Shown here piece by piece: positions 1 through 64,000 of a stretch of 64,000 nt of DNA. The number at the start of each line of letters is the position of its first letter. Position 1 is the first letter of the stretch. The stretch is taken from positions 1 to 64,000 of the forward strand of contig JADLHM010000089.1 of NCBI GenBank assembly GCA_020848745.1, in the 5' to 3' direction. The notes below the pieces were generated by a model that was not told the DNA's origin, made no database searches, and saw nothing but the letters and a program-made list of their open reading frames with translations. The translations under genes and the position numbers were made by a program. The DNA comes from Deltaproteobacteria bacterium (GTDB lineage Bacteria > Desulfobacterota > Binatia > UTPRO1).

Positions 1-3248
<3,248 letters not shown>

Positions 3249-3377
3249 CGCCGAGAACGTTCTCCGATGACGGGTGCATGGACGTGGCGCCGCGGGAGCC
3301 GCGTGCGCCTGTCATGGGTCGGCACAGTGCAGCCGTAGCTGCTGCTGGCGGGAGCAAAAGACACGGTTCGAATCGCG

Positions 3378-3406
3378 AGTCTAAATTCCGAAGCCCGCGA
3401 AGTCAA
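3378..3406 (-). promoter_or_regulatory. Probable sigma-70 promoter of rpoD
   Basis: On the minus strand, TTGACT (3406-3401) and TAGACT (3383-3378) are separated by exactly 17 bases. The block sits in an unusually A+T-rich patch of the divergent rpoD / radical SAM intergenic region. The match to TTGACA and TATAAT is five of six and four of six. No promoter for the divergent gene at 3502 stands out. Confidence 0.6.
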
Positions 3407-3501
3407 TACAAACTTTTGATCTACCGAAGGAAAAGGGCCGCTCGGGCGCGGGACATCCACGCCCTCTTGCGCGCGGCCACACGAAGGCGAATACGAGGCG
3501 A

Positions 3502-4566
3502 ATGTCTGACCCGTCCGGCCGCGGCACCTCGCGCAATCCCGCCAACCGCTACGAGACCCTCCACGTCGAACGCGACGAGGCCGCTCGGGCCGACGACGAC
3601 GCGGACGGGCGCGGATCCGAGCCGACCCGGTTCTATCGCGACACCAGCCGCTCGATACTCGCCGAGAACACGAGCCCCGACGTCGGCTTCCGCTTCAGCC
3701 TGAACCCGTACCGGGGCTGCGAGCACGGCTGTACCTATTGCTACGCGCGGCCTTCCCACGAGCACCTCGGCTTCAGCGCCGGGCTCGACTTCGAGCGGCG
3801 CATCATGGTGAAGGACGACGCGCCCGCGCTGCTGCGCGCGACCTTCCGCTCGCGCCGCTGGCATCCCGAGGTCGTCGCGCTCTCGGGCAACACCGACTGC
3901 TATCAGCCGGTCGAGCGGCGCTTGCGCCTCACGCGCCGCTGCGTCGAGGTATTTCTCGAGTTCCGCAATCCGGTCGCCGTCGTCACGAAGTCGGCGCTCG
4001 TCGCGCGCGACGCCGACCTCTACGCGGCGCTCGCCGCGCACGGGGCTGCCCACGTCCTGTGCTCGATCACGACGCTCGACGCCGAGCTCGTCCGCCGCCT
4101 CGAGCCGCGCGCCGCCAGCCCGGAGCGGCGGCTCGACGCGATCCGCGCGCTCACGGCGGCCGGGGTGCCGGTCGGCGTCATGGTGGCGCCGGTGATCCCC
4201 GGCCTGAACGACGCCGAGATCCCGCGCATCCTCGAAGCCGCGGCCGCCGCCGGCGCGCGGAGCGCCGGCTGGGTGCTGCTGCGCCTCGCGACGCCCCTCG
4301 ACGAGCTCTTCACCGTCTGGCTCGCCGAGCACTATCCCGCTCGTCGTACGCGCGTGCTGAACCGCATCCGCGAGACCCGGGAGGGCCGCGTCTCGGACGC
4401 GCGCTTCGGACGCCGTATGCGCGGCACTGGCGTCTACGCCGAGCAGATCGCGACGCTCTTCGCGGTCGCCGCTCGCAAGCACGGCCTCGACCGTCCGCTG
4501 CCGCCGCTCTCGACGGCCGCCTTCCGCCGTCCGCCCTTGGTTGGCGACCAGATGCGCCTCCTGTAG
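3502..4566 (+). CDS. PA0069-family radical SAM protein
   Basis: Radical S-adenosylmethionine protein of the PA0069/SplB-like group. Its substrate is not established. The 354 residues carry the [4Fe-4S] motif CEHGCTYC (Cys73, Cys77, Cys80) directly after SLNPYRGC, which is the signature of this family. SGNTDCYQPVE (about 130-140) and the C-terminal LLRLATPLDELFTVWL are also family-typical. Length is normal and the protein is cytoplasmic. It is transcribed away from rpoD, and the next gene begins 10 bases downstream, so it probably leads a four-gene run to the M48 protease. The ATG at 3502 is the first in frame and fits the alignment start. Confidence 0.9.
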   Translation: MSDPSGRGTSRNPANRYETLHVERDEAARADDDADGRGSEPTRFYRDTSRSILAENTSPDVGFRFSLNPYRGCEHGCTYCYARPSHEHLGFSAGLDFERRIMVKDDAPALLRATFRSRRWHPEVVALSGNTDCYQPVERRLRLTRRCVEVFLEFRNPVAVVTKSALVARDADLYAALAAHGAAHVLCSITTLDAELVRRLEPRAASPERRLDAIRALTAAGVPVGVMVAPVIPGLNDAEIPRILEAAAAAGARSAGWVLLRLATPLDELFTVWLAEHYPARRTRVLNRIRETREGRVSDARFGRRMRGTGVYAEQIATLFAVAARKHGLDRPLPPLSTAAFRRPPLVGDQMRLL

Positions 4567-4576
4567 AGCGTCGCGC

Positions 4577-5677
4577 ATGGCCACGACACCCGCTTGCGAG
4601 GCCCGGGACTTCCTCGTCCGGCGCGGCGACCTTCACCGCACGTCGTTCGCGCCCGCCGTGCTGCCGCGGCTCGGCGACGGCGAGGCGCTGCTCGCGATCG
4701 ACGCCTTCGGCTTCACCGCCAACAACGTCACCTACGCCGCGATCGGTGAGATGTTCCGCTACTGGGAGTTCTTCCCCGCAACCGACGGCTGGGGCCGCGT
4801 GCCGGTCTGGGGCTGCGCGAGCGTGGTCGAGTCGCGTCATCCGGGCGCCTCCGTCGGCGAGCGCTTCTACGGCTACTTCCCGATGTCGACCCACCTGGTC
4901 GTGCGCACCGACCAGGTACGCGAGGACGGCTTCACGGACGTGGCGCCGCACCGGACGGCGCTGCCGCCCGTCTACAATCGCTACCTCCGCGTGAGCGCCG
5001 ACCCCGCCTACGACCCGGCGCGCGAGAACGGCTACATGCTGCTCCGGCCGCTCTTCGGCACGGCCTTCCTGCTCGACGACCTCCTCGCCGAAGAGGGGTT
5101 CTTCGGCGCGCGCGCGATCGCGCTCTCGAGCGCGTCGAGCAAGACGGCGATCGGCCTGGCGGCGCTCCTCGCCGGACGAGCCGACCGCGCCTACCGGGTC
5201 GTCGGCCTCACCTCGGCCGGCAATGCCGCCTTCGTCGGCGGGCTCGGCCACTACGACCGCGTCGTCGCCTACGACGCGCTCGACGGGCTCGCGGCGGACG
5301 AGCCGACCGTGTTCGTCGACATGGCCGGCAACGGCGCCGTGCGCGACGCCGTCCACCGCCGCTGCGGCGACCGGCTCCGCTACAGCTGCTCGGTCGGGCT
5401 CACGCACCACGACCGGATGGCGTTGCCGCCGGCGAACCTTCCGGGCCCGGCGCCGGCGTTCTTCTTCGCGCCCGACCGTATCGTGCAGCGCACGCGCGAC
5501 TGGGGCGCAACCGGCCTCCAGGATCGTCTCGGCGGCGCGCTGAAGCGCTTCGTCGCGGACTCCGAGCGCTGGATGCGCGTCCGGCACGGGCGGGGTCCCG
5601 CCGACGTCGAGCGCGTCTACCGGGCGATGCTCGACGGCCGCACGGACCCGGCCGAAGGCCATGTGCTCGCGCTCTAG
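4577..5677 (+). CDS. DUF2855 family protein
   Basis: Member of the DUF2855 family, whose biochemical role is unknown. The 366 residues look like a distant relative of medium-chain dehydrogenase/quinone reductase proteins: an N-terminal substrate-like domain with GFTANNVTYAAIGE and YFPMSTHLVV, and a central segment (about 185-250) with SSASSKTAIGLAALL and VVGLTSAGNAAF where a dinucleotide fold would lie, although the usual glycine motif is not clear. The ATG at 4577 is chosen because family similarity begins there. An upstream in-frame ATG at 4541 would overlap the previous gene. It is followed 21 bases later by a limonene-epoxide-hydrolase-like gene, which hints at a shared small-molecule role (inference). 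Confidence 0.85.
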   Translation: MATTPACEARDFLVRRGDLHRTSFAPAVLPRLGDGEALLAIDAFGFTANNVTYAAIGEMFRYWEFFPATDGWGRVPVWGCASVVESRHPGASVGERFYGYFPMSTHLVVRTDQVREDGFTDVAPHRTALPPVYNRYLRVSADPAYDPARENGYMLLRPLFGTAFLLDDLLAEEGFFGARAIALSSASSKTAIGLAALLAGRADRAYRVVGLTSAGNAAFVGGLGHYDRVVAYDALDGLAADEPTVFVDMAGNGAVRDAVHRRCGDRLRYSCSVGLTHHDRMALPPANLPGPAPAFFFAPDRIVQRTRDWGATGLQDRLGGALKRFVADSERWMRVRHGRGPADVERVYRAMLDGRTDPAEGHVLAL

Positions 5678-5698
5678 CACCGTCGCGGCGATCGTCGT

Positions 5699-6079
5699 AT
5701 GACGCCGTCCATGACGCCCGAGTCCGTGGTCCTCGAGTTCTGCCGCGCCGTCACGCGCCGCGACGTCGACGCGCTCCTCGCGTTCTTCACCGACGACGCG
5801 GTCTACCACAACATCCCGCTCGCCCCGCTCACCGGTCGGGACGCGATCGCCGGCACGCTCGCGCAGTTCATCACGCCCGCGACGCACGTCGAGTTCGAGG
5901 TCACGGCGATGGCCACGACCGGCGCGACCGTCCTGACCGAGCGCGTCGACCGCTTCGTGATCGGCGACAAGCGGATCGAGCTGCCGGTCATGGGCGCCTT
6001 CGAAGTGACCCCGAACGGCAGGATCCGCGCCTGGCGGGACTACTTCGACATGCAGCAGTTCACCTCGCAGCTCGGGTGA
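5699..6079 (+). CDS. Limonene-1,2-epoxide hydrolase-like protein
   Basis: Small SnoaL-fold protein of 126 residues that probably hydrolyses an epoxide to a diol. The catalytic set of Rhodococcus limonene-1,2-epoxide hydrolase is recognisable: Tyr36 and Asn38 in VYHNIPL, Arg82 and Asp84 in TERVDRF, and Asp114 in WRDYFD. Spacing between these matches the family almost residue for residue, so this member is likely active rather than merely fold-related. The true substrate is unknown; steroid or terpenoid epoxides are possible. A second ATG at 5711 could be the start. Its stop overlaps the GTG start of the next gene, so the two are translationally coupled. Confidence 0.85.
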   Translation: MTPSMTPESVVLEFCRAVTRRDVDALLAFFTDDAVYHNIPLAPLTGRDAIAGTLAQFITPATHVEFEVTAMATTGATVLTERVDRFVIGDKRIELPVMGAFEVTPNGRIRAWRDYFDMQQFTSQLG

Positions 6080-6951
6080 GCGCACGCCCACCGCGATGGC
6101 CCGGCGGCGCGATCGCGCGGCGGCCGCCGCGCGGCGCGATCCGGCCGGAACGCCGGATCGCGCGCGCGCTCCTCGCCCTGATCGCGTTCGCCGCCGCCGG
6201 GTGCGCGTCGGTCGCGACCACCCGGCCCGGCGCGGTCGGCGTCGAGCGGCGCCAGTCGATGCTGGTCTCGTCCGCGCAGATCGACGGCGTCGCCGCGCAA
6301 CAATACGCCGCGCTCGTCGCGCGGGCGCGCGAAAAGGCGGCGCTCAACGGCGACCCCGCGCTCGCGGCGCGCGTCCGCCGCGTCACGGGTCGGTTGATCC
6401 CGCCGACGCGCCACTTCCGCAACGATGCGCCCGGCTGGCCCTGGGAAGTGAACGTCTTCACCTCGAGCCAGCTGAACGCGTTCTGCATGCCGGGCGGCAA
6501 GATCGGCGTGTACAGCGGGCTCGTCCAGAAGCTCGAGCTCACCGACGACGAGCTCGCCGCCATCCTCGGACACGAGATCGCCCACGCGCTCCGCGAGCAC
6601 GGGCGCGAGCGCGTCTCGCAACAGCTCGCGACCAGCACGGCGGTCGCGATCGGCGCCGCCGTGCTCGGCGTCGGCCAGACCGGCGCGAGCCTCGGCGCGC
6701 TCGTCGCCGACGTGACCTTCACGCTCCCGAACTCGCGCCTGCACGAGACCGAGGCCGACCGCATCGGCGTCGAGCTTGCCGCCCGCGCCGGGTACGACCC
6801 GGGGGGCGCGGTGACCGTGTGGCGGAAGATGGCGCGCGTCGGCGGCGGCAGCCCGCCCGCGTTCCTCTCGACCCACCCGTCGACCGAGCAACGCATCCGC
6901 GATCTCGAGGTGTACGCGGAGCGGGTGCGGCCGCTCGTCGGCCGGCGCTGA
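6076..6951 (+). CDS. M48 family metalloprotease, predicted lipoprotein
   Basis: Zinc metallopeptidase of the M48 (HtpX/Oma1/LoiP-like) family, likely tethered to the envelope and acting in protein quality control. The GTG start at 6076 overlaps the previous stop. An Arg-rich N-terminus is followed by a hydrophobic stretch and lipobox AAAGC with Cys43. The catalytic motif is HEIAH (166-170), and the third zinc ligand is expected in HETEADRIGVELAARAGYDP (Glu after HET). The family element AFCMPGGKIGVYSGL precedes it. There are 291 residues and no C-terminal TPR region, so it is the short LoiP/YggG type rather than BepA. Confidence 0.9.
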   Translation: MSARPPRWPGGAIARRPPRGAIRPERRIARALLALIAFAAAGCASVATTRPGAVGVERRQSMLVSSAQIDGVAAQQYAALVARAREKAALNGDPALAARVRRVTGRLIPPTRHFRNDAPGWPWEVNVFTSSQLNAFCMPGGKIGVYSGLVQKLELTDDELAAILGHEIAHALREHGRERVSQQLATSTAVAIGAAVLGVGQTGASLGALVADVTFTLPNSRLHETEADRIGVELAARAGYDPGGAVTVWRKMARVGGGSPPAFLSTHPSTEQRIRDLEVYAERVRPLVGRR

Positions 6952-7029
6952 GCGCGGCGCCCGTGACGTCGGTAAGGCGCGCGTCGCGGTCGGCGCCGGA
7001 GGCTCGTCCGGAGCGCCCCCCTCGCGGCC

Positions 7030-7767
7030 TCACCACTGCTCGGCGCGCACCGCCTTCCGCTCGTAGCCGGCGGCCCGGAGCGCGTCGCGCAGCCGTCCCG
7101 GCATCGCACCGACCCCGCAGATCCAGAAGCGACGGGTGCGGTCGGCGTCGTGGCGCACGAAGCGTTCGAGCACGAGGCCTTCGAGCGCGTCGATCGAACC
7201 GAGCTCCGCCTCGGTCGTGAACAGCACGGGCTCCCATTCCAGGCGCGCATGACGGGCGGCCCACGATTCGAAGTCGTCGCGGTAGATGAACTCGTGCTCG
7301 TAGCGCGCGCCGTGGAGTACGGTGATCGGCCGCGTGCCGCCGCGCTCGAGCGCGCGGCGCACCATCGGCCGGAGCGGCGCCACGCCCGTGCCCTCCCCCA
7401 CGAAGACGAGATGCGCCGGCGGCGGCTCGGCGAGCGCGAAGCTGCCGAAGGGTCCCGTGAAGGCGACTTCCGCGCCGGACGCGAGCCCGAAGAGGTAGGT
7501 CGAGCCGGGGCCGCCGGCGACGCGGTCGACGCAGATCTCGAGCTCGTCGTCCTCGGGGCTCGACGCCAGCGAGTAGGCGCGCACGAGCGGCGGATCGTCG
7601 CCGCCGTGCCCCCGGACCGGCAGCTCGCACGACACGAATTGCCCCGGTGTGAACGCGAGCCGCTCCCCCGCCGGCAAGCGCAGGAAGAGCGAGCGCGTGC
7701 CCGGCAGGTGCTCGTGGATACGGGTCAGCGTGGCACGGTGGACCGGCCGCGTCGTGTTCTCGCTCAT
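7030..7767 (-). CDS. Ferredoxin/flavodoxin--NADP reductase-like flavoprotein
   Basis: FAD-dependent oxidoreductase of the ferredoxin-NADP reductase superfamily, 245 residues. The FAD-binding motif is RAYSLASSP, the isoalloxazine/phosphate region GGPGSTYLFGL, and the nucleotide-binding segment VFVGEGTGVAPLRPMVRR with HGARYEHEFIY after it. The start ATG at 7767 is preferred because the FAD-binding barrel begins with HRATLTRIHEHLPGTRSLFL right after it. An in-frame upstream extension of 54 residues is Arg/Pro-rich and not domain-like. There is no [2Fe-2S] domain, so it needs a separate electron carrier. The [2Fe-2S] ferredoxin at 9397 is one candidate (inference). Confidence 0.88.
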   Translation of the reverse strand: MSENTTRPVHRATLTRIHEHLPGTRSLFLRLPAGERLAFTPGQFVSCELPVRGHGGDDPPLVRAYSLASSPEDDELEICVDRVAGGPGSTYLFGLASGAEVAFTGPFGSFALAEPPPAHLVFVGEGTGVAPLRPMVRRALERGGTRPITVLHGARYEHEFIYRDDFESWAARHARLEWEPVLFTTEAELGSIDALEGLVLERFVRHDADRTRRFWICGVGAMPGRLRDALRAAGYERKAVRAEQW

Positions 7768-7923
7768 CCGCGGGAAGCTATCACGCTCGCTTCGCTGGCT
7801 GCGACATGCAGGGCGTCGACCCATGCGCTTCGCGCCGGGTGGCGGCGAGGCCGGTCCGTACGCACGCATCCGCCGCCCGGCGGCGGCCCACGGCGACTGC
7901 CGATTGAAACGTGCATACCCATG

Positions 7924-7941
7924 TGTCATGCAGGTGTCATG
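7924..7941 (+). repeat. Direct repeat TGTCATG at the antitoxin start
   Basis: TGTCATG occurs at 7924-7930 and again at 7935-7941, where the last three bases are the antitoxin start codon. Centre spacing is 11 bases, one helical turn. Antitoxins of the Phd type commonly repress their own operon, so this is a possible operator, but the repeat is short and could be chance. Confidence 0.3.
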
Positions 7942-8205
7942 GAAACCGTGAATGCACTGCAGCTCCGACAGTCCTTGGGGAACGTCCTCAAACGTCTGGC
8001 CAAGACCGGGCGTCCGATCCTTCTCGAGAAGGACCGCAAGCCCGCCGCCGTGATCATCTCGCTGGAGGATTACCGAACTCGATTCGTCGACGTCGAGGCG
8101 GACCGCCGCCGGACCGAGATGGTCGAACGCATCAAGGCAGCCACGCTGCGACCCCCGAAGGGCCGCACCGCGTCAGAGTTGCTCCGCGACGCACGGCGCG
8201 GCTGA
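7939..8205 (+). CDS. Phd/YefM-type antitoxin
   Basis: Antitoxin of a type II toxin-antitoxin pair, 88 residues. The N-terminal half METVNALQLRQSLGNVLKRL followed by GRPILLEKDRKPAAVIISLEDY is the Phd/YefM DNA-binding and dimerisation domain. The C-terminal tail, rich in Arg and Lys (KAATLRPPKGRTASELLRDARRG), is expected to wrap around the toxin. Its stop codon TGA shares the A at 8205 with the start ATG of the PIN-domain toxin, the coupling usual for such pairs. It probably represses its own promoter together with the toxin. Confidence 0.88.
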   Translation: METVNALQLRQSLGNVLKRLAKTGRPILLEKDRKPAAVIISLEDYRTRFVDVEADRRRTEMVERIKAATLRPPKGRTASELLRDARRG

Positions 8206-8621
8206 TGCTCGTGGTGCTCGACGCCTCGGTAGCAGTCAAATGGTTCGTGCCCGGTGAAGGCGGCCGTGCCGAAGCGCTCGACATACTCGACCAGGTTCAT
8301 CATGCGCGCCACGCATTCGCCGTTCCCGAGCTCTTCTTCAATGAAATGTTGGCCGTGTTGGCGCGCCTCTCCGACAAGGACGTCGCCGTCGTCCGCTCGT
8401 ATATGGAGGCGCTGCAAGACCTCGGATTCGAGCGCATCGGCAATGGTCGCGAGTTGCTGGCATGCGCCGCCGATCTCGCGTGCGCCCATCGTCTGACGGG
8501 TTACGACGCCGTGTACGCCGCGAGCGCCAAGCTCACCGGAGGCTGCTGGCTCACGGCCGATGCCCAGGCCCATCGGCGCGTCAAACGGCTCAACATCTCC
8601 AAGGCGGTGTGTCAGGGCTGA
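8205..8621 (+). CDS. vapC: PIN-domain ribonuclease toxin (VapC family)
   Basis: Toxin partner of the preceding antitoxin: a 138-residue PIN-domain RNase expected to cleave RNA with Mg2+ or Mn2+. The acidic residues are seen in LVVLDASVAVKWFVPGE (first Asp), PELFFNEMLAVL (Glu), TGYDAVYAASAK (Asp) and WLTADAQAHRR (last Asp). This is the arrangement of VapC enzymes. It pairs with a Phd-type rather than an AbrB- or RHH-type antitoxin, a known mixed combination. It ends about 80 bases before the convergent uracil-DNA glycosylase gene. Confidence 0.9.
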   Translation: MLVVLDASVAVKWFVPGEGGRAEALDILDQVHHARHAFAVPELFFNEMLAVLARLSDKDVAVVRSYMEALQDLGFERIGNGRELLACAADLACAHRLTGYDAVYAASAKLTGGCWLTADAQAHRRVKRLNISKAVCQG

Positions 8622-8699
8622 GCCGCACGCGTCACGAACCGCGGCTTCGTTCGCTCCTTGCTCACTCGCGGCTTCGCCGAAGCGGCGCGGCAACGACGC

Positions 8700-9380
8700 T
8701 CACGGCCGCAGTGAAAGCCGCCAGTCGATCGGCGTCTGCCCGTGCGCGACGAGCGCCGCGTTGGCGCGCGAGAACGGCCGCGACCCCGCGAACGCACGGT
8801 ACGAGAGCGGCGACGGGTGCGCCGTCTCGATCACGGTGTGGCGGGCGCGATCGACGAGCGCCGCCTTCTTGCGCGCGTGGTTGCCCCAGAGGAGGAAGAC
8901 GACATGCTCGCGGCGCGCGCTCACCGCGGCGAGCGCCGCGTCCGTGAAGCGCTCCCAGCCGCGGCGCGCGTGCGAGCCCGCGCGATGCGCCTCGACGGTC
9001 AGGACGGTGTTCAGGAGCAGCACGCCCCGGCGCGCCCAGGCGGCCAGGTGTCCGTGCGCCGGCCGGACGAAGCCCGGCACGTCGGCCGCGAGCTCCTTGT
9101 AGACGTTCACCAGCGAGGGCGGCGGCGCGACGCCGGCCCGCACCGAGAAACAGAGGCCGTGCGCCTGCCCCGCGTCGTGATACGGGTCCTGGCCGAGCAG
9201 CACGGCCTTCACGGCGTCGAGCGGCGTCGCCGCGAACGCGTTGAACACGTCGGGCTCGGGCGGAAACACCGGACCCGCCGCGCGCGCGGCGTCGACGAAC
9301 CGACCGAGCGCGCGAAACCACTCCGCGTCGAGCTCGTCGGCGAGGGCCTCGCGCCACGACGGCGGCAACGCGACCTGCAC
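8700..9380 (-). CDS. ung: Uracil-DNA glycosylase, family 1
   Basis: Removes uracil from DNA as the first step of base excision repair. The 226 residues contain the family 1 water-activating loop GQDPYH (Asp65, His68), the middle motif LLLNTVLTVE and the leucine-loop motif HPSPLS (His188 onward). AFGSRPF-like FAGSRPFSRAN follows as usual. Length is normal for bacterial Ung. The start ATG at 9380 is the first in frame and follows the stop of the ferredoxin gene by 16 bases on the same strand, so it may be co-transcribed as the last gene of the molybdoenzyme operon. Confidence 0.97.
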   Translation of the reverse strand: MQVALPPSWREALADELDAEWFRALGRFVDAARAAGPVFPPEPDVFNAFAATPLDAVKAVLLGQDPYHDAGQAHGLCFSVRAGVAPPPSLVNVYKELAADVPGFVRPAHGHLAAWARRGVLLLNTVLTVEAHRAGSHARRGWERFTDAALAAVSARREHVVFLLWGNHARKKAALVDRARHTVIETAHPSPLSYRAFAGSRPFSRANAALVAHGQTPIDWRLSLRP

Positions 9381-9396
9381 GTGAACGGGCTCCGGG

Positions 9397-9771
9397 CTAG
9401 TGGCTGCCCGACACCTGGTTGATCGTGTACTTCGGAATCACGATCGTGATGTCGCCCTTGACGATCGCCTGGCAGCCGAGACGCGAGTGCATGGTGAGGC
9501 CGGGCGCGTTGTCGAGCTCGTCCTCCTCCTTCTCGGTGCTCGGCGAGAGATTCCGCTCGCCTTCCTTCACGATGACGTGGCAGGTCGTGCAGGCGCACTT
9601 CCCGCCGCAGGCGTGCTCGAGGTGGACGCCGTGGCCGAGCAGGACGTCGAGGATCGAGCCCGGCTCGCCGTCGTGATGGAACGGCCCCGAGCCCTCGAAC
9701 TCGATCACCCGCTCGGGCTCGCCCGATTCGTAGATGATGCGGATCTTCGGCAAGGGCTCCGGTCCTACCAT
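9397..9771 (-). CDS. [2Fe-2S] ferredoxin, adrenodoxin/Isc type
   Basis: Soluble electron carrier with one [2Fe-2S] cluster. Counting from the ATG at 9771 (124 residues), the ligands follow the vertebrate-type pattern C-x5-C-x2-C-x35-C: Cys55, Cys61, Cys64 and Cys100 in EHACGGKCACTTCH and RLGCQAIV. An additional Cys59 lies inside the loop. In-frame GTG codons up to 9798 are alternative starts. Isc-type ferredoxins normally sit in an isc cluster. Here the neighbours are the molybdoenzyme chaperone gene upstream (about 37 bases away) and ung downstream, so it may instead serve a redox enzyme nearby. Confidence 0.9.
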   Translation of the reverse strand: MVGPEPLPKIRIIYESGEPERVIEFEGSGPFHHDGEPGSILDVLLGHGVHLEHACGGKCACTTCHVIVKEGERNLSPSTEKEEDELDNAPGLTMHSRLGCQAIVKGDITIVIPKYTINQVSGSH

Positions 9772-9807
9772 CACCACCGGCCGTGCGCGACCAGGCACGC
9801 CCGGGCG

Positions 9808-10302
9808 TCAGCGCGGAATCGTCGCGAGGTCCGCCCGAAAGCACGCCGGCAGCATCGCGACCGGCGAGTCGTCACCGGCGAGACGCTCGGCGGCCGCGGC
9901 GCACCACGGATCGAGGTAGCGCGCGCGGAGCTCGCGCACGAGCACGGCATCGTCGTTCTCGACCGCGGCGGCCAGTACCTCGCACGCGATCGCCAGGTGG
10001 TCGGGCGGCAACACGCGATCGCTCCAGGCCAGCCGCAGGTGGTGGATCGCGCGCAGCCAATCCTCGCGCGCCTGGGCGCCGTCCATCCCGAGGAGCGCGT
10101 GCGCCAGGAGCGGCACCGGCGGCGCCGGAAGCGCGGCGTGGAAGACGCGCCAGCACTCGGGCTCGAGCGCGTCCACGGATTCCGGCAGGCCGAGCGCGTC
10201 CCAGCTGGCGCGCTTCTCGTCGCGCGCGAGGAGGGGATTCCAGACGCGCGCCCACGCCGTGAGCAGCGCCACCGCCCGGTCGCTCAGGACAGCCGGATCC
10301 AT
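9808..10302 (-). CDS. TorD/DmsD-like molybdoenzyme chaperone (delta subunit)
   Basis: Cytoplasmic redox-enzyme maturation protein that would bind the Tat-exported catalytic subunit during cofactor insertion. It is not part of the final complex. The protein has 164 residues and is largely helical. Recognisable TorD-like segments are ALLTAWARVWNPLL, LPAPPVPLLAHALLGMDG and PPDHLAIACEVLAAAVE. It starts inside the end of the gamma-subunit gene (18-base overlap), and its place as fourth gene after alpha, beta and gamma equals that of ebdD/ddhD. Similarity is modest, so the position in the operon carries much of the assignment. Confidence 0.75.
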   Translation of the reverse strand: MDPAVLSDRAVALLTAWARVWNPLLARDEKRASWDALGLPESVDALEPECWRVFHAALPAPPVPLLAHALLGMDGAQAREDWLRAIHHLRLAWSDRVLPPDHLAIACEVLAAAVENDDAVLVRELRARYLDPWCAAAAERLAGDDSPVAMLPACFRADLATIPR

Positions 10303-10835
10303 TGCGGGGTCACCGACTTCAACCCGGCGCGCTCCCGCGCGGCGCCCTGCCACACCGCCACGGCGAGCCGCCGGAAGCGATCGAGCACCGTCCACCCGCC
10401 GAGGCGGAACGTCACGTACCAGAATCCGTCCTTCCACCGCGCCTCGGCGGTCCACTGCGGGGGCGCCGCCTGGCGCTCGACCGTACCCCACCCCCGCGCC
10501 GCGATGCGCAGCGGACGCTCGGCGTCGGCGCGCCAGAGAACGCCCTCGACGGGATCGGCCGGCGTGCCCATCGTCATCGCTTGCGCCGCCTCGGTGGCCG
10601 GGACCAGCAGCGCGGCGGCGTCGACGAAGCGCGCGGGATCGCCGTCGAGCGCGCGGACGGCGCGCGGCGCGTGCCAGGAGAGCGCGATCGTCCACGTTCC
10701 GGCCTCGCTGCTCGTCGCCAACTCGGCCTGCGCGGTCGTCGGCGTCACATGGTCGGCGTACGCGCGGGCCACGTAGCCGCCCGGAGAGAGCGCCGGCGGC
10801 GCGGCGCTCAGGACGAGGCTCGTGCGGGTCGTCAT
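10284..10835 (-). CDS. Heme b gamma subunit of type II DMSO-reductase-family enzyme
   Basis: Electron-transfer subunit of ethylbenzene-dehydrogenase/dimethylsulfide-dehydrogenase type, binding one b heme. It has 183 residues. The start ATG at 10835 overlaps the beta stop by one base. The segment QAMTMGTPADPVEGVLWRAD resembles the conserved MG...PV.iW region where the Met ligand lies in EbdC. The C-terminal half GGWTVLDRFRRLAVAVWQGA is the usual terminal beta element. No N-terminal signal peptide is evident, as in some members that are exported by hitchhiking on the Tat-bearing alpha subunit. Confidence 0.8.
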   Translation of the reverse strand: MTTRTSLVLSAAPPALSPGGYVARAYADHVTPTTAQAELATSSEAGTWTIALSWHAPRAVRALDGDPARFVDAAALLVPATEAAQAMTMGTPADPVEGVLWRADAERPLRIAARGWGTVERQAAPPQWTAEARWKDGFWYVTFRLGGWTVLDRFRRLAVAVWQGAARERAGLKSVTPQWIRLS

Positions 10836-11875
10836 CACAGCACCTCGCGCGTGCCGGTCGGCAGGCGAAAGCTCGCGTTCCAGTCGTACGCGATCAGGAG
10901 ATCCATGAGCTCGCTCGCCTCGCCGCGCCGCCGCCGGGCGCGCTCGTCCCGCACGACCCGGAGCGCCTCGTGCACGCGCGGACCGAAGAGGCGCTCGAGC
11001 AGCGCGTCCGGAATCCGCGGCTCGTCCTCGACGAGGCGCCCCGCCCCGTCGAACGCGACGGGACCGACCGGCGGCACGTAGAACACGTTCGGGCCGAGCC
11101 CGTACTCGGGATGGAGCGGCAGCGCGACCTTCCACCGCTCGACGAGCTTCCAGATCGGCCCCTCGGGATCGTCGAGGTAGCCGACGAAGCGCAGCCGTCC
11201 CGGACACTGACGGGCGCACGCCGGTGCGACGCCTTCCTCGATCCGCGGCAGACAGAAGATGCACTTGGTCGCGACACCGCGCTCGGGATCGAAGAAGACC
11301 TTCTTGTAGGGACAGGCCTCGACGCAGAAGCGGTAGCCGTGGCAGCGGTCCTGGTCGACGAGCACGATGCCGTCCTCGCCGCGCTTGCTGATGGCCCGAC
11401 GCGGGCAGGCGTCCAGGCAGGCCGGGTGCGTGCAGTGGTTACAGAGGCGCGGCAAGTAGAAGTAGTGGTTGGTGCCGGGATGCTCGCCGGCGCCATGGTC
11501 CTCATCCCAGTTGGGACCCCACGTCGGCGGCGCGTCCGGGCGGAGCCAGGGCTTCCGCACGCCGCTGCCGATCTCCGTGCGCACCTGCTGGTGATTGAAC
11601 GTCCACGCGCGTCCGTAGCCTTCGTCGATTCCCGGAACCTCGCCACGCTTCACCTCGCCGGTGGCCGTGCGGCCGCCCGTCTCCTCCCAGCGCCGCGGAT
11701 AGCCCTCTCCCGGCTGCGTCTCGACGCTGTTCCAGTACGCGTAGGCGGTGCCGGCGTCTCGGTTCCAGAGCTTCTTGCACGCGATCGTACAGGTCTGACA
11801 GCCGAGACACTTGTTCAGATCGAGCACCATGGCGAGCTGACGCCCGCCGGCGACCCCCGCCGTTGCCATCGTCAT
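10835..11875 (-). CDS. Iron-sulfur beta subunit of type II DMSO-reductase-family enzyme
   Basis: Carries electrons from the molybdenum subunit to the heme subunit. The 346 residues contain four cysteine groups: CLGCQTCTIACK, CNHCTHPACLDACP, CHGYRFCVEACPYKK and CIFC followed by CARQCP. In the third group the second Cys is replaced by Tyr (C-x2-Y-x2-C-x3-C), which in this family predicts one [3Fe-4S] cluster beside three [4Fe-4S]. The C-terminal NVFYVPPVGP segment is family-typical. The start ATG at 11875 overlaps the alpha stop (ATGA), and the end overlaps the gamma start, so alpha-beta-gamma are tightly coupled. Confidence 0.95.
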   Translation of the reverse strand: MTMATAGVAGGRQLAMVLDLNKCLGCQTCTIACKKLWNRDAGTAYAYWNSVETQPGEGYPRRWEETGGRTATGEVKRGEVPGIDEGYGRAWTFNHQQVRTEIGSGVRKPWLRPDAPPTWGPNWDEDHGAGEHPGTNHYFYLPRLCNHCTHPACLDACPRRAISKRGEDGIVLVDQDRCHGYRFCVEACPYKKVFFDPERGVATKCIFCLPRIEEGVAPACARQCPGRLRFVGYLDDPEGPIWKLVERWKVALPLHPEYGLGPNVFYVPPVGPVAFDGAGRLVEDEPRIPDALLERLFGPRVHEALRVVRDERARRRRGEASELMDLLIAYDWNASFRLPTGTREVL

Positions 11876-14865
11876 GACGCCGACTCCTTCGTGGCCGCCG
11901 CCTGTTCCTTCTCCGCGCGCGCGAGCCACGCGTCGAGATTGCCGCGTCGGATCGACACGCGCGTGTCCTGCACGTGCGTCCCGGGCGCCCACACCCCGAA
12001 GCGCCACGTGAGCTGCCCCGCGTCTCCGGCGAAGTGCATGGGGTTCATGAGCCCCGGGGTGATCTGCTTGTAGCTCTTGTGGCCCGGGAACTGGTGCGGC
12101 TCCCAGGCGTGGAAGTAGTAGGCGACGCCGGGGCGGACCATGGTCGAGTGCTTCGCCCGCATCAGCATCGAGCCGTAGTCGTTGGCAAGCTCGGTCCAAT
12201 CCCCGTCGGCGACGCGCAGGCGGGCCGCGTCGCCGGGGTTCAGGTAGATCAGCGGCTCGCCGCGCTGCAGGCGCAGCAGCATCGGATCGTCGCGCCACAC
12301 GCTGTGGATGCTCCAGCGCGCGTGGCACGAGACGAGCTGGAACGGATGGTCGCCGCCGGCTTTCGGGCTTTCGATGTGGGTCGGCAGCGCCTCGCCCGCC
12401 TCCAGGAACCACGCGTGGTCGATGTAGAACTGCTGGCGCCCGGTCAGCGTCGGCCACCGCCACTTCTTCTCCGTGAAGAGCGTCGCCGCCCGCAGCACCC
12501 CGTCTCCCGTCCAGTCCTCGTTGAAGAGCTGGGGCTGGCCGCCGGTGGCGCCCGTCCCGGTGTACTTGGCGATGCCGGTTTCCTTCAGGCGCTCGACCGA
12601 CATGCCCTTGGTCGACGTGCTCTTGTCGAGGATCTCCTGCGCGACCTTGGCCGCGTCACGGGGTCCGAAGACGCCGTGGTACGAGAGCTTGTCGGCGATC
12701 CGCTGCAGGTCGATCGGACGCTTGCCGCAGCCCGCGAGGATCGGCGTGCGGCGCGCCCGGGCGACGGCCTGCACGCGCTCGGCCAGCAGGGAAAAGATCT
12801 CCCACTCGTTCTTGGAGTCCCCGATCGGGCGGACCGCCTCGTCGCAGTAGTGGAGGTAGGGCACGTAGGCGACCGGGTACTTGAAGCCGGGCTTCTCGTA
12901 GTAGCCCGCGGCCGGCAGCAGGTAGTCCGCGTGCATGCCCGTGAAGGTGAGCTTCGGGTTCACGTCGACGATCAGCTCGAGCGCCGGCCACATCGTCTCG
13001 ATCGCGCGCTGCGGGAGATTGGTGCGGCGGAGGAAATTGTTGCCGCCGGTGAACCACGCGCGCGGCGGTACGTTGCGCGGCAGCCGCGGCATCCACCCCT
13101 GCTTGCGGGATTCGTCGTCGTACTCGCTGAGGCTGCGCGGGTAGAGCCCGTGGAGCTCGCGGTCGAGGTCCCCGCGCACGCCTTGGTACGCGAGGTTCAT
13201 GGACGCCGAGTTGGCGATGCAGGCGTTCCGCTCCTCGACGTGGCGCCCGAGCTCCCATTCGACCTGCGCCTTGCTCTTGCGGCGCATCACCTGGTCGAGC
13301 ACCAGGTCGAAGAGGATGCCCTTCTCCACCAGGTCGAAGATCTCGAAGCGTCCGCGCAGCCCGGTGCGCTCGACGCCGGCCATCACGCCGTCGAACCCTT
13401 CCATCCCGACCCATCCGGTGTTGTGGAAGCCGCTGCCGCGCCGGCCCACCGCGCCCTTGAGCGCCAGGCAGAGGATCTTGGCGCGGTTCATGTGGTCCGA
13501 GTGGAGGTAGCGATTCGAGCCCCAGCTCGAGAGCACCATCGGACGCTTGGCGCGGGCGAAGCCGTCGGCGAAGCGCTCGACCTGGACGCGCGACAGGCCC
13601 GTCACCCGCGCGGCTTCGTCGAGCGTCCAGGGCTCCAGGTGCTCGCGGAGGAGCGCGCCGACCGGCGCGACGCCGACCTCCGCGCCGTCGGCGACGGTGA
13701 CGGTGAACCGCCCTTCGAGCGCGGGCTCCAGCCGTCCGAGCGCGAGCTTGCCGTCGGCGGCATTGCCGGCGCAGCCGGGCGCGACCGCCGCCCGGCCGGC
13801 CGCGAGATCCCACAGGTACAGGATCTCGGGATTGCCGCCCGCCTTCAGGTCCGACTCGCGCAGGAAGCGTCCCGTGTCGAGGCGCACGAGCATCGGCAGA
13901 TCGGTCTGCTCGCGGACGTAATCGTGGTCGACGTGGCCGCCGTCCCAGACGTAGCGCGCGGTCGCCAGCGCCAGCGCCGCGTCCGTGCCGGGCCGGAGCG
14001 GCAGCCAGAGATCGGCGTGGCTCGCCGTGGCGGAGTACTGCGGGTCGATCACGACGAGATCGGCGCCCGCATACTTCGCCTCGAAGAGGAAATGCGCGTC
14101 GGGGATCTGCGTGACCGCCGGGTTCATCATCCACACGACGAGATGGTCGGACAGGAACCACTCGTCGGCGCTCCCGCCCATGTGGGGAAACCCGAACGTC
14201 ATCGTGGCGCCGACGTTCAGGTCGCCGATCTCCGCCCAATCGTCCATCATCGACGCGCCGAAGAAGCCGAAGAAGCGGGCGCGCACGGCCGTCGTCGGTC
14301 CCTGGTCGAAGTGCGGGCCGAGGTCGTGGACGACGGCGTCGGTGCCGTCGCGCTCCGCGATCGTCACGATCGTGGCGGCGATCTCGTCGAGCGCCTGCTC
14401 CCACGAGACGCGCTCCCACTTCCCGGCGCCGCGCTCGCCGACCCGTTTCAGCGGGACGGTCAGCCGGCTCGGGCCGTACATCACCTCGGTGTAGCAGGCG
14501 CCCTTCTGGCAGCCGCGCGGATTGAAGTCGGGTACGCCCGGCTCGGACGCCTCGTAGTTCGCGGACTGCTCCTCGCGGACGACCAGGCCGTCCTTGACGT
14601 AGAGATCCCAGTTGCAGGCGCTGCGACAGTTGAGCCAGCCGTGCGAGCCCTTCTTGACCGCGTCCCAGCTCCACCGCTCGCGATAGAGATCCTCCCAGGT
14701 CCCGAGCTTCGGGGGCCGACGCCCGGACCCGGCGGCGAGCGGCGCCCCGGCGCGGACGAGCAGGGAGCACCCCGCGGACGCAGCGGCGGTCGCGAGCGCC
14801 GCGAGGCGGAGGAAATCGCGCCGACGGAGCACCGGATCGAAGCGGTCGTTGACGTCGCGTGTCAC
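11872..14865 (-). CDS. Molybdenum catalytic alpha subunit, ethylbenzene-dehydrogenase-like (type II DMSO reductase)
   Basis: Bis-MGD molybdoenzyme of 997 residues. The family includes oxygen-independent hydroxylases of hydrocarbons and steroids, dimethylsulfide dehydrogenase, and nitrate, chlorate and selenate reductases. The Tat signal RRRDFLRLA (14-22) predicts export. A candidate FS0 cluster is His75, Cys80, Cys84 and Cys119, with Cys spacing equal to that of NarG. DDWAEIGDLNVGATMTFG holds the expected Asp molybdenum ligand. The C-terminus has FHAWEPHQFPGHKSYKQ. The GTG start at 14865 is chosen for the AAAGGAG ribosome site nine bases upstream and the Tat motif just inside. Substrate is unknown. 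EbdA/steroid C25 dehydrogenase-like is my preferred reading over a respiratory reductase. Confidence 0.93.
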   Translation of the reverse strand: MTRDVNDRFDPVLRRRDFLRLAALATAAASAGCSLLVRAGAPLAAGSGRRPPKLGTWEDLYRERWSWDAVKKGSHGWLNCRSACNWDLYVKDGLVVREEQSANYEASEPGVPDFNPRGCQKGACYTEVMYGPSRLTVPLKRVGERGAGKWERVSWEQALDEIAATIVTIAERDGTDAVVHDLGPHFDQGPTTAVRARFFGFFGASMMDDWAEIGDLNVGATMTFGFPHMGGSADEWFLSDHLVVWMMNPAVTQIPDAHFLFEAKYAGADLVVIDPQYSATASHADLWLPLRPGTDAALALATARYVWDGGHVDHDYVREQTDLPMLVRLDTGRFLRESDLKAGGNPEILYLWDLAAGRAAVAPGCAGNAADGKLALGRLEPALEGRFTVTVADGAEVGVAPVGALLREHLEPWTLDEAARVTGLSRVQVERFADGFARAKRPMVLSSWGSNRYLHSDHMNRAKILCLALKGAVGRRGSGFHNTGWVGMEGFDGVMAGVERTGLRGRFEIFDLVEKGILFDLVLDQVMRRKSKAQVEWELGRHVEERNACIANSASMNLAYQGVRGDLDRELHGLYPRSLSEYDDESRKQGWMPRLPRNVPPRAWFTGGNNFLRRTNLPQRAIETMWPALELIVDVNPKLTFTGMHADYLLPAAGYYEKPGFKYPVAYVPYLHYCDEAVRPIGDSKNEWEIFSLLAERVQAVARARRTPILAGCGKRPIDLQRIADKLSYHGVFGPRDAAKVAQEILDKSTSTKGMSVERLKETGIAKYTGTGATGGQPQLFNEDWTGDGVLRAATLFTEKKWRWPTLTGRQQFYIDHAWFLEAGEALPTHIESPKAGGDHPFQLVSCHARWSIHSVWRDDPMLLRLQRGEPLIYLNPGDAARLRVADGDWTELANDYGSMLMRAKHSTMVRPGVAYYFHAWEPHQFPGHKSYKQITPGLMNPMHFAGDAGQLTWRFGVWAPGTHVQDTRVSIRRGNLDAWLARAEKEQAAATKESAS

Positions 14866-14912
14866 GGCTCCTGCTCCTTTTCGATGCGTCACGGTGACCC
14901 ATCGAACATCTA

Positions 14913-14927
14913 CTTGTTGCCGACAAG
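14913..14927. promoter_or_regulatory. TetR operator-like palindrome O1
   Basis: The 15-mer CTTGTTGCCGACAAG is an inverted repeat around 14920 with one mismatched pair. It lies in the predicted leader of the molybdoenzyme operon, about 48 bases before the alpha-subunit start. It shares its core with the second site at 14979-14991. Confidence 0.6.
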
Positions 14928-14961
14928 CCAATTGCATCGGCAACTCACCATGTACAAGTGA

Positions 14962-14991
14962 CCTATACGCGCAATTCCTTGTCGGCGACAA
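14962..14991 (-). promoter_or_regulatory. Operator O2 overlapping the probable promoter of the molybdoenzyme operon
   Basis: TTGTCGGCGACAA (14979-14991) is a perfect 6-1-6 palindrome and matches O1 in 12 of 13 positions when O1 is read on the opposite strand. Read on the minus strand, its first half TTGTCG (14991-14986) can serve as a -35 box. TATAGG (14967-14962) follows after 18 bases as -10. A repressor bound here would block that promoter. The site is also 23 bases before the tetR start codon, so autorepression is likely. Confidence 0.6.
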
Positions 14992-15014
14992 CCGATTTCG
15001 CTAGCATCCCGTCC

Positions 15015-15677
15015 ATGGCCACCCCCAGGGCCCGCCGCCGCGAGCCCCTCAGCCACCGGGAGCGCAGCGATCTGGCCGTCGGGCGCATGGTCTCGGCCGC
15101 CCTGCGGATGATGGGCGAGCAGGGCTACGAAGCCGCGACCCTGGCGGCGATCGGCGAGGCCGCCGGTTACAGCCGCGGCCTCGCGACCCACCACTTCGGC
15201 TCCAAGGCCGACCTCTTCGCGGAGGTGCTCCGCTCGGTCACGAGCGAGTTCATGGCGACCGTCGAGCGGCGGGTCGGGCGCCGGACCGGCGTCGACGCGT
15301 TGATCGCCTTCGTCGCCGCCCACCGCGAGCTCGCCGAGGGCGAGCCCGAGCGGGTGCGCGCCCTCTTCGTGCTGTCGTTTCAGTCGCTCATCGTGCACTC
15401 GCCCATGAAGGACGCCGCCATCCGCCAGCTCCTCGGCTATCGCGACTGGGCCCAGCGCATGATCGAGCGCGGCATCGCCGACGGCGTGGTGCGGCGCGAC
15501 GTCGATCCCCACGCCGAGGCGATCCAGTTCTGCGGCGCGCTCTTCGGCCTCACGTTGCAGTGGTTGATCGACCCGGTCGGCACCCCGCTCGACCGCGCCC
15601 ACGCGCAGCTCAACGCGCGGCTGGAGCGCGACCTGCGCGCCGTCGGGTCGCGTCGCGTCCGCGCGCCGCGCGCGTGA
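15015..15677 (+). CDS. TetR-family transcriptional regulator
   Basis: Likely local repressor of the divergent molybdoenzyme operon and of itself. It has 220 residues. The N-terminal helix-turn-helix is LAAIGEAAGYSRGLATHHFGSKADLFAEVL (about 44-73), the standard TetR signature. The C-terminal helices (about 80-205) form the ligand domain, with LFVLSFQSLIVHSPM typical of the TetR_C group near AcrR/UidR. The ATG at 15015 is used. An upstream in-frame ATG at 14958 would make the operator at 14979 coding. The last 68 bases overlap the convergent decarboxylase gene. Confidence 0.93.
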   Translation: MATPRARRREPLSHRERSDLAVGRMVSAALRMMGEQGYEAATLAAIGEAAGYSRGLATHHFGSKADLFAEVLRSVTSEFMATVERRVGRRTGVDALIAFVAAHRELAEGEPERVRALFVLSFQSLIVHSPMKDAAIRQLLGYRDWAQRMIERGIADGVVRRDVDPHAEAIQFCGALFGLTLQWLIDPVGTPLDRAHAQLNARLERDLRAVGSRRVRAPRA

Positions 15678-17346
15678 GCGGCACGCGTCGGACCCCCGCC
15701 TTCCGCGCCGACGCCTCGATGTACTTCCGGCTCACCGGCGAGAGGTCGTACGGGTCGACGCGGGTCTCGATGATCGCGAAGCCGTCGGCGCGCTCGGCGT
15801 CGGCGAGGGCGTCGCGGAGCTCGGCGACGGTCGACGCGACGTAGCCGGCGCCGCCCCACGCCCGCGCGAGCTCGGCATAGGGCCAGTTCGGAATCGCGAG
15901 GAGGTCCTCGCGCTCCGCGATCGGCCGGAAGATGCCCCACCCGCCGTTGTTCATGAGAATCACGATCGGGCGCAGGCCGTAGCGCGGCGCTTGCGCGATC
16001 TCGACGCCCGTCATCTGGAACGCGCCGTCGCCGCAGAGCACGATCGGCCGCTTGCCGGTGCCGATCTCGAGCCCGAGCGCGCCCGGCACGCCGAAGCCCA
16101 TCGACGCGTAGTACCCCTGCGCGAGATACGCGCCGCCCCGGCCGATGCGGACGTCGAGGCCGGCGAAGAGCATGTCGCCGGACTCGGCGATGACGGCCCA
16201 GCCACGCTTGCCCGCGAGGAAGCGGTTCACCTCGCGCAGCATGCCGGCGACGGTGACCGCCCGGCCGAGGGGTCCGCGCGCCGGCTTCAGGTTGTCGGCG
16301 TACGCCACCGGCTCGTGATGGCGGCGCAGGCGCTCGCGCCGGAGCGCGCGTACGAAGTCGCGGATGCCGACGTCGGTATAGGTGTGGCAGCTGACGTTGA
16401 CGCGGTTGCCGACCGCCCAGATGGAGCGGTCGCGGGTGATCTGCGGCGGCTGGCTCCCGAGGTTCATGTCCGTGAGGAGCGTCCCGAGGTTGAGCACGAG
16501 GTCCGCCTCGTCGACCCGGCGGCGGATCGGCGGCGGGCTGAGGGGCCCGATGTGCACGCCCATCGCGAGGGGGTGGTCCATCGGAAAAGCGCCCTTGCCG
16601 AGCACGGTCGTCATGCAGGGCGCGCCCATGCGCCCGACCAGCTTCACGACCTCGCGCTGCAGCTTGTAGCGGAAGGTTTCGATGCCGACGATCACGACGG
16701 GCTTCCTGGCGCCGTTGAAGCGCGTCGCCGTCTCGCGCGCGGCCTCCGCGGTCTTGCGCTCGTCGGAGCGCGCGAACTCGAGGCCGCCGTCCCAGGCGCG
16801 GATCGCGTCGGGCACCTCGATCACGCGATCGACCATGTCGCGGTGGATCTCGAGGTAGCCGGGACGCTGCTCGCGCCAGATCGCGCGCACGACGCGATCG
16901 ATCTCGTCCGCGACCCGACGGGGATCGTCGAGGATCGCGGCGGCGCACGTGATCTCGTCGTAGACCTTGTATTGCGACTCGATCTCCTTCGCCTGATGGT
17001 GGATCAGCTGGCCGAGCTTGCGCTCCTCCTCGCCCGGACCGCCGCTCACGACGAGGATCGGCACGCGCTCCGAGAACGAGCCCGCGACGGGGTTCACCAT
17101 GTTGAATCCGCCCGCGCCGTACGTGACGCAGACGACGCCGATGCGGCCGGTCGCGCGCGCGTAGCCGTCGGCGGCGAAGCCGACGCCCGGCTCGTGCGAC
17201 AGCGTCACGATGCGCATACCGCGCGGCCGTCCGAACTTGAAGAACAAGTTGATGACGAGGTCGCCGGGGATGCCGAAGAGGTGCGTGACGCCGATCTTCT
17301 GGAGGTAGGCGACCAGGAAGTCGCCGACCCGCATGCGGGGCTTCAT
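15610..17346 (-). CDS. Thiamine-diphosphate-dependent 2-oxoacid decarboxylase-like enzyme
   Basis: Member of the TPP enzyme superfamily (pyruvate/indolepyruvate decarboxylase and acetolactate synthase relatives), 578 residues. It has the catalytic Glu52 in SHEPGVGFAADGYARATG, the cofactor motif CGDGAFQMTG followed by LMNNGGWG in the C-terminal domain, and a His-His pair (116-117, LIHHQAK) at the place of the HH motif of pyruvate decarboxylases. The HH pair favours a decarboxylase over acetolactate synthase. The substrate is unknown. The start overlaps the HtrA-like gene by ATGA. The last about 20 residues are Arg-rich and overlap tetR on the other strand. Confidence 0.88.
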   Translation of the reverse strand: MKPRMRVGDFLVAYLQKIGVTHLFGIPGDLVINLFFKFGRPRGMRIVTLSHEPGVGFAADGYARATGRIGVVCVTYGAGGFNMVNPVAGSFSERVPILVVSGGPGEEERKLGQLIHHQAKEIESQYKVYDEITCAAAILDDPRRVADEIDRVVRAIWREQRPGYLEIHRDMVDRVIEVPDAIRAWDGGLEFARSDERKTAEAARETATRFNGARKPVVIVGIETFRYKLQREVVKLVGRMGAPCMTTVLGKGAFPMDHPLAMGVHIGPLSPPPIRRRVDEADLVLNLGTLLTDMNLGSQPPQITRDRSIWAVGNRVNVSCHTYTDVGIRDFVRALRRERLRRHHEPVAYADNLKPARGPLGRAVTVAGMLREVNRFLAGKRGWAVIAESGDMLFAGLDVRIGRGGAYLAQGYYASMGFGVPGALGLEIGTGKRPIVLCGDGAFQMTGVEIAQAPRYGLRPIVILMNNGGWGIFRPIAEREDLLAIPNWPYAELARAWGGAGYVASTVAELRDALADAERADGFAIIETRVDPYDLSPVSRKYIEASARKAGVRRVPLTRAARGRDATRRRAGRAPAAR

Positions 17347-18245
17347 GCGAAGAACTCCTCCACGTTGACGCTCGGGACGACGACGGTGCGCGGGGCGTCG
17401 TCGCGGAACACGCGCAAGAACACCTCGTCGCCCGCCCGGTGGTCCCACAGACGCTCGTAGAGCTCGCGGCGCGATCGCACCGCGTGATCGCCGACGGCGA
17501 GCACCATGTCGCCCGGCGCGAGCCCGGCGGCGGCGGCCGGCCCGCCGTCCAGGAGCCCCGCGACCACGACGTGGCCGCGCAGGAGGTAGCAGAACATCCC
17601 GAGCCAGGCGCGCGACGGCCGGGTGGTACGGCGACCGTGCCGCAGCAGCTCGTCGCGGTGCGCGACGTAGTGTTCGATCGGGATCGCCAGCGAGAAGCGG
17701 CCGATCTCGCTCATGTTGAGCGAGACCACGCCGGCGATGCGGCCGCGCCGGTCGATCAGCGGACCACCGCCGAGGCCGGGATTCATGGCCGACGCGAAGA
17801 TCGCGCGCTCGAGCGCGTACTCCCAGTTGGCGTCGAAGTGCTCGAGGGCGGTGATGCCGCCCGAGCTCGCGCGCCGCCCGGCGTCGCCGATGCTCGCGAC
17901 GATGAAGATCTCGTCGCCGACCGCGAGCGGCCCGGACCCGTCGGCGAGCGGCAGCGCCTGGAAGTCGTCGCCCGACGCCTGCACGAGCGCGATGCCCGAG
18001 GCGAAGTCCTGCGCCACGACCTCGGCCGGAGCCTCCCGCCCGTCGAACGTCGTGACGTGCACGGCGTTCGCGCCGAGGACGACGTAGTTGGCCGTGACGA
18101 TGAGGCCGCCCTTGTCGATCACCGCCCCGCTGCCGGAGCGCTCGGTGCCGAGTACGCTCGCCGACCGGTGCGCGTCGGGCACCGTCGCCCGCAGGTGCAC
18201 CGTCGCCGGGAGCGTGCGCTCGAGCAGTCGGACGGAGGCATTCAT
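17343..18245 (-). CDS. HtrA-like trypsin-fold pseudoprotease with PDZ domain
   Basis: The 300 residues align clearly with DegP/HtrA: a chymotrypsin-fold domain (about 25-200) and a PDZ domain (about 225-290, LLDGGPAAAAGLAPGDMVLAVG). All three catalytic positions are changed: VTNNHVV reads VTANYVV (Tyr54 for His), DPxTDLAVL reads DFASGIALV (Gly84 for Asp), and NPGNSGGP reads NPGLGGGP (Gly159 for Ser). The fold-defining glycines are kept and the frame is intact, so it is probably a non-proteolytic binding or scaffold protein, not a decaying gene. There is no signal peptide. It overlaps the 2-oxoacid decarboxylase gene by ATGA, suggesting a functional link with that enzyme. Confidence 0.88.
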   Translation of the reverse strand: MNASVRLLERTLPATVHLRATVPDAHRSASVLGTERSGSGAVIDKGGLIVTANYVVLGANAVHVTTFDGREAPAEVVAQDFASGIALVQASGDDFQALPLADGSGPLAVGDEIFIVASIGDAGRRASSGGITALEHFDANWEYALERAIFASAMNPGLGGGPLIDRRGRIAGVVSLNMSEIGRFSLAIPIEHYVAHRDELLRHGRRTTRPSRAWLGMFCYLLRGHVVVAGLLDGGPAAAAGLAPGDMVLAVGDHAVRSRRELYERLWDHRAGDEVFLRVFRDDAPRTVVVPSVNVEEFFA

Positions 18246-18308
18246 GCGACGCAACGCCTCGAGCGCGCCGGCGCGCGCGCCGCCTTGCGGAGGCCGATCC
18301 CGGTCTTT

Positions 18309-19733
18309 ATGACGGAACCGGCCATGCACGTCCGCGAGCTCCCGCTCGGTTGCGAACCGTGGTCGCTCTTTCGCGTGCTCGCCAGCAAGGAGCGGCCTTT
18401 CTTCATCGACGCCGGACAGCCCTGGGGAGAGGAGTGGTTGTCGTGTATGGGTTTCCGTCCGCGGATGCAATTCCGCGTGACGGCCGCCGACGCGGCCGAG
18501 GCGCCGCTCGCGACCCTCGATGCGCGGCTCGCGGAGGTCGCTCCCGAGCGCCGCGCGGCGGCGCGCCGGCGCGCGACGCTCGGACCGCAGAGGGTGCCGT
18601 TCGCCGGCGGCGTCGTCGCCGCGCTCGCGTACGAAGCACGCCACGCGATCGAGCGCGCGGCCCCGGCGCCGGGCGAAGCCGTCGACGCGCCCCGGCTCGC
18701 GGGCGGCGTGTACGACTGGGCGCTCTCGTACGACCATCGGGCGCGACGCTGGCGGCTCGCGAGCTGGCATCTCGACGCGCGCGCGCTCGCGGCGGTCGCC
18801 GAGGAGATCCGCGACGCGGCGCGCGACGCCGCGCGGAGCGCGCGTCCGGCGGTCCTCCCGACGCACGCCTCCGCCGTCGTCGCCGGCCGCGACGCCGACG
18901 CGTACGCCGCGCGCGTCGCGCGCATCCGCGAGTATATCGCGGCGGGCGACGTCTATCAGGTGAATCTGACCGACCGCTTCACGATCCGCCTTCCCGCGCC
19001 GCCCGTCGACGTGTACGAGCGCCTGCGCGCGACGCAGTCCGTGCCGTTCGGCGCGTACCTCGATCTCGGCGTCGAGCGCGTGTTGTCGGGGTCGCCCGAG
19101 CTCTTCCTTCGCCGCCGCGGCGAGCGCGTCACGACGTGCCCCATCAAAGGGACCCGGCCGCGCGGCGCCACGGCGGCCGGCGACGCCGCGCTCGCCGCCG
19201 ACCTCGCGCGCGACCCGAAAGAGCGCGCCGAGCACGTGATGATCGTCGACCTCGAGCGCAACGATCTCGGGCGCGTGTGCCGGACCGGCAGCGTCGCCGT
19301 CGAGCGCCTCGCCGCCGGCGTGCCGTTCGCGACGGTGCAGCACCTGGTCTCGACGGTGAGCGGACGGCTCCGGCCGGCGGTCGCGACGAGCGATCTCCTG
19401 CGCGCGACCTTCCCGAGCGGCTCCATCACCGGTGCGCCGAAGATCCGCGCCATGGAGATCATCGCCGAGATCGAGGGCGCGCCGCGCGGCTTCTACACCG
19501 GTGCCGTCGGGTGGATCGACGCGAGCGGCGACTGTGACCTGAACGTCGCCATCCGCACCGCCGTCGCACGCGGCGAGACGCTCGCGTACCACGCCGGGGG
19601 CGGCATCGTCGCCGACTCGCGCGCCGAGCGCGAGTATGCCGAGCTCCACCTCAAGGCCGCGGCGTTCTTCCGCGCGCTCGGCATCGCCGACGCGGACGAC
19701 ACCGCCGCCGCGACGCGGCGGGCGTCGCGATGA
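18309..19733 (+). CDS. pabB: Aminodeoxychorismate synthase component I
   Basis: Forms 4-amino-4-deoxychorismate from chorismate and ammonia in folate (para-aminobenzoate) synthesis. It has 474 residues. The chorismate-binding domain covers about 195-455 with IAAGDVYQVNLTDRF, SGSPELFL, CPIKGTRPRG (the PIKGT lysine distinguishes PabB from anthranilate synthase), DLERNDLGRVC, FPSGSITGAPK and GFYTGAVGW. The start ATG at 18309 lies 63 bases from the divergent HtrA-like gene; a second ATG at 18324 is possible. The end overlaps the start of an aminotransferase class IV gene by ATGA, the usual partner supplying ADC lyase activity. No pabA glutaminase is seen nearby. Confidence 0.95.
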   Translation: MTEPAMHVRELPLGCEPWSLFRVLASKERPFFIDAGQPWGEEWLSCMGFRPRMQFRVTAADAAEAPLATLDARLAEVAPERRAAARRRATLGPQRVPFAGGVVAALAYEARHAIERAAPAPGEAVDAPRLAGGVYDWALSYDHRARRWRLASWHLDARALAAVAEEIRDAARDAARSARPAVLPTHASAVVAGRDADAYAARVARIREYIAAGDVYQVNLTDRFTIRLPAPPVDVYERLRATQSVPFGAYLDLGVERVLSGSPELFLRRRGERVTTCPIKGTRPRGATAAGDAALAADLARDPKERAEHVMIVDLERNDLGRVCRTGSVAVERLAAGVPFATVQHLVSTVSGRLRPAVATSDLLRATFPSGSITGAPKIRAMEIIAEIEGAPRGFYTGAVGWIDASGDCDLNVAIRTAVARGETLAYHAGGGIVADSRAEREYAELHLKAAAFFRALGIADADDTAAATRRASR

Positions 19734-20638
19734 GCGGACGCGACCTCGTCCTGCTCCTGAACGACCGGCTCGTCCCAGCGCGGCGCGCGACGATCTCGGC
19801 GCTCGATCGCGGCTTCGTCTACGGCGATGGCCTCTTCGAGACCGTCCGCACCTACCGCGGTCGGCCCTGCGGCCTCGCCCGCCACCTCCGCCGGCTGGCG
19901 CGCTCGGCGCGCGTGTTCCGCATCCCGTTCGACGGATCGCTCGCGCACTGGGAGCCGCGCGTGCGGCGCGTGCTCCGCGCCAACGATCTCCTCGCGACCG
20001 ACGCCGCCGTCCGGCTCACCGTCTCGCGCGGCGCGGGCCCGTTCGGCATCGTGCCCCCGCCGCGCCCGAAGCCGACCGTGATGATGCTCGCGACGCCGGT
20101 CGATCCGCGAATTCCCGTGGCGCAGGCGCGCGGCGTGACCATCTGTTTCTTTCCCTTCCGCCTGGTCACGGCGACGCTCCCGAGCCACAAGACACTGCAC
20201 TACCTCCCGGCCGTGCTCGGCAAGATGATCGCGCGCCGGCGCGGCGCATGGGAGGCCGTCTATCTCGGCGCCGACGACACCGTCTTGGAAGGCACGACCA
20301 GCAACGTCTTCGCCGTCACGCGCGGACGGCTCGTGACGCCACCGCTGCACGGCATCCTCCCCGGGGTCACGCGCCACGCGCTGACGACGCTCGCGAAGCG
20401 CGCCGGCATCCCGCTCGTCGAGCGCCCGCTCACGCGCCGCGCGCTCCTCGCCGCCGACGAAGTGCTGCTCACCGCCTCGACGATCGAGGTGCTGCCGGTG
20501 GTGCGGATCGAGACCGTGCGGATCGGGAACGGAACGCCGGGACCGATCACCCGCCGGCTGCAGGACGAGTACCGCCGGCACGTCGCGCGCACGCTCGCGG
20601 CTCGTCGCGTCGCACGCGCGACGCGACGGCGCCGCTGA
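19730..20638 (+). CDS. pabC: Class IV aminotransferase / probable aminodeoxychorismate lyase
   Basis: PLP-dependent fold type IV enzyme of 302 residues. The PLP lysine lies in LPSHKTLHYLPAVLGK. VYLGADDTVLEGTTSNVFAV, GILPGVTRHAL and DEVLLTASTIEVLPVVRI are the family's cofactor-phosphate and substrate elements. The family includes ADC lyase, branched-chain aminotransferase and D-amino acid aminotransferase, which are hard to tell apart by motif. Four-base overlap with pabB makes ADC lyase (4-amino-4-deoxychorismate to para-aminobenzoate plus pyruvate) the most likely role. It is probably transcribed with pabB and perhaps with the sulfatase that starts 13 bases downstream. Confidence 0.85.
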   Translation: MSGRDLVLLLNDRLVPARRATISALDRGFVYGDGLFETVRTYRGRPCGLARHLRRLARSARVFRIPFDGSLAHWEPRVRRVLRANDLLATDAAVRLTVSRGAGPFGIVPPPRPKPTVMMLATPVDPRIPVAQARGVTICFFPFRLVTATLPSHKTLHYLPAVLGKMIARRRGAWEAVYLGADDTVLEGTTSNVFAVTRGRLVTPPLHGILPGVTRHALTTLAKRAGIPLVERPLTRRALLAADEVLLTASTIEVLPVVRIETVRIGNGTPGPITRRLQDEYRRHVARTLAARRVARATRRRR

Positions 20639-20651
20639 GAGGACCGGCTGC

Positions 20652-22001
20652 GTGAACGCCGCACGCCGCCTCGGGTCTCACCTCGCGCTCGCCGGGCTCG
20701 CGGCGGCGCTCGCGATCTGCCCGTGCGCCCATGCCGCACCGCCGAACGTCGTCGTCGTGATCGCGGACGACATGGGCTGGGGCGACGTCGGCGTGCACGG
20801 CGCGACCGACGTCCCGACGCCGAATCTCGACGCCATCGCTGCCGAGGGCGTCCGCTTCGCGAACGGCTACGTCAGCGGCCCGCAGTGCTCGCCCGCCCGC
20901 GCCGGCCTCCTCACCGGCCGCTACCAGGAGCGCTTCGGCCACGAGTTCAACCTCGGCCCGCACGCCGCCGGCTTCGGTCTCCCACTCGACGAGACGACGC
21001 TCGCCGACCGCATGAAGGCGGCCGGCTACGCCACCGGGCTCGTCGGCAAGTGGCATCTCGGCCTCGCGCCGCAGGTCCATCCGCTGCGCCGCGGCTTCGA
21101 CGAGTTCTTCGGCTTCCTGGCCGGCACGCACCCCTACCTCCCCGGCCGCGAGCCGCTCCTGCGCGGCATCGAGAGCGTCGCCCAGACCGAGCACCTCACC
21201 GACGCGATCGCGCGCGAAGCGATCGCCTTCGTCGCCCGCCACCGCGCGCGGCCGTTCTTCCTGCTCGTCGCCTTCAACGCGGTCCACGGACCGCCCGAGC
21301 CCGACCCGGCGCTGCTCGCGCGTTTCGGCGCGATCGCAGACCCGAAGCGCCGGGCCTACGTCGCGACGCTCGCCGGCATGGACCTGGCGATCGGCCGCCT
21401 CGTCGCGGCGCTGCGGGACGCGCGGATCCTCGACGAGACCCTCCTCGTCTTTCTCAGCGACAACGGCGGCTGGACGATGCCCGGCAACTCGCAGAACGGC
21501 GCCTCCAACGCGCCCTTCCGGGGCTCCAAGCGGACGCTGCTCGAAGGCGGGATCCGCGTACCCTTCTTCGTGCGCTGGCCGGCGCGGCTGCCGAAGGGCG
21601 CGGTATTCGCGCCGCCCGTCATCCAGCTCGACCTGGTGCCGACCGTGCTCGCGGCCGCGGGAATCCCGGCGCCGCCCGCCGCGCGGCTCGACGGCGTGGA
21701 CCTGCTGGCGCATCTCGCCGCCGGCGGGACGAAGCTCTCACCGCCGCATGAAGCGCTCTACTGGCGGTTCGGCCGGCAGATGGCGATCCGCCGCGGCGAC
21801 TGGAAGCTCGTCCGCTACGATCGCGCCGTCGAGGGCGGCAGCGGCCTCTCGGACGCGCGACTCTACGACCTCGCGCGCGACCCCGGCGAGTGGACCGACC
21901 TCGCGGCCGAGCACCCGGACGTCGTGCGCGGGCTCCGCGACGCCTGGGATCGTTGGAATGCCGCGAACGCCCGGGCGCGCTGGAGAGCGGCGCCGCACTG
22001 A
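20652..22001 (+). CDS. Arylsulfatase-type sulfatase, secreted
   Basis: Type I sulfatase that hydrolyses a sulfate ester in the periplasm. The GTG start at 20652 gives 449 residues with a cleavable signal peptide ending near AICPCAHA-A. Metal-binding residues appear in VVIADDMGWGDVG. The formylglycine motif C-x-P-x-R is present as Cys79 in QCSPARAGLLTGRY, so it needs a formylglycine-generating enzyme, which is not in this window. GLVGKWHLGL and FLSDNGGW are typical later motifs. The substrate is unknown. It follows pabC by 13 bases, but a functional relation is not apparent. Confidence 0.95.
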   Translation: MNAARRLGSHLALAGLAAALAICPCAHAAPPNVVVVIADDMGWGDVGVHGATDVPTPNLDAIAAEGVRFANGYVSGPQCSPARAGLLTGRYQERFGHEFNLGPHAAGFGLPLDETTLADRMKAAGYATGLVGKWHLGLAPQVHPLRRGFDEFFGFLAGTHPYLPGREPLLRGIESVAQTEHLTDAIAREAIAFVARHRARPFFLLVAFNAVHGPPEPDPALLARFGAIADPKRRAYVATLAGMDLAIGRLVAALRDARILDETLLVFLSDNGGWTMPGNSQNGASNAPFRGSKRTLLEGGIRVPFFVRWPARLPKGAVFAPPVIQLDLVPTVLAAAGIPAPPAARLDGVDLLAHLAAGGTKLSPPHEALYWRFGRQMAIRRGDWKLVRYDRAVEGGSGLSDARLYDLARDPGEWTDLAAEHPDVVRGLRDAWDRWNAANARARWRAAPH

Positions 22002-22055
22002 GCGCGGCGCCCTCCGCCGCCTGTCGGTTGCAAACCCACTGTCACGGATCGTGCG

Positions 22056-23984
22056 ATGATGCCTGAAGAACTCGTGTTTACCGGCAGGACCCGCGTGATC
22101 GCCGAGCGGCTCGTCGAAGCAGCATTCCCGGCGGGCGAACAGTTGCCGGCACCGGATGCGGCGGCGCTGCTGTCCTCCGTCGAGGCGTCGCTCGCCGGCA
22201 ACGCTCCGGTGCGGCGCGCAATCACCGGTCTTCTGTGGTGGCTGGAGTTGCGCCATTTCGCCGGCCACGGGCGTTCGTTTTCCGCTGCCACACGTGCCGA
22301 CCGCAGCGCATTCCTGCGCGCCAAGGCCGGCGGCCTGCTCGGCGGCAATCTGCTGCGCGCCGTTTCGGCTCCTTTCCGCACGGCTTACCTGCTCGATGAA
22401 ACAAATATGGCGCGCATGCAAACGCGCAACGGCGTGCGCGTATCGGCACTCCTCGACGACGCACGCTGGCGCACGCAGGTTTCCCTTGCGGAGCAGGCCG
22501 CCGGCGATGAAGAAATCGAGTGCGACGTCGTCGTCATCGGCACCGGCGCCGGCGGTGCGGCCGCGGCATACGAACTGGCCAGCCACGGCCTTGCGGTGGT
22601 GATGATCGAGGAAGGCAAGTATTACGATCGTCGCGATTTCAACGGCAAGCTCACCGAAGTCATCCCGAAGCTGTATCGCGCCTTCGGCTCGACCATCGCC
22701 ATCGGCAACACCTTCATCGCCATCCCCATCGGCCGAAGCGTGGGCGGCACGACGACGATCAACTCCGGAACCTGCCTGCGGACACCGGAAGCCACGCTCG
22801 CCGAATGGCGCGAAGCGGGGCTCGCCGATTTCACGCCGGAGAACCTCGCACCGTATTTCGAGCTGGTCGAAGAAGTGCTCAAGGTGCAACCGGCCGATCC
22901 GCAATACGTCGGCGAGATCGGCAAGGTGATCGCCGAGGGCGCGAAACGCATCGGCATGAAGGACATGCGTCCGTTGCAACGCAACGCCGAGGGATGCGAT
23001 GGTCAGGGGCTCTGCCAGTTCGGCTGCCCGACCGATGCCAAGCAGTCGACCAACATCAGTTTCGTGCCGCGCGCACTCGAACGCGGCACGTTCCTGTTTA
23101 CCGGCTTCCGGGCGGACGAACTGATCAGGAAAGACCAGACCGTCACCGGCATCGTGGCGCATGGCCGCAATGCCGAGGGCACCCCCATCACGCTCACCGT
23201 GAAAGCCCGCGCCACCGTGGTCGGCATGGGCACACTGCTGACGCCGAACTTCCTGCGCGCGAACGGCGTGAAGAATGCCTGGCTCGGCAACAACCTCTCG
23301 ATCCATCCCGCCGGGGTCGTCACGGCATGGTTTCCCGGCCGCACGCTCGGCAATTCGACGACGATTCCACAGGGCTACGGCGTCTATGACTGGAAGGACG
23401 AAGGCCTGATGTTCGAAGGCGGCACCCTTCCGTTCGTCGGCCACGGACTGTTGAGCCCGTTGCAGGCTGACGACTTCGTGCGGTTCACCGAGCGCTACCA
23501 GCAAACCGCGTATTTCGGCCTCATGGTGAAAGACACCTCGCGCGGGAAAGTGCGTCGCGGCCTCTCGCGTGACCTGCCCTTGATCACCTACCACATGAAC
23601 GATGCCGACTTCACGAAATTCAAGCGCGGCCTCGACACGCTCGCCCGCATGTATTTTGCCGCCGGGGCGCGCGAGGTCTGCTTTCCGGGGCTTTCGCGCC
23701 TGACAATGTTCAAGAGCGTGGCGGACCTGGAGGCGTTCTGGGCCACGAAACCGAAGCCGCGGCATTTCCTCGTCACCGCCTACCACCCGCTGGGCACCGC
23801 GCGGATTGCCGCGCGCGAGGACCGGGGCGTGTGCGACAATGCCCACCAGGTCTGGAACACGGAAGGGCTTTACGTCATGGACGGTTCGTCGGTTCCGGGT
23901 TCACTCGGCGCCAACCCGCAAGTCACCATCATGGCGATGGCGACGCGCGCGGCACGGATGCTCGCGGAGAAACTGTCGGCCTGA
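22056..23984 (+). CDS. GMC-family FAD oxidoreductase
   Basis: Glucose-methanol-choline type flavoprotein, 642 residues. The first 150 residues are a helical N-terminal extension. The FAD motif VVVIGTGAGGAAAAYELASHG begins at about 158. GRSVGGTTTINSGTC, the Cys-rich CDGQGLCQFGCPTDAK, NLSIHPAGVV and the C-terminal HPLGTARI plus DGSSVPGSLGANPQVTI are those of the cholesterol-oxidase/alcohol-oxidoreductase subgroup. Substrate is unknown. Codon choice differs from most of the window: GAA, AAA and TTT are common here while flanking genes use GAG, AAG and TTC almost only. This suggests recent transfer together with the next gene. Confidence 0.93.
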   Translation: MMPEELVFTGRTRVIAERLVEAAFPAGEQLPAPDAAALLSSVEASLAGNAPVRRAITGLLWWLELRHFAGHGRSFSAATRADRSAFLRAKAGGLLGGNLLRAVSAPFRTAYLLDETNMARMQTRNGVRVSALLDDARWRTQVSLAEQAAGDEEIECDVVVIGTGAGGAAAAYELASHGLAVVMIEEGKYYDRRDFNGKLTEVIPKLYRAFGSTIAIGNTFIAIPIGRSVGGTTTINSGTCLRTPEATLAEWREAGLADFTPENLAPYFELVEEVLKVQPADPQYVGEIGKVIAEGAKRIGMKDMRPLQRNAEGCDGQGLCQFGCPTDAKQSTNISFVPRALERGTFLFTGFRADELIRKDQTVTGIVAHGRNAEGTPITLTVKARATVVGMGTLLTPNFLRANGVKNAWLGNNLSIHPAGVVTAWFPGRTLGNSTTIPQGYGVYDWKDEGLMFEGGTLPFVGHGLLSPLQADDFVRFTERYQQTAYFGLMVKDTSRGKVRRGLSRDLPLITYHMNDADFTKFKRGLDTLARMYFAAGAREVCFPGLSRLTMFKSVADLEAFWATKPKPRHFLVTAYHPLGTARIAAREDRGVCDNAHQVWNTEGLYVMDGSSVPGSLGANPQVTIMAMATRAARMLAEKLSA

Positions 23985-24017
23985 ACCTACGGGTACGCAT
24001 CGACCGGAGAAATCACC

Positions 24018-24467
24018 ATGTCCCTCGGCATCGTCCTCGAAGAAACCATGAGCGGCTGGATCCGGCTGGAAGGCGACCGTACCGGCCACCCGTTCGCTTT
24101 CACCATCCGCGCCTTCACGCCGGAAATCCTCTCGATTTCTGCACCGCGCCATTTCCGTGGCGTCGTACGCGTGGCGGACCGTGAAGTGCCCACCGAAGGC
24201 GTATTGACCATCCGCGTGTCCGGCCCGCGCTACGAGCTCGATTTCGACCACCCCGTGCACGGGCCGCTCCACGCCGAGGGCGCAAAGACGTACTCGGCCA
24301 ATCCGGCAAAGCTCCTCGCCTCGCTGATCACTTGCCCGCTCACCGTCTACAAGAACGGCAAGCCCTTCGGCAGCGCGGAAGTCGTCTACCGCGATTCGAT
24401 GATCGCCTTCCCGTTCAAGGCGGTGCGCTTCGTCAGCGAAGAAAAAGCATTCGGCCGGTACGCCTGA
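24018..24467 (+). CDS. Hypothetical protein, partner of the GMC oxidoreductase
   Basis: 149 residues that appear rich in beta strands, without signal peptide or membrane segment. I do not recognise a named domain with confidence. The pattern EETMSGWIRL, FTIRAFTPEIL, VRVSGPRYELDFDHPVHGPL and FKAVRFVSEEKAFGRYA recalls segments attached to long GMC oxidoreductases in actinobacteria, where a similar beta domain is fused (recollection, not checked). It follows the GMC gene by 33 bases with an upstream GGAGAAATC ribosome site, and shares its distinctive codon use, so the two probably arrived and work together. Confidence 0.75.
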   Translation: MSLGIVLEETMSGWIRLEGDRTGHPFAFTIRAFTPEILSISAPRHFRGVVRVADREVPTEGVLTIRVSGPRYELDFDHPVHGPLHAEGAKTYSANPAKLLASLITCPLTVYKNGKPFGSAEVVYRDSMIAFPFKAVRFVSEEKAFGRYA

Positions 24468-24574
24468 TAGCGTCCATGCCGATCGCACGCCCGACGCGGA
24501 TGATGTTCGAGCCGAGGTTCACGAGCACGCGCACGAGGTCGTCGGAGTCGCCCCACACCCTGACCGGCAGGTGC

Positions 24575-25018
24575 CTACTCGCTCGTGTCGAAGGGGTTCC
24601 GCACGTCGAGGAAGTCGAACTTCCGAAAGTCGCGATCGTTGCTGTAGAGAACCTTCACGCCGTGCTGTCTGAGGAGCGTGGCGAGGTGGGCATCCGGCAC
24701 GAGCTTTCCCCGTACGATCACGTCGCGCGTGCTCGCACGGTAGAGATCCCAGAATCCGTCCTGCTCGGCGAGGAGTCGCACGTTCGGGAGCTTCACGAGG
24801 GACGCGACATTCTGTTCGGCATCACGAGGCGGCAGAGGTGGTGACACGATCGCCGGATGGGTGACCATGCGGAGGTACGACATGAGCGTGGGCCATGCGA
24901 GACAGAAGAGATCCGCCCCTCGTCGACATTCGGAGAGGAACGCGGTCGCGCGCGCATGCAACGGGCTCTCGGTCGTGCTCGCGTAGAGCAGCACGTTGAC
25001 GTCGACGGAAAAGCTCAC
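24575..25018 (-). CDS. vapC: PIN-domain ribonuclease toxin (VapC family)
   Basis: Toxin of a second toxin-antitoxin pair, 147 residues. The first acidic residue is in FSVDVNVLLYAST, and the last group is in LVPDAHLATLLRQHGVKVLYSNDRDFRKF, both standard for the PIN/VapC subgroup with TA-type 'VNVL' starts. It overlaps the antitoxin gene by ATGA at 25015-25018. It differs from the 8.2 kb toxin in sequence and antitoxin class, so the two are not a duplication. It lies between the GMC pair and an IS91-type remnant, consistent with a mobile region. Confidence 0.88.
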   Translation of the reverse strand: MSFSVDVNVLLYASTTESPLHARATAFLSECRRGADLFCLAWPTLMSYLRMVTHPAIVSPPLPPRDAEQNVASLVKLPNVRLLAEQDGFWDLYRASTRDVIVRGKLVPDAHLATLLRQHGVKVLYSNDRDFRKFDFLDVRNPFDTSE

Positions 25019-25269
25019 CGCCGCGCCGGCTGGACGGCCTCCGAGTCGAGAATTTCGTAGAGGCGGTCCTTGTCGTCCAGGTCGACCAATGGCCGACCGC
25101 GCGTCACGTTCCAGTCGAAGCGTGGGGGCGCCGCCGCCTTGCTCTTGCGCCGTCCGAGAGCTTCCGCGAGCAGCTCGGACATCAAGCGGCCGAGCGACTT
25201 GCCTTCTCGCCGCTGCAGGCGCTTGAGATCATTCAGAATCGGCTGGTCGATATCGACGGTCGTCCGCAT
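25015..25269 (-). CDS. vapB: Ribbon-helix-helix antitoxin (VapB family)
   Basis: Antitoxin of the vapBC pair, 84 residues. MRTTVDIDQPILNDLKRLQRREGKSLGRLMSELLAEAL is a ribbon-helix-helix DNA-binding unit for dimerisation and autorepression. The C-terminal part, FDWNVTRGRPLVDLDDKDRLYEIL, is the toxin-binding segment commonly seen with this class. A TTGACA box at 25307-25302 on the minus strand lies about 33 bases upstream of its start, but no convincing -10 follows. The start region carries the repeated string GCATCAT, a possible operator. Confidence 0.85.
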   Translation of the reverse strand: MRTTVDIDQPILNDLKRLQRREGKSLGRLMSELLAEALGRRKSKAAAPPRFDWNVTRGRPLVDLDDKDRLYEILDSEAVQPARR

Positions 25270-25314
25270 GATGCGATGATGCTCTCGGACTAAACATCAG
25301 ATGTCAAGACCAAC

Positions 25315-25387
25315 GAAACTGCTGTTCGGTGTCCCCGGGAGGCAACATAATCGTCAAAGTCGGACGTTGCCCTGAAACTGCTGTTCG
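25315..25387. repeat. 14-base direct repeats flanking a hairpin, next to the IS91-type remnant
   Basis: GAAACTGCTGTTCG occurs at 25315-25328 and identically at 25374-25387. Between them GGCAAC (25341-25346) and GTTGCC (25366-25371) can pair. The stretch from 25270 to 25530 has no gene. It lies just beyond the 3' end of the broken transposase, where IS91-type elements carry their replication-start end with a hairpin. The repeats contain GTTC, one of the target tetranucleotides of this family. Whether this is an element end is inference. Confidence 0.45.
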
Positions 25388-25530
25388 CCACACGCAAACA
25401 AGGCGGCTCCCGCGTGTCGTCCCCAGGGCGCGGGACACCGGTGGCCCGTGCCGGACAGTGCCGTCAAGGCGCAGCGCGGCCAGCCCGCCTGGGCGCACTG
25501 ATGTTGAAGGACCGCTGGGGTAGCGATCAG

Positions 25531-26676
25531 TCAGGCGACGTCGAACCCGGCGGGTTCGGGTGGTGGCCGCGCAGGCGTGAGGGCAGGTGCCGCGGTGGGT
25601 AGCCCGAGGTGGGCGAGGATCTTGGCAACGACCGGCGGGTCCTCGATGGTGGCGAGGAAGCGGAGGCGACCGCTGCAGGCGGTGCATGCGAGCACGTCCA
25701 ACGCGAAAACCCGGCGCATCAAGTCGGCCCACGCCCACGCGCGACGCGTCCGTTCGGCACTCGGCGACGGATGTGAGGCAACGGGTGACGTGGGGATCAT
25801 CGACACGGCGCACGACGGGGCCGGCGGGTCCGGGTCCGCGACGGCCGGTGCCGACGATGGTGGCGTCGATGTCGGCGCCGCCGCGACCGGCACCAGCGGA
25901 AGCGAGGGCGCGGGCGGCCGTGTCAGCGGTGTGGAGATCGCGGGCGCACTCGGTGCGGGCGGGCGCCATCGAGCGCGCGGGGCCAGGACGCCGTGGTACA
26001 GGACCAAATTGATGTGCGGCCGCGGCGTGATGGCCGCCAGGCGTTCCAGGAATTCGTGGGGCGTAAAGATCAGGTGGCGGGTGCCGTCGTGCCATGGGCG
26101 CGCGAGCGTGCAGACGATGCGGCCGTCGGTGAGGCGGGTGAGCCGGTCCTGCGCCAGCGGTGGGCGCAAGAGGTAGCGGCACAAGCGTTCGAGCCCGGCC
26201 CGGTCATCGGCGGGAACCGCGCGATCGGCATGGAGATCGAAGCACGCGAGATGCGCGTGGCGGCGACCGACGGTCGCGACCCACGGCGCATCGGGTTCCC
26301 GGCCGACCCGCAGGACCGGCGTGCCGGCGCGGTCGCCGAAGGCCGATCGCCCGCGGACGGCGGCGGCGGTGAGCTCTGCGAGCACAGGCGCCGCGTCGGC
26401 AAGGGGATCGGTCGCGAGGTCGGACGCGTCGTCGGCAGCGAGCACGCCCCGGCGTCGCAAGAGGCGCAGGATGCGGGTGCGCACGGCCGCGAGCAGCTGC
26501 GCGACCTCGCGATCGGTCGGCGGGGGCGCGGGATCGAAGCGCGTGGTGCCGTCGGGGGCGGTGGTGAAGACACCCTCGAGGATCAGGGTGTGAAAGTGCA
26601 CGTTCGTTTGGAGTCCGCCGCCGAAAGCACGGGCGGATGGCGCGCTTCGAGCGCGGGCGCCAGCGGCGGTCGGCAA
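25531..26676 (-). pseudogene. IS91-family (Y2 rolling-circle) transposase, 5'-truncated
   Basis: The reading frame contains the body of an IS91/IS801-type HUH transposase. From about 26625 it reads AFGGGLQTNVHFHTLILEG, equivalent to the NLHLHFHVLVLDGV region of intact enzymes, followed by CRYLLRPPLAQDRLTRL and the C-terminal FTPHEFLERLAAITPRPHINLVLYHGVLAPRARWR. A long Pro/Ala/Ser linker and a Cys pair segment (VLACTACSGRLRFLATI) end it. The N-terminal zinc-binding region and the sequence before the HUH segment are missing, and the first about 17 residues of the frame are unrelated. The element cannot be autonomous. It may mark the right border of the acquired 22-26.7 kb segment. Confidence 0.85.
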
Positions 26677-26791
26677 TCGCGGCGGCGGCCGACCGCCGAA
26701 GCTCCTCCGAGAGATCGCGACTCCACCGCGCTCGGCGAAGCGCCCGGCTGGGAGAACTACGAGTACGCGAGACCCGTGTGCGCCTGCGCGC

Positions 26792-28153
26792 TCAGCGGAC
26801 GTAGCCGAGGCTCTTCAGACGCTCGAGCTGCTCGGGCGTGAGGGTCACCGAGCTTGCGCCCGTCGCCGCGTGCTTCTTCGCGAACGCCTCGAGGTCGGCG
26901 CGGAAGGCTTCGACGCGCTCCGGGCGCGCGCGCGACACGTCCCGTTGCTCGCCGGGATCGGTCGCGAGGTCGAAGAGCAGCGTCGTCCCCAACAAGCGAT
27001 CGAAGTGGAGCTTCTCGTGGTCGTGCCGTACGGCGCGGGTCACGTCGGGTTCGGCATTGTTGTGGTCGGCCTCGTGGAAGAGCGTGCGCTCGCCGATCGC
27101 CGCCGCGTTGCCGCGCCAGGTCGGCGCGAGGTCAACCCCGTCGAGCGGACCCGGCGGCGGCACCCCCACCGCCGCGAGGATCGTCGGCATCACGTCGATC
27201 AGCGAGACGGTCGTATCGACCCGGAGGCCCGCCGGCGCGCCGGCGCCGCGCACGATCAGCGGGATGCGGACGACCTCCTCGAACTGCGTCCGGCCGTGCA
27301 GGAAGCCGCCGTGCTCGCCGAACTCCTCCCCGTGGTCCGACGTCACGATCAGCATCGTGCGCGGATCGTCGCCGAGCGCATCGAGCAGGCGGCCGAGCTC
27401 GTCGTCGTACTGCCGGATACCGGCGTCGTAGAGGTCCTTCAAATGTTCGGCGTCGGCGCGGTCGAGGCTGAGCATTCCCGTGCGCGCTCGAATCATCTGC
27501 GCCGTCGTTCCGTCCGCGGGCCCGGTGTAGGGGCGTACGAACTGGCGCTCGTACTCGGGCAGCGACTTGTAGTCGCTGTGCACGTCGTAGGTGTGGAGGA
27601 AGAGGAAGAACCGATCGTCCCTGTGCTGGCCGAGCCACTCGATCGCGCGATCGGTGATGCCGCGCGACGGCTCGCGCCGCGCGACCTCCTCCTTCACGTA
27701 CTCGTACTGCTGGAAGCCGCGCTCCAGCCCGAAGAGCGGGCTCAGGTTGTGCGAGTTCACGACCGCGGCGGTCGCGAACCCGTGCGACGCGAGCACCGAG
27801 GCGAGAGTCGCGACGCTCTCGGGCAACGTGACGTCGTGGTCGCGAAGGCCGTGATGGCTCGGGTAGAGGCCCGTCAGCATCGAGGCGTGTCCCGGCAGCG
27901 TCCACGGCGCCGGCGACGTCGCGCGCTCGAAGACGACGCCTTCCTTCGCGACCGCGTCGAGACGTGGCGACGTCGGACGGTCGTAGCCGTAGCACCCGAG
28001 GTGGGTCGGCACGAGCGTGTCGATCGACACCAGGACGACGCGCCGGGGCGGGACCGCCGTGGCCTGACGCTGGCAGGACGTTCCCGCGAGCGTCGTCGCG
28101 ACGAGGAACGCGGCCAGCGCCGCGCGCGGCACGGCGCCGGAACGGAGGATCAT
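26792..28153 (-). CDS. Sulfatase-fold hydrolase/transferase with Thr nucleophile position, exported
   Basis: Alkaline-phosphatase-superfamily protein annotated as sulfatase by fold, 453 residues. The N-terminus has a hydrophobic export signal ending TLAGTSC (possible lipoprotein Cys27, imperfect lipobox). Metal ligands are expected in VVLVSIDTLVPTHLGCYGY and IVTSDHGEEFGEHGGF. The nucleophile motif is WTLPGHASMLTG with Thr85 where formylglycine sulfatases have Cys or Ser and Arg is replaced by His, so formylglycine activation is not expected. Thr is the nucleophile of phosphoethanolamine and glycerophosphate transferases of this superfamily. A C-terminal EQLERLKSLGYVR is typical of the subgroup. 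The start at 28153 follows a GTGTCGATG context; a GTG three codons upstream is possible. Confidence 0.88.
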   Translation of the reverse strand: MILRSGAVPRAALAAFLVATTLAGTSCQRQATAVPPRRVVLVSIDTLVPTHLGCYGYDRPTSPRLDAVAKEGVVFERATSPAPWTLPGHASMLTGLYPSHHGLRDHDVTLPESVATLASVLASHGFATAAVVNSHNLSPLFGLERGFQQYEYVKEEVARREPSRGITDRAIEWLGQHRDDRFFLFLHTYDVHSDYKSLPEYERQFVRPYTGPADGTTAQMIRARTGMLSLDRADAEHLKDLYDAGIRQYDDELGRLLDALGDDPRTMLIVTSDHGEEFGEHGGFLHGRTQFEEVVRIPLIVRGAGAPAGLRVDTTVSLIDVMPTILAAVGVPPPGPLDGVDLAPTWRGNAAAIGERTLFHEADHNNAEPDVTRAVRHDHEKLHFDRLLGTTLLFDLATDPGEQRDVSRARPERVEAFRADLEAFAKKHAATGASSVTLTPEQLERLKSLGYVR

Positions 28154-28173
28154 CGACACGCTCCCGGCATCGG

Positions 28174-28581
28174 CTAGATCATCATGAGGTACGGCGCCGC
28201 CATCATGCCGAGCGTGACGAGCACCGTCATGAGCGAGAAGAACACCTTGCCGAACTTCGTACCGCCCTTCTGCATGTCGTCCCAGCGCGACGGCGGCTCG
28301 GGCGGACCCACGAAGTCGAGCGGCGGGATGTCCTCGTCGCGCTCCTGATACTCGGCGGAGCTCTTCGGCGGGTCGTCGGTGAGAAGCTCGCCGTCGTCGC
28401 CCCAGGGATCCGACGCGAGCTCGCGCCGCCAGCGCGCCTCGTCGCGCGCGTTGTCGCCGGTGATCATCGGCTCCTGCGCCGGACGCTCGCCCCACTCGTC
28501 GCCGCCACGATGCGACGTGGGACCGCACGTCGCGAGCCCCGCGAGCATTCCGATCAACACGACGACGACCGAGAACCGCAT
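28174..28581 (-). CDS. Small putative lipoprotein with C-terminal membrane segment
   Basis: I do not recognise this family. The 135 residues begin with a signal-like helix and possible lipobox LATC (Cys19), followed by a hydrophilic, Asp/Glu/Pro-rich middle (about 25-110). The end, [24 protein letters not shown], is a hydrophobic segment able to span or enter a membrane. It lies 21 bases upstream of the sulfatase-fold gene on the same strand and may be co-transcribed with it. Base composition is like that of neighbours. It could be a processing or anchoring partner, but nothing shows this directly. Confidence 0.6.
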
Positions 28582-28658
28582 GCCGCTCCTTTGCCGACGC
28601 GGCGCGCGCGCCTGGCATCCGCCCCGACCGCGCAGCTATAGTCGCTGGCTCGCGGGCG

Positions 28659-28664
28659 TACAAT
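28659..28664 (+). promoter_or_regulatory. Possible -10 box (TACAAT) of asnS
   Basis: TACAAT lies about 64 bases before the asnS start in an A+T-richer patch between divergent genes. No good -35 hexamer is found at 16-18 bases. The box is flanked by CGTAC and GTACG (28656-28660 and 28669-28673), a short inverted repeat. Confidence 0.3.
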
Positions 28665-28727
28665 CCAACGTACGCCGCGTGCGCCAGCCGACGCGCGCGG
28701 TGCGCACCAGCGAGCTTGGGAGGCCGC

Positions 28728-30017
28728 ATGCGGGTCTGGGTCGAGGACGTGCATCGTCACGTCGACGGCGAGGTGACACTCCGGGGGTGGCTCTACGGCC
28801 GGCGCTCGAGCGGCAAGCTGCACTTCCTCCAAGTGCGCGACGGGAGCGGCACGATCCAGTGCGTGGTGTTCGTGAAGGACGTGCCGACCGACGTGTTCGA
28901 GCGCGCCGGCCACGTGCCGCAGGAGTCGTCGCTCGAGGTCACGGGCACCGTGCGCGCCGACGCGCGCTCTCCGCTCGGGTTCGAGCTCGCCGTGAAGGAC
29001 GTGCGCGTCCTCCAGGAGGCGCACGACTACCCGATCACGCCGAAGGAGCACGGCCCGCACTTCCTGCTCGACCACCGTCATCTCTGGCTGCGCTCGTCGC
29101 GCCAGCACGCGATCATGCGCGTCCGGGCGAGCGTCGTGCGGGCGTGCCGCGACTACTTCGACCGCCGCGGCTTCACGCTGATCGACGCCCCGATCTTCAC
29201 GCCGTCGGCTTGCGAAGGCACGACGTCGCTCTTCGAGGTCGGCTACTTCGACGACAAGGCCTACCTCACGCAGAGCGGCCAGCTCTACATGGAGGCCGCG
29301 GCGATGGCCTTCGGCAAGGTCTACTGCTTCGGCCCGACCTTCCGCGCCGAGAAGTCGAAGACGCGCCGGCACCTCACCGAGTTCTGGATGATCGAGCCCG
29401 AGGTCGCGTTCGCGGACCTCGACGACGACATGGCGCTCGCGGAGGATTTCCTGGTGGAGGTCGTCGGACGCGTCGTCGGGGAGCGCACCGCCGAGCTCGC
29501 GCTCCTCGAGCGCGACACCGCCCCGCTCGCCAAGGTGCAGAAGCCGTTCCCGCGCGTGAGCTACGAGGAGGCGATCGCGCTCCTGAACGCCGCGGGCAAG
29601 CCCGTGGCGTTCGGCGACGACCTCGGCAGCGACGAGGAGACGGTGCTCTCCAAGCAGTACGACCGGCCGGTCATGGTGCACCGCTATCCGGCCGCGTCGA
29701 AGGCCTTCTACATGAAGCCGGACCCCGCCGACCCGCGGCTCGCGCTCTGCGTCGACGTGCTCGCGCCCGAGGGCTACGGCGAGATCATCGGCGGCGGGCA
29801 GCGCGAGGACGATCTCGACGCGCTCGCCGGCCGCATCCGCGCCCACGGCCTCCCGGACGAGGCCTTCGGCTGGTACCTCGATCTCCGCCGCTACGGCTCG
29901 GTTCCGCACGCCGGCTTCGGGATGGGGATCGAGCGCATGGTCGCCTGGCTCTGCGGCCTGCACCACGTCCGCGAGACGATCCCGTTCCCGAGGATGCTCG
30001 AGCGCCTCACGCCGTGA
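28728..30017 (+). CDS. asnS: Asparaginyl-tRNA synthetase
   Basis: Charges tRNA-Asn with asparagine. It has 429 residues. An N-terminal OB-fold anticodon-binding domain (about 1-110, [24 protein letters not shown]) is followed by the class II catalytic core with [66 protein letters not shown] (the AsnRS form of motif 2) and [16 protein letters not shown] (motif 3). The SACEG and TEFWM segments fit AsnRS better than AspRS. Start ATG 28728 has GGGAGG seven bases upstream. Presence of AsnRS means that Asn-tRNA need not be made by transamidation. Confidence 0.96.
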
Positions 30018-30080
30018 GCGCGCTTCTCCTTGACAGATCGTCGGCATCGTGGGCCGATCGGGGTCGCACGGCCGATCCCG

Positions 30081-31427
30081 ATGCGCGACGACCTCGCCGC
30101 CCCCTTCCTCCCGGTCAGCACCTACCTGGAGTCCACGCCGGAGCGCACGCCGGCGCTCGCCGGCGAGGCGCGGGCCGACGTCGCCGTCGTGGGGGGAGGG
30201 CTCACCGGGCTGTCGACGGCGCTCGCGCTCCGCCGGCACGGCGTCGACGTGGTCCTCCTCGAGCGCGAGTTCTGCGGCTTCGGCGCGAGCGGGCGGAACG
30301 CCGGCCATCTGACGCCGACGATCGGCAAGGACCTCCCGACGCTCCTCATGATGTACGGCGAGGAGCGCACGGCCGCGATCGTGCGCTTCGCCGACCACTG
30401 CGTGCATCGCACCGAGCGCGTCATCGCCGAGCTCGGCATCGACTGCGACTACGCGCCGTCGGGAAACGTGCTGGCGGTCGTGCACCCGAAGCAGGAGAAG
30501 CGCCTGCGGCGCGCGGCCGAGGTCGCGACGCGGGTGGGCGCGGACGTCCGCTTCCTCGAACCGGACGATATGCGCGCCCGCGGCCTGCCGCCCGCGTTCC
30601 TCTGCGGCGCGCTCGAGGGCGCCGGCGGCACGCTCGATCCCGGAAAGCTCGTGCTCGGCCTCCGCCGCGCCGCGCTCGCCGCCGGCGTCCGCATCCACGA
30701 GAGCACGCGCGTGCTCGAGGTCGCGACCACACCGTCACCGGCCGTGCGCACCGCGCACGGCGCGGTGCGCGCCGAGCGCGTCCTGATGGCGACGAACGCC
30801 TGGACGCGCGAGATCGGCGCGCCCGGCGCGAAGATCCTGCCGCTCTACGTAACGCTCTTCGAGACCGCGCCGCTCGACGACGGCGCGCTCGCGCGGCTCG
30901 GCGGCTGGCCGAACCGCGAGGGCGTCTACACCGCGCACGAGGTGCTCGAGAGCTATCGCCTGAGCGCCAGGCGCACGATCGTCGGCGGCTCGAAGATTCC
31001 CCTCTACGTCTGGGGCGGTCGCCCGACCGGACACGGCGGACCGAACGCTCACACGCAAACGGTCATCGCCCGCGCCTTTCGCGACCGCTTCCCGGCGCTC
31101 GCCGGGACGCCGATCGCGCGATTCTGGGGCGGCTGGATCGCGATGACCCTCACCTTCCTGCCCTCGCTCGGCCCGCTCGGCGCCGACCGCCGCCTCTGGC
31201 ACGCGCTCGGCTACAACGGGCACGGCGTCGCGCAGGCGACCGCGGTCGGCGAGATCCTCGCCGACGGCATCGTCGGCCGCGACAACGAGTGGGCACGCGT
31301 CTTCCCGAAGCCCGCGCCGACGCTTCCTCCCGAGCCGCTCCTGTGGCTCACCGCGCGCGGCCTCCTCACGCTCTTCGGCGCGATCGACCGGGTGACGGAC
31401 CACCGCCTCCGTTCGGCGCGCAGTTGA
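30081..31427 (+). CDS. FAD-dependent amino-acid/amine oxidoreductase (DAO family)
   Basis: Flavoprotein of the D-amino-acid-oxidase/glycine-oxidase fold, 448 residues, closest in layout to PuuB-type gamma-glutamylputrescine oxidases. The dinucleotide motif VAVVGGGLTGLSTALALRRHGVDVVLLE begins near residue 35. FGASGRNAGHLTP is the flavin-contacting segment, WGGWIAMTLTFLPSLGPLG and the C-terminal GYNGHGVAQATAVGEILAD complete the FAD site. The substrate is unknown. An upstream in-frame ATG at 30030 is less likely because the first 17 residues add only Arg and Pro. The gene is the first after asnS, separated by 63 bases. Confidence 0.9.
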   Translation: MRDDLAAPFLPVSTYLESTPERTPALAGEARADVAVVGGGLTGLSTALALRRHGVDVVLLEREFCGFGASGRNAGHLTPTIGKDLPTLLMMYGEERTAAIVRFADHCVHRTERVIAELGIDCDYAPSGNVLAVVHPKQEKRLRRAAEVATRVGADVRFLEPDDMRARGLPPAFLCGALEGAGGTLDPGKLVLGLRRAALAAGVRIHESTRVLEVATTPSPAVRTAHGAVRAERVLMATNAWTREIGAPGAKILPLYVTLFETAPLDDGALARLGGWPNREGVYTAHEVLESYRLSARRTIVGGSKIPLYVWGGRPTGHGGPNAHTQTVIARAFRDRFPALAGTPIARFWGGWIAMTLTFLPSLGPLGADRRLWHALGYNGHGVAQATAVGEILADGIVGRDNEWARVFPKPAPTLPPEPLLWLTARGLLTLFGAIDRVTDHRLRSARS

Positions 31428-31482
31428 GCGGACGCCGCGGCCGCGCAGCGGCGCGCCGCCGCCCGCCGCCGGCGGCCCAACG

Positions 31483-32052
31483 CTACGACCCCGTGCGGCG
31501 CGCGCGGACGCGCGGCGGCGACTCCGGCGCGAGGATCTCGACCACGCTCGCGATCGGCGCCCCGGCCGCGTCGCGAATCGTGCGGCGGCGGCCGTAGAGC
31601 CAGCCGGGAGCGCCGGCCTCGAGCTCGAGGGCGGCAGCGATCGACGCGTCGCACGCGACCCGCAGGAGCGCATCCGGCTCGGCGATCGCGTCCCCCAGGA
31701 TGTGCCCGAATGGAACGTCCTCGGCGAGCACGGCCGCACGCGTCCGCGCGTCGAGGCGGGCAAGGTCCATCGCGATCGCGCCCATCGCGACCGGCACGCC
31801 GTCGGCGCGCGCCAGCACGACCCGGCGCGCGTAGCGGTCGCCCACCCGGCGGCGCTCCAGCACGCGGAGCGCGAGCCGCGCGCCGTGGCGGGTCTCGAGG
31901 CGCGGCGTCAACGGCTCCGGCGCGCGCAGCAGCGCGCGCTGCTCCGACGGAACGTCACCGTCGGCGATCGCCTCCGCCGCGGGCAGCGCGCAGCCGGCCG
32001 CGGCGTAGAATCCGGCGAGCGGCGCCAGGATCGAGGCGTCGCGCTCGTCCAT
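31483..32052 (-). CDS. Chorismate lyase-like (UbiC/DUF98 fold) protein
   Basis: 189 residues resembling chorismate--pyruvate lyases, which make 4-hydroxybenzoate. Shared features: LLRAPEPLTPRLETRHG near the start, DRYARRVVLARADGVPVAMGAIAMDLARL in the centre (catalytic Arg expected here), FGHILGD, LYGRRRTIRDAAGAPIASVVEILAP at the end with the conserved Glu in VVE. Overall identity appears low, so activity is uncertain. Some DUF98 members are 3-hydroxybenzoate or uncharacterised enzymes. It is divergently placed to the KBL/BioF-like gene (48 bases between starts) and convergent with the flavoprotein gene. Confidence 0.65.
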   Translation of the reverse strand: MDERDASILAPLAGFYAAAGCALPAAEAIADGDVPSEQRALLRAPEPLTPRLETRHGARLALRVLERRRVGDRYARRVVLARADGVPVAMGAIAMDLARLDARTRAAVLAEDVPFGHILGDAIAEPDALLRVACDASIAAALELEAGAPGWLYGRRRTIRDAAGAPIASVVEILAPESPPRVRARRTGS

Positions 32053-32100
32053 GGCGTCGTTCTAGCCGAGCCGGCGGCCATGGTCTATTTTCACCGGCCG

Positions 32101-33279
32101 ATGGCGAGCCCGTTCGAGAAGGCCTTCGAGGACGAGCTCGCGCACGTCAGGACGGCCGGCCTCTGGCGCGAGCTCCGCCGCATCGAGGGTCCGGTCGACA
32201 CCTGGGTGACGGTCGACGGCGTACGCGCGCTGGCGCTCTGCTCGAACAACTACCTCGGCCTCGCCAACCACCCGACGCTCGCCGCCGCGGCGGCGCGCGC
32301 CGCCGCGGCGTACGGCGTCGGGGCGGGCGCCTCACGGCTGATCTCCGGCTCCCTCGCGATCCACCGCGACCTCGAGGCACGGCTCGCGCGCTTCGAGCAC
32401 ACGGAGGCGGCATTGCTCTTTCCGACCGGCTACCACGCGAACGTCGGCGCCATCACGACCCTCGTGCGCCGCGGCGACGCGGTGTTCAGCGACCGCCTGA
32501 ACCACGCCTCGATCATCGACGGCTGCCGCCTCTCCGGCGCCGACGTGCACGTCTATCCGCACGCCGATGCCGCCGCGCTCGACGCCCTGCTGGCGCGCGC
32601 GGCGGCGCGGCGACGCCTCGTCGTCACCGACTCCGTGTTCAGCATGGACGGCGACCACGCGCCGCTCGGCGAGATCTGCCGCGTCGCCGCCGCGCGCGAC
32701 GCAATGGTGATGGTGGACGAGGCGCACGCGACTGGCGTCGAGGGTCCGACCGGCGCCGGCCTCGTCGAAGCGCTCGGGCTCGGCGGCGCCGTGACCGTGC
32801 GGATGGGGACGCTCGGGAAGGCGCTCGGCGGCGCGGGAGCGTTCGTCGCCGGGAGTCGCGCGCTCGTCGACCTGCTCGTGAACCGCGCGCGGAGCTTCAT
32901 CTACACGACCGCGCTGCCGCCGCCGGTGGTCGCCGCCGCCGACGCCGCGCTCGACGTCGTCGCGCGCGAGCCGGAGCGGCGCGCCCGCCTCGGCGCGCTC
33001 TCGGCGACGCTCCGCGGGCGCCTGCGCGCGCTCGGCTTCGAGATCTCCGCGGGCGCGGGCCCGATCATTCCCGTCATCGCGGGAACGAGCGAGCGCGCCC
33101 TCGCCTGGTCGCGCGGACTTCTCGAGCGCGGCGTCTTCGTGCAGGCCATCCGCCCGCCAACGGTTCCCGACGGCACCGCCCGCCTGCGCGTCACCCTGAT
33201 GGCCACCCACACCGACCAGGACGTCGAGTACGCCGTGACCGCCTTCGCCGCGCTCCGCGATCGAACCGCGAGCAGCTGA
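32101..33279 (+). CDS. Alpha-oxoamine synthase (8-amino-7-oxononanoate synthase / KBL type)
   Basis: PLP enzyme that condenses an amino acid with an acyl-CoA and releases CO2. The 392 residues contain LCSNNYLGLANHP, GVGAGASRLISGSLAIHRDLE, ALLFPTGYHANVGAI, FSDRLNHASIIDG, VTDSVFSMDGDHAPL, VDEAHATGVEGPTGAGL and the PLP-lysine motif TLGKALGGAGAFVAG. The family covers BioF, 2-amino-3-ketobutyrate CoA ligase, ALAS and serine palmitoyltransferase. No biotin genes lie nearby, so bioF is not assigned. An in-frame ATG at 32080 adds MVYFHRP. Neither start has a clear ribosome site. A strong hairpin at 33441 could end its transcript. Confidence 0.9.
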   Translation: MASPFEKAFEDELAHVRTAGLWRELRRIEGPVDTWVTVDGVRALALCSNNYLGLANHPTLAAAAARAAAAYGVGAGASRLISGSLAIHRDLEARLARFEHTEAALLFPTGYHANVGAITTLVRRGDAVFSDRLNHASIIDGCRLSGADVHVYPHADAAALDALLARAAARRRLVVTDSVFSMDGDHAPLGEICRVAAARDAMVMVDEAHATGVEGPTGAGLVEALGLGGAVTVRMGTLGKALGGAGAFVAGSRALVDLLVNRARSFIYTTALPPPVVAAADAALDVVAREPERRARLGALSATLRGRLRALGFEISAGAGPIIPVIAGTSERALAWSRGLLERGVFVQAIRPPTVPDGTARLRVTLMATHTDQDVEYAVTAFAALRDRTASS

Positions 33280-33553
33280 AACGCGACCGACAACGCCTCG
33301 TGGCGGCAGGTGCCGCTCCTCCGGCGCAGATCGACGAGGTCGAAGCTCCGGAGCATCGACGGCGCGTCGAGATCGGCGCGTATCGCCGCGAGCCGGGCAA
33401 GCTCGAGGTGCTCGAGGTCGTTGCAGGAGCCGATCATTGACGCGAGCGCCCGGGCCGACGCCCGGGCGCTCGCGCGGCGTCTTTTCGGTCGCTGTCCCCG
33501 CCGTTTCACGCTACGCTCGGTGCGTCCGATCGCACCGAGGAGGTCTTCGTCCC
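33280..33553 (+). other. Intergenic stretch with terminator, no recognised gene
   Basis: The 274 bases hold no gene I can support. The first 160 bases stay open on both strands and one minus-strand frame (33280-33440) has a protein-like composition, but it matches no family known to me. The second part holds the hairpin at 33441 and the AGGAGG ribosome site of the secreted-protein gene. Confidence 0.5.
33441..33486 (+). terminator. Strong hairpin, probable transcription terminator
   Basis: A perfect 15-base-pair stem (33441-33455 with 33460-33474) closes a four-base loop CGAC. The downstream tract CTTTTC at 33481-33486 is short, so rho-independent activity may be partial. It stands about 160 bases after the alpha-oxoamine synthase stop and 80 bases before the next start. 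Confidence 0.7.
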
Positions 33554-34756
33554 ATGGCGCTTCGTCTCCGTCTCGCCAGGTTCATCGCCGCCCTGTGCCT
33601 GGTCGCGCTCCTCTCCCCGGCGACCAGCCACGCCGCCGACGGCGACGTGCTCGCGTGGAACCGCAACAACGCGTGGGTGGTCGCGGCTCCGGTCGAGCTC
33701 TTCCTCGGCCCGCTCCCCTTGAGCAGCTGGAACGTCGATGCGTTCGCGTTCAGCTATCCCGACCCCGGGGATCCGAAGATCGTCGAGTCCGAGATCTTCG
33801 TGACCGGTGTCCCCTTCCAGCCCTTCTATACCGCCGTCGGCAAGGCCGCGGGAACGCAGGGCCTGAAGCTCAAGTTCAAGCTCGACGACCCCACACACGG
33901 CCCGGGTACGCTCGTGCTGATCATGGATCCCGGCCTACATCGCTTCACCGGCGCCGTGAAGTTCAAGAACGAGGGCCTCAAGGGAACGTTCGTCGGCATC
34001 TACGACCGCACCCTCCCGGGCACGCCCGACGTGTCCGACGTCGCGCTCCGCGTCGCCTTCACGGAGAAGCAGAAGGCCAAGGGCCTGAAACCGGGCGGCA
34101 AGGCGACCGTGCTCGTCGCGCTCTCGAACCTCGGTCCGCAGGCCTTCCCCGTCGGCATCCAGGACCTCCGCCTCGTCTTCGAGTTCGCCCCGGGCCTCTT
34201 CGGCCTGCCGTTTCCAGTCGAGATCCTGAAGGTGGTCCCCATCGACGGCGTCCGCGACTTCGCCATCGAGCTCCCGCCCGCGCCCATGGCGCCCCTCCAG
34301 GTGCCGTTCGCGATCAAGGACGTCCTCCTCCTCGGCGTCCAGTTCCGTGTCCCCGCCGAGGCCGCCGGTCATCGGCTGACGGCGATCGCGGACCTGCCGT
34401 CCGTCGATCCCGGCGACCCCGGCCCATTGGCGCTGACCGACCAAGACAGCGCGCCGATCGTCGGGCTCGGCGTCGCGGTCAAGCTCAAGAACACGAACGA
34501 CGCGAATCCCATCCACATCGTGCGCGACGACGGACGCCCCGCGAGCCAGCAGTTCGCCGAGGAGAACCGCATCGCTCCCGGCGGCTCGCGAACGATCAAA
34601 GTGACGGACCTTCGCGCCGGAACGGTCCTGACGTTCATCGCCGGGCGGGGCGGCGCGGCCCTCGCCTCCTGCACCGGAACGGTGGTCCAGTCCGGCAAGG
34701 CGACCGTCACCTGGGACCCGACCATGCCGTCCTTCCTGCGGCTCGTCTGCGCCTGA
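33554..34756 (+). CDS. Secreted protein of unknown function
   Basis: The 400-residue product begins with a clear signal peptide, RFIAALCLVALLSPATSHA-A. The mature part appears beta-rich with alternating hydrophobic strands. It has two short similar strand patterns (LVALSNLGPQAFPVGIQDL and similar), two Cys near the end (ASCTG and RLVCA, possible disulfide) and no catalytic motif I can name. Start ATG 33554 has AGGAGG eight to thirteen bases upstream. It stands alone between a terminator hairpin and a pseudogene. It may be a surface or periplasmic binding protein, but its role is unknown. Confidence 0.75.
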   Translation: MALRLRLARFIAALCLVALLSPATSHAADGDVLAWNRNNAWVVAAPVELFLGPLPLSSWNVDAFAFSYPDPGDPKIVESEIFVTGVPFQPFYTAVGKAAGTQGLKLKFKLDDPTHGPGTLVLIMDPGLHRFTGAVKFKNEGLKGTFVGIYDRTLPGTPDVSDVALRVAFTEKQKAKGLKPGGKATVLVALSNLGPQAFPVGIQDLRLVFEFAPGLFGLPFPVEILKVVPIDGVRDFAIELPPAPMAPLQVPFAIKDVLLLGVQFRVPAEAAGHRLTAIADLPSVDPGDPGPLALTDQDSAPIVGLGVAVKLKNTNDANPIHIVRDDGRPASQQFAEENRIAPGGSRTIKVTDLRAGTVLTFIAGRGGAALASCTGTVVQSGKATVTWDPTMPSFLRLVCA

Positions 34757-34811
34757 CCTCGAGTCGCGGGCGCGCCGTGGACACCGGGGCGCGAGTTTGC
34801 GACAGGAGGGC

Positions 34812-34913
34812 ATGCCCTGCGCGCCCTTCGATCTCTCCGGCAAGGTCGTCCTCGTGACCGGCGGCCACGCCGGCGACACGCTCGTCGTCGACGGAGGCTA
34901 CTCGATCTTCTGA
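34812..34913 (+). pseudogene. Short-chain dehydrogenase/reductase remnant with internal deletion
   Basis: Thirty-three codons read MPCAPFDLSGKVVLVTGG and then HAGDTLVVDGGYSIF before the stop. The first part is the N-terminus of a classical SDR up to the TGG of the cofactor loop. The last part is the C-terminus of the same family (GDTLVVDGG). The roughly 230 residues between are absent, with start, ribosome site (ACAGGAGGG) and stop all intact. A short ACCGGC/GCCGGC similarity at the joint could have guided deletion. The product, if made, would have no activity. Confidence 0.8.
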
Positions 34914-34927
34914 TCCGGAGCGCGCGC

Positions 34928-35623
34928 ATGCCTCTCGAGGAATACCGCCGCAAGCGCCGCTTCGGCGTCACGACGGAACCCGAGGGCGCCGCCAAGCCCC
35001 GCAAGCGCGCGCGCACACTCCGCTTCGTCGTCCAGAAGCACCGCGCCGGTCGCCTGCACTACGATTTCCGCCTCGAGTGGGACGGCGTGCTGCTCTCCTG
35101 GGCGGTGCCGAAGGGTCCCTCGCTCGATCCGAGCGTGAAGCGGCTTGCGGTGCGGGTGGAGGACCACCCCATCGAGTACGCGAAGTTCGAGGGGGTGATC
35201 CCGGCCGGCGAGTACGGCGGCGGCACGGTGATGCTCTGGGATCACGGGACCTGGACGCCCGACGATCCCGATGTCGCGAGGCGCCTCGCCGAGGGCGATC
35301 TCAAGTTCACCCTCCGCGGCAAGAAGCTCGCGGGGTCGTGGGTCCTCGTACGAACGCGCGGCTACCAGGGCGGCAAGAGCTGGCTCCTCATCAAGCACCG
35401 CGACGAGGCGGCGTCGACGCGCGACGTCGCGACCGAGGAGCCGCGCTCGGTCGTGAGCGACCGACTGCTCGCCGAGATCGCGTTCGAGGAGGGCGGCGAC
35501 GTGCGGCAGGCCGTCACCGCCGACCCACGGAGCGCGGTCGAAGCGGCGCTCCGCGATCCGCGGACGGCGGCGCGCAAGCGCAAGCGCGCCCCCGCCGTCT
35601 GGCGCCCGAACCCCGCCTCGTGA
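34928..35623 (+). CDS. Stand-alone DNA ligase D-type 3'-phosphoesterase
   Basis: Manganese-dependent 3'-end healing enzyme equal to the N-terminal PE domain of LigD, which removes 3'-phosphate or ribonucleoside from DNA ends. It has 231 residues. The catalytic residues known from Pseudomonas PE are in place with constant offset: His38, His44, Asp46, Arg48 (KHRAGRLHYDFRLEW) and His80 (VRVEDHPIEYAKFEG). GEYGGGTVMLWDHGTW follows. No polymerase or ligase domain is attached, and no ku gene is in the window. The C-terminal tail (about 165-231) is charged. The stop overlaps the GTG start of the next reading frame. Confidence 0.92.
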   Translation: MPLEEYRRKRRFGVTTEPEGAAKPRKRARTLRFVVQKHRAGRLHYDFRLEWDGVLLSWAVPKGPSLDPSVKRLAVRVEDHPIEYAKFEGVIPAGEYGGGTVMLWDHGTWTPDDPDVARRLAEGDLKFTLRGKKLAGSWVLVRTRGYQGGKSWLLIKHRDEAASTRDVATEEPRSVVSDRLLAEIAFEEGGDVRQAVTADPRSAVEAALRDPRTAARKRKRAPAVWRPNPAS

Positions 35624-36069
35624 CCGACGACCCGTCCGCGCCGCCGCGTCCGACCCCGGCGCCGTCCTCCATGGCGCTGACGACCGCGGTCTTCACGCGC
35701 GCGCTCGGCCTCGTCTACCTGATCGCGTTCCTCGCGTTGCGGGTGCAGCTGCTCGGCCTCTTCGGCGGCCACGGCCTCCTGCCGATCGCCGAGTATCTCG
35801 GCCTCGTCGCCGAGCGCCTCGGCGCGGAGCGCTACTGGCTCCTGCCGACGCTCGCCTGGCTCGACGCGAGCGACGCGACCCTGCTCCGCCTCTGCGACGC
35901 CGACGCCGTGGTCGCGGTCTTCGCCGTGAACCCCTTCCCCGACCACCCGCCGCGCCACGTCCGCGCCGTGACGTGGGAGTACCACTTCACCGCGCCGGAC
36001 GACGCGAGCGAGGCGTGGTGGCGGCGGGAGTGGCGCGGCGTCTACGCGCCGCCCCGCTCCCGCCGCTGA
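35620..36069 (+). pseudogene. Lipase maturation factor remnant with internal deletion
   Basis: The 149-residue frame (GTG start at 35620, overlapping the previous stop) joins two distant parts of a lipase maturation factor (LMF1/LMF2 family, normally several hundred residues with many membrane segments). Residues about 20-100 are its N-terminal membrane region: FTRALGLVYLIAFLALRVQLLGLFGGHGLLP. Residues 103-149 are the C-terminal end: NPFPDHPPRHVRA, YHFT and WWRREWRGVYAPP. Everything between is missing without loss of frame. It could still be translated, but it lacks most of the family. It is the second such deletion within 1.3 kb. Confidence 0.78.
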
Positions 36070-36085
36070 ACGGGGTCAGCCGGGG

Positions 36086-37477
<1,392 letters not shown>

Positions 37478-37608
37478 TGAAACTACTTCCTTTCGGATGG
37501 TCGGAGCGGCGGTCGACTCGACCGGCTCCGGCAGGGGGAAATGGGGGCGTTCGTCGTGGGACTAGCAGGCGCGCTCAGCGCGTCGTCCGCGGATGCCTCG
37601 AACGCCGA

Positions 37609-38034
37609 TCAACCACGGGCGCTGCGCTTGGTGGGCGCGCGCCGGGCCGCGGTTTCCGGCTTCGCGATCGGCACGATGTGCACGTGCCCGCCGCGAATGC
37701 CGCTGCGGATCTCGAGTTCGGCCAGCAGGGTTTCCAGCTCCTGTTGGTCGTCCAGCGAGACCCCGATGAAGAAAAGAATGCTGCCCCGTCGGCGGGTCCG
37801 CCGCTGCGAGAACGCCCGCAGCCGGTCGTGACACCGCTTCTTCTTGAGATCGCCCTTGAGGACCGTCTCGCCGTACGCGATGCGCCGGCGGACCGGGCTC
37901 ATGCGGAGGATCTCCGGCTCCTCCGGTCCCGGGGCTTCCAGGGAGAGGGAGTAGCCGAGCTCACAGACGTGCCGCGCGAGCTCGCGGCGGAGGTGCAGGC
38001 GTCGGGCGTCGGTCGCGGCCATGCTCAGCGCCAT
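37609..38034 (-). CDS. Hypothetical basic protein
   Basis: I do not recognise this protein. The 141 residues counted from the ATG at 38034 (or 137 from 38022) are rich in Arg and Lys. The central part VRRRIAYGETVLKGDLKKKRCHDRLRAF is strongly basic. The C-terminal half GSILFFIGVSLDDQQELETLLAELEIRSGIRGGHVHIVPI looks like a folded alpha/beta element. There is no signal or membrane segment. It lies 131 bases upstream of the helicase on the same strand and may be co-transcribed. A regulatory or RNA-binding role is possible from charge, but nothing specific is shown. Confidence 0.55.
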   Translation of the reverse strand: MALSMAATDARRLHLRRELARHVCELGYSLSLEAPGPEEPEILRMSPVRRRIAYGETVLKGDLKKKRCHDRLRAFSQRRTRRRGSILFFIGVSLDDQQELETLLAELEIRSGIRGGHVHIVPIAKPETAARRAPTKRSARG

Positions 38035-38342
38035 CCTCGGCCGTATGCCTGCCTCTGCGTTGCCATGCGTCGATCTGGTCGGAATACGGGCACCCGGGAA
38101 CGCGCGCGACTGCTGAGGAACCAAGGAAGGAACGGTCCGGAGGAGCGTGCGGCGGGGGCTCGCGTCGAACAGCTTGTTGACCGGCACCTTACCAGGGTGT
38201 CGGCGGTCGTACAACCGATTGGTTGCGGGGGCCTCGCGGCCCGCCGATGCGGACCCCGGACCCGCGCCCGCGCCCGGGGCGTCCGCCGACGCTCCGACCC
38301 GTCTTTACGGTCCGACGATTTCTGGTATCCCCACGTCCCCAT
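38035..38342 (+). other. Intergenic region between divergent genes, promoter only
   Basis: These 308 bases separate the hypothetical basic protein from moxR. I find no gene. They contain a short inverted repeat CAACC-GATT-GGTTG (38214-38227), a G+C-rich tract at 38230-38300, and the moxR promoter at 38304-38331. Minus-strand reading through the region gives only Arg/Pro-rich sequence. Confidence 0.55.
38304..38331 (+). promoter_or_regulatory. Promoter of moxR, TTTAC-N-TTTCTGsTATC type
   Basis: TTTACG (38304-38309) and TATCCC (38326-38331) are 16 bases apart, and TG precedes the -10 as TGGTAT, an extended -10 form. The segment TTTCTGGTATC has a counterpart, TTTCTGCTATC, with the same spacing from TTTACC before the DUF58 gene at 41335. 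The -10 lies only about 12 bases before the moxR ATG, so the leader is very short. Confidence 0.6.
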
Positions 38343-39332
<990 letters not shown>

Positions 39333-39407
39333 AGCGCGACTGAACGGGCGATCTTCGCGATGCGAGGCGAGCGTCCGGGCGTCCGGCTCGTCGTGCCGCT
39401 CGGCGGT

Positions 39408-39435
39408 TTGACATAACTAGTAATCTAGTTATATG
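39408..39435 (+). promoter_or_regulatory. arsR promoter with overlapping palindromic operator
   Basis: TTGACA (39408-39413) and TATATG (39430-39435) are 16 bases apart. The spacer is filled by a perfect palindrome, ATAACTAG-TAAT-CTAGTTAT (39413-39432), in an otherwise G+C-rich surrounding. A dimeric ArsR protein bound here would exclude RNA polymerase, so autorepression is very likely. The transcript would start only a few bases before the ATG at 39447. Confidence 0.8.
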
Positions 39436-39446
39436 AGGTCCTCGCC

Positions 39447-39764
39447 ATGGACTTCACCGCCACCGCCCGGCAACTCGCCGCGCTCGGTCACGCGCATCGG
39501 CTCGAGCTCTTCTACCTCCTGGTCCGCGCCGGGCACGACGGCATGACCGTCGGCGAGATCCACCAGGCGATGCAGCGACCCACCTCGACCGTGACCTTTC
39601 ACCTGCGCGAGCTCGTCGCCGCCGGCCTGGTGAGCCAGGAAAGAGCGGGACGATCCGTGCGTTGCCGCGCCGAGTTCGCCGTCCTCGGCGCCGTGCTCGA
39701 TGACGTCCGTACCGCATGCTGCAGCAACGCTCCGGCCCGCCGCCGGAAGGTGGCGAGGCCCTGA
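39447..39764 (+). CDS. ArsR-family winged-helix repressor
   Basis: Small dimeric DNA-binding regulator, 105 residues. The winged helix is recognisable in ALGHAHRLELFYLLVRAG, MTVGEIHQAMQRPTSTVTFHLRELVAAGLVSQERAGRSVRCRA. The classical ELCVCDL metal site in the recognition region is absent. A vicinal Cys91-Cys92 pair near the C-terminus (TACCSNAP) recalls the C-terminal thiol site of Acidithiobacillus-type ArsR, which also uses a third Cys, not found at the corresponding place here. It ends 2 bases before the GTG of the M20 peptidase, which is therefore its probable target gene. Confidence 0.9.
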   Translation: MDFTATARQLAALGHAHRLELFYLLVRAGHDGMTVGEIHQAMQRPTSTVTFHLRELVAAGLVSQERAGRSVRCRAEFAVLGAVLDDVRTACCSNAPARRRKVARP

Positions 39765-39765
39765 C

Positions 39766-41289
39766 GTGCGGCGCGCCTCTTCGGCCGGGCTCGTGTTCCG
39801 CCGTCTCGCCTGGGGCGTGCCGCTGGCGCTCCTCGTGCTGGCGCTCGTCCTGACCGCCCACGCGGCGCGCCAGCAGAGCCGACAGCCCGCCGCGACGCCG
39901 CTGCCGTCCTGGCAGATCGACATGCGGGCCGCGGCGGAGCGGCTCGCAGGCGCCGTGCGGATTCCGACGATCTCACACGATCGCTCGCCGGCACCCGTCG
40001 AGACGTTCCACGAGCTCCATGCCTATCTGAAGCGGCACTACCCGAAGACGCACGAGATCCTGCGGCGCGAAGTCGTGAACGGCGCCAGCCTGCTCTACAC
40101 GTGGGACGGCACCGACGCCGGCGCGCCGCCCGTCCTGTTGATGGCCCACCAGGACGTCGTGCCGGTCGCGCCCGGCACCGAGGCCAAATGGACCCATCCG
40201 CCCTTCGCCGGGGTCGTGGCCGACGATCACGTTTGGGGTCGCGGAGCGTGGGACGACAAGGGCAGCCTCCTCGCGATCATGGAGGCCGCCGAGCAACTGG
40301 TCAGCGGCGGCTTTCGGCCCCGAGGCACCGTCTACTTCGCCTTCGGGCACGACGAGGAGACGGGCACGGCCGGCGGGCAGCAGGGCGCGAAGGAGATCGC
40401 CGCCCTGCTGCAGTCGCGCGGAGTGCACTTGGCCTTCGTGCTGGACGAGGGGCTCCTCGTGTCCCACGGCAGCATCAAAGGTCTCGAGGCTCCCGTCGCC
40501 CTGATCGGAGTGGCGGAGAAAGGGTACCTCACCCTCGCTCTCTCCACGGAGGCCGAGCCGGGACACTCGTCGATGCCGCCGGATCGAACGGCGATCGGCG
40601 CGCTGACGACCGCGGTCAGCCGACTCGAGAAGCATCCGATGCCGACACGCATGCATCCCGTCGTGCGCGAGATGCTCGAAACGCTCGCCCCGGAGTCGAG
40701 CGGCGCGAACGGCCTCTTCCTGTCGAACCTCTGGCTCTTCGAGCCGTTCGTGCGCCGACAGTTGGAAGCGAGCCCGGCGGCGCGGGCGATGCTGCGCACC
40801 ACGACGGCGCTGACGGTCCTGCGCGCCGGCGAGAAGGAGAGCGCGCTGCCCGGCTACGCGGAGGCGCGAGCGAACTTCCGTCTCGTCCCAGGCGACGCCT
40901 CGCACGACGTCATCGAGCACGCGCGGCACGTCATCGCGGACGAGTCGATCGCGATCGCCCCCGCCGGGCTTTCGTGGGAAGCGTCACCGGTGTCGCGGAC
41001 CGACGGCGCCGCGTTCGCCACCATTCGCCAGGCGATCCGCGACGTCTTCCCCGATGCGGTCGTCGCTCCCGGCTTGATGGTGGGATTCACCGACGCCCAC
41101 CATTTCGTGGACGCGGCCGACGACGTCTATCGCTTCACCCCGGTGCGCGCGCGCCAGGAGGACCTGGCGCGTTTCCACGGCACCGACGAGCGCGTCTCCC
41201 TGACGAACTACGAAGAGATGATCCGCTTCTACCATCGACTGCTCACCACGGCCGCGGCGGAGCCGAGCGCTCCGGAATCGCGCCGGTAG
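39766..41289 (+). CDS. M20-family zinc carboxypeptidase, membrane-anchored
   Basis: Co-catalytic zinc peptidase of the M20 family, closest to CPS1-type carboxypeptidases/N-acyl amino acid hydrolases. The GTG start at 39766 gives 507 residues. A transmembrane anchor lies at about 14-34. Zinc ligands and catalytic residues are in LLMAHQDVVPV (His128), WGRGAWDDKGSLLA (Asp near 163), AFGHDEETGTAGGQ (Glu197-Glu198) and FTDAHHFVDA near the C-terminus. The dimerisation domain covers about 225-370. Substrate is unknown; peptides or N-acyl amino acids are likely. It is expressed with arsR and sits between moxR and the Bat genes. Confidence 0.92.
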   Translation: MRRASSAGLVFRRLAWGVPLALLVLALVLTAHAARQQSRQPAATPLPSWQIDMRAAAERLAGAVRIPTISHDRSPAPVETFHELHAYLKRHYPKTHEILRREVVNGASLLYTWDGTDAGAPPVLLMAHQDVVPVAPGTEAKWTHPPFAGVVADDHVWGRGAWDDKGSLLAIMEAAEQLVSGGFRPRGTVYFAFGHDEETGTAGGQQGAKEIAALLQSRGVHLAFVLDEGLLVSHGSIKGLEAPVALIGVAEKGYLTLALSTEAEPGHSSMPPDRTAIGALTTAVSRLEKHPMPTRMHPVVREMLETLAPESSGANGLFLSNLWLFEPFVRRQLEASPAARAMLRTTTALTVLRAGEKESALPGYAEARANFRLVPGDASHDVIEHARHVIADESIAIAPAGLSWEASPVSRTDGAAFATIRQAIRDVFPDAVVAPGLMVGFTDAHHFVDAADDVYRFTPVRARQEDLARFHGTDERVSLTNYEEMIRFYHRLLTTAAAEPSAPESRR

Positions 41290-41334
41290 CGATCGCGCGC
41301 CGGAGCGCAGGTTCGACGCTCGCGCCACCCCGGC

Positions 41335-41362
41335 TTTACCGGTTCCCTTTTTCTGCTATCGA
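41335..41362 (+). promoter_or_regulatory. Promoter of the DUF58-bat genes, same motif as before moxR
   Basis: TTTACC (41335-41340), 16-base spacer, TATCGA (41357-41362) with an extended TGCTAT. The block TTTCTGCTATC equals the moxR promoter block except for one base. The transcript would begin about 95 bases before the DUF58 start. It gives the bat genes their own promoter behind the arsR-M20 pair. Confidence 0.6.
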
Positions 41363-41465
41363 CACCACTCCATGCATCGACGGGACCTGGTCGATCTCAC
41401 GCTGCACGCAAGCGTCCATCGGGGGTGTCCGCTCCCTTGATCCCGACCGCCGGGAGCGCCGCGCG

Positions 41466-42341
41466 ATGCTGACGCGCGAACAACTGAAGGCGGTCCGGAA
41501 GATCCAGATCCGGACGTCGCATCTCGTCTCCGACTTGTTCGCGGGGCAATACCAGTCGGTGTTCAAGGGCCGGGGGATGGAGTTCGCGGAGGTGCGGCTC
41601 TACCAGCCCGGCGACGAGGTCCGGACCATCGACTGGAACGTGACGGCGCGGACCGGGGTGCCGCACGTGAAGCGCTACGCCGAGGAGCGCGAGCTCACGG
41701 TGATGCTGCTCGTCGACGCGAGCGCGTCGACGCGCTTCGGCAGCGTGAAGCAGTTGAAGAGCGCGCTCGCCGCCGAGCTCGGCGCGCTCTTCGCCTTCTC
41801 CGCGATCACCAACAACGACAAGGTCGGCCTCGTGATGTTCACCGATCGGATCGAGCTCGCGGTGCCGCCGCGCAAGGGCACCCGCCACGTGCTGCGCGTG
41901 ATCCGCGAGGTGCTCTCGCTACAGCCGCAGGGTCGCGGCACCGATCTCGCCGCGGCGCTCGAGCACCTCCAGCGGGCGAGCAAGCGGCGCGCGGTCGTCT
42001 TCGTGCTCTCCGACTTCCTCGACGCGAGCGCCGAGCGCGCGCTCCGCATCGCGGCGCGCCGGCACGACGTGATCGCGGTCGTGCTCGACGACCCGCGCGA
42101 GCGCGAATTGCCGGACGTCGGGCTCGTCGAGCTGGAGGAGGCCGAGACCGGCGAGCGCTACGTCGTCGACACGGGGGACGCGCGGCTCCGCGAGGCCTTC
42201 GCCGCGAGCGCGGCGGCGGCGCGAACGGCGCGCGACCGCTGGCTGCACGCGGCCAACGTCGACGCGATCATGATCGGAACCGAGCGGCCGTACACGGAGG
42301 CGCTGCTGCGATTTTTTCGCATGCGAGAGCGGCGGCAGTGA
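41466..42341 (+). CDS. DUF58 domain protein of the Bat cluster
   Basis: Usual second gene of moxR-bat operons, 291 residues. DUF58 core FKGRGMEFAEVRLYQPGDEVRTIDWNVTARTGVPHVKRYAEERE (about 35-80) is followed by a VWA-like part with the metal-site motif LLVDASASTRFG, MFTDRIELAVPPRKGTRH, RGTDLAAALEHL and VFVLSDFLD. The protein is cytoplasmic. It is thought to be a client or partner of the MoxR ATPase. The stop overlaps the GTG start of the next gene. A long leader separates it from its promoter at 41335. Confidence 0.93.
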   Translation: MLTREQLKAVRKIQIRTSHLVSDLFAGQYQSVFKGRGMEFAEVRLYQPGDEVRTIDWNVTARTGVPHVKRYAEERELTVMLLVDASASTRFGSVKQLKSALAAELGALFAFSAITNNDKVGLVMFTDRIELAVPPRKGTRHVLRVIREVLSLQPQGRGTDLAAALEHLQRASKRRAVVFVLSDFLDASAERALRIAARRHDVIAVVLDDPRERELPDVGLVELEEAETGERYVVDTGDARLREAFAASAAAARTARDRWLHAANVDAIMIGTERPYTEALLRFFRMRERRQ

Positions 42342-43369
42342 CGCTTCGGAGCCCGCGACGTTCGCCCGCCGGGCCGGTCCCGACGATCCGCGTCGGGCTG
42401 CTGGTGGTGTTGCTCTGCGCGGTGGCCGCCCGCGCCGACGAGCCGTCGCCCGCGCCCGCGCCGAGCCCGTCCGCGCCGCCCTCGCCCGTCACGGTGCACG
42501 GCGCGATCGAGAAGGGCGAGGTCACGATCGGCCAGCGCTTTCGCTACACGGTCGAGGTCGCCGCGCCGACCGGCGTCGAGATCCTGCTCGCGCAGCCGAC
42601 CGAGAGGCTTGGCGACTTCGACATCGTCGACTTCGGCGACGCCAAGCCCGTCGAGCGTGACGGCCGCACCGTCCTCACCCGCTGGTTCGAGCTCGTCGGC
42701 TACGCGACCGGGCATTTCCTCGTGCCATCGCCGCCGGTACGCTACCGCCTCCCGGGCGAAGATCTCGCCGAGGCGCCGGCGGACGAGACCGTCGTCGAGA
42801 TCGCGAGCCTCCTCGCGCGCGAGCCGACGGCGGCCGACATCCGAGACGTCAAGCCGCCCGAGGAGCCGCCGATCGACTGGCGTCCCTACTCCCTGGCCGC
42901 GGGTGCGCTCGCCGCCCTCGCCGTCGTCGGGCTCGTCGTCTGGCGCGTCGTGCGCCGCCCGGGACGGCGCCCCGCGGGGCCGCCGCCGCGCCCGGCGCAC
43001 GAGATCGCGCACGAGGAGCTCGCGCGGCTGCGCGCCCGCGGGCTTCCCGAACGCGGCGCCTTCAAGGAGTACTATTCGGCGCTGACCGGCATCGTGCGGA
43101 GCTACCTCGAGCAACGCTTCCGCGTGCGCGCGCCGGAGATGACCACCGAGGAGTTCCTGCTGGTGACGGCGCGTGGCGGCGCGACGCTGCAGAGCGGACA
43201 TCGCGCGCTGCTCGGCGATTTCCTCGGCGAGTCGGACCTCGTGAAGTTCGCGCGCCACCACCCGACGCTCGCCGACGCCGAGCGCGCGTACGGCGCGGCC
43301 GCGCGTTTCGTCGACGAGACCGCGGCGGGGGGCTCCGGCGCGGTGGAGGGATCGCATGCACCTCGCTGA
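42338..43369 (+). CDS. DUF4381-like Bat-cluster membrane protein
   Basis: Bat-operon protein of 343 residues. The N-terminal hydrophobic segment (IRVGLLVVLLCAVAARA) is a signal or anchor. A Pro/Ala/Ser linker precedes a beta-rich exported domain (about 50-180), then a transmembrane helix (SLAAGALAALAVVGLVVWRVV, about 187-207) and a cytoplasmic tail with ERGAFKEYYSALTGIVRSYLEQRFRV and MTTEEFLL, the DUF4381 hallmark also found in BatD tails. GTG start overlaps the DUF58 stop by four bases, and its end overlaps batA by 14 bases. Confidence 0.85.
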   Translation: MTLRSPRRSPAGPVPTIRVGLLVVLLCAVAARADEPSPAPAPSPSAPPSPVTVHGAIEKGEVTIGQRFRYTVEVAAPTGVEILLAQPTERLGDFDIVDFGDAKPVERDGRTVLTRWFELVGYATGHFLVPSPPVRYRLPGEDLAEAPADETVVEIASLLAREPTAADIRDVKPPEEPPIDWRPYSLAAGALAALAVVGLVVWRVVRRPGRRPAGPPPRPAHEIAHEELARLRARGLPERGAFKEYYSALTGIVRSYLEQRFRVRAPEMTTEEFLLVTARGGATLQSGHRALLGDFLGESDLVKFARHHPTLADAERAYGAAARFVDETAAGGSGAVEGSHAPR

Positions 43370-44351
43370 TCCCTGGTTCCTCCTGCTCCTCGCGTTGCTG
43401 CCGCTGGTCCTGCGCGCGGCGCGGCGGCCGGCCCGGCGCGCGACGGTGCGCTTCCCGAGCCTCGGCATCCTCCGCACCATCGCGCCGCGCGGCGCGGGCG
43501 CGCGGCGCGGCGCGCTGCTCGCGCTCCGCGCGGCGGCGCTCGCCGCGATCGCCGTCGCGCTCGCCCGGCCGCAGGCCGGCTCGGCCGCGACCAAGATCCA
43601 TCGCGAGGGCGTCGACGTCATGCTCGCGGTCGACGTCTCGGGCAGCATGCTCGCCGAGGACTTCACGGTCGACGGCGAGCGCGCGAACCGCCTCCAGGCG
43701 GTGAAGTCGGTCGTGAAGGAGTTCGTGACGGCGCGTCCCGAGGACCGCATCGGCCTGGTCCTCTTCGCCGCGCGCCCCTACACGCAATGTCCGCTTACCC
43801 TCGACCACGGCTGGCTCCTCCAGAACCTCGACCGCGCCGAGATCGGCATGATCGAGGACGGCACGGCCGTCGGCTCGGCGCTCGCGACCGCCGTGAACCG
43901 CCTGCGCCCGTCGACCGCGAAGAGCAAGTTCGTCGTGCTGCTCACCGACGGCCAGAGCAACGCCGGCAGGATCACGCCGCAGACCGCGGCCGACGCGGCG
44001 GCCGCGCTCGGCATCAAGGTCTACACGGTCGGCGCCGGCACGCGCGGCATGGCGCCCTTCCCGACCCAGGACTTCTTCGGCAACAAGGTCTACCGCCCGA
44101 TGCAGGTCGACGTCGACGAGGCGACGCTCCAGAAGATCGCGACCACGACCCATGGGCGCTACTTCCGCGCCACCGACACCCCGACGCTGCGGGAGATCTA
44201 CGCCGAGATCGATCGCAGCGAGAAGAGCGAGTTCGAGGCCCCCGAGTACCTCGACTACCGGGAGCTCTATCCCTGGCTGCTGTGGCCGGCGCTCGCGCTG
44301 GTGCTGCTGGAGATCGGCCTCGGCGAGACCGCGCTGAGGAAGCTGCCGTGA
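43356..44351 (+). CDS. batA: BatA-type VWA membrane protein
   Basis: Membrane-bound von Willebrand factor A protein, 331 residues. Two N-terminal hydrophobic segments (FLLLLALLPLVLRA and LLALRAAALAAIAVAL) and a C-terminal one (PWLLWPALALVLLEIGL) flank a VWA domain at about 85-275. The metal-ion site is AVDVSGSML with later Thr/Asp in LLTDGQSNAG. The exposed domain faces the periplasm in related proteins. Bat proteins were linked to aerotolerance in Bacteroides. The start lies inside the end of the preceding gene. The stop overlaps the GTG of batB. Confidence 0.94.
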   Translation: MHLADPWFLLLLALLPLVLRAARRPARRATVRFPSLGILRTIAPRGAGARRGALLALRAAALAAIAVALARPQAGSAATKIHREGVDVMLAVDVSGSMLAEDFTVDGERANRLQAVKSVVKEFVTARPEDRIGLVLFAARPYTQCPLTLDHGWLLQNLDRAEIGMIEDGTAVGSALATAVNRLRPSTAKSKFVVLLTDGQSNAGRITPQTAADAAAALGIKVYTVGAGTRGMAPFPTQDFFGNKVYRPMQVDVDEATLQKIATTTHGRYFRATDTPTLREIYAEIDRSEKSEFEAPEYLDYRELYPWLLWPALALVLLEIGLGETALRKLP

Positions 44352-45406
44352 TCCAGTGGCGCGATCCGACGAGCCTCGCGGCGCTCGGGCTCGTCCCGGC
44401 GCTCGTGGCGTTCCTCGTGTGGAGCCTGCGCCGGCGGCGGCAGGCGCTCGCCGCGTTCGTCGAGACGAAGCTCCTGCCCGCCGTCACGCCCGACCTCGAC
44501 CCGCGCCGACGCCGCGTCCGCGCCGCGCTCCTCTGCCTCGCCGTAGGGCTCCTGGCGGTCGCGCTCGGCGGCCCGATGTGGGGCTTCCGCTGGCAGCAGG
44601 TGCAGCGCGAGGGCATCGACCTGATCGTCGCGATCGACACCTCGCGCAGCATGCTCGCGACCGACGTGAAGCCGAACCGGCTCGGCCGCGCCAAGCTCGC
44701 CGTGCAGGACCTCCTCGCCCAGATCGGCGGCGACCGCGTCGGGCTCGTCGCCTTCGCGGGAAGCGCGTTCCTCCAGTGCCCGTTGACCCTCGACTTCGGC
44801 GCGTTCTCGCAGAGCCTGCAGGCGATCGAGGCCGGCATCATCCCGCGCGGCGGCACCAACCTTGCCGCCGCGATCGACGCCTCGCTCGGCGCCTTCGAGG
44901 GCCGCCAGGCCGCACACCAGGCGCTCGTCGTCATCACCGACGGCGAGGACCACGGGAGCGATCTCGACGAGGCGATCAAGCGCGCGACCGAGCGCGGCGT
45001 GAAGATCTACACGGTCGGCATCGGGACGTCGGAAGGCGAGCTCATCCCGCTCGAGAAGGGAGGCTTCCTGAAGGACCGGAGCGGTCAGGTCGTGAAGTCG
45101 CGCCTCGACGAGACGACGCTGCAGAAGATCGCGAACGACACGGGCGGCGCCTACCTGCACGCGACCGACACCGCCTTCGGCCTCACCGAGCTCTACCGCG
45201 ACTACATCGCGACGATGGAGAAGCGCGAGCTCGCGAGCACGCTCGAGCGGCGCTTCGAGCATCGCTTCCAGTGGCCGCTCCTGGCGGCGTTCGCGCTGTT
45301 GCTCGTCGAGCCGCTGGTCGGCGAGCGCCGCCCGGCGGCGCGTCCCGCCGGCACGCGCGGGCTCCGCTCTCCGCGGCGCCGGAGTCGCGACCGGGAGGCC
45401 GCATGA
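44348..45406 (+). CDS. batB: BatB-type VWA membrane protein
   Basis: Second VWA protein of the cluster, 352 residues, clearly a paralogue of BatA (same membrane layout, KIYTVGIGT beside KVYTVGAGT, and DETTLQKIANDTGGAY beside DEATLQKIATTTHGRY). The metal-site motif is AIDTSRSMLATDV, with VITDGEDHGSD. It has two N-terminal and one C-terminal hydrophobic segments. GTG start at 44348 overlaps the batA stop, and the end overlaps batC by ATGA. BatA and BatB probably form a heteromeric membrane complex with the TPR and BatD proteins. Confidence 0.94.
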   Translation: MIQWRDPTSLAALGLVPALVAFLVWSLRRRRQALAAFVETKLLPAVTPDLDPRRRRVRAALLCLAVGLLAVALGGPMWGFRWQQVQREGIDLIVAIDTSRSMLATDVKPNRLGRAKLAVQDLLAQIGGDRVGLVAFAGSAFLQCPLTLDFGAFSQSLQAIEAGIIPRGGTNLAAAIDASLGAFEGRQAAHQALVVITDGEDHGSDLDEAIKRATERGVKIYTVGIGTSEGELIPLEKGGFLKDRSGQVVKSRLDETTLQKIANDTGGAYLHATDTAFGLTELYRDYIATMEKRELASTLERRFEHRFQWPLLAAFALLLVEPLVGERRPAARPAGTRGLRSPRRRSRDREAA

Positions 45407-46413
45407 CGCCGCCGCGCCGCCTCCGCCTCGCCGCGGGCCTCGTCGCCGCGACCTCGATCGCGTGGCTCGATCCGCACCAGTCCGTCCGCGAAGCGAACCG
45501 GCTCTACTCCGAGGGCAAGTACGAGGAAGCCGCCGCCGGGTACAACGCCGCGCTCGTCGACCATCCAGACTCGCCCGAGCTGCATTTCAACCTCGGCGAC
45601 GCCACCTTCAAGCAGGGCAAGTACGACGAGGCGGTCGCCGCGTACCAGAAGGTCGAGACCGCGAGCGATCCCGCGCGCGCGAGCCGCGTGGCGTACAACG
45701 TCGGGAACGCCACCTTCCGCAAAGGCCAGGCCCTCGAGCAGAGCGAGCCGCAGAAGGCGCTCCAGCTCTACGGCGAGGCGCTCGCGTCCTATCGCCGCGC
45801 GCTCGGCCTCGCGCCGGACGACGCGGACGCCAAGTTCAACCACGAGTTCGTGACCCGCCGCATCGAGGAGGTGAAGAAGCGCCTCGAAGAACAGAAGCAG
45901 AACCAGGACCAGAAGCCGAGCCAAGACCAGCCGCAAGACCAGCCGCCGGACCAGCAGCAGAACCAGGATCAGCAACAGGACCAGAACCAGCAGCAGGATC
46001 AGCAGCGACCCGAGGAAGAGCAGCAGGACCAGGCGAACGACGAGCAGCAGCAGCAGCAGGAACAGCAGGAGGGGGGCGAGCAGCACCAGGACGAGCAGCA
46101 CCAGGATGAGCCGCACCAGGGACAAGAAGAGCAGCCCGCGGACGACGAGGCGCGAGAGCAGCAGCCGCCCGCGGAGCAGGACCAGGGCGAGAGCGGCGAG
46201 CAGCAGGACGCCGCGCAGCGAGCGGGCGACCAGCAGCACCCGCAACGGCCGCCGGAGGGCGACGTGTACGCGGACGAGAAGAAGGACGGCGAGCTCTCGA
46301 AGGGCGAAGCGGCGGCCATCCTCGACTCGCAGCGCGGCGAGGAGGTGTCGCCCGAGGACGTCATCCGGAAGCTGCAGGGCGCACGCGTCGCCGAGCCCGC
46401 CCAGGACTGGTAG
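45403..46413 (+). CDS. batC: BatC-type TPR protein with Gln-rich segment
   Basis: Periplasmic tetratricopeptide protein, 336 residues. After a short hydrophobic start (LAAGLVAATSIAW), three TPR units fill about 27-150 (VREANRLYSEGKYEEAAAGYNAAL, PELHFNLGDATFKQGKYDEAV, ALASYRRALGLAPDDADAKFN). Residues about 165-280 are a low-complexity run of Gln, Asp, Glu and Pro (QDQQQDQNQQQDQQ), longer than in most BatC proteins. The end (KGEAAAILDSQRGEEVSPEDVIRK) is ordered again and family-like. It is the scaffold of the Bat complex by analogy. Confidence 0.92.
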   Translation: MTPPRRLRLAAGLVAATSIAWLDPHQSVREANRLYSEGKYEEAAAGYNAALVDHPDSPELHFNLGDATFKQGKYDEAVAAYQKVETASDPARASRVAYNVGNATFRKGQALEQSEPQKALQLYGEALASYRRALGLAPDDADAKFNHEFVTRRIEEVKKRLEEQKQNQDQKPSQDQPQDQPPDQQQNQDQQQDQNQQQDQQRPEEEQQDQANDEQQQQQEQQEGGEQHQDEQHQDEPHQGQEEQPADDEAREQQPPAEQDQGESGEQQDAAQRAGDQQHPQRPPEGDVYADEKKDGELSKGEAAAILDSQRGEEVSPEDVIRKLQGARVAEPAQDW

Positions 46414-46422
46414 GAAGGCCCG

Positions 46423-48993
46423 ATGCGCTTCGCGCCGTTCGTCGCGCTCGCCCTGTGCGTCGTGGGCGCCGCCGCCCCTCCCGCCGGCGCCGGCGTCACC
46501 GTGAAAGCGACGTTCGACCGCGCCCGGGTCGGGGTCGGCGAGGAGGCCGACCTCGGCGTCGAGGTGCAGGGCGTACAGAGCAGCGGCGTCCCCGAGATCG
46601 TCAACGCGGGCGGCGCCAAGGTCGGCTACCGCGGGCCGTCGTCACGCGTCAGCTTCGTGAACGGCGCGATATCGGCCTCGGTCACCCACCACTTCTCGGT
46701 GAGCGCGCCGAATCCCGGCAAGGTGACGCTCGGACCGATCACGGTCGCCGTCGGCGGCACGCGCTACGACGCCGGCAGCGTGACGCTGGAGGTGGTGGCG
46801 GGGACGCCCGGCGCCGGCGGCGCCGACAACCCGGCGGGCAACCAGCTCCGGCTCGAGCTCTCGGCGCCGCGCACGACCGTCTATGTGCACGAGCGGCTGC
46901 CGATCCGCGTCAAGCTCCTGGTCGGCCAGGTGCGCGTCACCGACGTCCAGTACCCGACCGTCCCCGGCGACGGCTTCGCCGTCGACAAGCTCTCCGAGCC
47001 CGACCAACGCCAGGAGCAGACGCCCGACGGCACCTTCCAGGTGCTCGACTTCGCGACCGTGCTGACCCCGCTCCGGAGCGGCACGTTGACGGTCGGCCCG
47101 GCCGAGATGGGCCTCACCATGGTCGTGCGCGGGCGCGGCGCGGGACGCGGCTTCGACCGCTTCTTCAACGATCCCTTCTTCGGCGGCGAACAGCGTCGCC
47201 TCGAAGCGACGTCGGATCCGCTGACATTGACGGTCCTCCCGCTCCCCGACGCCGGCAAGCCCGCCGACTTCTCGGGCGCGGTCGGCACGTTCGACTTCGA
47301 GGTGAAGGCGGCGCCGCTCGAGGTCGCGGCGGGCGACCCCGTCACGGTGACCCTCACGATGCGCGGGACCGGGAGCCTCGAGAACGTCACGCCGCCGGCG
47401 ATCGCCGCGGGCGACGCGCTCCGCGTCTACCCGCCGCAGCAGACGAGCACGGGCTCAGAGCCCGCCGCCGTCGCGAACGTCCAGGAGCGCGTCTTCGAGC
47501 AGGTCGTCATTCCCGAGCGCGCCGGCGCCCTGGAGCTGCCGACGCTCCGCTTCAGCTACTTCGACCCGACCGCCGGCGCGTACCGGACCGCCACCCACGC
47601 GCCGATCCCGCTGCGCGTCGCGCCGCGCGCCGCCGGGAGCGCCCCGTCGCACGTCGTCGGCGCCGCGCCCGCCGCGCCCGCGCCGAAGCCCGAGACGCTC
47701 GGCCACGACCTCGTCTTCATCAAGGACACGCCCGGACGGCTGCGGCCGATCGGCGCGCGCCTCTACCGGAACGCCGTGTTCTGGCTCGTGCAGGCGGCAG
47801 CGTTCGCGGCGTGGATCGGCGTCGTGGCGTTCGACCGGCGGCGCCGGCGCCTCCGCGGCGACGCCGGGTACGCGCGCTTCACGCGCGCGGGCCGTGAGGC
47901 GCGCCGCGCGCTCGAGGCCGCGAAGTACGCGCTCCGTCCCGGGAACCAGACCTCGTTCTACGATGCCGTCGCGGCCGCCCTCACCGACTACCTCTCGGCC
48001 AAGCTGCAGCTCGCGCCGGGCGCGGTCGAGCCGGACACGGTCGCGGCGCACCTCGCGAGCCGCGGCGTCGGCGCCGACGTCACCCAACTCGCCCGCGACC
48101 TCCTCGCCCATTGCGAGCAGGTCCGCTTCGCGCCCGGCGCGGCCGGCGACGAGGACATGCGGCGGACGCTCGCCCGCGCCGACGCGATCGTCCGCGCCCT
48201 CGAGCGCGAGCGCCGCCTCGGCCCGCCGCTCGCGGCGATGCTCGCCGCGGGACTGCTCGCCGGCATCGTCGCGGCGGGCGTCGCCGGCGCGGCCGACCCG
48301 GCGAGCGAAACGCCGCAGGCGTTCTTCTCCCGCGGCAACACGCTCTACGGCGACGAGAAGTATCCCGAGGCGGTCGCTGCCTACGAGAAGGTGCTGGCGG
48401 CGGGCGTCGAGAGCGGCAACCTCCACTTCAACCTCGGCAACGCCTGGTTCAAGACGGGCGACATCGGCCACGCGGTGCTCGCCTACGAGCGGGCGCGCCG
48501 CCTCGCCCCGCGCGATCCCGATCTGCGCGCGAATCTCGGCTACGCGCGCGGGAAGACCGGCGACGGCGACCCGACGCCGCTCTGGGCGCGCCTCGCCTTC
48601 CCGCTCGCGGCGCGCGCCTCGAGCGACGAGCTCGTCGCGGGCGCGGGCGCGTGCTTCCTCCTGCTCATGGCCGCGCTCTCGGCCGCCCGCCTCCTGCCGA
48701 ACGCCGCGCGCGCCGGCCGCGCCGCAGCGCTCGCCGCCGGCATCGGGCTCGCGGTCACGGGCACGGCCGCCGCCTATCGCATCGCGACCGTCGACGCGCC
48801 GACCTTCGCGGTCGTCGTCGCCGCGACCGACACCGACGTCCGCTTCGAGCCCTCGGCGAACGGGACGGCGCATTTCACGTCCAAGCCGGGCGCCGTGCTG
48901 CGCGTGCTCGTCGAGCGCGAGGGCTGGGCGCAAGTCGCGCGCCCCGACGGCAAACGCGGCTGGATCGCCCGCGACGCCATCGCCGAGCTCTGA
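46423..48993 (+). CDS. batD: BatD-BatE fusion: oxygen-tolerance domain, TPR and SH3-like domain
   Basis: The 856-residue protein combines two usual Bat proteins. Residues 1-24 are a signal peptide. About 25-400 is the BatD beta-rich region (VYVHERLPIRVKLLVGQVRVTDVQYP and FNDPFF). A membrane helix follows at about 450-467, then the cytoplasmic BatD tail (SFYDAVAAALTDYLSAKL). After another hydrophobic segment (about 605-625) come TPR units (ASETPQAFFSRGNTLYGDEKYPEAV), two membrane helices and an SH3-like end (TDVRFEPSANGTAHFTSKPGAVLRVLVEREGWAQVARPDGKRGWIA), which is BatE. Fusion supports a direct BatD-BatE contact. It is the last gene of the operon. Confidence 0.92.
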   Translation: MRFAPFVALALCVVGAAAPPAGAGVTVKATFDRARVGVGEEADLGVEVQGVQSSGVPEIVNAGGAKVGYRGPSSRVSFVNGAISASVTHHFSVSAPNPGKVTLGPITVAVGGTRYDAGSVTLEVVAGTPGAGGADNPAGNQLRLELSAPRTTVYVHERLPIRVKLLVGQVRVTDVQYPTVPGDGFAVDKLSEPDQRQEQTPDGTFQVLDFATVLTPLRSGTLTVGPAEMGLTMVVRGRGAGRGFDRFFNDPFFGGEQRRLEATSDPLTLTVLPLPDAGKPADFSGAVGTFDFEVKAAPLEVAAGDPVTVTLTMRGTGSLENVTPPAIAAGDALRVYPPQQTSTGSEPAAVANVQERVFEQVVIPERAGALELPTLRFSYFDPTAGAYRTATHAPIPLRVAPRAAGSAPSHVVGAAPAAPAPKPETLGHDLVFIKDTPGRLRPIGARLYRNAVFWLVQAAAFAAWIGVVAFDRRRRRLRGDAGYARFTRAGREARRALEAAKYALRPGNQTSFYDAVAAALTDYLSAKLQLAPGAVEPDTVAAHLASRGVGADVTQLARDLLAHCEQVRFAPGAAGDEDMRRTLARADAIVRALERERRLGPPLAAMLAAGLLAGIVAAGVAGAADPASETPQAFFSRGNTLYGDEKYPEAVAAYEKVLAAGVESGNLHFNLGNAWFKTGDIGHAVLAYERARRLAPRDPDLRANLGYARGKTGDGDPTPLWARLAFPLAARASSDELVAGAGACFLLLMAALSAARLLPNAARAGRAAALAAGIGLAVTGTAAAYRIATVDAPTFAVVVAATDTDVRFEPSANGTAHFTSKPGAVLRVLVEREGWAQVARPDGKRGWIARDAIAEL

Positions 48994-49051
48994 GTCGCCC
49001 GCCGGCGCGTCGCCACGGCGTCCACCGGGGAAGCTCCCGCGCCGGCCGCGC

Positions 49052-50125
49052 TCAACGGTCGGCGCCCTCGTGCACGATCTCCCACGCGAGCTGGGCGAGG
49101 AGCTGACAGATCGCGCCGTACATCATCGCCTGCTCCGAGCTCGCGTTGCCGTCGAGGCCGCGCTTGTAGACGCCCTGCGCGATCGACGCGAGGCGGAAGA
49201 GCGCGAACGCGAGATAGAAGCTCCAGTGCTGGACGTCGGGGCGGCCCATGCGGCGGCAGTAGTCGGCGACGTACTCCTCTTCGGTCGGGAGGCCGAGCGC
49301 GGCGAGATCGACGCCGGCGAGCGTGCCCTGGGTCGGGCTGTTCATGTGGTAGAGGAGGCAATTGTAGGCGAGGTCGGCGAGCGGGTGGCCGAGCGTCGAG
49401 AGCTCCCAGTCGAGCATCGCGAGCATGCGCGGCTCGGTCGGGTGGTAGATCGAGTTCTCGAGCCGGAAGTCGCCGTGGACGATGCAGGTCTCGTCGCCCG
49501 GGGGGATGTGCGTCGGCAGCCACGCGATGAGGTTCCGCATGGCTTCCACATCGTCGGTCCGCGCCGCCTCGTACTGCTTGGTCCAGCGCCCGATCTGGCG
49601 CTCGAAGTAGTTGCCGGGCTTTCCGAAGTCTCCGAGGCCGACGGCCTCGTAGTCGACGCGATGGAGCCGGGCCATGACGTCGTTCATCTCGTCGTAGATC
49701 GCGCTGCGCTCCTCGGGTGTACAGCCGGGCAACTGGGGATCTCGGAAGATGCGGCCCTCGACGCAGTCCATCACGTAGAAGGCGCTGCCGATGACGGCGT
49801 CGTCGGTGCAGAGCGCGTACACCCGCGCGACCGGAACGTCGGTCGACGCGAGCGCGTGGATCACCCGGTACTCGCGGTCGACCTGGTGCGCGGAGGCGAG
49901 GAGCTTCCCGGGCGGCTTCTTGCGCATGACGTAGCGTCCGCTCGCGGCGGCGAGGAGGAAGGTCGGGTTCGACTGCCCGCCCGTGAACTGGCGCACCGAC
50001 AGCTGGCCGCGAAACCCTGCGACGTGCGTGCGCATGTAGTCTTCGAGCGCGCCGACGTCGAAGCGATGCGCCGCACGCACCTCGCCGGTCTCGTGTCGGA
50101 GGCTCTCGCCGGCGCCTTCGGCCAT
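49052..50125 (-). CDS. Phosphotransferase (APH/ACAD10-11 N-terminal type)
   Basis: Kinase-fold protein of 357 residues related to aminoglycoside phosphotransferases and the N-terminal domain of ACAD10/ACAD11, which phosphorylates 4-hydroxyacyl-CoA. FTGGQSNPTFLL is the nucleotide loop, YVMRKKPPGKLLASAHQVDREYRV carries the Lys and Glu, CIVHGDFRLENSIYHP is the catalytic loop (Asp in HGDFR), and MLDWELSTLGHPLADLAY holds the metal Asp. In related bacteria it lies with acyl-CoA dehydrogenase genes. None is adjacent here. Stand-alone gene convergent with batD. Confidence 0.92.
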   Translation of the reverse strand: MAEGAGESLRHETGEVRAAHRFDVGALEDYMRTHVAGFRGQLSVRQFTGGQSNPTFLLAAASGRYVMRKKPPGKLLASAHQVDREYRVIHALASTDVPVARVYALCTDDAVIGSAFYVMDCVEGRIFRDPQLPGCTPEERSAIYDEMNDVMARLHRVDYEAVGLGDFGKPGNYFERQIGRWTKQYEAARTDDVEAMRNLIAWLPTHIPPGDETCIVHGDFRLENSIYHPTEPRMLAMLDWELSTLGHPLADLAYNCLLYHMNSPTQGTLAGVDLAALGLPTEEEYVADYCRRMGRPDVQHWSFYLAFALFRLASIAQGVYKRGLDGNASSEQAMMYGAICQLLAQLAWEIVHEGADR

Positions 50126-50388
50126 GAGGAAGTCGGTACCAGCCGCCCCCCGGGGCTTTCAAGCGTCGCGCACAGCGTCCGGAGGGCAAGTGACGGCCCG
50201 GGCTGACAAAGCGCGGCGCCGCCGGAGGGCCGACCGGCGCCACGCGTCCGCCGTCCGTCATCGGCGTGACGCCCGAGCGGCCGCCGGAGCCTAGCGGGCA
50301 CGCGCGGGCGGGCGGCACGAGCGTTGCTGCCGAGGAACGTGTGGCGAGGACACGGACCCCCTTCGACCGCGGTGCGAGCCGCACGGAC

Positions 50389-51381
50389 ATGCGACCTCAG
50401 ATCGCATCCGGCGCGCCGCCGCGCGTCACCGCCCTCCTCGCCGCGGCCTGCGCCGCCGTCGTCACGGCGGGCGCCGCCCCGGCGGCGATCGTCGGCGGCG
50501 GCGGCAGCGCGAAAAGCGACTGCCTCGCCGTCTTCGACGCTCCCGCCAACGAGCCGGCGCGTCGACCGCGCACCGTCCGCTGCGCCGACGGCGATCCGTG
50601 CGACGCCGACGGGCTCGTGAACGGGAGCTGCGAGTTTCCGATCTCCGTGTGCGCCAACAGCACCGCGGACGCGCGCTGCGTATCGCCGGGCGTGACCCGG
50701 GTCACGGTCGCGCACTCCGTCGACGACGGCACGCCCGGCTTCGATCCCGAGATGCAGGCGGTCGCGACGCGCCTCGGCTTCGTGCTCGAGCTCCCCGAAG
50801 CGCGCGCCGACCGCTGCGGCGCGCCGACCGCCGTCCACGTCGCGGTCGACGGCCCGCGCAAGAACGACCGCTGCCGAAAGGGCGTGAAGACGATCCGCCT
50901 GACGGCGCTCTCGATGCCGATCGCCGGCCGCGCCCGCGCCGACGTCGATCGCCTGAAGATGATCTGCGAGCCGTCGCCCGCCGGGTGCGACGCGCGCGCG
51001 TTCTTCACCTCGACCTTCGACCGCATCCAGACGCAGATTCTCGACCGCTCCTGCGCGGTCGGCGGCTGCCACGACTCGCAGAGCACCCGGGCGGACCTGC
51101 TGCTCGAGCGCGGCGCCGCCTACGACAACCTCGTCGGCAGGACGCCGACGAACGCCGATGCGGCGGCCGCCGGCTGGCGCCGCGTCACGATGCTCGACGC
51201 GACGCACGGCGACCCCGCGACGAGCTATGCCTTCCACAAGGTCACCGGAGACCTGCCGCCCGGCTTCGGGGAGCGCATGCCGCTCCACCGCGCCAGGCTC
51301 GACGAGACGCTCGTCGACGTGATCCGCCGCTGGATCGAGGCGGGCGCGCCCGTCGAGGGCTGGGTACCCGGGACCGACTGA
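50389..51381 (+). CDS. Secreted protein with GCH motif, DUF1800/DUF1501 partner
   Basis: Exported protein of unknown function, 330 residues from the ATG at 50389. A signal peptide covers about 1-36 (VTALLAAACAAVVTAGAAPAA). The middle has six or more Cys likely in disulfides (KSDCLAVF, RTVRCADGDPCDADG, NGSCEFPISVCAN). The C-terminal 110 residues, FDRIQTQILDRSCAVGGCHDSQSTRADLLLERGAAYDNLVG, have the layout of cytochrome-like C-terminal domains in Planctomycetes and Deltaproteobacteria. The potential heme motif is C-x4-CH (SCAVGGCH), not CxxCH, so heme attachment is uncertain. It precedes the DUF1800 gene by 21 bases and shares its operon. Confidence 0.8.
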   Translation: MRPQIASGAPPRVTALLAAACAAVVTAGAAPAAIVGGGGSAKSDCLAVFDAPANEPARRPRTVRCADGDPCDADGLVNGSCEFPISVCANSTADARCVSPGVTRVTVAHSVDDGTPGFDPEMQAVATRLGFVLELPEARADRCGAPTAVHVAVDGPRKNDRCRKGVKTIRLTALSMPIAGRARADVDRLKMICEPSPAGCDARAFFTSTFDRIQTQILDRSCAVGGCHDSQSTRADLLLERGAAYDNLVGRTPTNADAAAAGWRRVTMLDATHGDPATSYAFHKVTGDLPPGFGERMPLHRARLDETLVDVIRRWIEAGAPVEGWVPGTD

Positions 51382-51402
51382 CGCCGCCGGAGGGATCGAC
51401 CG

Positions 51403-52878
51403 ATGGGCAACGCCAGCAGCATCCTCACCGAAGCCGAAACGCGCCACCTCATGCGCCGCGCCGGGTTCGGCGCACCGCCGAAGGATGTCGCCAAGCTCGT
51501 GAAGCGCGGCCTCACGCGCGGAGAGCTCGTCGACAAGCTCCTCAAGTTCCAGGCGAAGCCGATCAAGGTCGGCAAGAAGGACGACCTGGACGACGTCTAC
51601 GACCGCTGGCTCGAGCTCATGCTCAAGACGAAGACGCCGCTCCTCGAGAAGCTCGTGCTCTTCTGGCACGACCACTTCGCGACCGCGAACGCCAAGGTGC
51701 AGAGCACGGAGCGGATGGCGCGGCAAAACGCCCTCCTGCGCGCGATGGCGAAAGGGAGCTTCCGCCAGTTCCTGAAGAGCATCAGCAGGGACCCGGCGAT
51801 GCTGGACTTCCTCGACACGCTGCGGAACCGCCCGAAGACACCGAACGAGAACTACGCGCGCGAGCTCCTCGAGCTCTTCTCGCTCGGCGTTTTCGACGAG
51901 GCCGGCCAGCCGAACTACGCGCAGGAGGACATCGTCCAGATCGCGCGCGCGTTCACCGGCTGGCGCCTCGACGACGACGGCAATCCGGTGTTCCGCGAAG
52001 ACCGCCACGACTACAATGCCGACTACCCGGAGCGCGGCCCGAAGGTCATCTTCACCACCTACGGCGGGTTCGGCGCGGGCGGCGTGGACTTCGCCGCCGC
52101 GGGCGAGGGCGCGGGCGAGATCGACCGCGTGATCGACGCGCTGCTGAGCCACCGCGACAGCGAGGGTCAGAGCACCGTCGGCCGCCGCATGACGCGCCGC
52201 CTCTTCGAGTATTTCGCGTGGAGCGCGCCCTCGACCGCGCTCGTCGACGCGTTGCTGTCGATGTCGGGCTTCGCGACGACCTGGGACGTCGGGGTGCTCG
52301 TCAAGACGATCCTCACCCACGACGCGTTCTACGAGACCGCCCTGCCGCTGCACGCCGGCGGCACCAAGAAGTCGGTGAAGTGGCCCATCGACTACGTCGT
52401 CAGCACGCTCCGGCTCCTCAAGGTCGTGCCGAAGCGCCGCAAGTACGTCGGACTCGCGCTCGAGGACAGCGACTCGCTGCGCGGCCACCTCGACGACATG
52501 GGGCAGCGTCTCTTCGACCCGCCGAGCGTCTTCGGCTGGGACTGGGAGGCCGCGTGGATCAGCAGCGCGACGCTCCTCGCGCGTTTCCGGTTCATGCGCG
52601 ATCTCGCCGCGACGCGCGTCAAGGGCAAGCGGGGATTCCATCCCGAGAAGCTGATGCCCATGGACCTGCAGGCTCCCGGCGCGATCCTCGACGCGGCGAG
52701 CGCGCTCCTCGGCCTCACGGACCAGCTGAGTCCCGACGAGCGGACCGCGCTGATCGACTACCTGAGCGACGGCGGCACCGTCTCCGCCTTGAACTTGAAC
52801 GATCTCGACACTCGCGGCCGCAAGCTGCACGGGCTCTTCGCGCTCCTGTTGCAGTCGCCGGCCCACCAACTTCACTAG
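51403..52878 (+). CDS. DUF1800 family protein
   Basis: DUF1800 proteins are mostly helical and typically encoded beside DUF1501. Their role, perhaps in an exported complex, is unknown. The 491 residues include LTEAETRHLMRRAGFGAPP at the start, LLEKLVLFWHDHFAT, PNENYARELLELFSLG, EDIVQIARAFTGW and the C-terminal PPSVFGWDWEAAWIS, all hallmarks of the family. No signal peptide is seen, unlike many members, so it may be exported with its Tat-bearing partner or stay inside. It is placed 12 bases before the DUF1501 gene. Confidence 0.95.
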   Translation: MGNASSILTEAETRHLMRRAGFGAPPKDVAKLVKRGLTRGELVDKLLKFQAKPIKVGKKDDLDDVYDRWLELMLKTKTPLLEKLVLFWHDHFATANAKVQSTERMARQNALLRAMAKGSFRQFLKSISRDPAMLDFLDTLRNRPKTPNENYARELLELFSLGVFDEAGQPNYAQEDIVQIARAFTGWRLDDDGNPVFREDRHDYNADYPERGPKVIFTTYGGFGAGGVDFAAAGEGAGEIDRVIDALLSHRDSEGQSTVGRRMTRRLFEYFAWSAPSTALVDALLSMSGFATTWDVGVLVKTILTHDAFYETALPLHAGGTKKSVKWPIDYVVSTLRLLKVVPKRRKYVGLALEDSDSLRGHLDDMGQRLFDPPSVFGWDWEAAWISSATLLARFRFMRDLAATRVKGKRGFHPEKLMPMDLQAPGAILDAASALLGLTDQLSPDERTALIDYLSDGGTVSALNLNDLDTRGRKLHGLFALLLQSPAHQLH

Positions 52879-52890
52879 AGGACCCGACCC

Positions 52891-54306
52891 ATGGCGATCT
52901 CACGACGCAGCTTCCTCAAGGGCAGCGGCCTGGCCGCGGCGAGCTCGCTCGTCGCGCCGGCGCTGCTCGGCAACCCGTTCGTGCGCAAAGCCTTCGCCGA
53001 CACGATCGGCGACCGCTACTTCGTCTCCATCTTCCTCGACGGCGGAAACGACGGCTTCAACACCGTGATCCCGGTGAACGACGGCGGCGCGACGTTGCGC
53101 GCCGCCTACGACGCCGCGCGCGCGACCGGCACCGACGGCATCAACATCGGCGCGGCCGCGCTCGGCGCGACGCTGATCGGCACCGACCCCGGGAGCGGCG
53201 CCCAGCTCGCGCTCCATCCCGCGCTCGCCGGGCTCAAGCAGCTCTACGACCTCGGCAAGGTCGCGGTCATCCAGGGCTGCGGCTACCCGCGCCCGAACCT
53301 GTCGCACGAGGAGTCGCGGCTCGCCTTCGCGGCCGGCACGCCGCCCGGGCTCAGCACGGGCACGGGGTGGCTCGGACGCTATCTGGCCGCCAACTACGGC
53401 GGCAGCGACATCCCGGGCCTCTGCCTGCGGTCCGAGGTCGCGGGAGAGTTCCGGCAGACCGCGACGAGCGTGCTCGCCGCGCGCCGCCTCCGCTGGCTGC
53501 GCTTCCCCTACGACGACGACTACGGCGACGACGTCACGCGGAAGCGCGCCGCCTTCAACGCGCTCTACCAGGGCGCCTCGGCGCAGGCGCTCCCGATCGC
53601 CGAGTACCTCGGCACGAGCGGGGTCGCGACCCTGCTCGCGACCGAGAGCTATGCCGGCCTGCACGACCTCTACCAGACGGATCGCGCCGCGTTCGACGAG
53701 GCGTACGACGCGCTCGACCAGGGCCTGGCGTACAACCTGCGCGAGGCCGCGAAGGTCGTCCACGGCATCGCGAGCGGCGTCCCGAACGTCCAGGCGCGCC
53801 TCATGCAGTGCGCGACCGGCGGCTACGACACCCACTCCGACCAGGGGAGCACGACCTCGGACGGCCATCACTGGCAGCTCCTCGCCGAGGTCGGCGACTC
53901 CCTGAAGCTCTTCTACGACGACTGCGCCGACATGGGCGTCGCCGACAAGATGGTCGTGCTGGTCTGGAGCGAGTTCGGCCGGCGGGTGCCGCAGAACGAC
54001 GGCGGCACCGACCACGGCACGCAGTACCCGATGTTCGTGCTCGGCGGCGCCGTGCAGGGCGGCGTCTACGGCAACCACCCCAACATCAACGAGAGCGCGC
54101 TTTCCGATGACGGCAACACCGTATACTCGCAAGCGGCCGCCGACCCGTTCCGCTCGACCGACATGCGCGACGTGTACGGCACGATCCTGAAGCACTGGCT
54201 CGGCATGCCGCACGGGACGATCCTCTCGAACGTCCTCACGCTCGACGGCGGCGACCCCGCGGAGCGCTGGACCGAGGAGAACTTCGACATGGGATTCCTC
54301 GTGTGA
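52891..54306 (+). CDS. DUF1501 family protein, Tat-exported
   Basis: Sulfatase-fold-related DUF1501 protein, 471 residues. The Tat signal is SRRSFLKGSGLAAASSLVAPALL (residues 4-26). FVSIFLDGGNDGFNTVIPVND at about 43-63 and MVVLVWSEFGRRVPQNDGGTDHGTQYPMFVLGG at about 350-382 are the family's conserved blocks, resembling the metal-binding ends of alkaline-phosphatase-fold enzymes. YDTHSDQ lies between. The function is unknown; the family always pairs with DUF1800. The stop overlaps the GTG start of a small gene. Confidence 0.95.
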   Translation: MAISRRSFLKGSGLAAASSLVAPALLGNPFVRKAFADTIGDRYFVSIFLDGGNDGFNTVIPVNDGGATLRAAYDAARATGTDGINIGAAALGATLIGTDPGSGAQLALHPALAGLKQLYDLGKVAVIQGCGYPRPNLSHEESRLAFAAGTPPGLSTGTGWLGRYLAANYGGSDIPGLCLRSEVAGEFRQTATSVLAARRLRWLRFPYDDDYGDDVTRKRAAFNALYQGASAQALPIAEYLGTSGVATLLATESYAGLHDLYQTDRAAFDEAYDALDQGLAYNLREAAKVVHGIASGVPNVQARLMQCATGGYDTHSDQGSTTSDGHHWQLLAEVGDSLKLFYDDCADMGVADKMVVLVWSEFGRRVPQNDGGTDHGTQYPMFVLGGAVQGGVYGNHPNINESALSDDGNTVYSQAAADPFRSTDMRDVYGTILKHWLGMPHGTILSNVLTLDGGDPAERWTEENFDMGFLV

Positions 54307-54533
54307 AGCCCGTCGGCCGCCGTCGGAGCTCCGCCGGGGACGCCGCCACCGCCGCCGCTCTCGCTACCTGGCCCGGCGGCCGTCCCGGCGTCTTGCGGCT
54401 CCTCGAATGCCGCCTCCTGCACCGCGCCGACTGGCAGTACCTCGGCACGCGCGACGATCGGGCCATCGCGCCCTGGCCGCTCGACAGCTACCGTTGCGAC
54501 CGCTGCACGCGGACGTGGGAGGTCGCGAGCTAG
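54303..54533 (+). CDS. Small hypothetical protein with a CxxC pair
   Basis: A 76-residue frame with GTG start overlapping the DUF1501 stop by four bases. The N-terminal third is Ala/Arg-rich. The end ECRLLHRADWQYLGTRDDRAIAPWPLDSYRCDRCTRTWEVAS looks like a small folded unit with CRLLH and CDRC as possible metal ligands (three Cys and one His). No family is recognised. Codon use is like neighbours, and the overlap suggests translation. It ends 13 bases before the convergent MOSC gene. Confidence 0.5.
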   Translation: MKPVGRRRSSAGDAATAAALATWPGGRPGVLRLLECRLLHRADWQYLGTRDDRAIAPWPLDSYRCDRCTRTWEVAS

Positions 54534-54546
54534 CCGAGCGCGCGCG

Positions 54547-55428
54547 TCAGTCGAGCAACGTCACGGAATCGCCGCGCCCCACGGTGCCGGGCGTCTCGAC
54601 GCTCGCGTAGACCCCGAGCAGCCCACCCGTCTCCTGCACGAGCGCCCGCATGACGCCCGGATCCTTCGGCAGGTCGCCGAAGCCGTGGGTCGTCATGACG
54701 CAGCGCGGGCACGCCGCGAGGAGCTGGAGGACGGCGTCGCCGACGCTGAGGCGCCGCCCGGCCCAGGCCGCCTCGGGGAAGCCGTCGCCGGCCGCGGCCT
54801 CGTCGGTCGCGATCAGGAGGTTCGGACGGAAGCGGCGGACGTCGAAGCGCGACGCCGGCCGACGGCTCGCCATCGTCCCGAGCGAGCCCGTCGTCACGAC
54901 CAGCAGGGGAAACGCGTCGAAGTACGTGCCGAGGGGCGACTCGTACTCGAAGAGCTCGGGCGGGAACACGGTCAGGTCGGGGAGGGGCTCGCCCTCGGCG
55001 CGGCCGAAGACCGCGCGCATCTCCTGCTCGAAATCGGCGTGCGTGGGCGCGCCGCGCCGGTAGTGGTCGAGCGCGTCGGCGGGCAGGAGCGGCCAGAGGC
55101 TCACGCGGTGGTCGAGCGCCCGCGAGAGCCGTTCGTTCACGTCGGCGTCGCCGGTGCGGCACGTGGTGCCGTCCGGGAACGTGATGACGGCGGGGCTCGA
55201 TCCCTCGGCGGGCGGCGGCTCGGGATAGGCCGCCGCGAGCCGCATGAGCCCCGGGATCTTCTTGGCGCCCCGGATGCCGCCGTTCACCTCGTCGCGCACC
55301 GCCCAGGCGCGATCGCCGGGAATTCCGCGCGCCCCGAGCGCCGTCGTCGCCAGCTGCTCGCCGCCCATGCTCTTCACCGGGTAGCGCCGGATGTCCTCGA
55401 TCCGCCCGACCGTCGTGCCGTTCGCCAT
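54547..55428 (-). CDS. MOSC domain protein
   Basis: MOSC (molybdenum cofactor sulfurase C-terminal) protein of 293 residues, related to YcbX/mARC, which reduce N-hydroxylated compounds with Mo cofactor. The N-terminal beta-barrel domain starts VGRIEDIRRYPVKSMGGEQL with GIPGDRAWAVRD. The MOSC domain (about 110-285) has RFDVRRFRPNLLIATDE, the conserved Cys in LLAACPRCVMTTHGFGDLPKD, and ETGGLLGVYASVETPGTVGRGD. The ATG at 55428 is preferred over one 48 codons upstream because the domain begins at residue 7. A reductase partner would be required. Confidence 0.9.
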   Translation of the reverse strand: MANGTTVGRIEDIRRYPVKSMGGEQLATTALGARGIPGDRAWAVRDEVNGGIRGAKKIPGLMRLAAAYPEPPPAEGSSPAVITFPDGTTCRTGDADVNERLSRALDHRVSLWPLLPADALDHYRRGAPTHADFEQEMRAVFGRAEGEPLPDLTVFPPELFEYESPLGTYFDAFPLLVVTTGSLGTMASRRPASRFDVRRFRPNLLIATDEAAAGDGFPEAAWAGRRLSVGDAVLQLLAACPRCVMTTHGFGDLPKDPGVMRALVQETGGLLGVYASVETPGTVGRGDSVTLLD

Positions 55429-55562
55429 GGAGCGGTGCCGTAGCAGGAACGCGCGGGTGAATCGACACGCGCTTCGACCGTTCCCCTCGGCGCCCCGAGC
55501 CGTGCGATCCCGTTGGCGGGGGCCGTGCGCCCGGCGGGGCCATGTGCTACCTCCCTCCCCCG

Positions 55563-57884
55563 ATGGCCGCACCGACCCGGCTCCGGGCCGACGCCGAGCC
55601 CGTGGACGGGACCGGACCCCTCGCGCGCTTCTTCGCCGCCGTCATCGCGCGGCGCTGGCTGGTGATCGCCTTCTACGCGGTGCTCCTGCCGCCGGCCGCC
55701 TTCTACGCCGCCAGGGTCCAGCAGGACAATTCGGTCGACCGGCTGATCATCGCGACCGACCCCGACGTCGTCGCGACCCGCGCCTTCGAGCAGGTCTTCG
55801 GCGAGGGCGAGTTCGCGCTCCTCCTCGCCGAGGCGCCCGATCCGCTGGCGCCGGCCGTGGTCGCGCGCGTCGACGAGATCGAGCGATCGCTCGCCGGCAT
55901 CGACCACGTCACGGTGAACTCCACCCTCTCGATCTACCGGCGCGCCAGGGCCGGCTTCGAGCCGACCCCCGAGGACCTGGCCGCGTTCCGCGCCTTCGTC
56001 TCCGGCACCGACCTCTTCAAGCAGCAGGGCCTCGTCGGCGATCGCTACCTCGCGATCGGCCTCATCTTCGACGTCGCCAACACCGAGGAGCGGCGGACGG
56101 CGCTCGACGCGATCGAGCGGGCGATCGGGAAATATCGCGCGAAGCCGGCCCCGCTCGAGAAGCTCACCGAGCTCGGCGCGCCCTGGGTCGATCAGTACCT
56201 CGACGAAACGCAACAAGAGGCCTGGAAGTACTTCGTGCTCTTCCTGGCGTTCGTCGTCGCGCTGAACCTCATCCTCTACCGCTCGGTGGCGACGCTCCTC
56301 GCGTTCCTGATCACGCTCGCGGTCTGCCTGGCGTTCTCGGTCGGCATCATCGGGATCCTCGACGGGACGCTCACGATCGTGTCGCCGATGGTGCCGATGA
56401 CGATCCTCGTGACGGCGACGGCGACGCTCGTGTACCTGCACTCGCGCTTCGTCGACCGGCCGCCCGATCGCGAGGTCGTGGCGCACCAGGTCTTCTCGTA
56501 CGTCAACAAGTTCGTGGCCTGCACCGCGTCGATCTTCGCGACCGCGGTCGGCTTCGCGGCGCTCGCGGTCTCCGACATCCGGCCGATCCGCGAGATGGGC
56601 ATCTGGGTCGCGCTCGGCCTCACCGCCGTCTGGGTCGTCACGCTCACCCTCTTTCCGGCCCTGCAGGCGATCCTCCGGACGCCGACGGGCCAGGAGCGTC
56701 GCACCTTCGGCCCGTGGATCCAACGCGTCGCGGACTGGCTGCCGCGCGCGACCTACCGCTGGCGCTGGCCGCTCGTCACGAGCTCGCTCGTCCTCTCGGC
56801 GCTCGGAGCGATCGCCCTGCTCGGGCTCCCCGGCGTCGTCGCGCCGATGAAGATCCTGACGAACCCGGCCGCGTACATGAACCCCGAGGCGCCGCTCTAC
56901 CTCGACATCCAGCGCCTGCAGCCGCAGATCCCCGGCTTGTCGGTCACGCAGGTGTGGCTGAAGGGCAGCCTCGGCAGCGTCTCGGAGCCCGCGGTGCTCA
57001 ACGGCATCCACGAGTTCCAGAAGGCGCTCGAGCGGAACCCCGACGTCGGCGCCGTCGTCGGGCCGACGACGATCCTCCGCATGATCCGCTACATCGGCGG
57101 CCAGGGCGACACCTGGCCGGCGGACCCCGGCCAGGTCGAGGAGGCGGCGGGCCAGCTCGAAGGGCTCGTCGGCCAGGAGCCGCTCCTGCAGCGCTTCGTC
57201 CAGCCGCACGAGCTCGCGGAGGCCCAGATCACCGTCGTCAGCCGCAAGCCAGAATACGAGGACCTGAAGCGGCTCGCCGACGGCATCCGCGCGGCGTGGG
57301 CCGGGACCGTCGCGAACGTCCCGGCCTTGAAAGCGTTCGAGCTCCAGATCGTCGGGCTCGCCCCGCTGCACGCGAAGATGGCGCAGGGCCTCGTACCGAC
57401 CCTCGTCGAGAGCTTCATCCTCACGGTCGTCATCATCTTCGCCGCGTTCTTCGTCGTGTTCCGCAGCGGCACGGCGCGGCTCATGGCGATGATCCCGTCG
57501 ATCTTCGCGATCCTCGTGATGTTCCTCGTGATGCGGCTCACGGGCATGCAGCTCAACATCGCGACGATCCTGATCGCGTCGACCGTGCTCGGCACGTCCG
57601 AGAACGACCAGATCCACTTCTTCTACCACTTCCTCGAGGGCCGGAAGGACGGCGACGTCGAGCACGCCCTCACCCACACGCTGCTCGTCGCGGGCCGCGC
57701 CATCCTCTTCGCGACCATGATCAACGCCGGCGGCTTCGTCGCCTTCGGGTTCGCCGAGCTGCCGCCGATCGCGCAGTTCGGCATGCTCGCGGCGCTGGCA
57801 TTCGTGCTGTCGATGATCGCCGACTTCACCGCGCTGCCGGCGGCGTTGTGGATCCTCTTCCGCGAGAAGCCGTCGGATCGCTGA
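55563..57884 (+). CDS. MMPL/RND-superfamily transporter
   Basis: Proton-driven exporter of the hydrophobe/RND group, 773 residues and 12 predicted membrane helices in two halves of six. TM1 is WLVIAFYAVLLPPAAFYAA (about 34-52), followed by an exported loop with NSVDRLI. Conserved TM4 motif region VSPMVPMTILVTATATLVYLH (first half) and ASTVLGTSENDQIHFFYHF (second half) carry the acidic/polar residues for proton relay. Substrate unknown; related proteins move lipids, hopanoids or siderophores. An in-frame ATG at 55542 is a second start candidate. Neither has a visible ribosome site. Confidence 0.93.
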   Translation: MAAPTRLRADAEPVDGTGPLARFFAAVIARRWLVIAFYAVLLPPAAFYAARVQQDNSVDRLIIATDPDVVATRAFEQVFGEGEFALLLAEAPDPLAPAVVARVDEIERSLAGIDHVTVNSTLSIYRRARAGFEPTPEDLAAFRAFVSGTDLFKQQGLVGDRYLAIGLIFDVANTEERRTALDAIERAIGKYRAKPAPLEKLTELGAPWVDQYLDETQQEAWKYFVLFLAFVVALNLILYRSVATLLAFLITLAVCLAFSVGIIGILDGTLTIVSPMVPMTILVTATATLVYLHSRFVDRPPDREVVAHQVFSYVNKFVACTASIFATAVGFAALAVSDIRPIREMGIWVALGLTAVWVVTLTLFPALQAILRTPTGQERRTFGPWIQRVADWLPRATYRWRWPLVTSSLVLSALGAIALLGLPGVVAPMKILTNPAAYMNPEAPLYLDIQRLQPQIPGLSVTQVWLKGSLGSVSEPAVLNGIHEFQKALERNPDVGAVVGPTTILRMIRYIGGQGDTWPADPGQVEEAAGQLEGLVGQEPLLQRFVQPHELAEAQITVVSRKPEYEDLKRLADGIRAAWAGTVANVPALKAFELQIVGLAPLHAKMAQGLVPTLVESFILTVVIIFAAFFVVFRSGTARLMAMIPSIFAILVMFLVMRLTGMQLNIATILIASTVLGTSENDQIHFFYHFLEGRKDGDVEHALTHTLLVAGRAILFATMINAGGFVAFGFAELPPIAQFGMLAALAFVLSMIADFTALPAALWILFREKPSDR

Positions 57885-57923
57885 CGCCGCGGCCTTCGGT
57901 CCGCCGGAAACAGCCGGATCCGA

Positions 57924-57995
57924 CTACGCCGGGAACTCGCCGAGCAGGGCGACGACGAAGCGGGCGTCGTCGAGCGCCGCCTGCGCCGGGTGGCA
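57924..57995 (-). pseudogene. Possible 3'-5' exonuclease C-terminal remnant
   Basis: Before a stop at 57926-57924 the minus strand reads CHPAQAALDDARFVVALLGEF. This resembles the last motif (H-x4-D, as in HxALDDAR) of DnaQ/RNase T-type exonucleases. No upstream part or start exists because the rhomboid gene begins immediately beyond. The match is short and may be chance. Confidence 0.2.
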
Positions 57996-58029
57996 CCCGC
58001 ATGACGGGACCGTTAGAACCGCAGCGCTC

Positions 58030-58779
58030 ATGTTCCCCTACCACGACGAGAACGAGACCCAGCGCACGCCGGTCGTCACGTTCGTCCTCATCGGCCTGAA
58101 CGTCGTGGCGTGGATGCTCTTGCAGGGCGCGGGGGCGGAGCTGCCGCTCGCGAAGTCGGTCTGCGAGCTCGGGCTCATCCCAGCGGAGCTTCTGCAGACG
58201 CGGCCGGTGGGGTCGCGCTTCCCGATGGGCAACGGCATCGCCTGCCTCACCGACCCGGGGCGGCAGGTCGGCAACATCCTCTCGTCGATGTTCCTGCACG
58301 GCTCGTGGATGCACCTGCTCGGCAACATGTGGTTCCTCTGGCTCTTCGGGAACAACATCGAGGACTCGATGAACCGCGGGGCGTTCCTCGCGTTCTACTT
58401 GACGTGCGGGCTCACGGCGGCGCTCGCGCAGGCCGTCACGAACCCGACGTCGGTGGTGCCGATGGTGGGGGCGTCGGGCGCCATCAGCGGCGTCATGGGC
58501 GCCTACCTCGTGCTCTTCCCGCGGGTTCGCGTGTTCTGCATCGTCCCGCTCGGAATCATCCTCACCCGCATGGCGCTGCCCGCCTGGGTGATGCTGCTCT
58601 ACTGGGCCTTCCTCCAGCTCGCGAGCGGCCTCATGACCGGCGCGCACGATGGCGGCGGCGTCGCGTTCTGGGCCCACATCGGCGGCTTCGTCGCCGGCGT
58701 CGTCCTGGTGAAGCCGCTCGTCCGTCAGGACCTCCTGATCGAGCACCGCCGCCACCGGTGGCTGCCGGAGCGCTCCTGA
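58030..58779 (+). CDS. Rhomboid-family intramembrane serine protease
   Basis: Cleaves transmembrane substrates within the inner membrane. The 249 residues contain six or seven helices. The catalytic Ser is in MVGASGAISGVMGAYLVLFP, the paired His in FWAHIGGFVAGVVLV, and the conserved FLHGSWMHLLGNMWFLWLFGNNIED precedes (the oxyanion-hole His/Asn region and WR-like loop). A short cytoplasmic N-terminus (MFPYHDENETQRTPVVT) is characteristic of this bacterial subgroup. It follows the MMPL gene by 145 bases. Substrate unknown. Confidence 0.95.
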   Translation: MFPYHDENETQRTPVVTFVLIGLNVVAWMLLQGAGAELPLAKSVCELGLIPAELLQTRPVGSRFPMGNGIACLTDPGRQVGNILSSMFLHGSWMHLLGNMWFLWLFGNNIEDSMNRGAFLAFYLTCGLTAALAQAVTNPTSVVPMVGASGAISGVMGAYLVLFPRVRVFCIVPLGIILTRMALPAWVMLLYWAFLQLASGLMTGAHDGGGVAFWAHIGGFVAGVVLVKPLVRQDLLIEHRRHRWLPERS

Positions 58780-58792
58780 CGCGGGCGATCGC

Positions 58793-59449
58793 TCAGTTCG
58801 GAGCGTCGCAGCCGAGGCTCTTCCCGCCCGCGGTGAGCTGGGCGAAGAGCTGATTGAGCAGATTCTGCTCGTCGCGCCGCATGCGCGTCCGCATCGGCAG
58901 GCACAGGCAGACGTGCGGGCGCGCCGACGCGTTGTCGCCGAGCGAGACGTAGGCCTCGGCGAGGCGGAGATGGTTCTCCGGCAGGTCCGGATGGTTCCGC
59001 GTCAGGGTCTCGAGCATCTCGAGGCCGGTCTCGGAGTCGCCGTGCTTGATGAGCGCGGCGGGCGCGAGCACGTAGAGCGTGCCGAGCATGCGGGTCGCCG
59101 CTTCCCCGCGGAACCCGGGATCGAGTTCGCGGCTCCGGCGCGCGTAGAACTCGACGTCGCGCACCAGGTTGGCGGCGAGGAGGCCCTTCTGTTGCACGAG
59201 CCGGCCGGTCACGGCGGCGCGCCCGAACGCCGCCCCCGCCGTTTCGCTGCACGACGCCTGGCGGACCTTGTCGTACGCGGCCTCGCGCGCCTCGGGCGTA
59301 TCCGTACCCTTCTCGACGAGCGCCTCGAGCTCGTCGGAAACCGCGAGGCAGTCGACGGGCGCGCGGAGCGGCAGCGGCACCTTGATGCCCTTGAGCGGCC
59401 CGCAGGCGGCGAGCGACGCGAGCACGACGGCGGCCACGGCGCGGCGCAT
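58793..59449 (-). CDS. TatT-like lipoprotein (TRAP-associated TPR type)
   Basis: Predicted lipoprotein of 218 residues with lipobox LASLAAC (Cys16). The rest is helical with TPR-like repeats (FYARRSRELDPGFRGEAATRMLGTLY; HGDSETGLEMLETLTRNHPDLPENHLRLAEAYVSLGD), the pattern of the TatT component of TRAP-type transporters. Two Cys lie in HVCLCLPMRTRM. It overlaps the PhnD-like gene by one base (TGATG). No TRAP membrane subunit is in the window, so the assignment of transport function is uncertain. Confidence 0.75.
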   Translation of the reverse strand: MRRAVAAVVLASLAACGPLKGIKVPLPLRAPVDCLAVSDELEALVEKGTDTPEAREAAYDKVRQASCSETAGAAFGRAAVTGRLVQQKGLLAANLVRDVEFYARRSRELDPGFRGEAATRMLGTLYVLAPAALIKHGDSETGLEMLETLTRNHPDLPENHLRLAEAYVSLGDNASARPHVCLCLPMRTRMRRDEQNLLNQLFAQLTAGGKSLGCDAPN

Positions 59450-60278
59450 CAGTTGCCGTACGCCTTCTCGACGGCCGCGTACCTGCCGGCGTCGGCGCCC
59501 GCGAGCGCGATGATGCCGACCTCGGCGCACGCGGTCTTTCCTTCGCCGTCGCACACCCGGCTGAGGCCGTCCTTGAACTTCTTGCGCTCCGCGGCCGGCG
59601 TGGTGCCGAACGCGACCACCGTCATCGACGGGAACTTCGCGCTCTCCCATACCGACCGGATGCCTTCGGCGCCGTCGATGTGGGGGAGCTCGGCCATCTG
59701 CGCGTCGTCGACGAGCGCGCACTCGGCCTCGCCGGTCAGCACCTTCTTGATCGCCTGCAGGGGACGCTGGGTCTCGACGAGCTGGAAGTCGCCGAGCACG
59801 AACGCTCGTCCGGAGACGACGCGCTCGAGGAAGCGGGGGTCGTCGGCATGGTCGGTCGCCATCGTCTTGCCGAAGCAGCCCTTGGCGTCGGGCGCGTTCT
59901 TGCTGATGAGGAAGTACTGCTGGCCGCCGGCGCGCGACACGAGCACCGTCCCGAGCACCTCGAGCTGGTACTTCTTCTGCAACGCGAGAAAGGCGGCGAG
60001 CGAGAGGATGCCGAAATGCGGCTTCTCGTCGCGGATGTACGCCTCGGCGGCGGCGCGCGTCGTGTGGTACTGCCCGTGCGCGTCGTTGCCCCAGCCGTAC
60101 TGCTTCGCGGCGAGCGCGATGAAGCGGTCGAGGTAGCTTTGCGCGAGCGACGCGCCGCCGACCCCGTGCTCCTTCAGCACGAGCACGTTCACGCGCGAGG
60201 GCGGCGACGCCGCGAGCGCACCCGTCGCGACCACGGCGGCCGCGAGGGCCGCCGCGATTCCCTGGACCGCGTCCGGCC

Positions 60279-60282
<4 letters not shown>
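59449..60282 (-). CDS. PhnD/SsuA-like periplasmic substrate-binding protein
   Basis: Exported binding protein of the type II periplasmic fold, 277 residues. A signal peptide covers about 1-25 (GIAAALAAAVVATGALA-A). RVNVLVLKEHGVGGASLAQSYLDRFIALAAKQYGW, FGILSLAAFLALQKKYQLEVLGTVL, QYFLISKN and ECALVDDAQM fit the PhnD-like group (PF12974 type). The ligand is unknown. Four-base overlap with the upstream helicase and one-base overlap with the TatT-like gene make a three-gene unit. No ATP-binding or permease genes are present, so it may act in sensing rather than import. Confidence 0.8.
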
Positions 60283-61664
<1,382 letters not shown>

Positions 61665-61893
61665 GAGAACCCGACCGGTGCTTATCCGATGAAAGTCGTT
61701 CCTGAGCAAACGGTCAGGCGCGCGCGCTGTCCGATCCCGTCAAGCCTCGAATTCAACGGGGCTTCGGAGATTGCGCGCCAAAATACGATCCGGCACGTCA
61801 CCAGCATGCGGAAATTGCTGGCGGGACAACCTGCCCCCTGTGCTAACGCGGTGCACGGCCGCCCCCCACAGCCCGCGGCCAGGAGGAAGCAAG

Positions 61894-62844
61894 ATGCAAG
61901 ATCGCGCCGGCATGCTCGTGCACCCCTTCATGTTCCCCCTCAACCGCGACCGCGACCCGGAAGATTGGAAGATCCACTGGTTCCGTGACGGGACGGCGAT
62001 GGGCCACGTCCTCTGGGCGCTGAGCACCACGGGTCTCGCCCGGTCCTTCGACGTCGTGAACGCCGCCGACAGTCCCTGGCCCGCGAGCATCTCCGGCGAG
62101 AGCGCCCGGCTCGTCCTGTTCGTGACCGCGACCCGGCTGCCGCTCAGCGACGACGATCAGCGCAAGGCCATCGCGCGCAGCGGCTGCGTGATCGAGAACG
62201 CGATCCTGAACCGCCTCCTCAACTACTTCACCTACCTCGAGCGCGGCCGCGCCGTGCTGACGCGCGAGATGTCGGGCGTGCTGGAGCGCCGCAACCGCGC
62301 CGACATCGAGTTTCCGCAATACCATCGCCCCTGCAAGTACTTCCGCGACCTCTACGCCGAGACCCACGCTGAGCGCCGCCCCGTCGAGAACAAGAAGCCG
62401 TGGCGCACCTACGGCTACGTGGTGCGGGACCAGCTCTGGATCGACGGTCCGCACTTCCTCTCCTTCTTCGCCATGGACGGTGAGACGAACATCGGCTTCG
62501 CCCACCTCCTCCGCACGCGCCACGCGAGTCTGCTCGAGGGTCCGGGCCTCTCGATCGTCGAGCTGAGCGGCATGATCCCGCCCAAGGTCGGGTCGCTCGA
62601 GTTCATCGACGAGTGGAAATCGGATGTCATCCTCGACCGCGCTCCGACCCGCGTTCGGCCGCCGCGGACGCGCGAGCAGGCCTGTCGCGAGGCGCCGCTT
62701 TGCGGTCCCGATTTCATGGATGCGTACCTCGGGAAGTTCGGCCTCGGCGCCTCCGCCGCCGTGCCGCCGGCCGCCGACCCGGGAGCACGCGACGACCGGA
62801 GCGCCCGCACGACGCACCCCCTGCCGCGGCATCGCGTCGCCTAA
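61894..62844 (+). CDS. Hypothetical protein, 316 residues
   Basis: I do not recognise a family. The ATG at 61894 has a strong AGGAGG eight bases upstream. The protein has no signal peptide, and seems mixed alpha/beta: DWKIHWFRDGTAMGHVLWALSTTGLARSF, RLVLFVTATRLPLSDDD, FLSFFAMDGETNIGFAHLLRTRH and LEFIDEWKSDVILDRAPTRV are its clearer segments. It ends in an Arg/Pro-rich tail. It stands 70 bases before the FHA-like/RING-like gene on the same strand and may share its transcript, which would make it a candidate accessory of that system, but this is only positional. Confidence 0.75.
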   Translation: MQDRAGMLVHPFMFPLNRDRDPEDWKIHWFRDGTAMGHVLWALSTTGLARSFDVVNAADSPWPASISGESARLVLFVTATRLPLSDDDQRKAIARSGCVIENAILNRLLNYFTYLERGRAVLTREMSGVLERRNRADIEFPQYHRPCKYFRDLYAETHAERRPVENKKPWRTYGYVVRDQLWIDGPHFLSFFAMDGETNIGFAHLLRTRHASLLEGPGLSIVELSGMIPPKVGSLEFIDEWKSDVILDRAPTRVRPPRTREQACREAPLCGPDFMDAYLGKFGLGASAAVPPAADPGARDDRSARTTHPLPRHRVA

Positions 62845-62914
62845 AGGAGGTTCGCCGGGAATTTCCTTTCGCCGGGACCGCCCGGGCGGTCCGGAACGTG
62901 CGCATGTACCGCGC

Positions 62915-63415
62915 ATGCCGCACCTCTGGACCGCCCCCGCTCCCGACACCGCAGCCGCCCGCGACGACCACGCGCCGCGCTGGTCCCGCCGGCTGATCGA
63001 CGCGACGTGCACCGTCGGCGACGCGACGCTCGCGCGCGCGGACCTCACCGGCGGCGCGCGTTGGCTCGTGCTCGGGCCCGCGACGGTGCGCGTGAACGGC
63101 GCGCCGCTCGCGACCGGCATCGCGGTCCTCCGCGACCGTGACGAGCTCCTGATCGACGGCGCGCGCCTCTACTTCTCGACCGAGGCGCGCCCGGTCGTCA
63201 CGCCGCTGCCGCCGAGCGAGCGTCCGCTCCGCTGCCCGCGCTGCACGGTCGTGATCGCGAGCGGCGCGGCCGCCGTGGCATGCCCCGCGTGCGGCATCTG
63301 GCACCACGAGAGCGCGGAGCGGCAGTGCTGGACGTACGCGGCCGTCTGCGCCTCGTGCGACCAGGCGACCGCCTTCGACGCGCCCTTCCGCTTCGACCCG
63401 ATGGTGCTCGGATGA
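62915..63415 (+). CDS. FHA-like plus prokaryotic RING-like zinc protein
   Basis: The 166 residues form two parts. Residues about 25-90 have the strand pattern of a forkhead-associated domain end (ATVRVNGAPLATGIAVLRDRDELLIDGARLYF). Residues 107-148 hold exactly eight possible zinc ligands: Cys107, Cys110, Cys123, Cys126, His130/131, Cys138, Cys145 and Cys148 in CPRC, CPACGIWHH, QCW and CASC. The order C2-C2-H-C-C2 and the string VACPACGIWHH resemble Prok-RING_1-type fingers (DxVxCPxCGxxxHRxCW), known from bacterial ubiquitin-like loci. The stop overlaps the start of an E1/ThiF-like gene (ATGA). It may act as an E3-like or adaptor protein. Confidence 0.75.
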   Translation: MPHLWTAPAPDTAAARDDHAPRWSRRLIDATCTVGDATLARADLTGGARWLVLGPATVRVNGAPLATGIAVLRDRDELLIDGARLYFSTEARPVVTPLPPSERPLRCPRCTVVIASGAAAVACPACGIWHHESAERQCWTYAAVCASCDQATAFDAPFRFDPMVLG

Positions 63416-64000
63416 CGGCCACCCGCGGAGCCACGGTCGTGGTCGTCGGCGCCGGCGGCAGCATCGGCAGTCAGCTCGTCCCCCACCTCGCGCGCACGCC
63501 GGGCATCGGACGGGTCGTGCTCGTCGACGGCGACCGTTACGACGAACGCAACCTCTGGGGTCAGAACATCCGCCGTCGCGACCTCGGACATCTGAAGGTC
63601 GCCGTGCAGCGGCGAGTGCTGCGCGAGATCGACGGCACGCTCGCGGTCGACGCGATCGCGGACGTCGTCGAGAACGTGCCGCTCGGGCGCATGCGGGGCG
63701 ACGTGGTGCTCGGCGCCGTCGACTCCAAGGGCGCCCGGCGCTCGCTCAACACGATCGCGACGCGCCTCGGCATGCCCTGGATCGACGCCGGCGTGAACGG
63801 CGATCAGCGCCTCGCACGCGTGAGCATCTACCGCACCGACGCCGCGGCGCCCTGTCACGAATGCGCGTGGGACGACGGCGACTACGCGCTCGCCGACACG
63901 GAGCGGCCCTGCCTCGCGGGCGCGTCGTGGACGCCGACCCGGGCGCCGAGCGCCCTCGGGGCGCTCGCGGCGTCGCTGCAGGCGCTCGAGTGCCGGCGGC
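63412..64000 (+). CDS. ThiF/E1-like adenylating enzyme (cut by window edge)
   Basis: Adenylates the C-terminal glycine of a ubiquitin-like or sulfur-carrier protein. At least 196 residues are present, and the frame runs off the right edge. Rossmann glycine loop VVVVGAGGSIGSQL (about 9-22), Asp39 in LVDGDRYDERNL with Asn47, Arg54-55 (QNIRRRD), Lys62 (GHLKVAV) and Asp104 (LGAVDSKGARR) match the ATP and Mg sites of the E1 superfamily. PCHEC (Cys148, Cys151) is a half zinc site; another pair should follow. The catalytic Cys cannot be assigned yet. It is coupled to the RING-like gene rather than to thiamine or molybdopterin genes. Confidence 0.88.
   Translation, partial: MTATRGATVVVVGAGGSIGSQLVPHLARTPGIGRVVLVDGDRYDERNLWGQNIRRRDLGHLKVAVQRRVLREIDGTLAVDAIADVVENVPLGRMRGDVVLGAVDSKGARRSLNTIATRLGMPWIDAGVNGDQRLARVSIYRTDAAAPCHECAWDDGDYALADTERPCLAGASWTPTRAPSALGALAASLQALECRR

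Follow-up and report, generated by a model that had tools for sequence, protein, structure and literature searches.

A ten-gene operon in which ubiquitin-like and Pup-like tagging systems appear to be joined around a proteasome-type ATPase

Genome context and operon organization

The right edge of the window (the whole 64,000-base stretch analysed, bases 1-64000 of contig C89, which measures 100,030 bases within a genome of 4.88 Mb) carries a gene for a small FHA-RING protein followed by the start of a gene for an E1-like enzyme, which raises the question of what kind of system these two genes introduce. In the initial annotation the pair was proposed as a candidate ubiquitin-like conjugation system, partly on the basis of an ATGA overlap joining the 166-residue frame at 62915-63415 to the E1 start at 63412. 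The overlap is present as described, and the proposal itself is borne out by the genes to the right of position 64000, where there are genes for an E2, for a JAB peptidase and for a Ubl that has a Gly motif at its C-terminus. This DNA was also checked for genes of cofactor type only; none follow in the operon, and E2, Ubl and JAB are found there instead.

Both genes are part of a ten-gene operon (C89 62915-72929, all genes on the + strand) that is cut by the end of the window within its second gene; coordinates above 64000 are the window numbering carried on along C89. The gene order is FHA-RING, E1, E2, a protein of unknown fold, Ubl, JAB, Mpa/ARC-type ATPase, Dop-like, Pup-like and PafA-like, and adjacent genes mostly overlap, by 4-14 bases. 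The genes for the Mpa-like ATPase, Dop, Pup and PafA lie beyond the window end, out of sight of the initial annotation, and are the most unusual part of the operon. The fourth protein (65048-65893, + strand, 281 aa) is included by its position in the operon and gave no family match in the searches made. Directly upstream of the operon, a 316-aa protein is encoded at 61894-62844 of the window; it has no Pfam match and no counterpart in the related loci.

The FHA-RING protein

The first operon gene (62915-63415, + strand) encodes a candidate E3 of 166 aa. Its homologues open with the same N-terminal motif, M-[AP]-H-[LV]-W, which lends support to the ATG at 62915 as the start. An FHA-like domain at about residues 1-90 is followed by a RING-like C4HC3 zinc domain at 107-148. 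The eight zinc ligands noted initially, in the order C2-C2-H-C-C2, correspond to C107, C110, C123, C126, H131, C138, C145 and C148 and are invariant in six loci. A C4HC3 ligand order characterises PHD and RING-CH fingers and not RING-HC. The nearest Pfam family is Prok-RING_1 (E = 3e-5, just below its cut-off), which was matched by five of six homologues. Modelled alone from a single sequence, the zinc domain, in which the ligands may form a cross-brace, reached a low pLDDT of 57.

An AlphaFold2 model built from six sequences (pLDDT 77) gave an all-beta N-terminal part. The whole FHA-RING model was used for the structure search, in which the match list was filled by FHA domains; among the matches listed by Foldseek almost all were of this type, and the best structural match was EmbR (Z 10.3, rmsd 1.6 A over 73 residues). 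The suspected FHA-like N-terminus is therefore supported by an FHA beta-sandwich in the model and by its structural matches. The phosphothreonine-directed ligase that had been derived from it was set aside, as no FHA phosphopeptide-contact residue is conserved across the six loci: the Arg of GR, the Ser of SxxH and the Asn of the SxNGT loop are all missing from the invariant columns of the six-locus sequence alignment. Because these contacts are absent from the invariant residues, we take the FHA domain, judging from the alignment, to be a scaffold or protein-binding domain.

The ubiquitin-like conjugation genes

The second gene (63412-64515, + strand, with 63412-64000 inside the window) encodes an E1-like adenylating enzyme of 367 aa with a Pfam ThiF match at E 1.2e-18. 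Its catalytic Cys aligns with the cysteine of E. coli ThiF and the nucleotide-binding loop is kept, while the Arg of the E. coli ThiF motif NLxRQ is replaced by Gly (NLWGQ), with Gly or Ser in relatives. The ATP site, initially described as intact, is thus retained in its nucleotide-binding loop and is not fully canonical at this Arg.

In G087, G088 and G085 the two halves of the E1 are swapped within one open frame, the part matching residues 174-366 coming first and the nucleotide-binding part (6-172) last, and the permuted enzyme terminates shortly past the catalytic-Cys region. The permuted frames are located at L025 11548-13035, L026 1906-3258 and L027 10720-11856, all on the minus strand. 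In a tree of the ATPase the three loci with permuted E1 stand apart from the five loci with standard order (support 99/98), and therefore a single permutation event suffices. No report of a circularly permuted E1 was found in the literature search; such an enzyme would represent an unusual form of an ancient fold.

The E2 (64512-65051, + strand, 179 aa) has no Pfam match. Its profile retrieved E2 enzymes from the PDB, namely eukaryotic E2s, with a best value of 3.3e-4 and with the HPN motif and the active Cys aligned. For the Ubl (65928-66260, + strand, 110 aa), the ends were compared in the seven loci in which they were available. The protein terminates exactly at Ala-Gly in G104, G087, G060 and G222, and in G000, G147 and G085 it continues past the Ala-Gly into a tail that the JAB peptidase could remove. 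A lysine in the sequence GQK is nearly invariant. Family matches of the Ubl are weak (YukD, MoaD), and the beta-grasp fold is thus weakly matched. YukD-like Ubls are reportedly suggested to be conjugated in the 2011 paper on RING operons. The JAB peptidase (66264-67283, + strand, 339 aa) was matched by Pfam JAB, and the residues of its JAMM motif (E, HxH, SxxD) are invariant. Catalytic motifs are likewise kept in the E2 and the AAA protein, and in the E1 except for one Arg.

The Pup-like genes, the ATPase and the proteasome

The AAA ATPase (67276-68928, + strand, 550 aa) shows Pfam matches to AAA and to the proteasomal OB domain, and its best family is the Pup-linked proteasome ATPase TIGR03689 (5.1e-74, under the equivalog cut-off). 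Walker motifs are present, the pore-loop region includes an aromatic residue, and the C-terminus is extended but lacks an Mpa-type GQYL end; both the pore-loop aromatic and the GQYL end residues are presumably of functional importance. The ATPase is followed by the Dop-like protein (68925-70634, + strand, 569 aa), for which Dop is the nearest NCBIfam family, and, after the Pup-like gene, by the PafA-like protein (70806-72929, + strand, 707 aa), which in NCBIfam lies near PafA as well as Dop. The two ligase-family proteins match the PafA/Dop family (Pup_ligase, PF03136) at 6.5e-92 and 8.5e-75; the NCBIfam scores of ATPase, Dop and PafA are all below the curated equivalog cut-offs. PafA-like proteins of this genus have about 707 aa, versus about 530 aa in the other loci. 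A C-terminal extension with weak TPR matches was observed in the PafA-like protein (L009 10806-12929).

The Pup-like peptide (70621-70809, + strand, 62 aa) belongs to a series of peptides of 60-67 aa sited between the Dop-like and PafA-like genes. These short and diverged peptides gave no match to the Pfam and NCBIfam Pup models, nor did a Pup profile match the PDB. Since no curated Pup model matches, the name is given for place, size and tail. The tail is GGQ in G104, G087, G085 and G088 and GGE in G222, hence one of these two tails in five of seven loci, and SAE in G000 and G147, which is the form of this genus. Of the 2326 open frames in the window and these loci, a GGQ or GGE end is present in five, of which four are the Pup-like peptides. 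The Pup of Nonomuraea, taken from a canonical locus, ends in ENAEEFVRSYVQKGGE, and the Pup-like peptide of G222 ends in GNSRDFLMHSRQRGGE.

No bacterial 20S beta subunit was found over the cut-off in the eight genomes, some of which are incomplete. Weak 20S beta hits were far under the cut-off, at the level of HslV-bearing control genomes, and the one in G000 is an HslV adjoining HslU. The ATPase may serve as a segregase or may hand its substrates to a different protease. An orphan proteasome/HslV-like Ntn hydrolase is encoded at about 2600-3180 of L029 (contig C76 of G000) in a 213-codon frame containing MSIAVAVRKGRTIAVAADSQ. It was not seen beside HslU, the HslV of the genome being located elsewhere, and it is a possible partner protease.

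Distribution and conservation

Eight genomes, all of one phylum, have this gene set in this order over the extent that their contigs cover. Seven loci are from the same class (G000, G147, G060, which is cut, G104, G087, G088, which is divided over two contigs, and G085), and the eighth, that of G222, is complete and comes from a different class in that phylum. When the phylum was sampled twice, both draws added one genome, the same in each case. A genome-wide scan with JAB patterns, which miss diverged members, returned three loci, all apparently in the set already.

Within the class, the E1 is present in 7 of 148 genomes and the Pup ligase family in 9, including all seven E1 carriers. By random draw this co-occurrence would have a probability of 1.3e-10, with the genomes treated as independent although they are related. 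The two additional Pup ligase genomes are a sister of G060, with a piece at the edge of a contig, and a sister of G104, with a broken remnant, and no intact Pup ligase without E1 was seen among the 148 genomes of the class. The distribution of the operon is patchy, even within the genus, where a third genome lacks it. The broken PafA-like remnant in the sister genome of G104 (L057 9757-10807), where the rest of the operon is missing, is a sign of loss.

Comparison with known systems

Bacterial operons with E1, E2, JAB and Ubl have been known since 2006 (PMC1779556), and operons that also encode a RING protein (Burroughs, Iyer and Aravind 2011) occur in Actinobacteria, Planctomycetes and Acidobacteria according to PMC4197634. 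Like these, the present operon brings together E1, E2, Ubl, JAB and a Prok-RING protein, with a Ubl that is weakly YukD-like. It differs from them in the FHA domain of the RING protein, in an E2 outside the reach of Pfam and, above all, in the addition of the Mpa-like ATPase, Dop, Pup and PafA. These last four are shared with the actinobacterial Pup-proteasome locus (PMC8223512), from which the operon differs in that no 20S was found here and in that E1, E2, Ubl, JAB and RING are joined to it. The Nonomuraea Pup locus examined for comparison gave no match to E1, JAB, Ubl or RING in its surroundings.

Pup outside the actinobacteria has been known since 2008 (PMC2588565). The loci of Plesiocystis and Rhodopirellula described there resemble the present one in having Pup and Pup ligases without proteasome genes, but are linked to a membrane protein, have ligases with four membrane segments and are described with no mention of ubiquitin-like genes. 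The Caldiarchaeum subterraneum operon (PMC5654768, PMC6043591) likewise contains Ub, E1, E2, a small RING protein and an Rpn11-like JAB, which trims the precursor there; it is archaeal, has no Pup, and its sequences are distant. Bil, CBASS and Bub have the E1, E2, JAB and Ubl logic in common with the operon and are not known to include a Pup half or an Mpa-like ATPase (in part PMC13373217).

RING/E1/E2/JAB operons and pupylation are thus each known separately, and their combination is apparently new: no description of Pup with E1/E2 in one operon was found in the literature searched, which lay outside Burroughs et al. 2011, a paper that may describe part of it. As that paper is the likeliest to have noted the combination, the claim of novelty is kept moderate.

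Proposed function and alternative explanations

From gene content, order, conservation, co-occurrence and catalytic motifs we infer the activities of the proteins, the sharing of substrates and the convergence of both tags on one ATPase. On balance, the operon seems to encode two parallel tagging pathways together with one unfoldase. In such a scheme, JAB would trim the tailed Ubl and expose its Ala-Gly, the E1 would adenylate the Ubl and pass it by thioester transfer to the E2 cysteine, and the FHA-RING protein would act as the E3 scaffold. In parallel, the Dop-like enzyme would ready Pup or take it off, and the PafA-like enzyme would link it to lysines. The Mpa-like ATPase, predicted to be hexameric, would recognise Pup, perhaps also the Ubl, and pull tagged proteins apart, with the tags being recycled by two erasers, JAB and Dop. 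Co-transcription alone does not prove a common substrate. A closer union can be suggested tentatively, in which the ubiquitin-like and Pup systems have merged into one machine around a proteasome-type unfoldase without 20S and the two tags cooperate or mix on the same substrates.

The main rival to parallel tags is a mixed or regulatory link between them. The tags could be chemically joined or control each other, with Pup placed on Ubl, E1, E2 or RING, or the Ubl on Dop, PafA or the ATPase, one switching the other. The strict linkage and order in eight genomes would fit such cross-control, as would the nearly invariant GQK lysine of the Ubl and the Pup-like peptide of three loci, which has no lysine and would hence be a donor rather than an acceptor. 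Parallel tags, however, account for the same data with fewer assumptions, and cross-control appears rather unlikely.

Less probable still is that the two halves are independent modules for stress or defence, united only by a common promoter and by travelling as a pair, and that the ubiquitin-like half works in the manner of other ubiquitin-like defence pathways of bacteria. Patchy presence (7/148 in the class, missing from the third genome of the genus) is what such modules could show, and the Bil and Bub operons are known or putative immune pathways (PMC13373217). Against this, PADLOC, with a model set that lacks Bub, returned distant E1 matches and general AAA matches only and had no model matching E2, JAB, Ubl or RING; JAB relatives were absent from the viral and plasmid collections searched; and no intact Pup ligase was seen in the class without an E1. 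The plasmids searched gave no relative of the E2. Ordinary thiamin or molybdopterin cofactor genes beside a zinc protein, an idea favoured by the place of ThiF and MoeB among the E1's closest characterised relatives and by the weak MoaD match of the Ubl, are ruled out by the downstream gene content, since E2, JAB, AAA, Dop, Pup and PafA share the operon and no cofactor gene does.

Ubiquitination and pupylation are a textbook case of convergence, in which unrelated tags and enzymes serve a similar purpose. In the parallel-tag reading preferred here, two tagging systems held to be separate appear joined in one machine, and the presence of both tags under one control across several families indicates that they can be used together. 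The operon offers a small genetic system in which to ask why there are two tags for one unfoldase, and it bears on the origin of the link between E1-E2-RING cascades and proteasomal ATPases that the eukaryotic 26S proteasome exemplifies.
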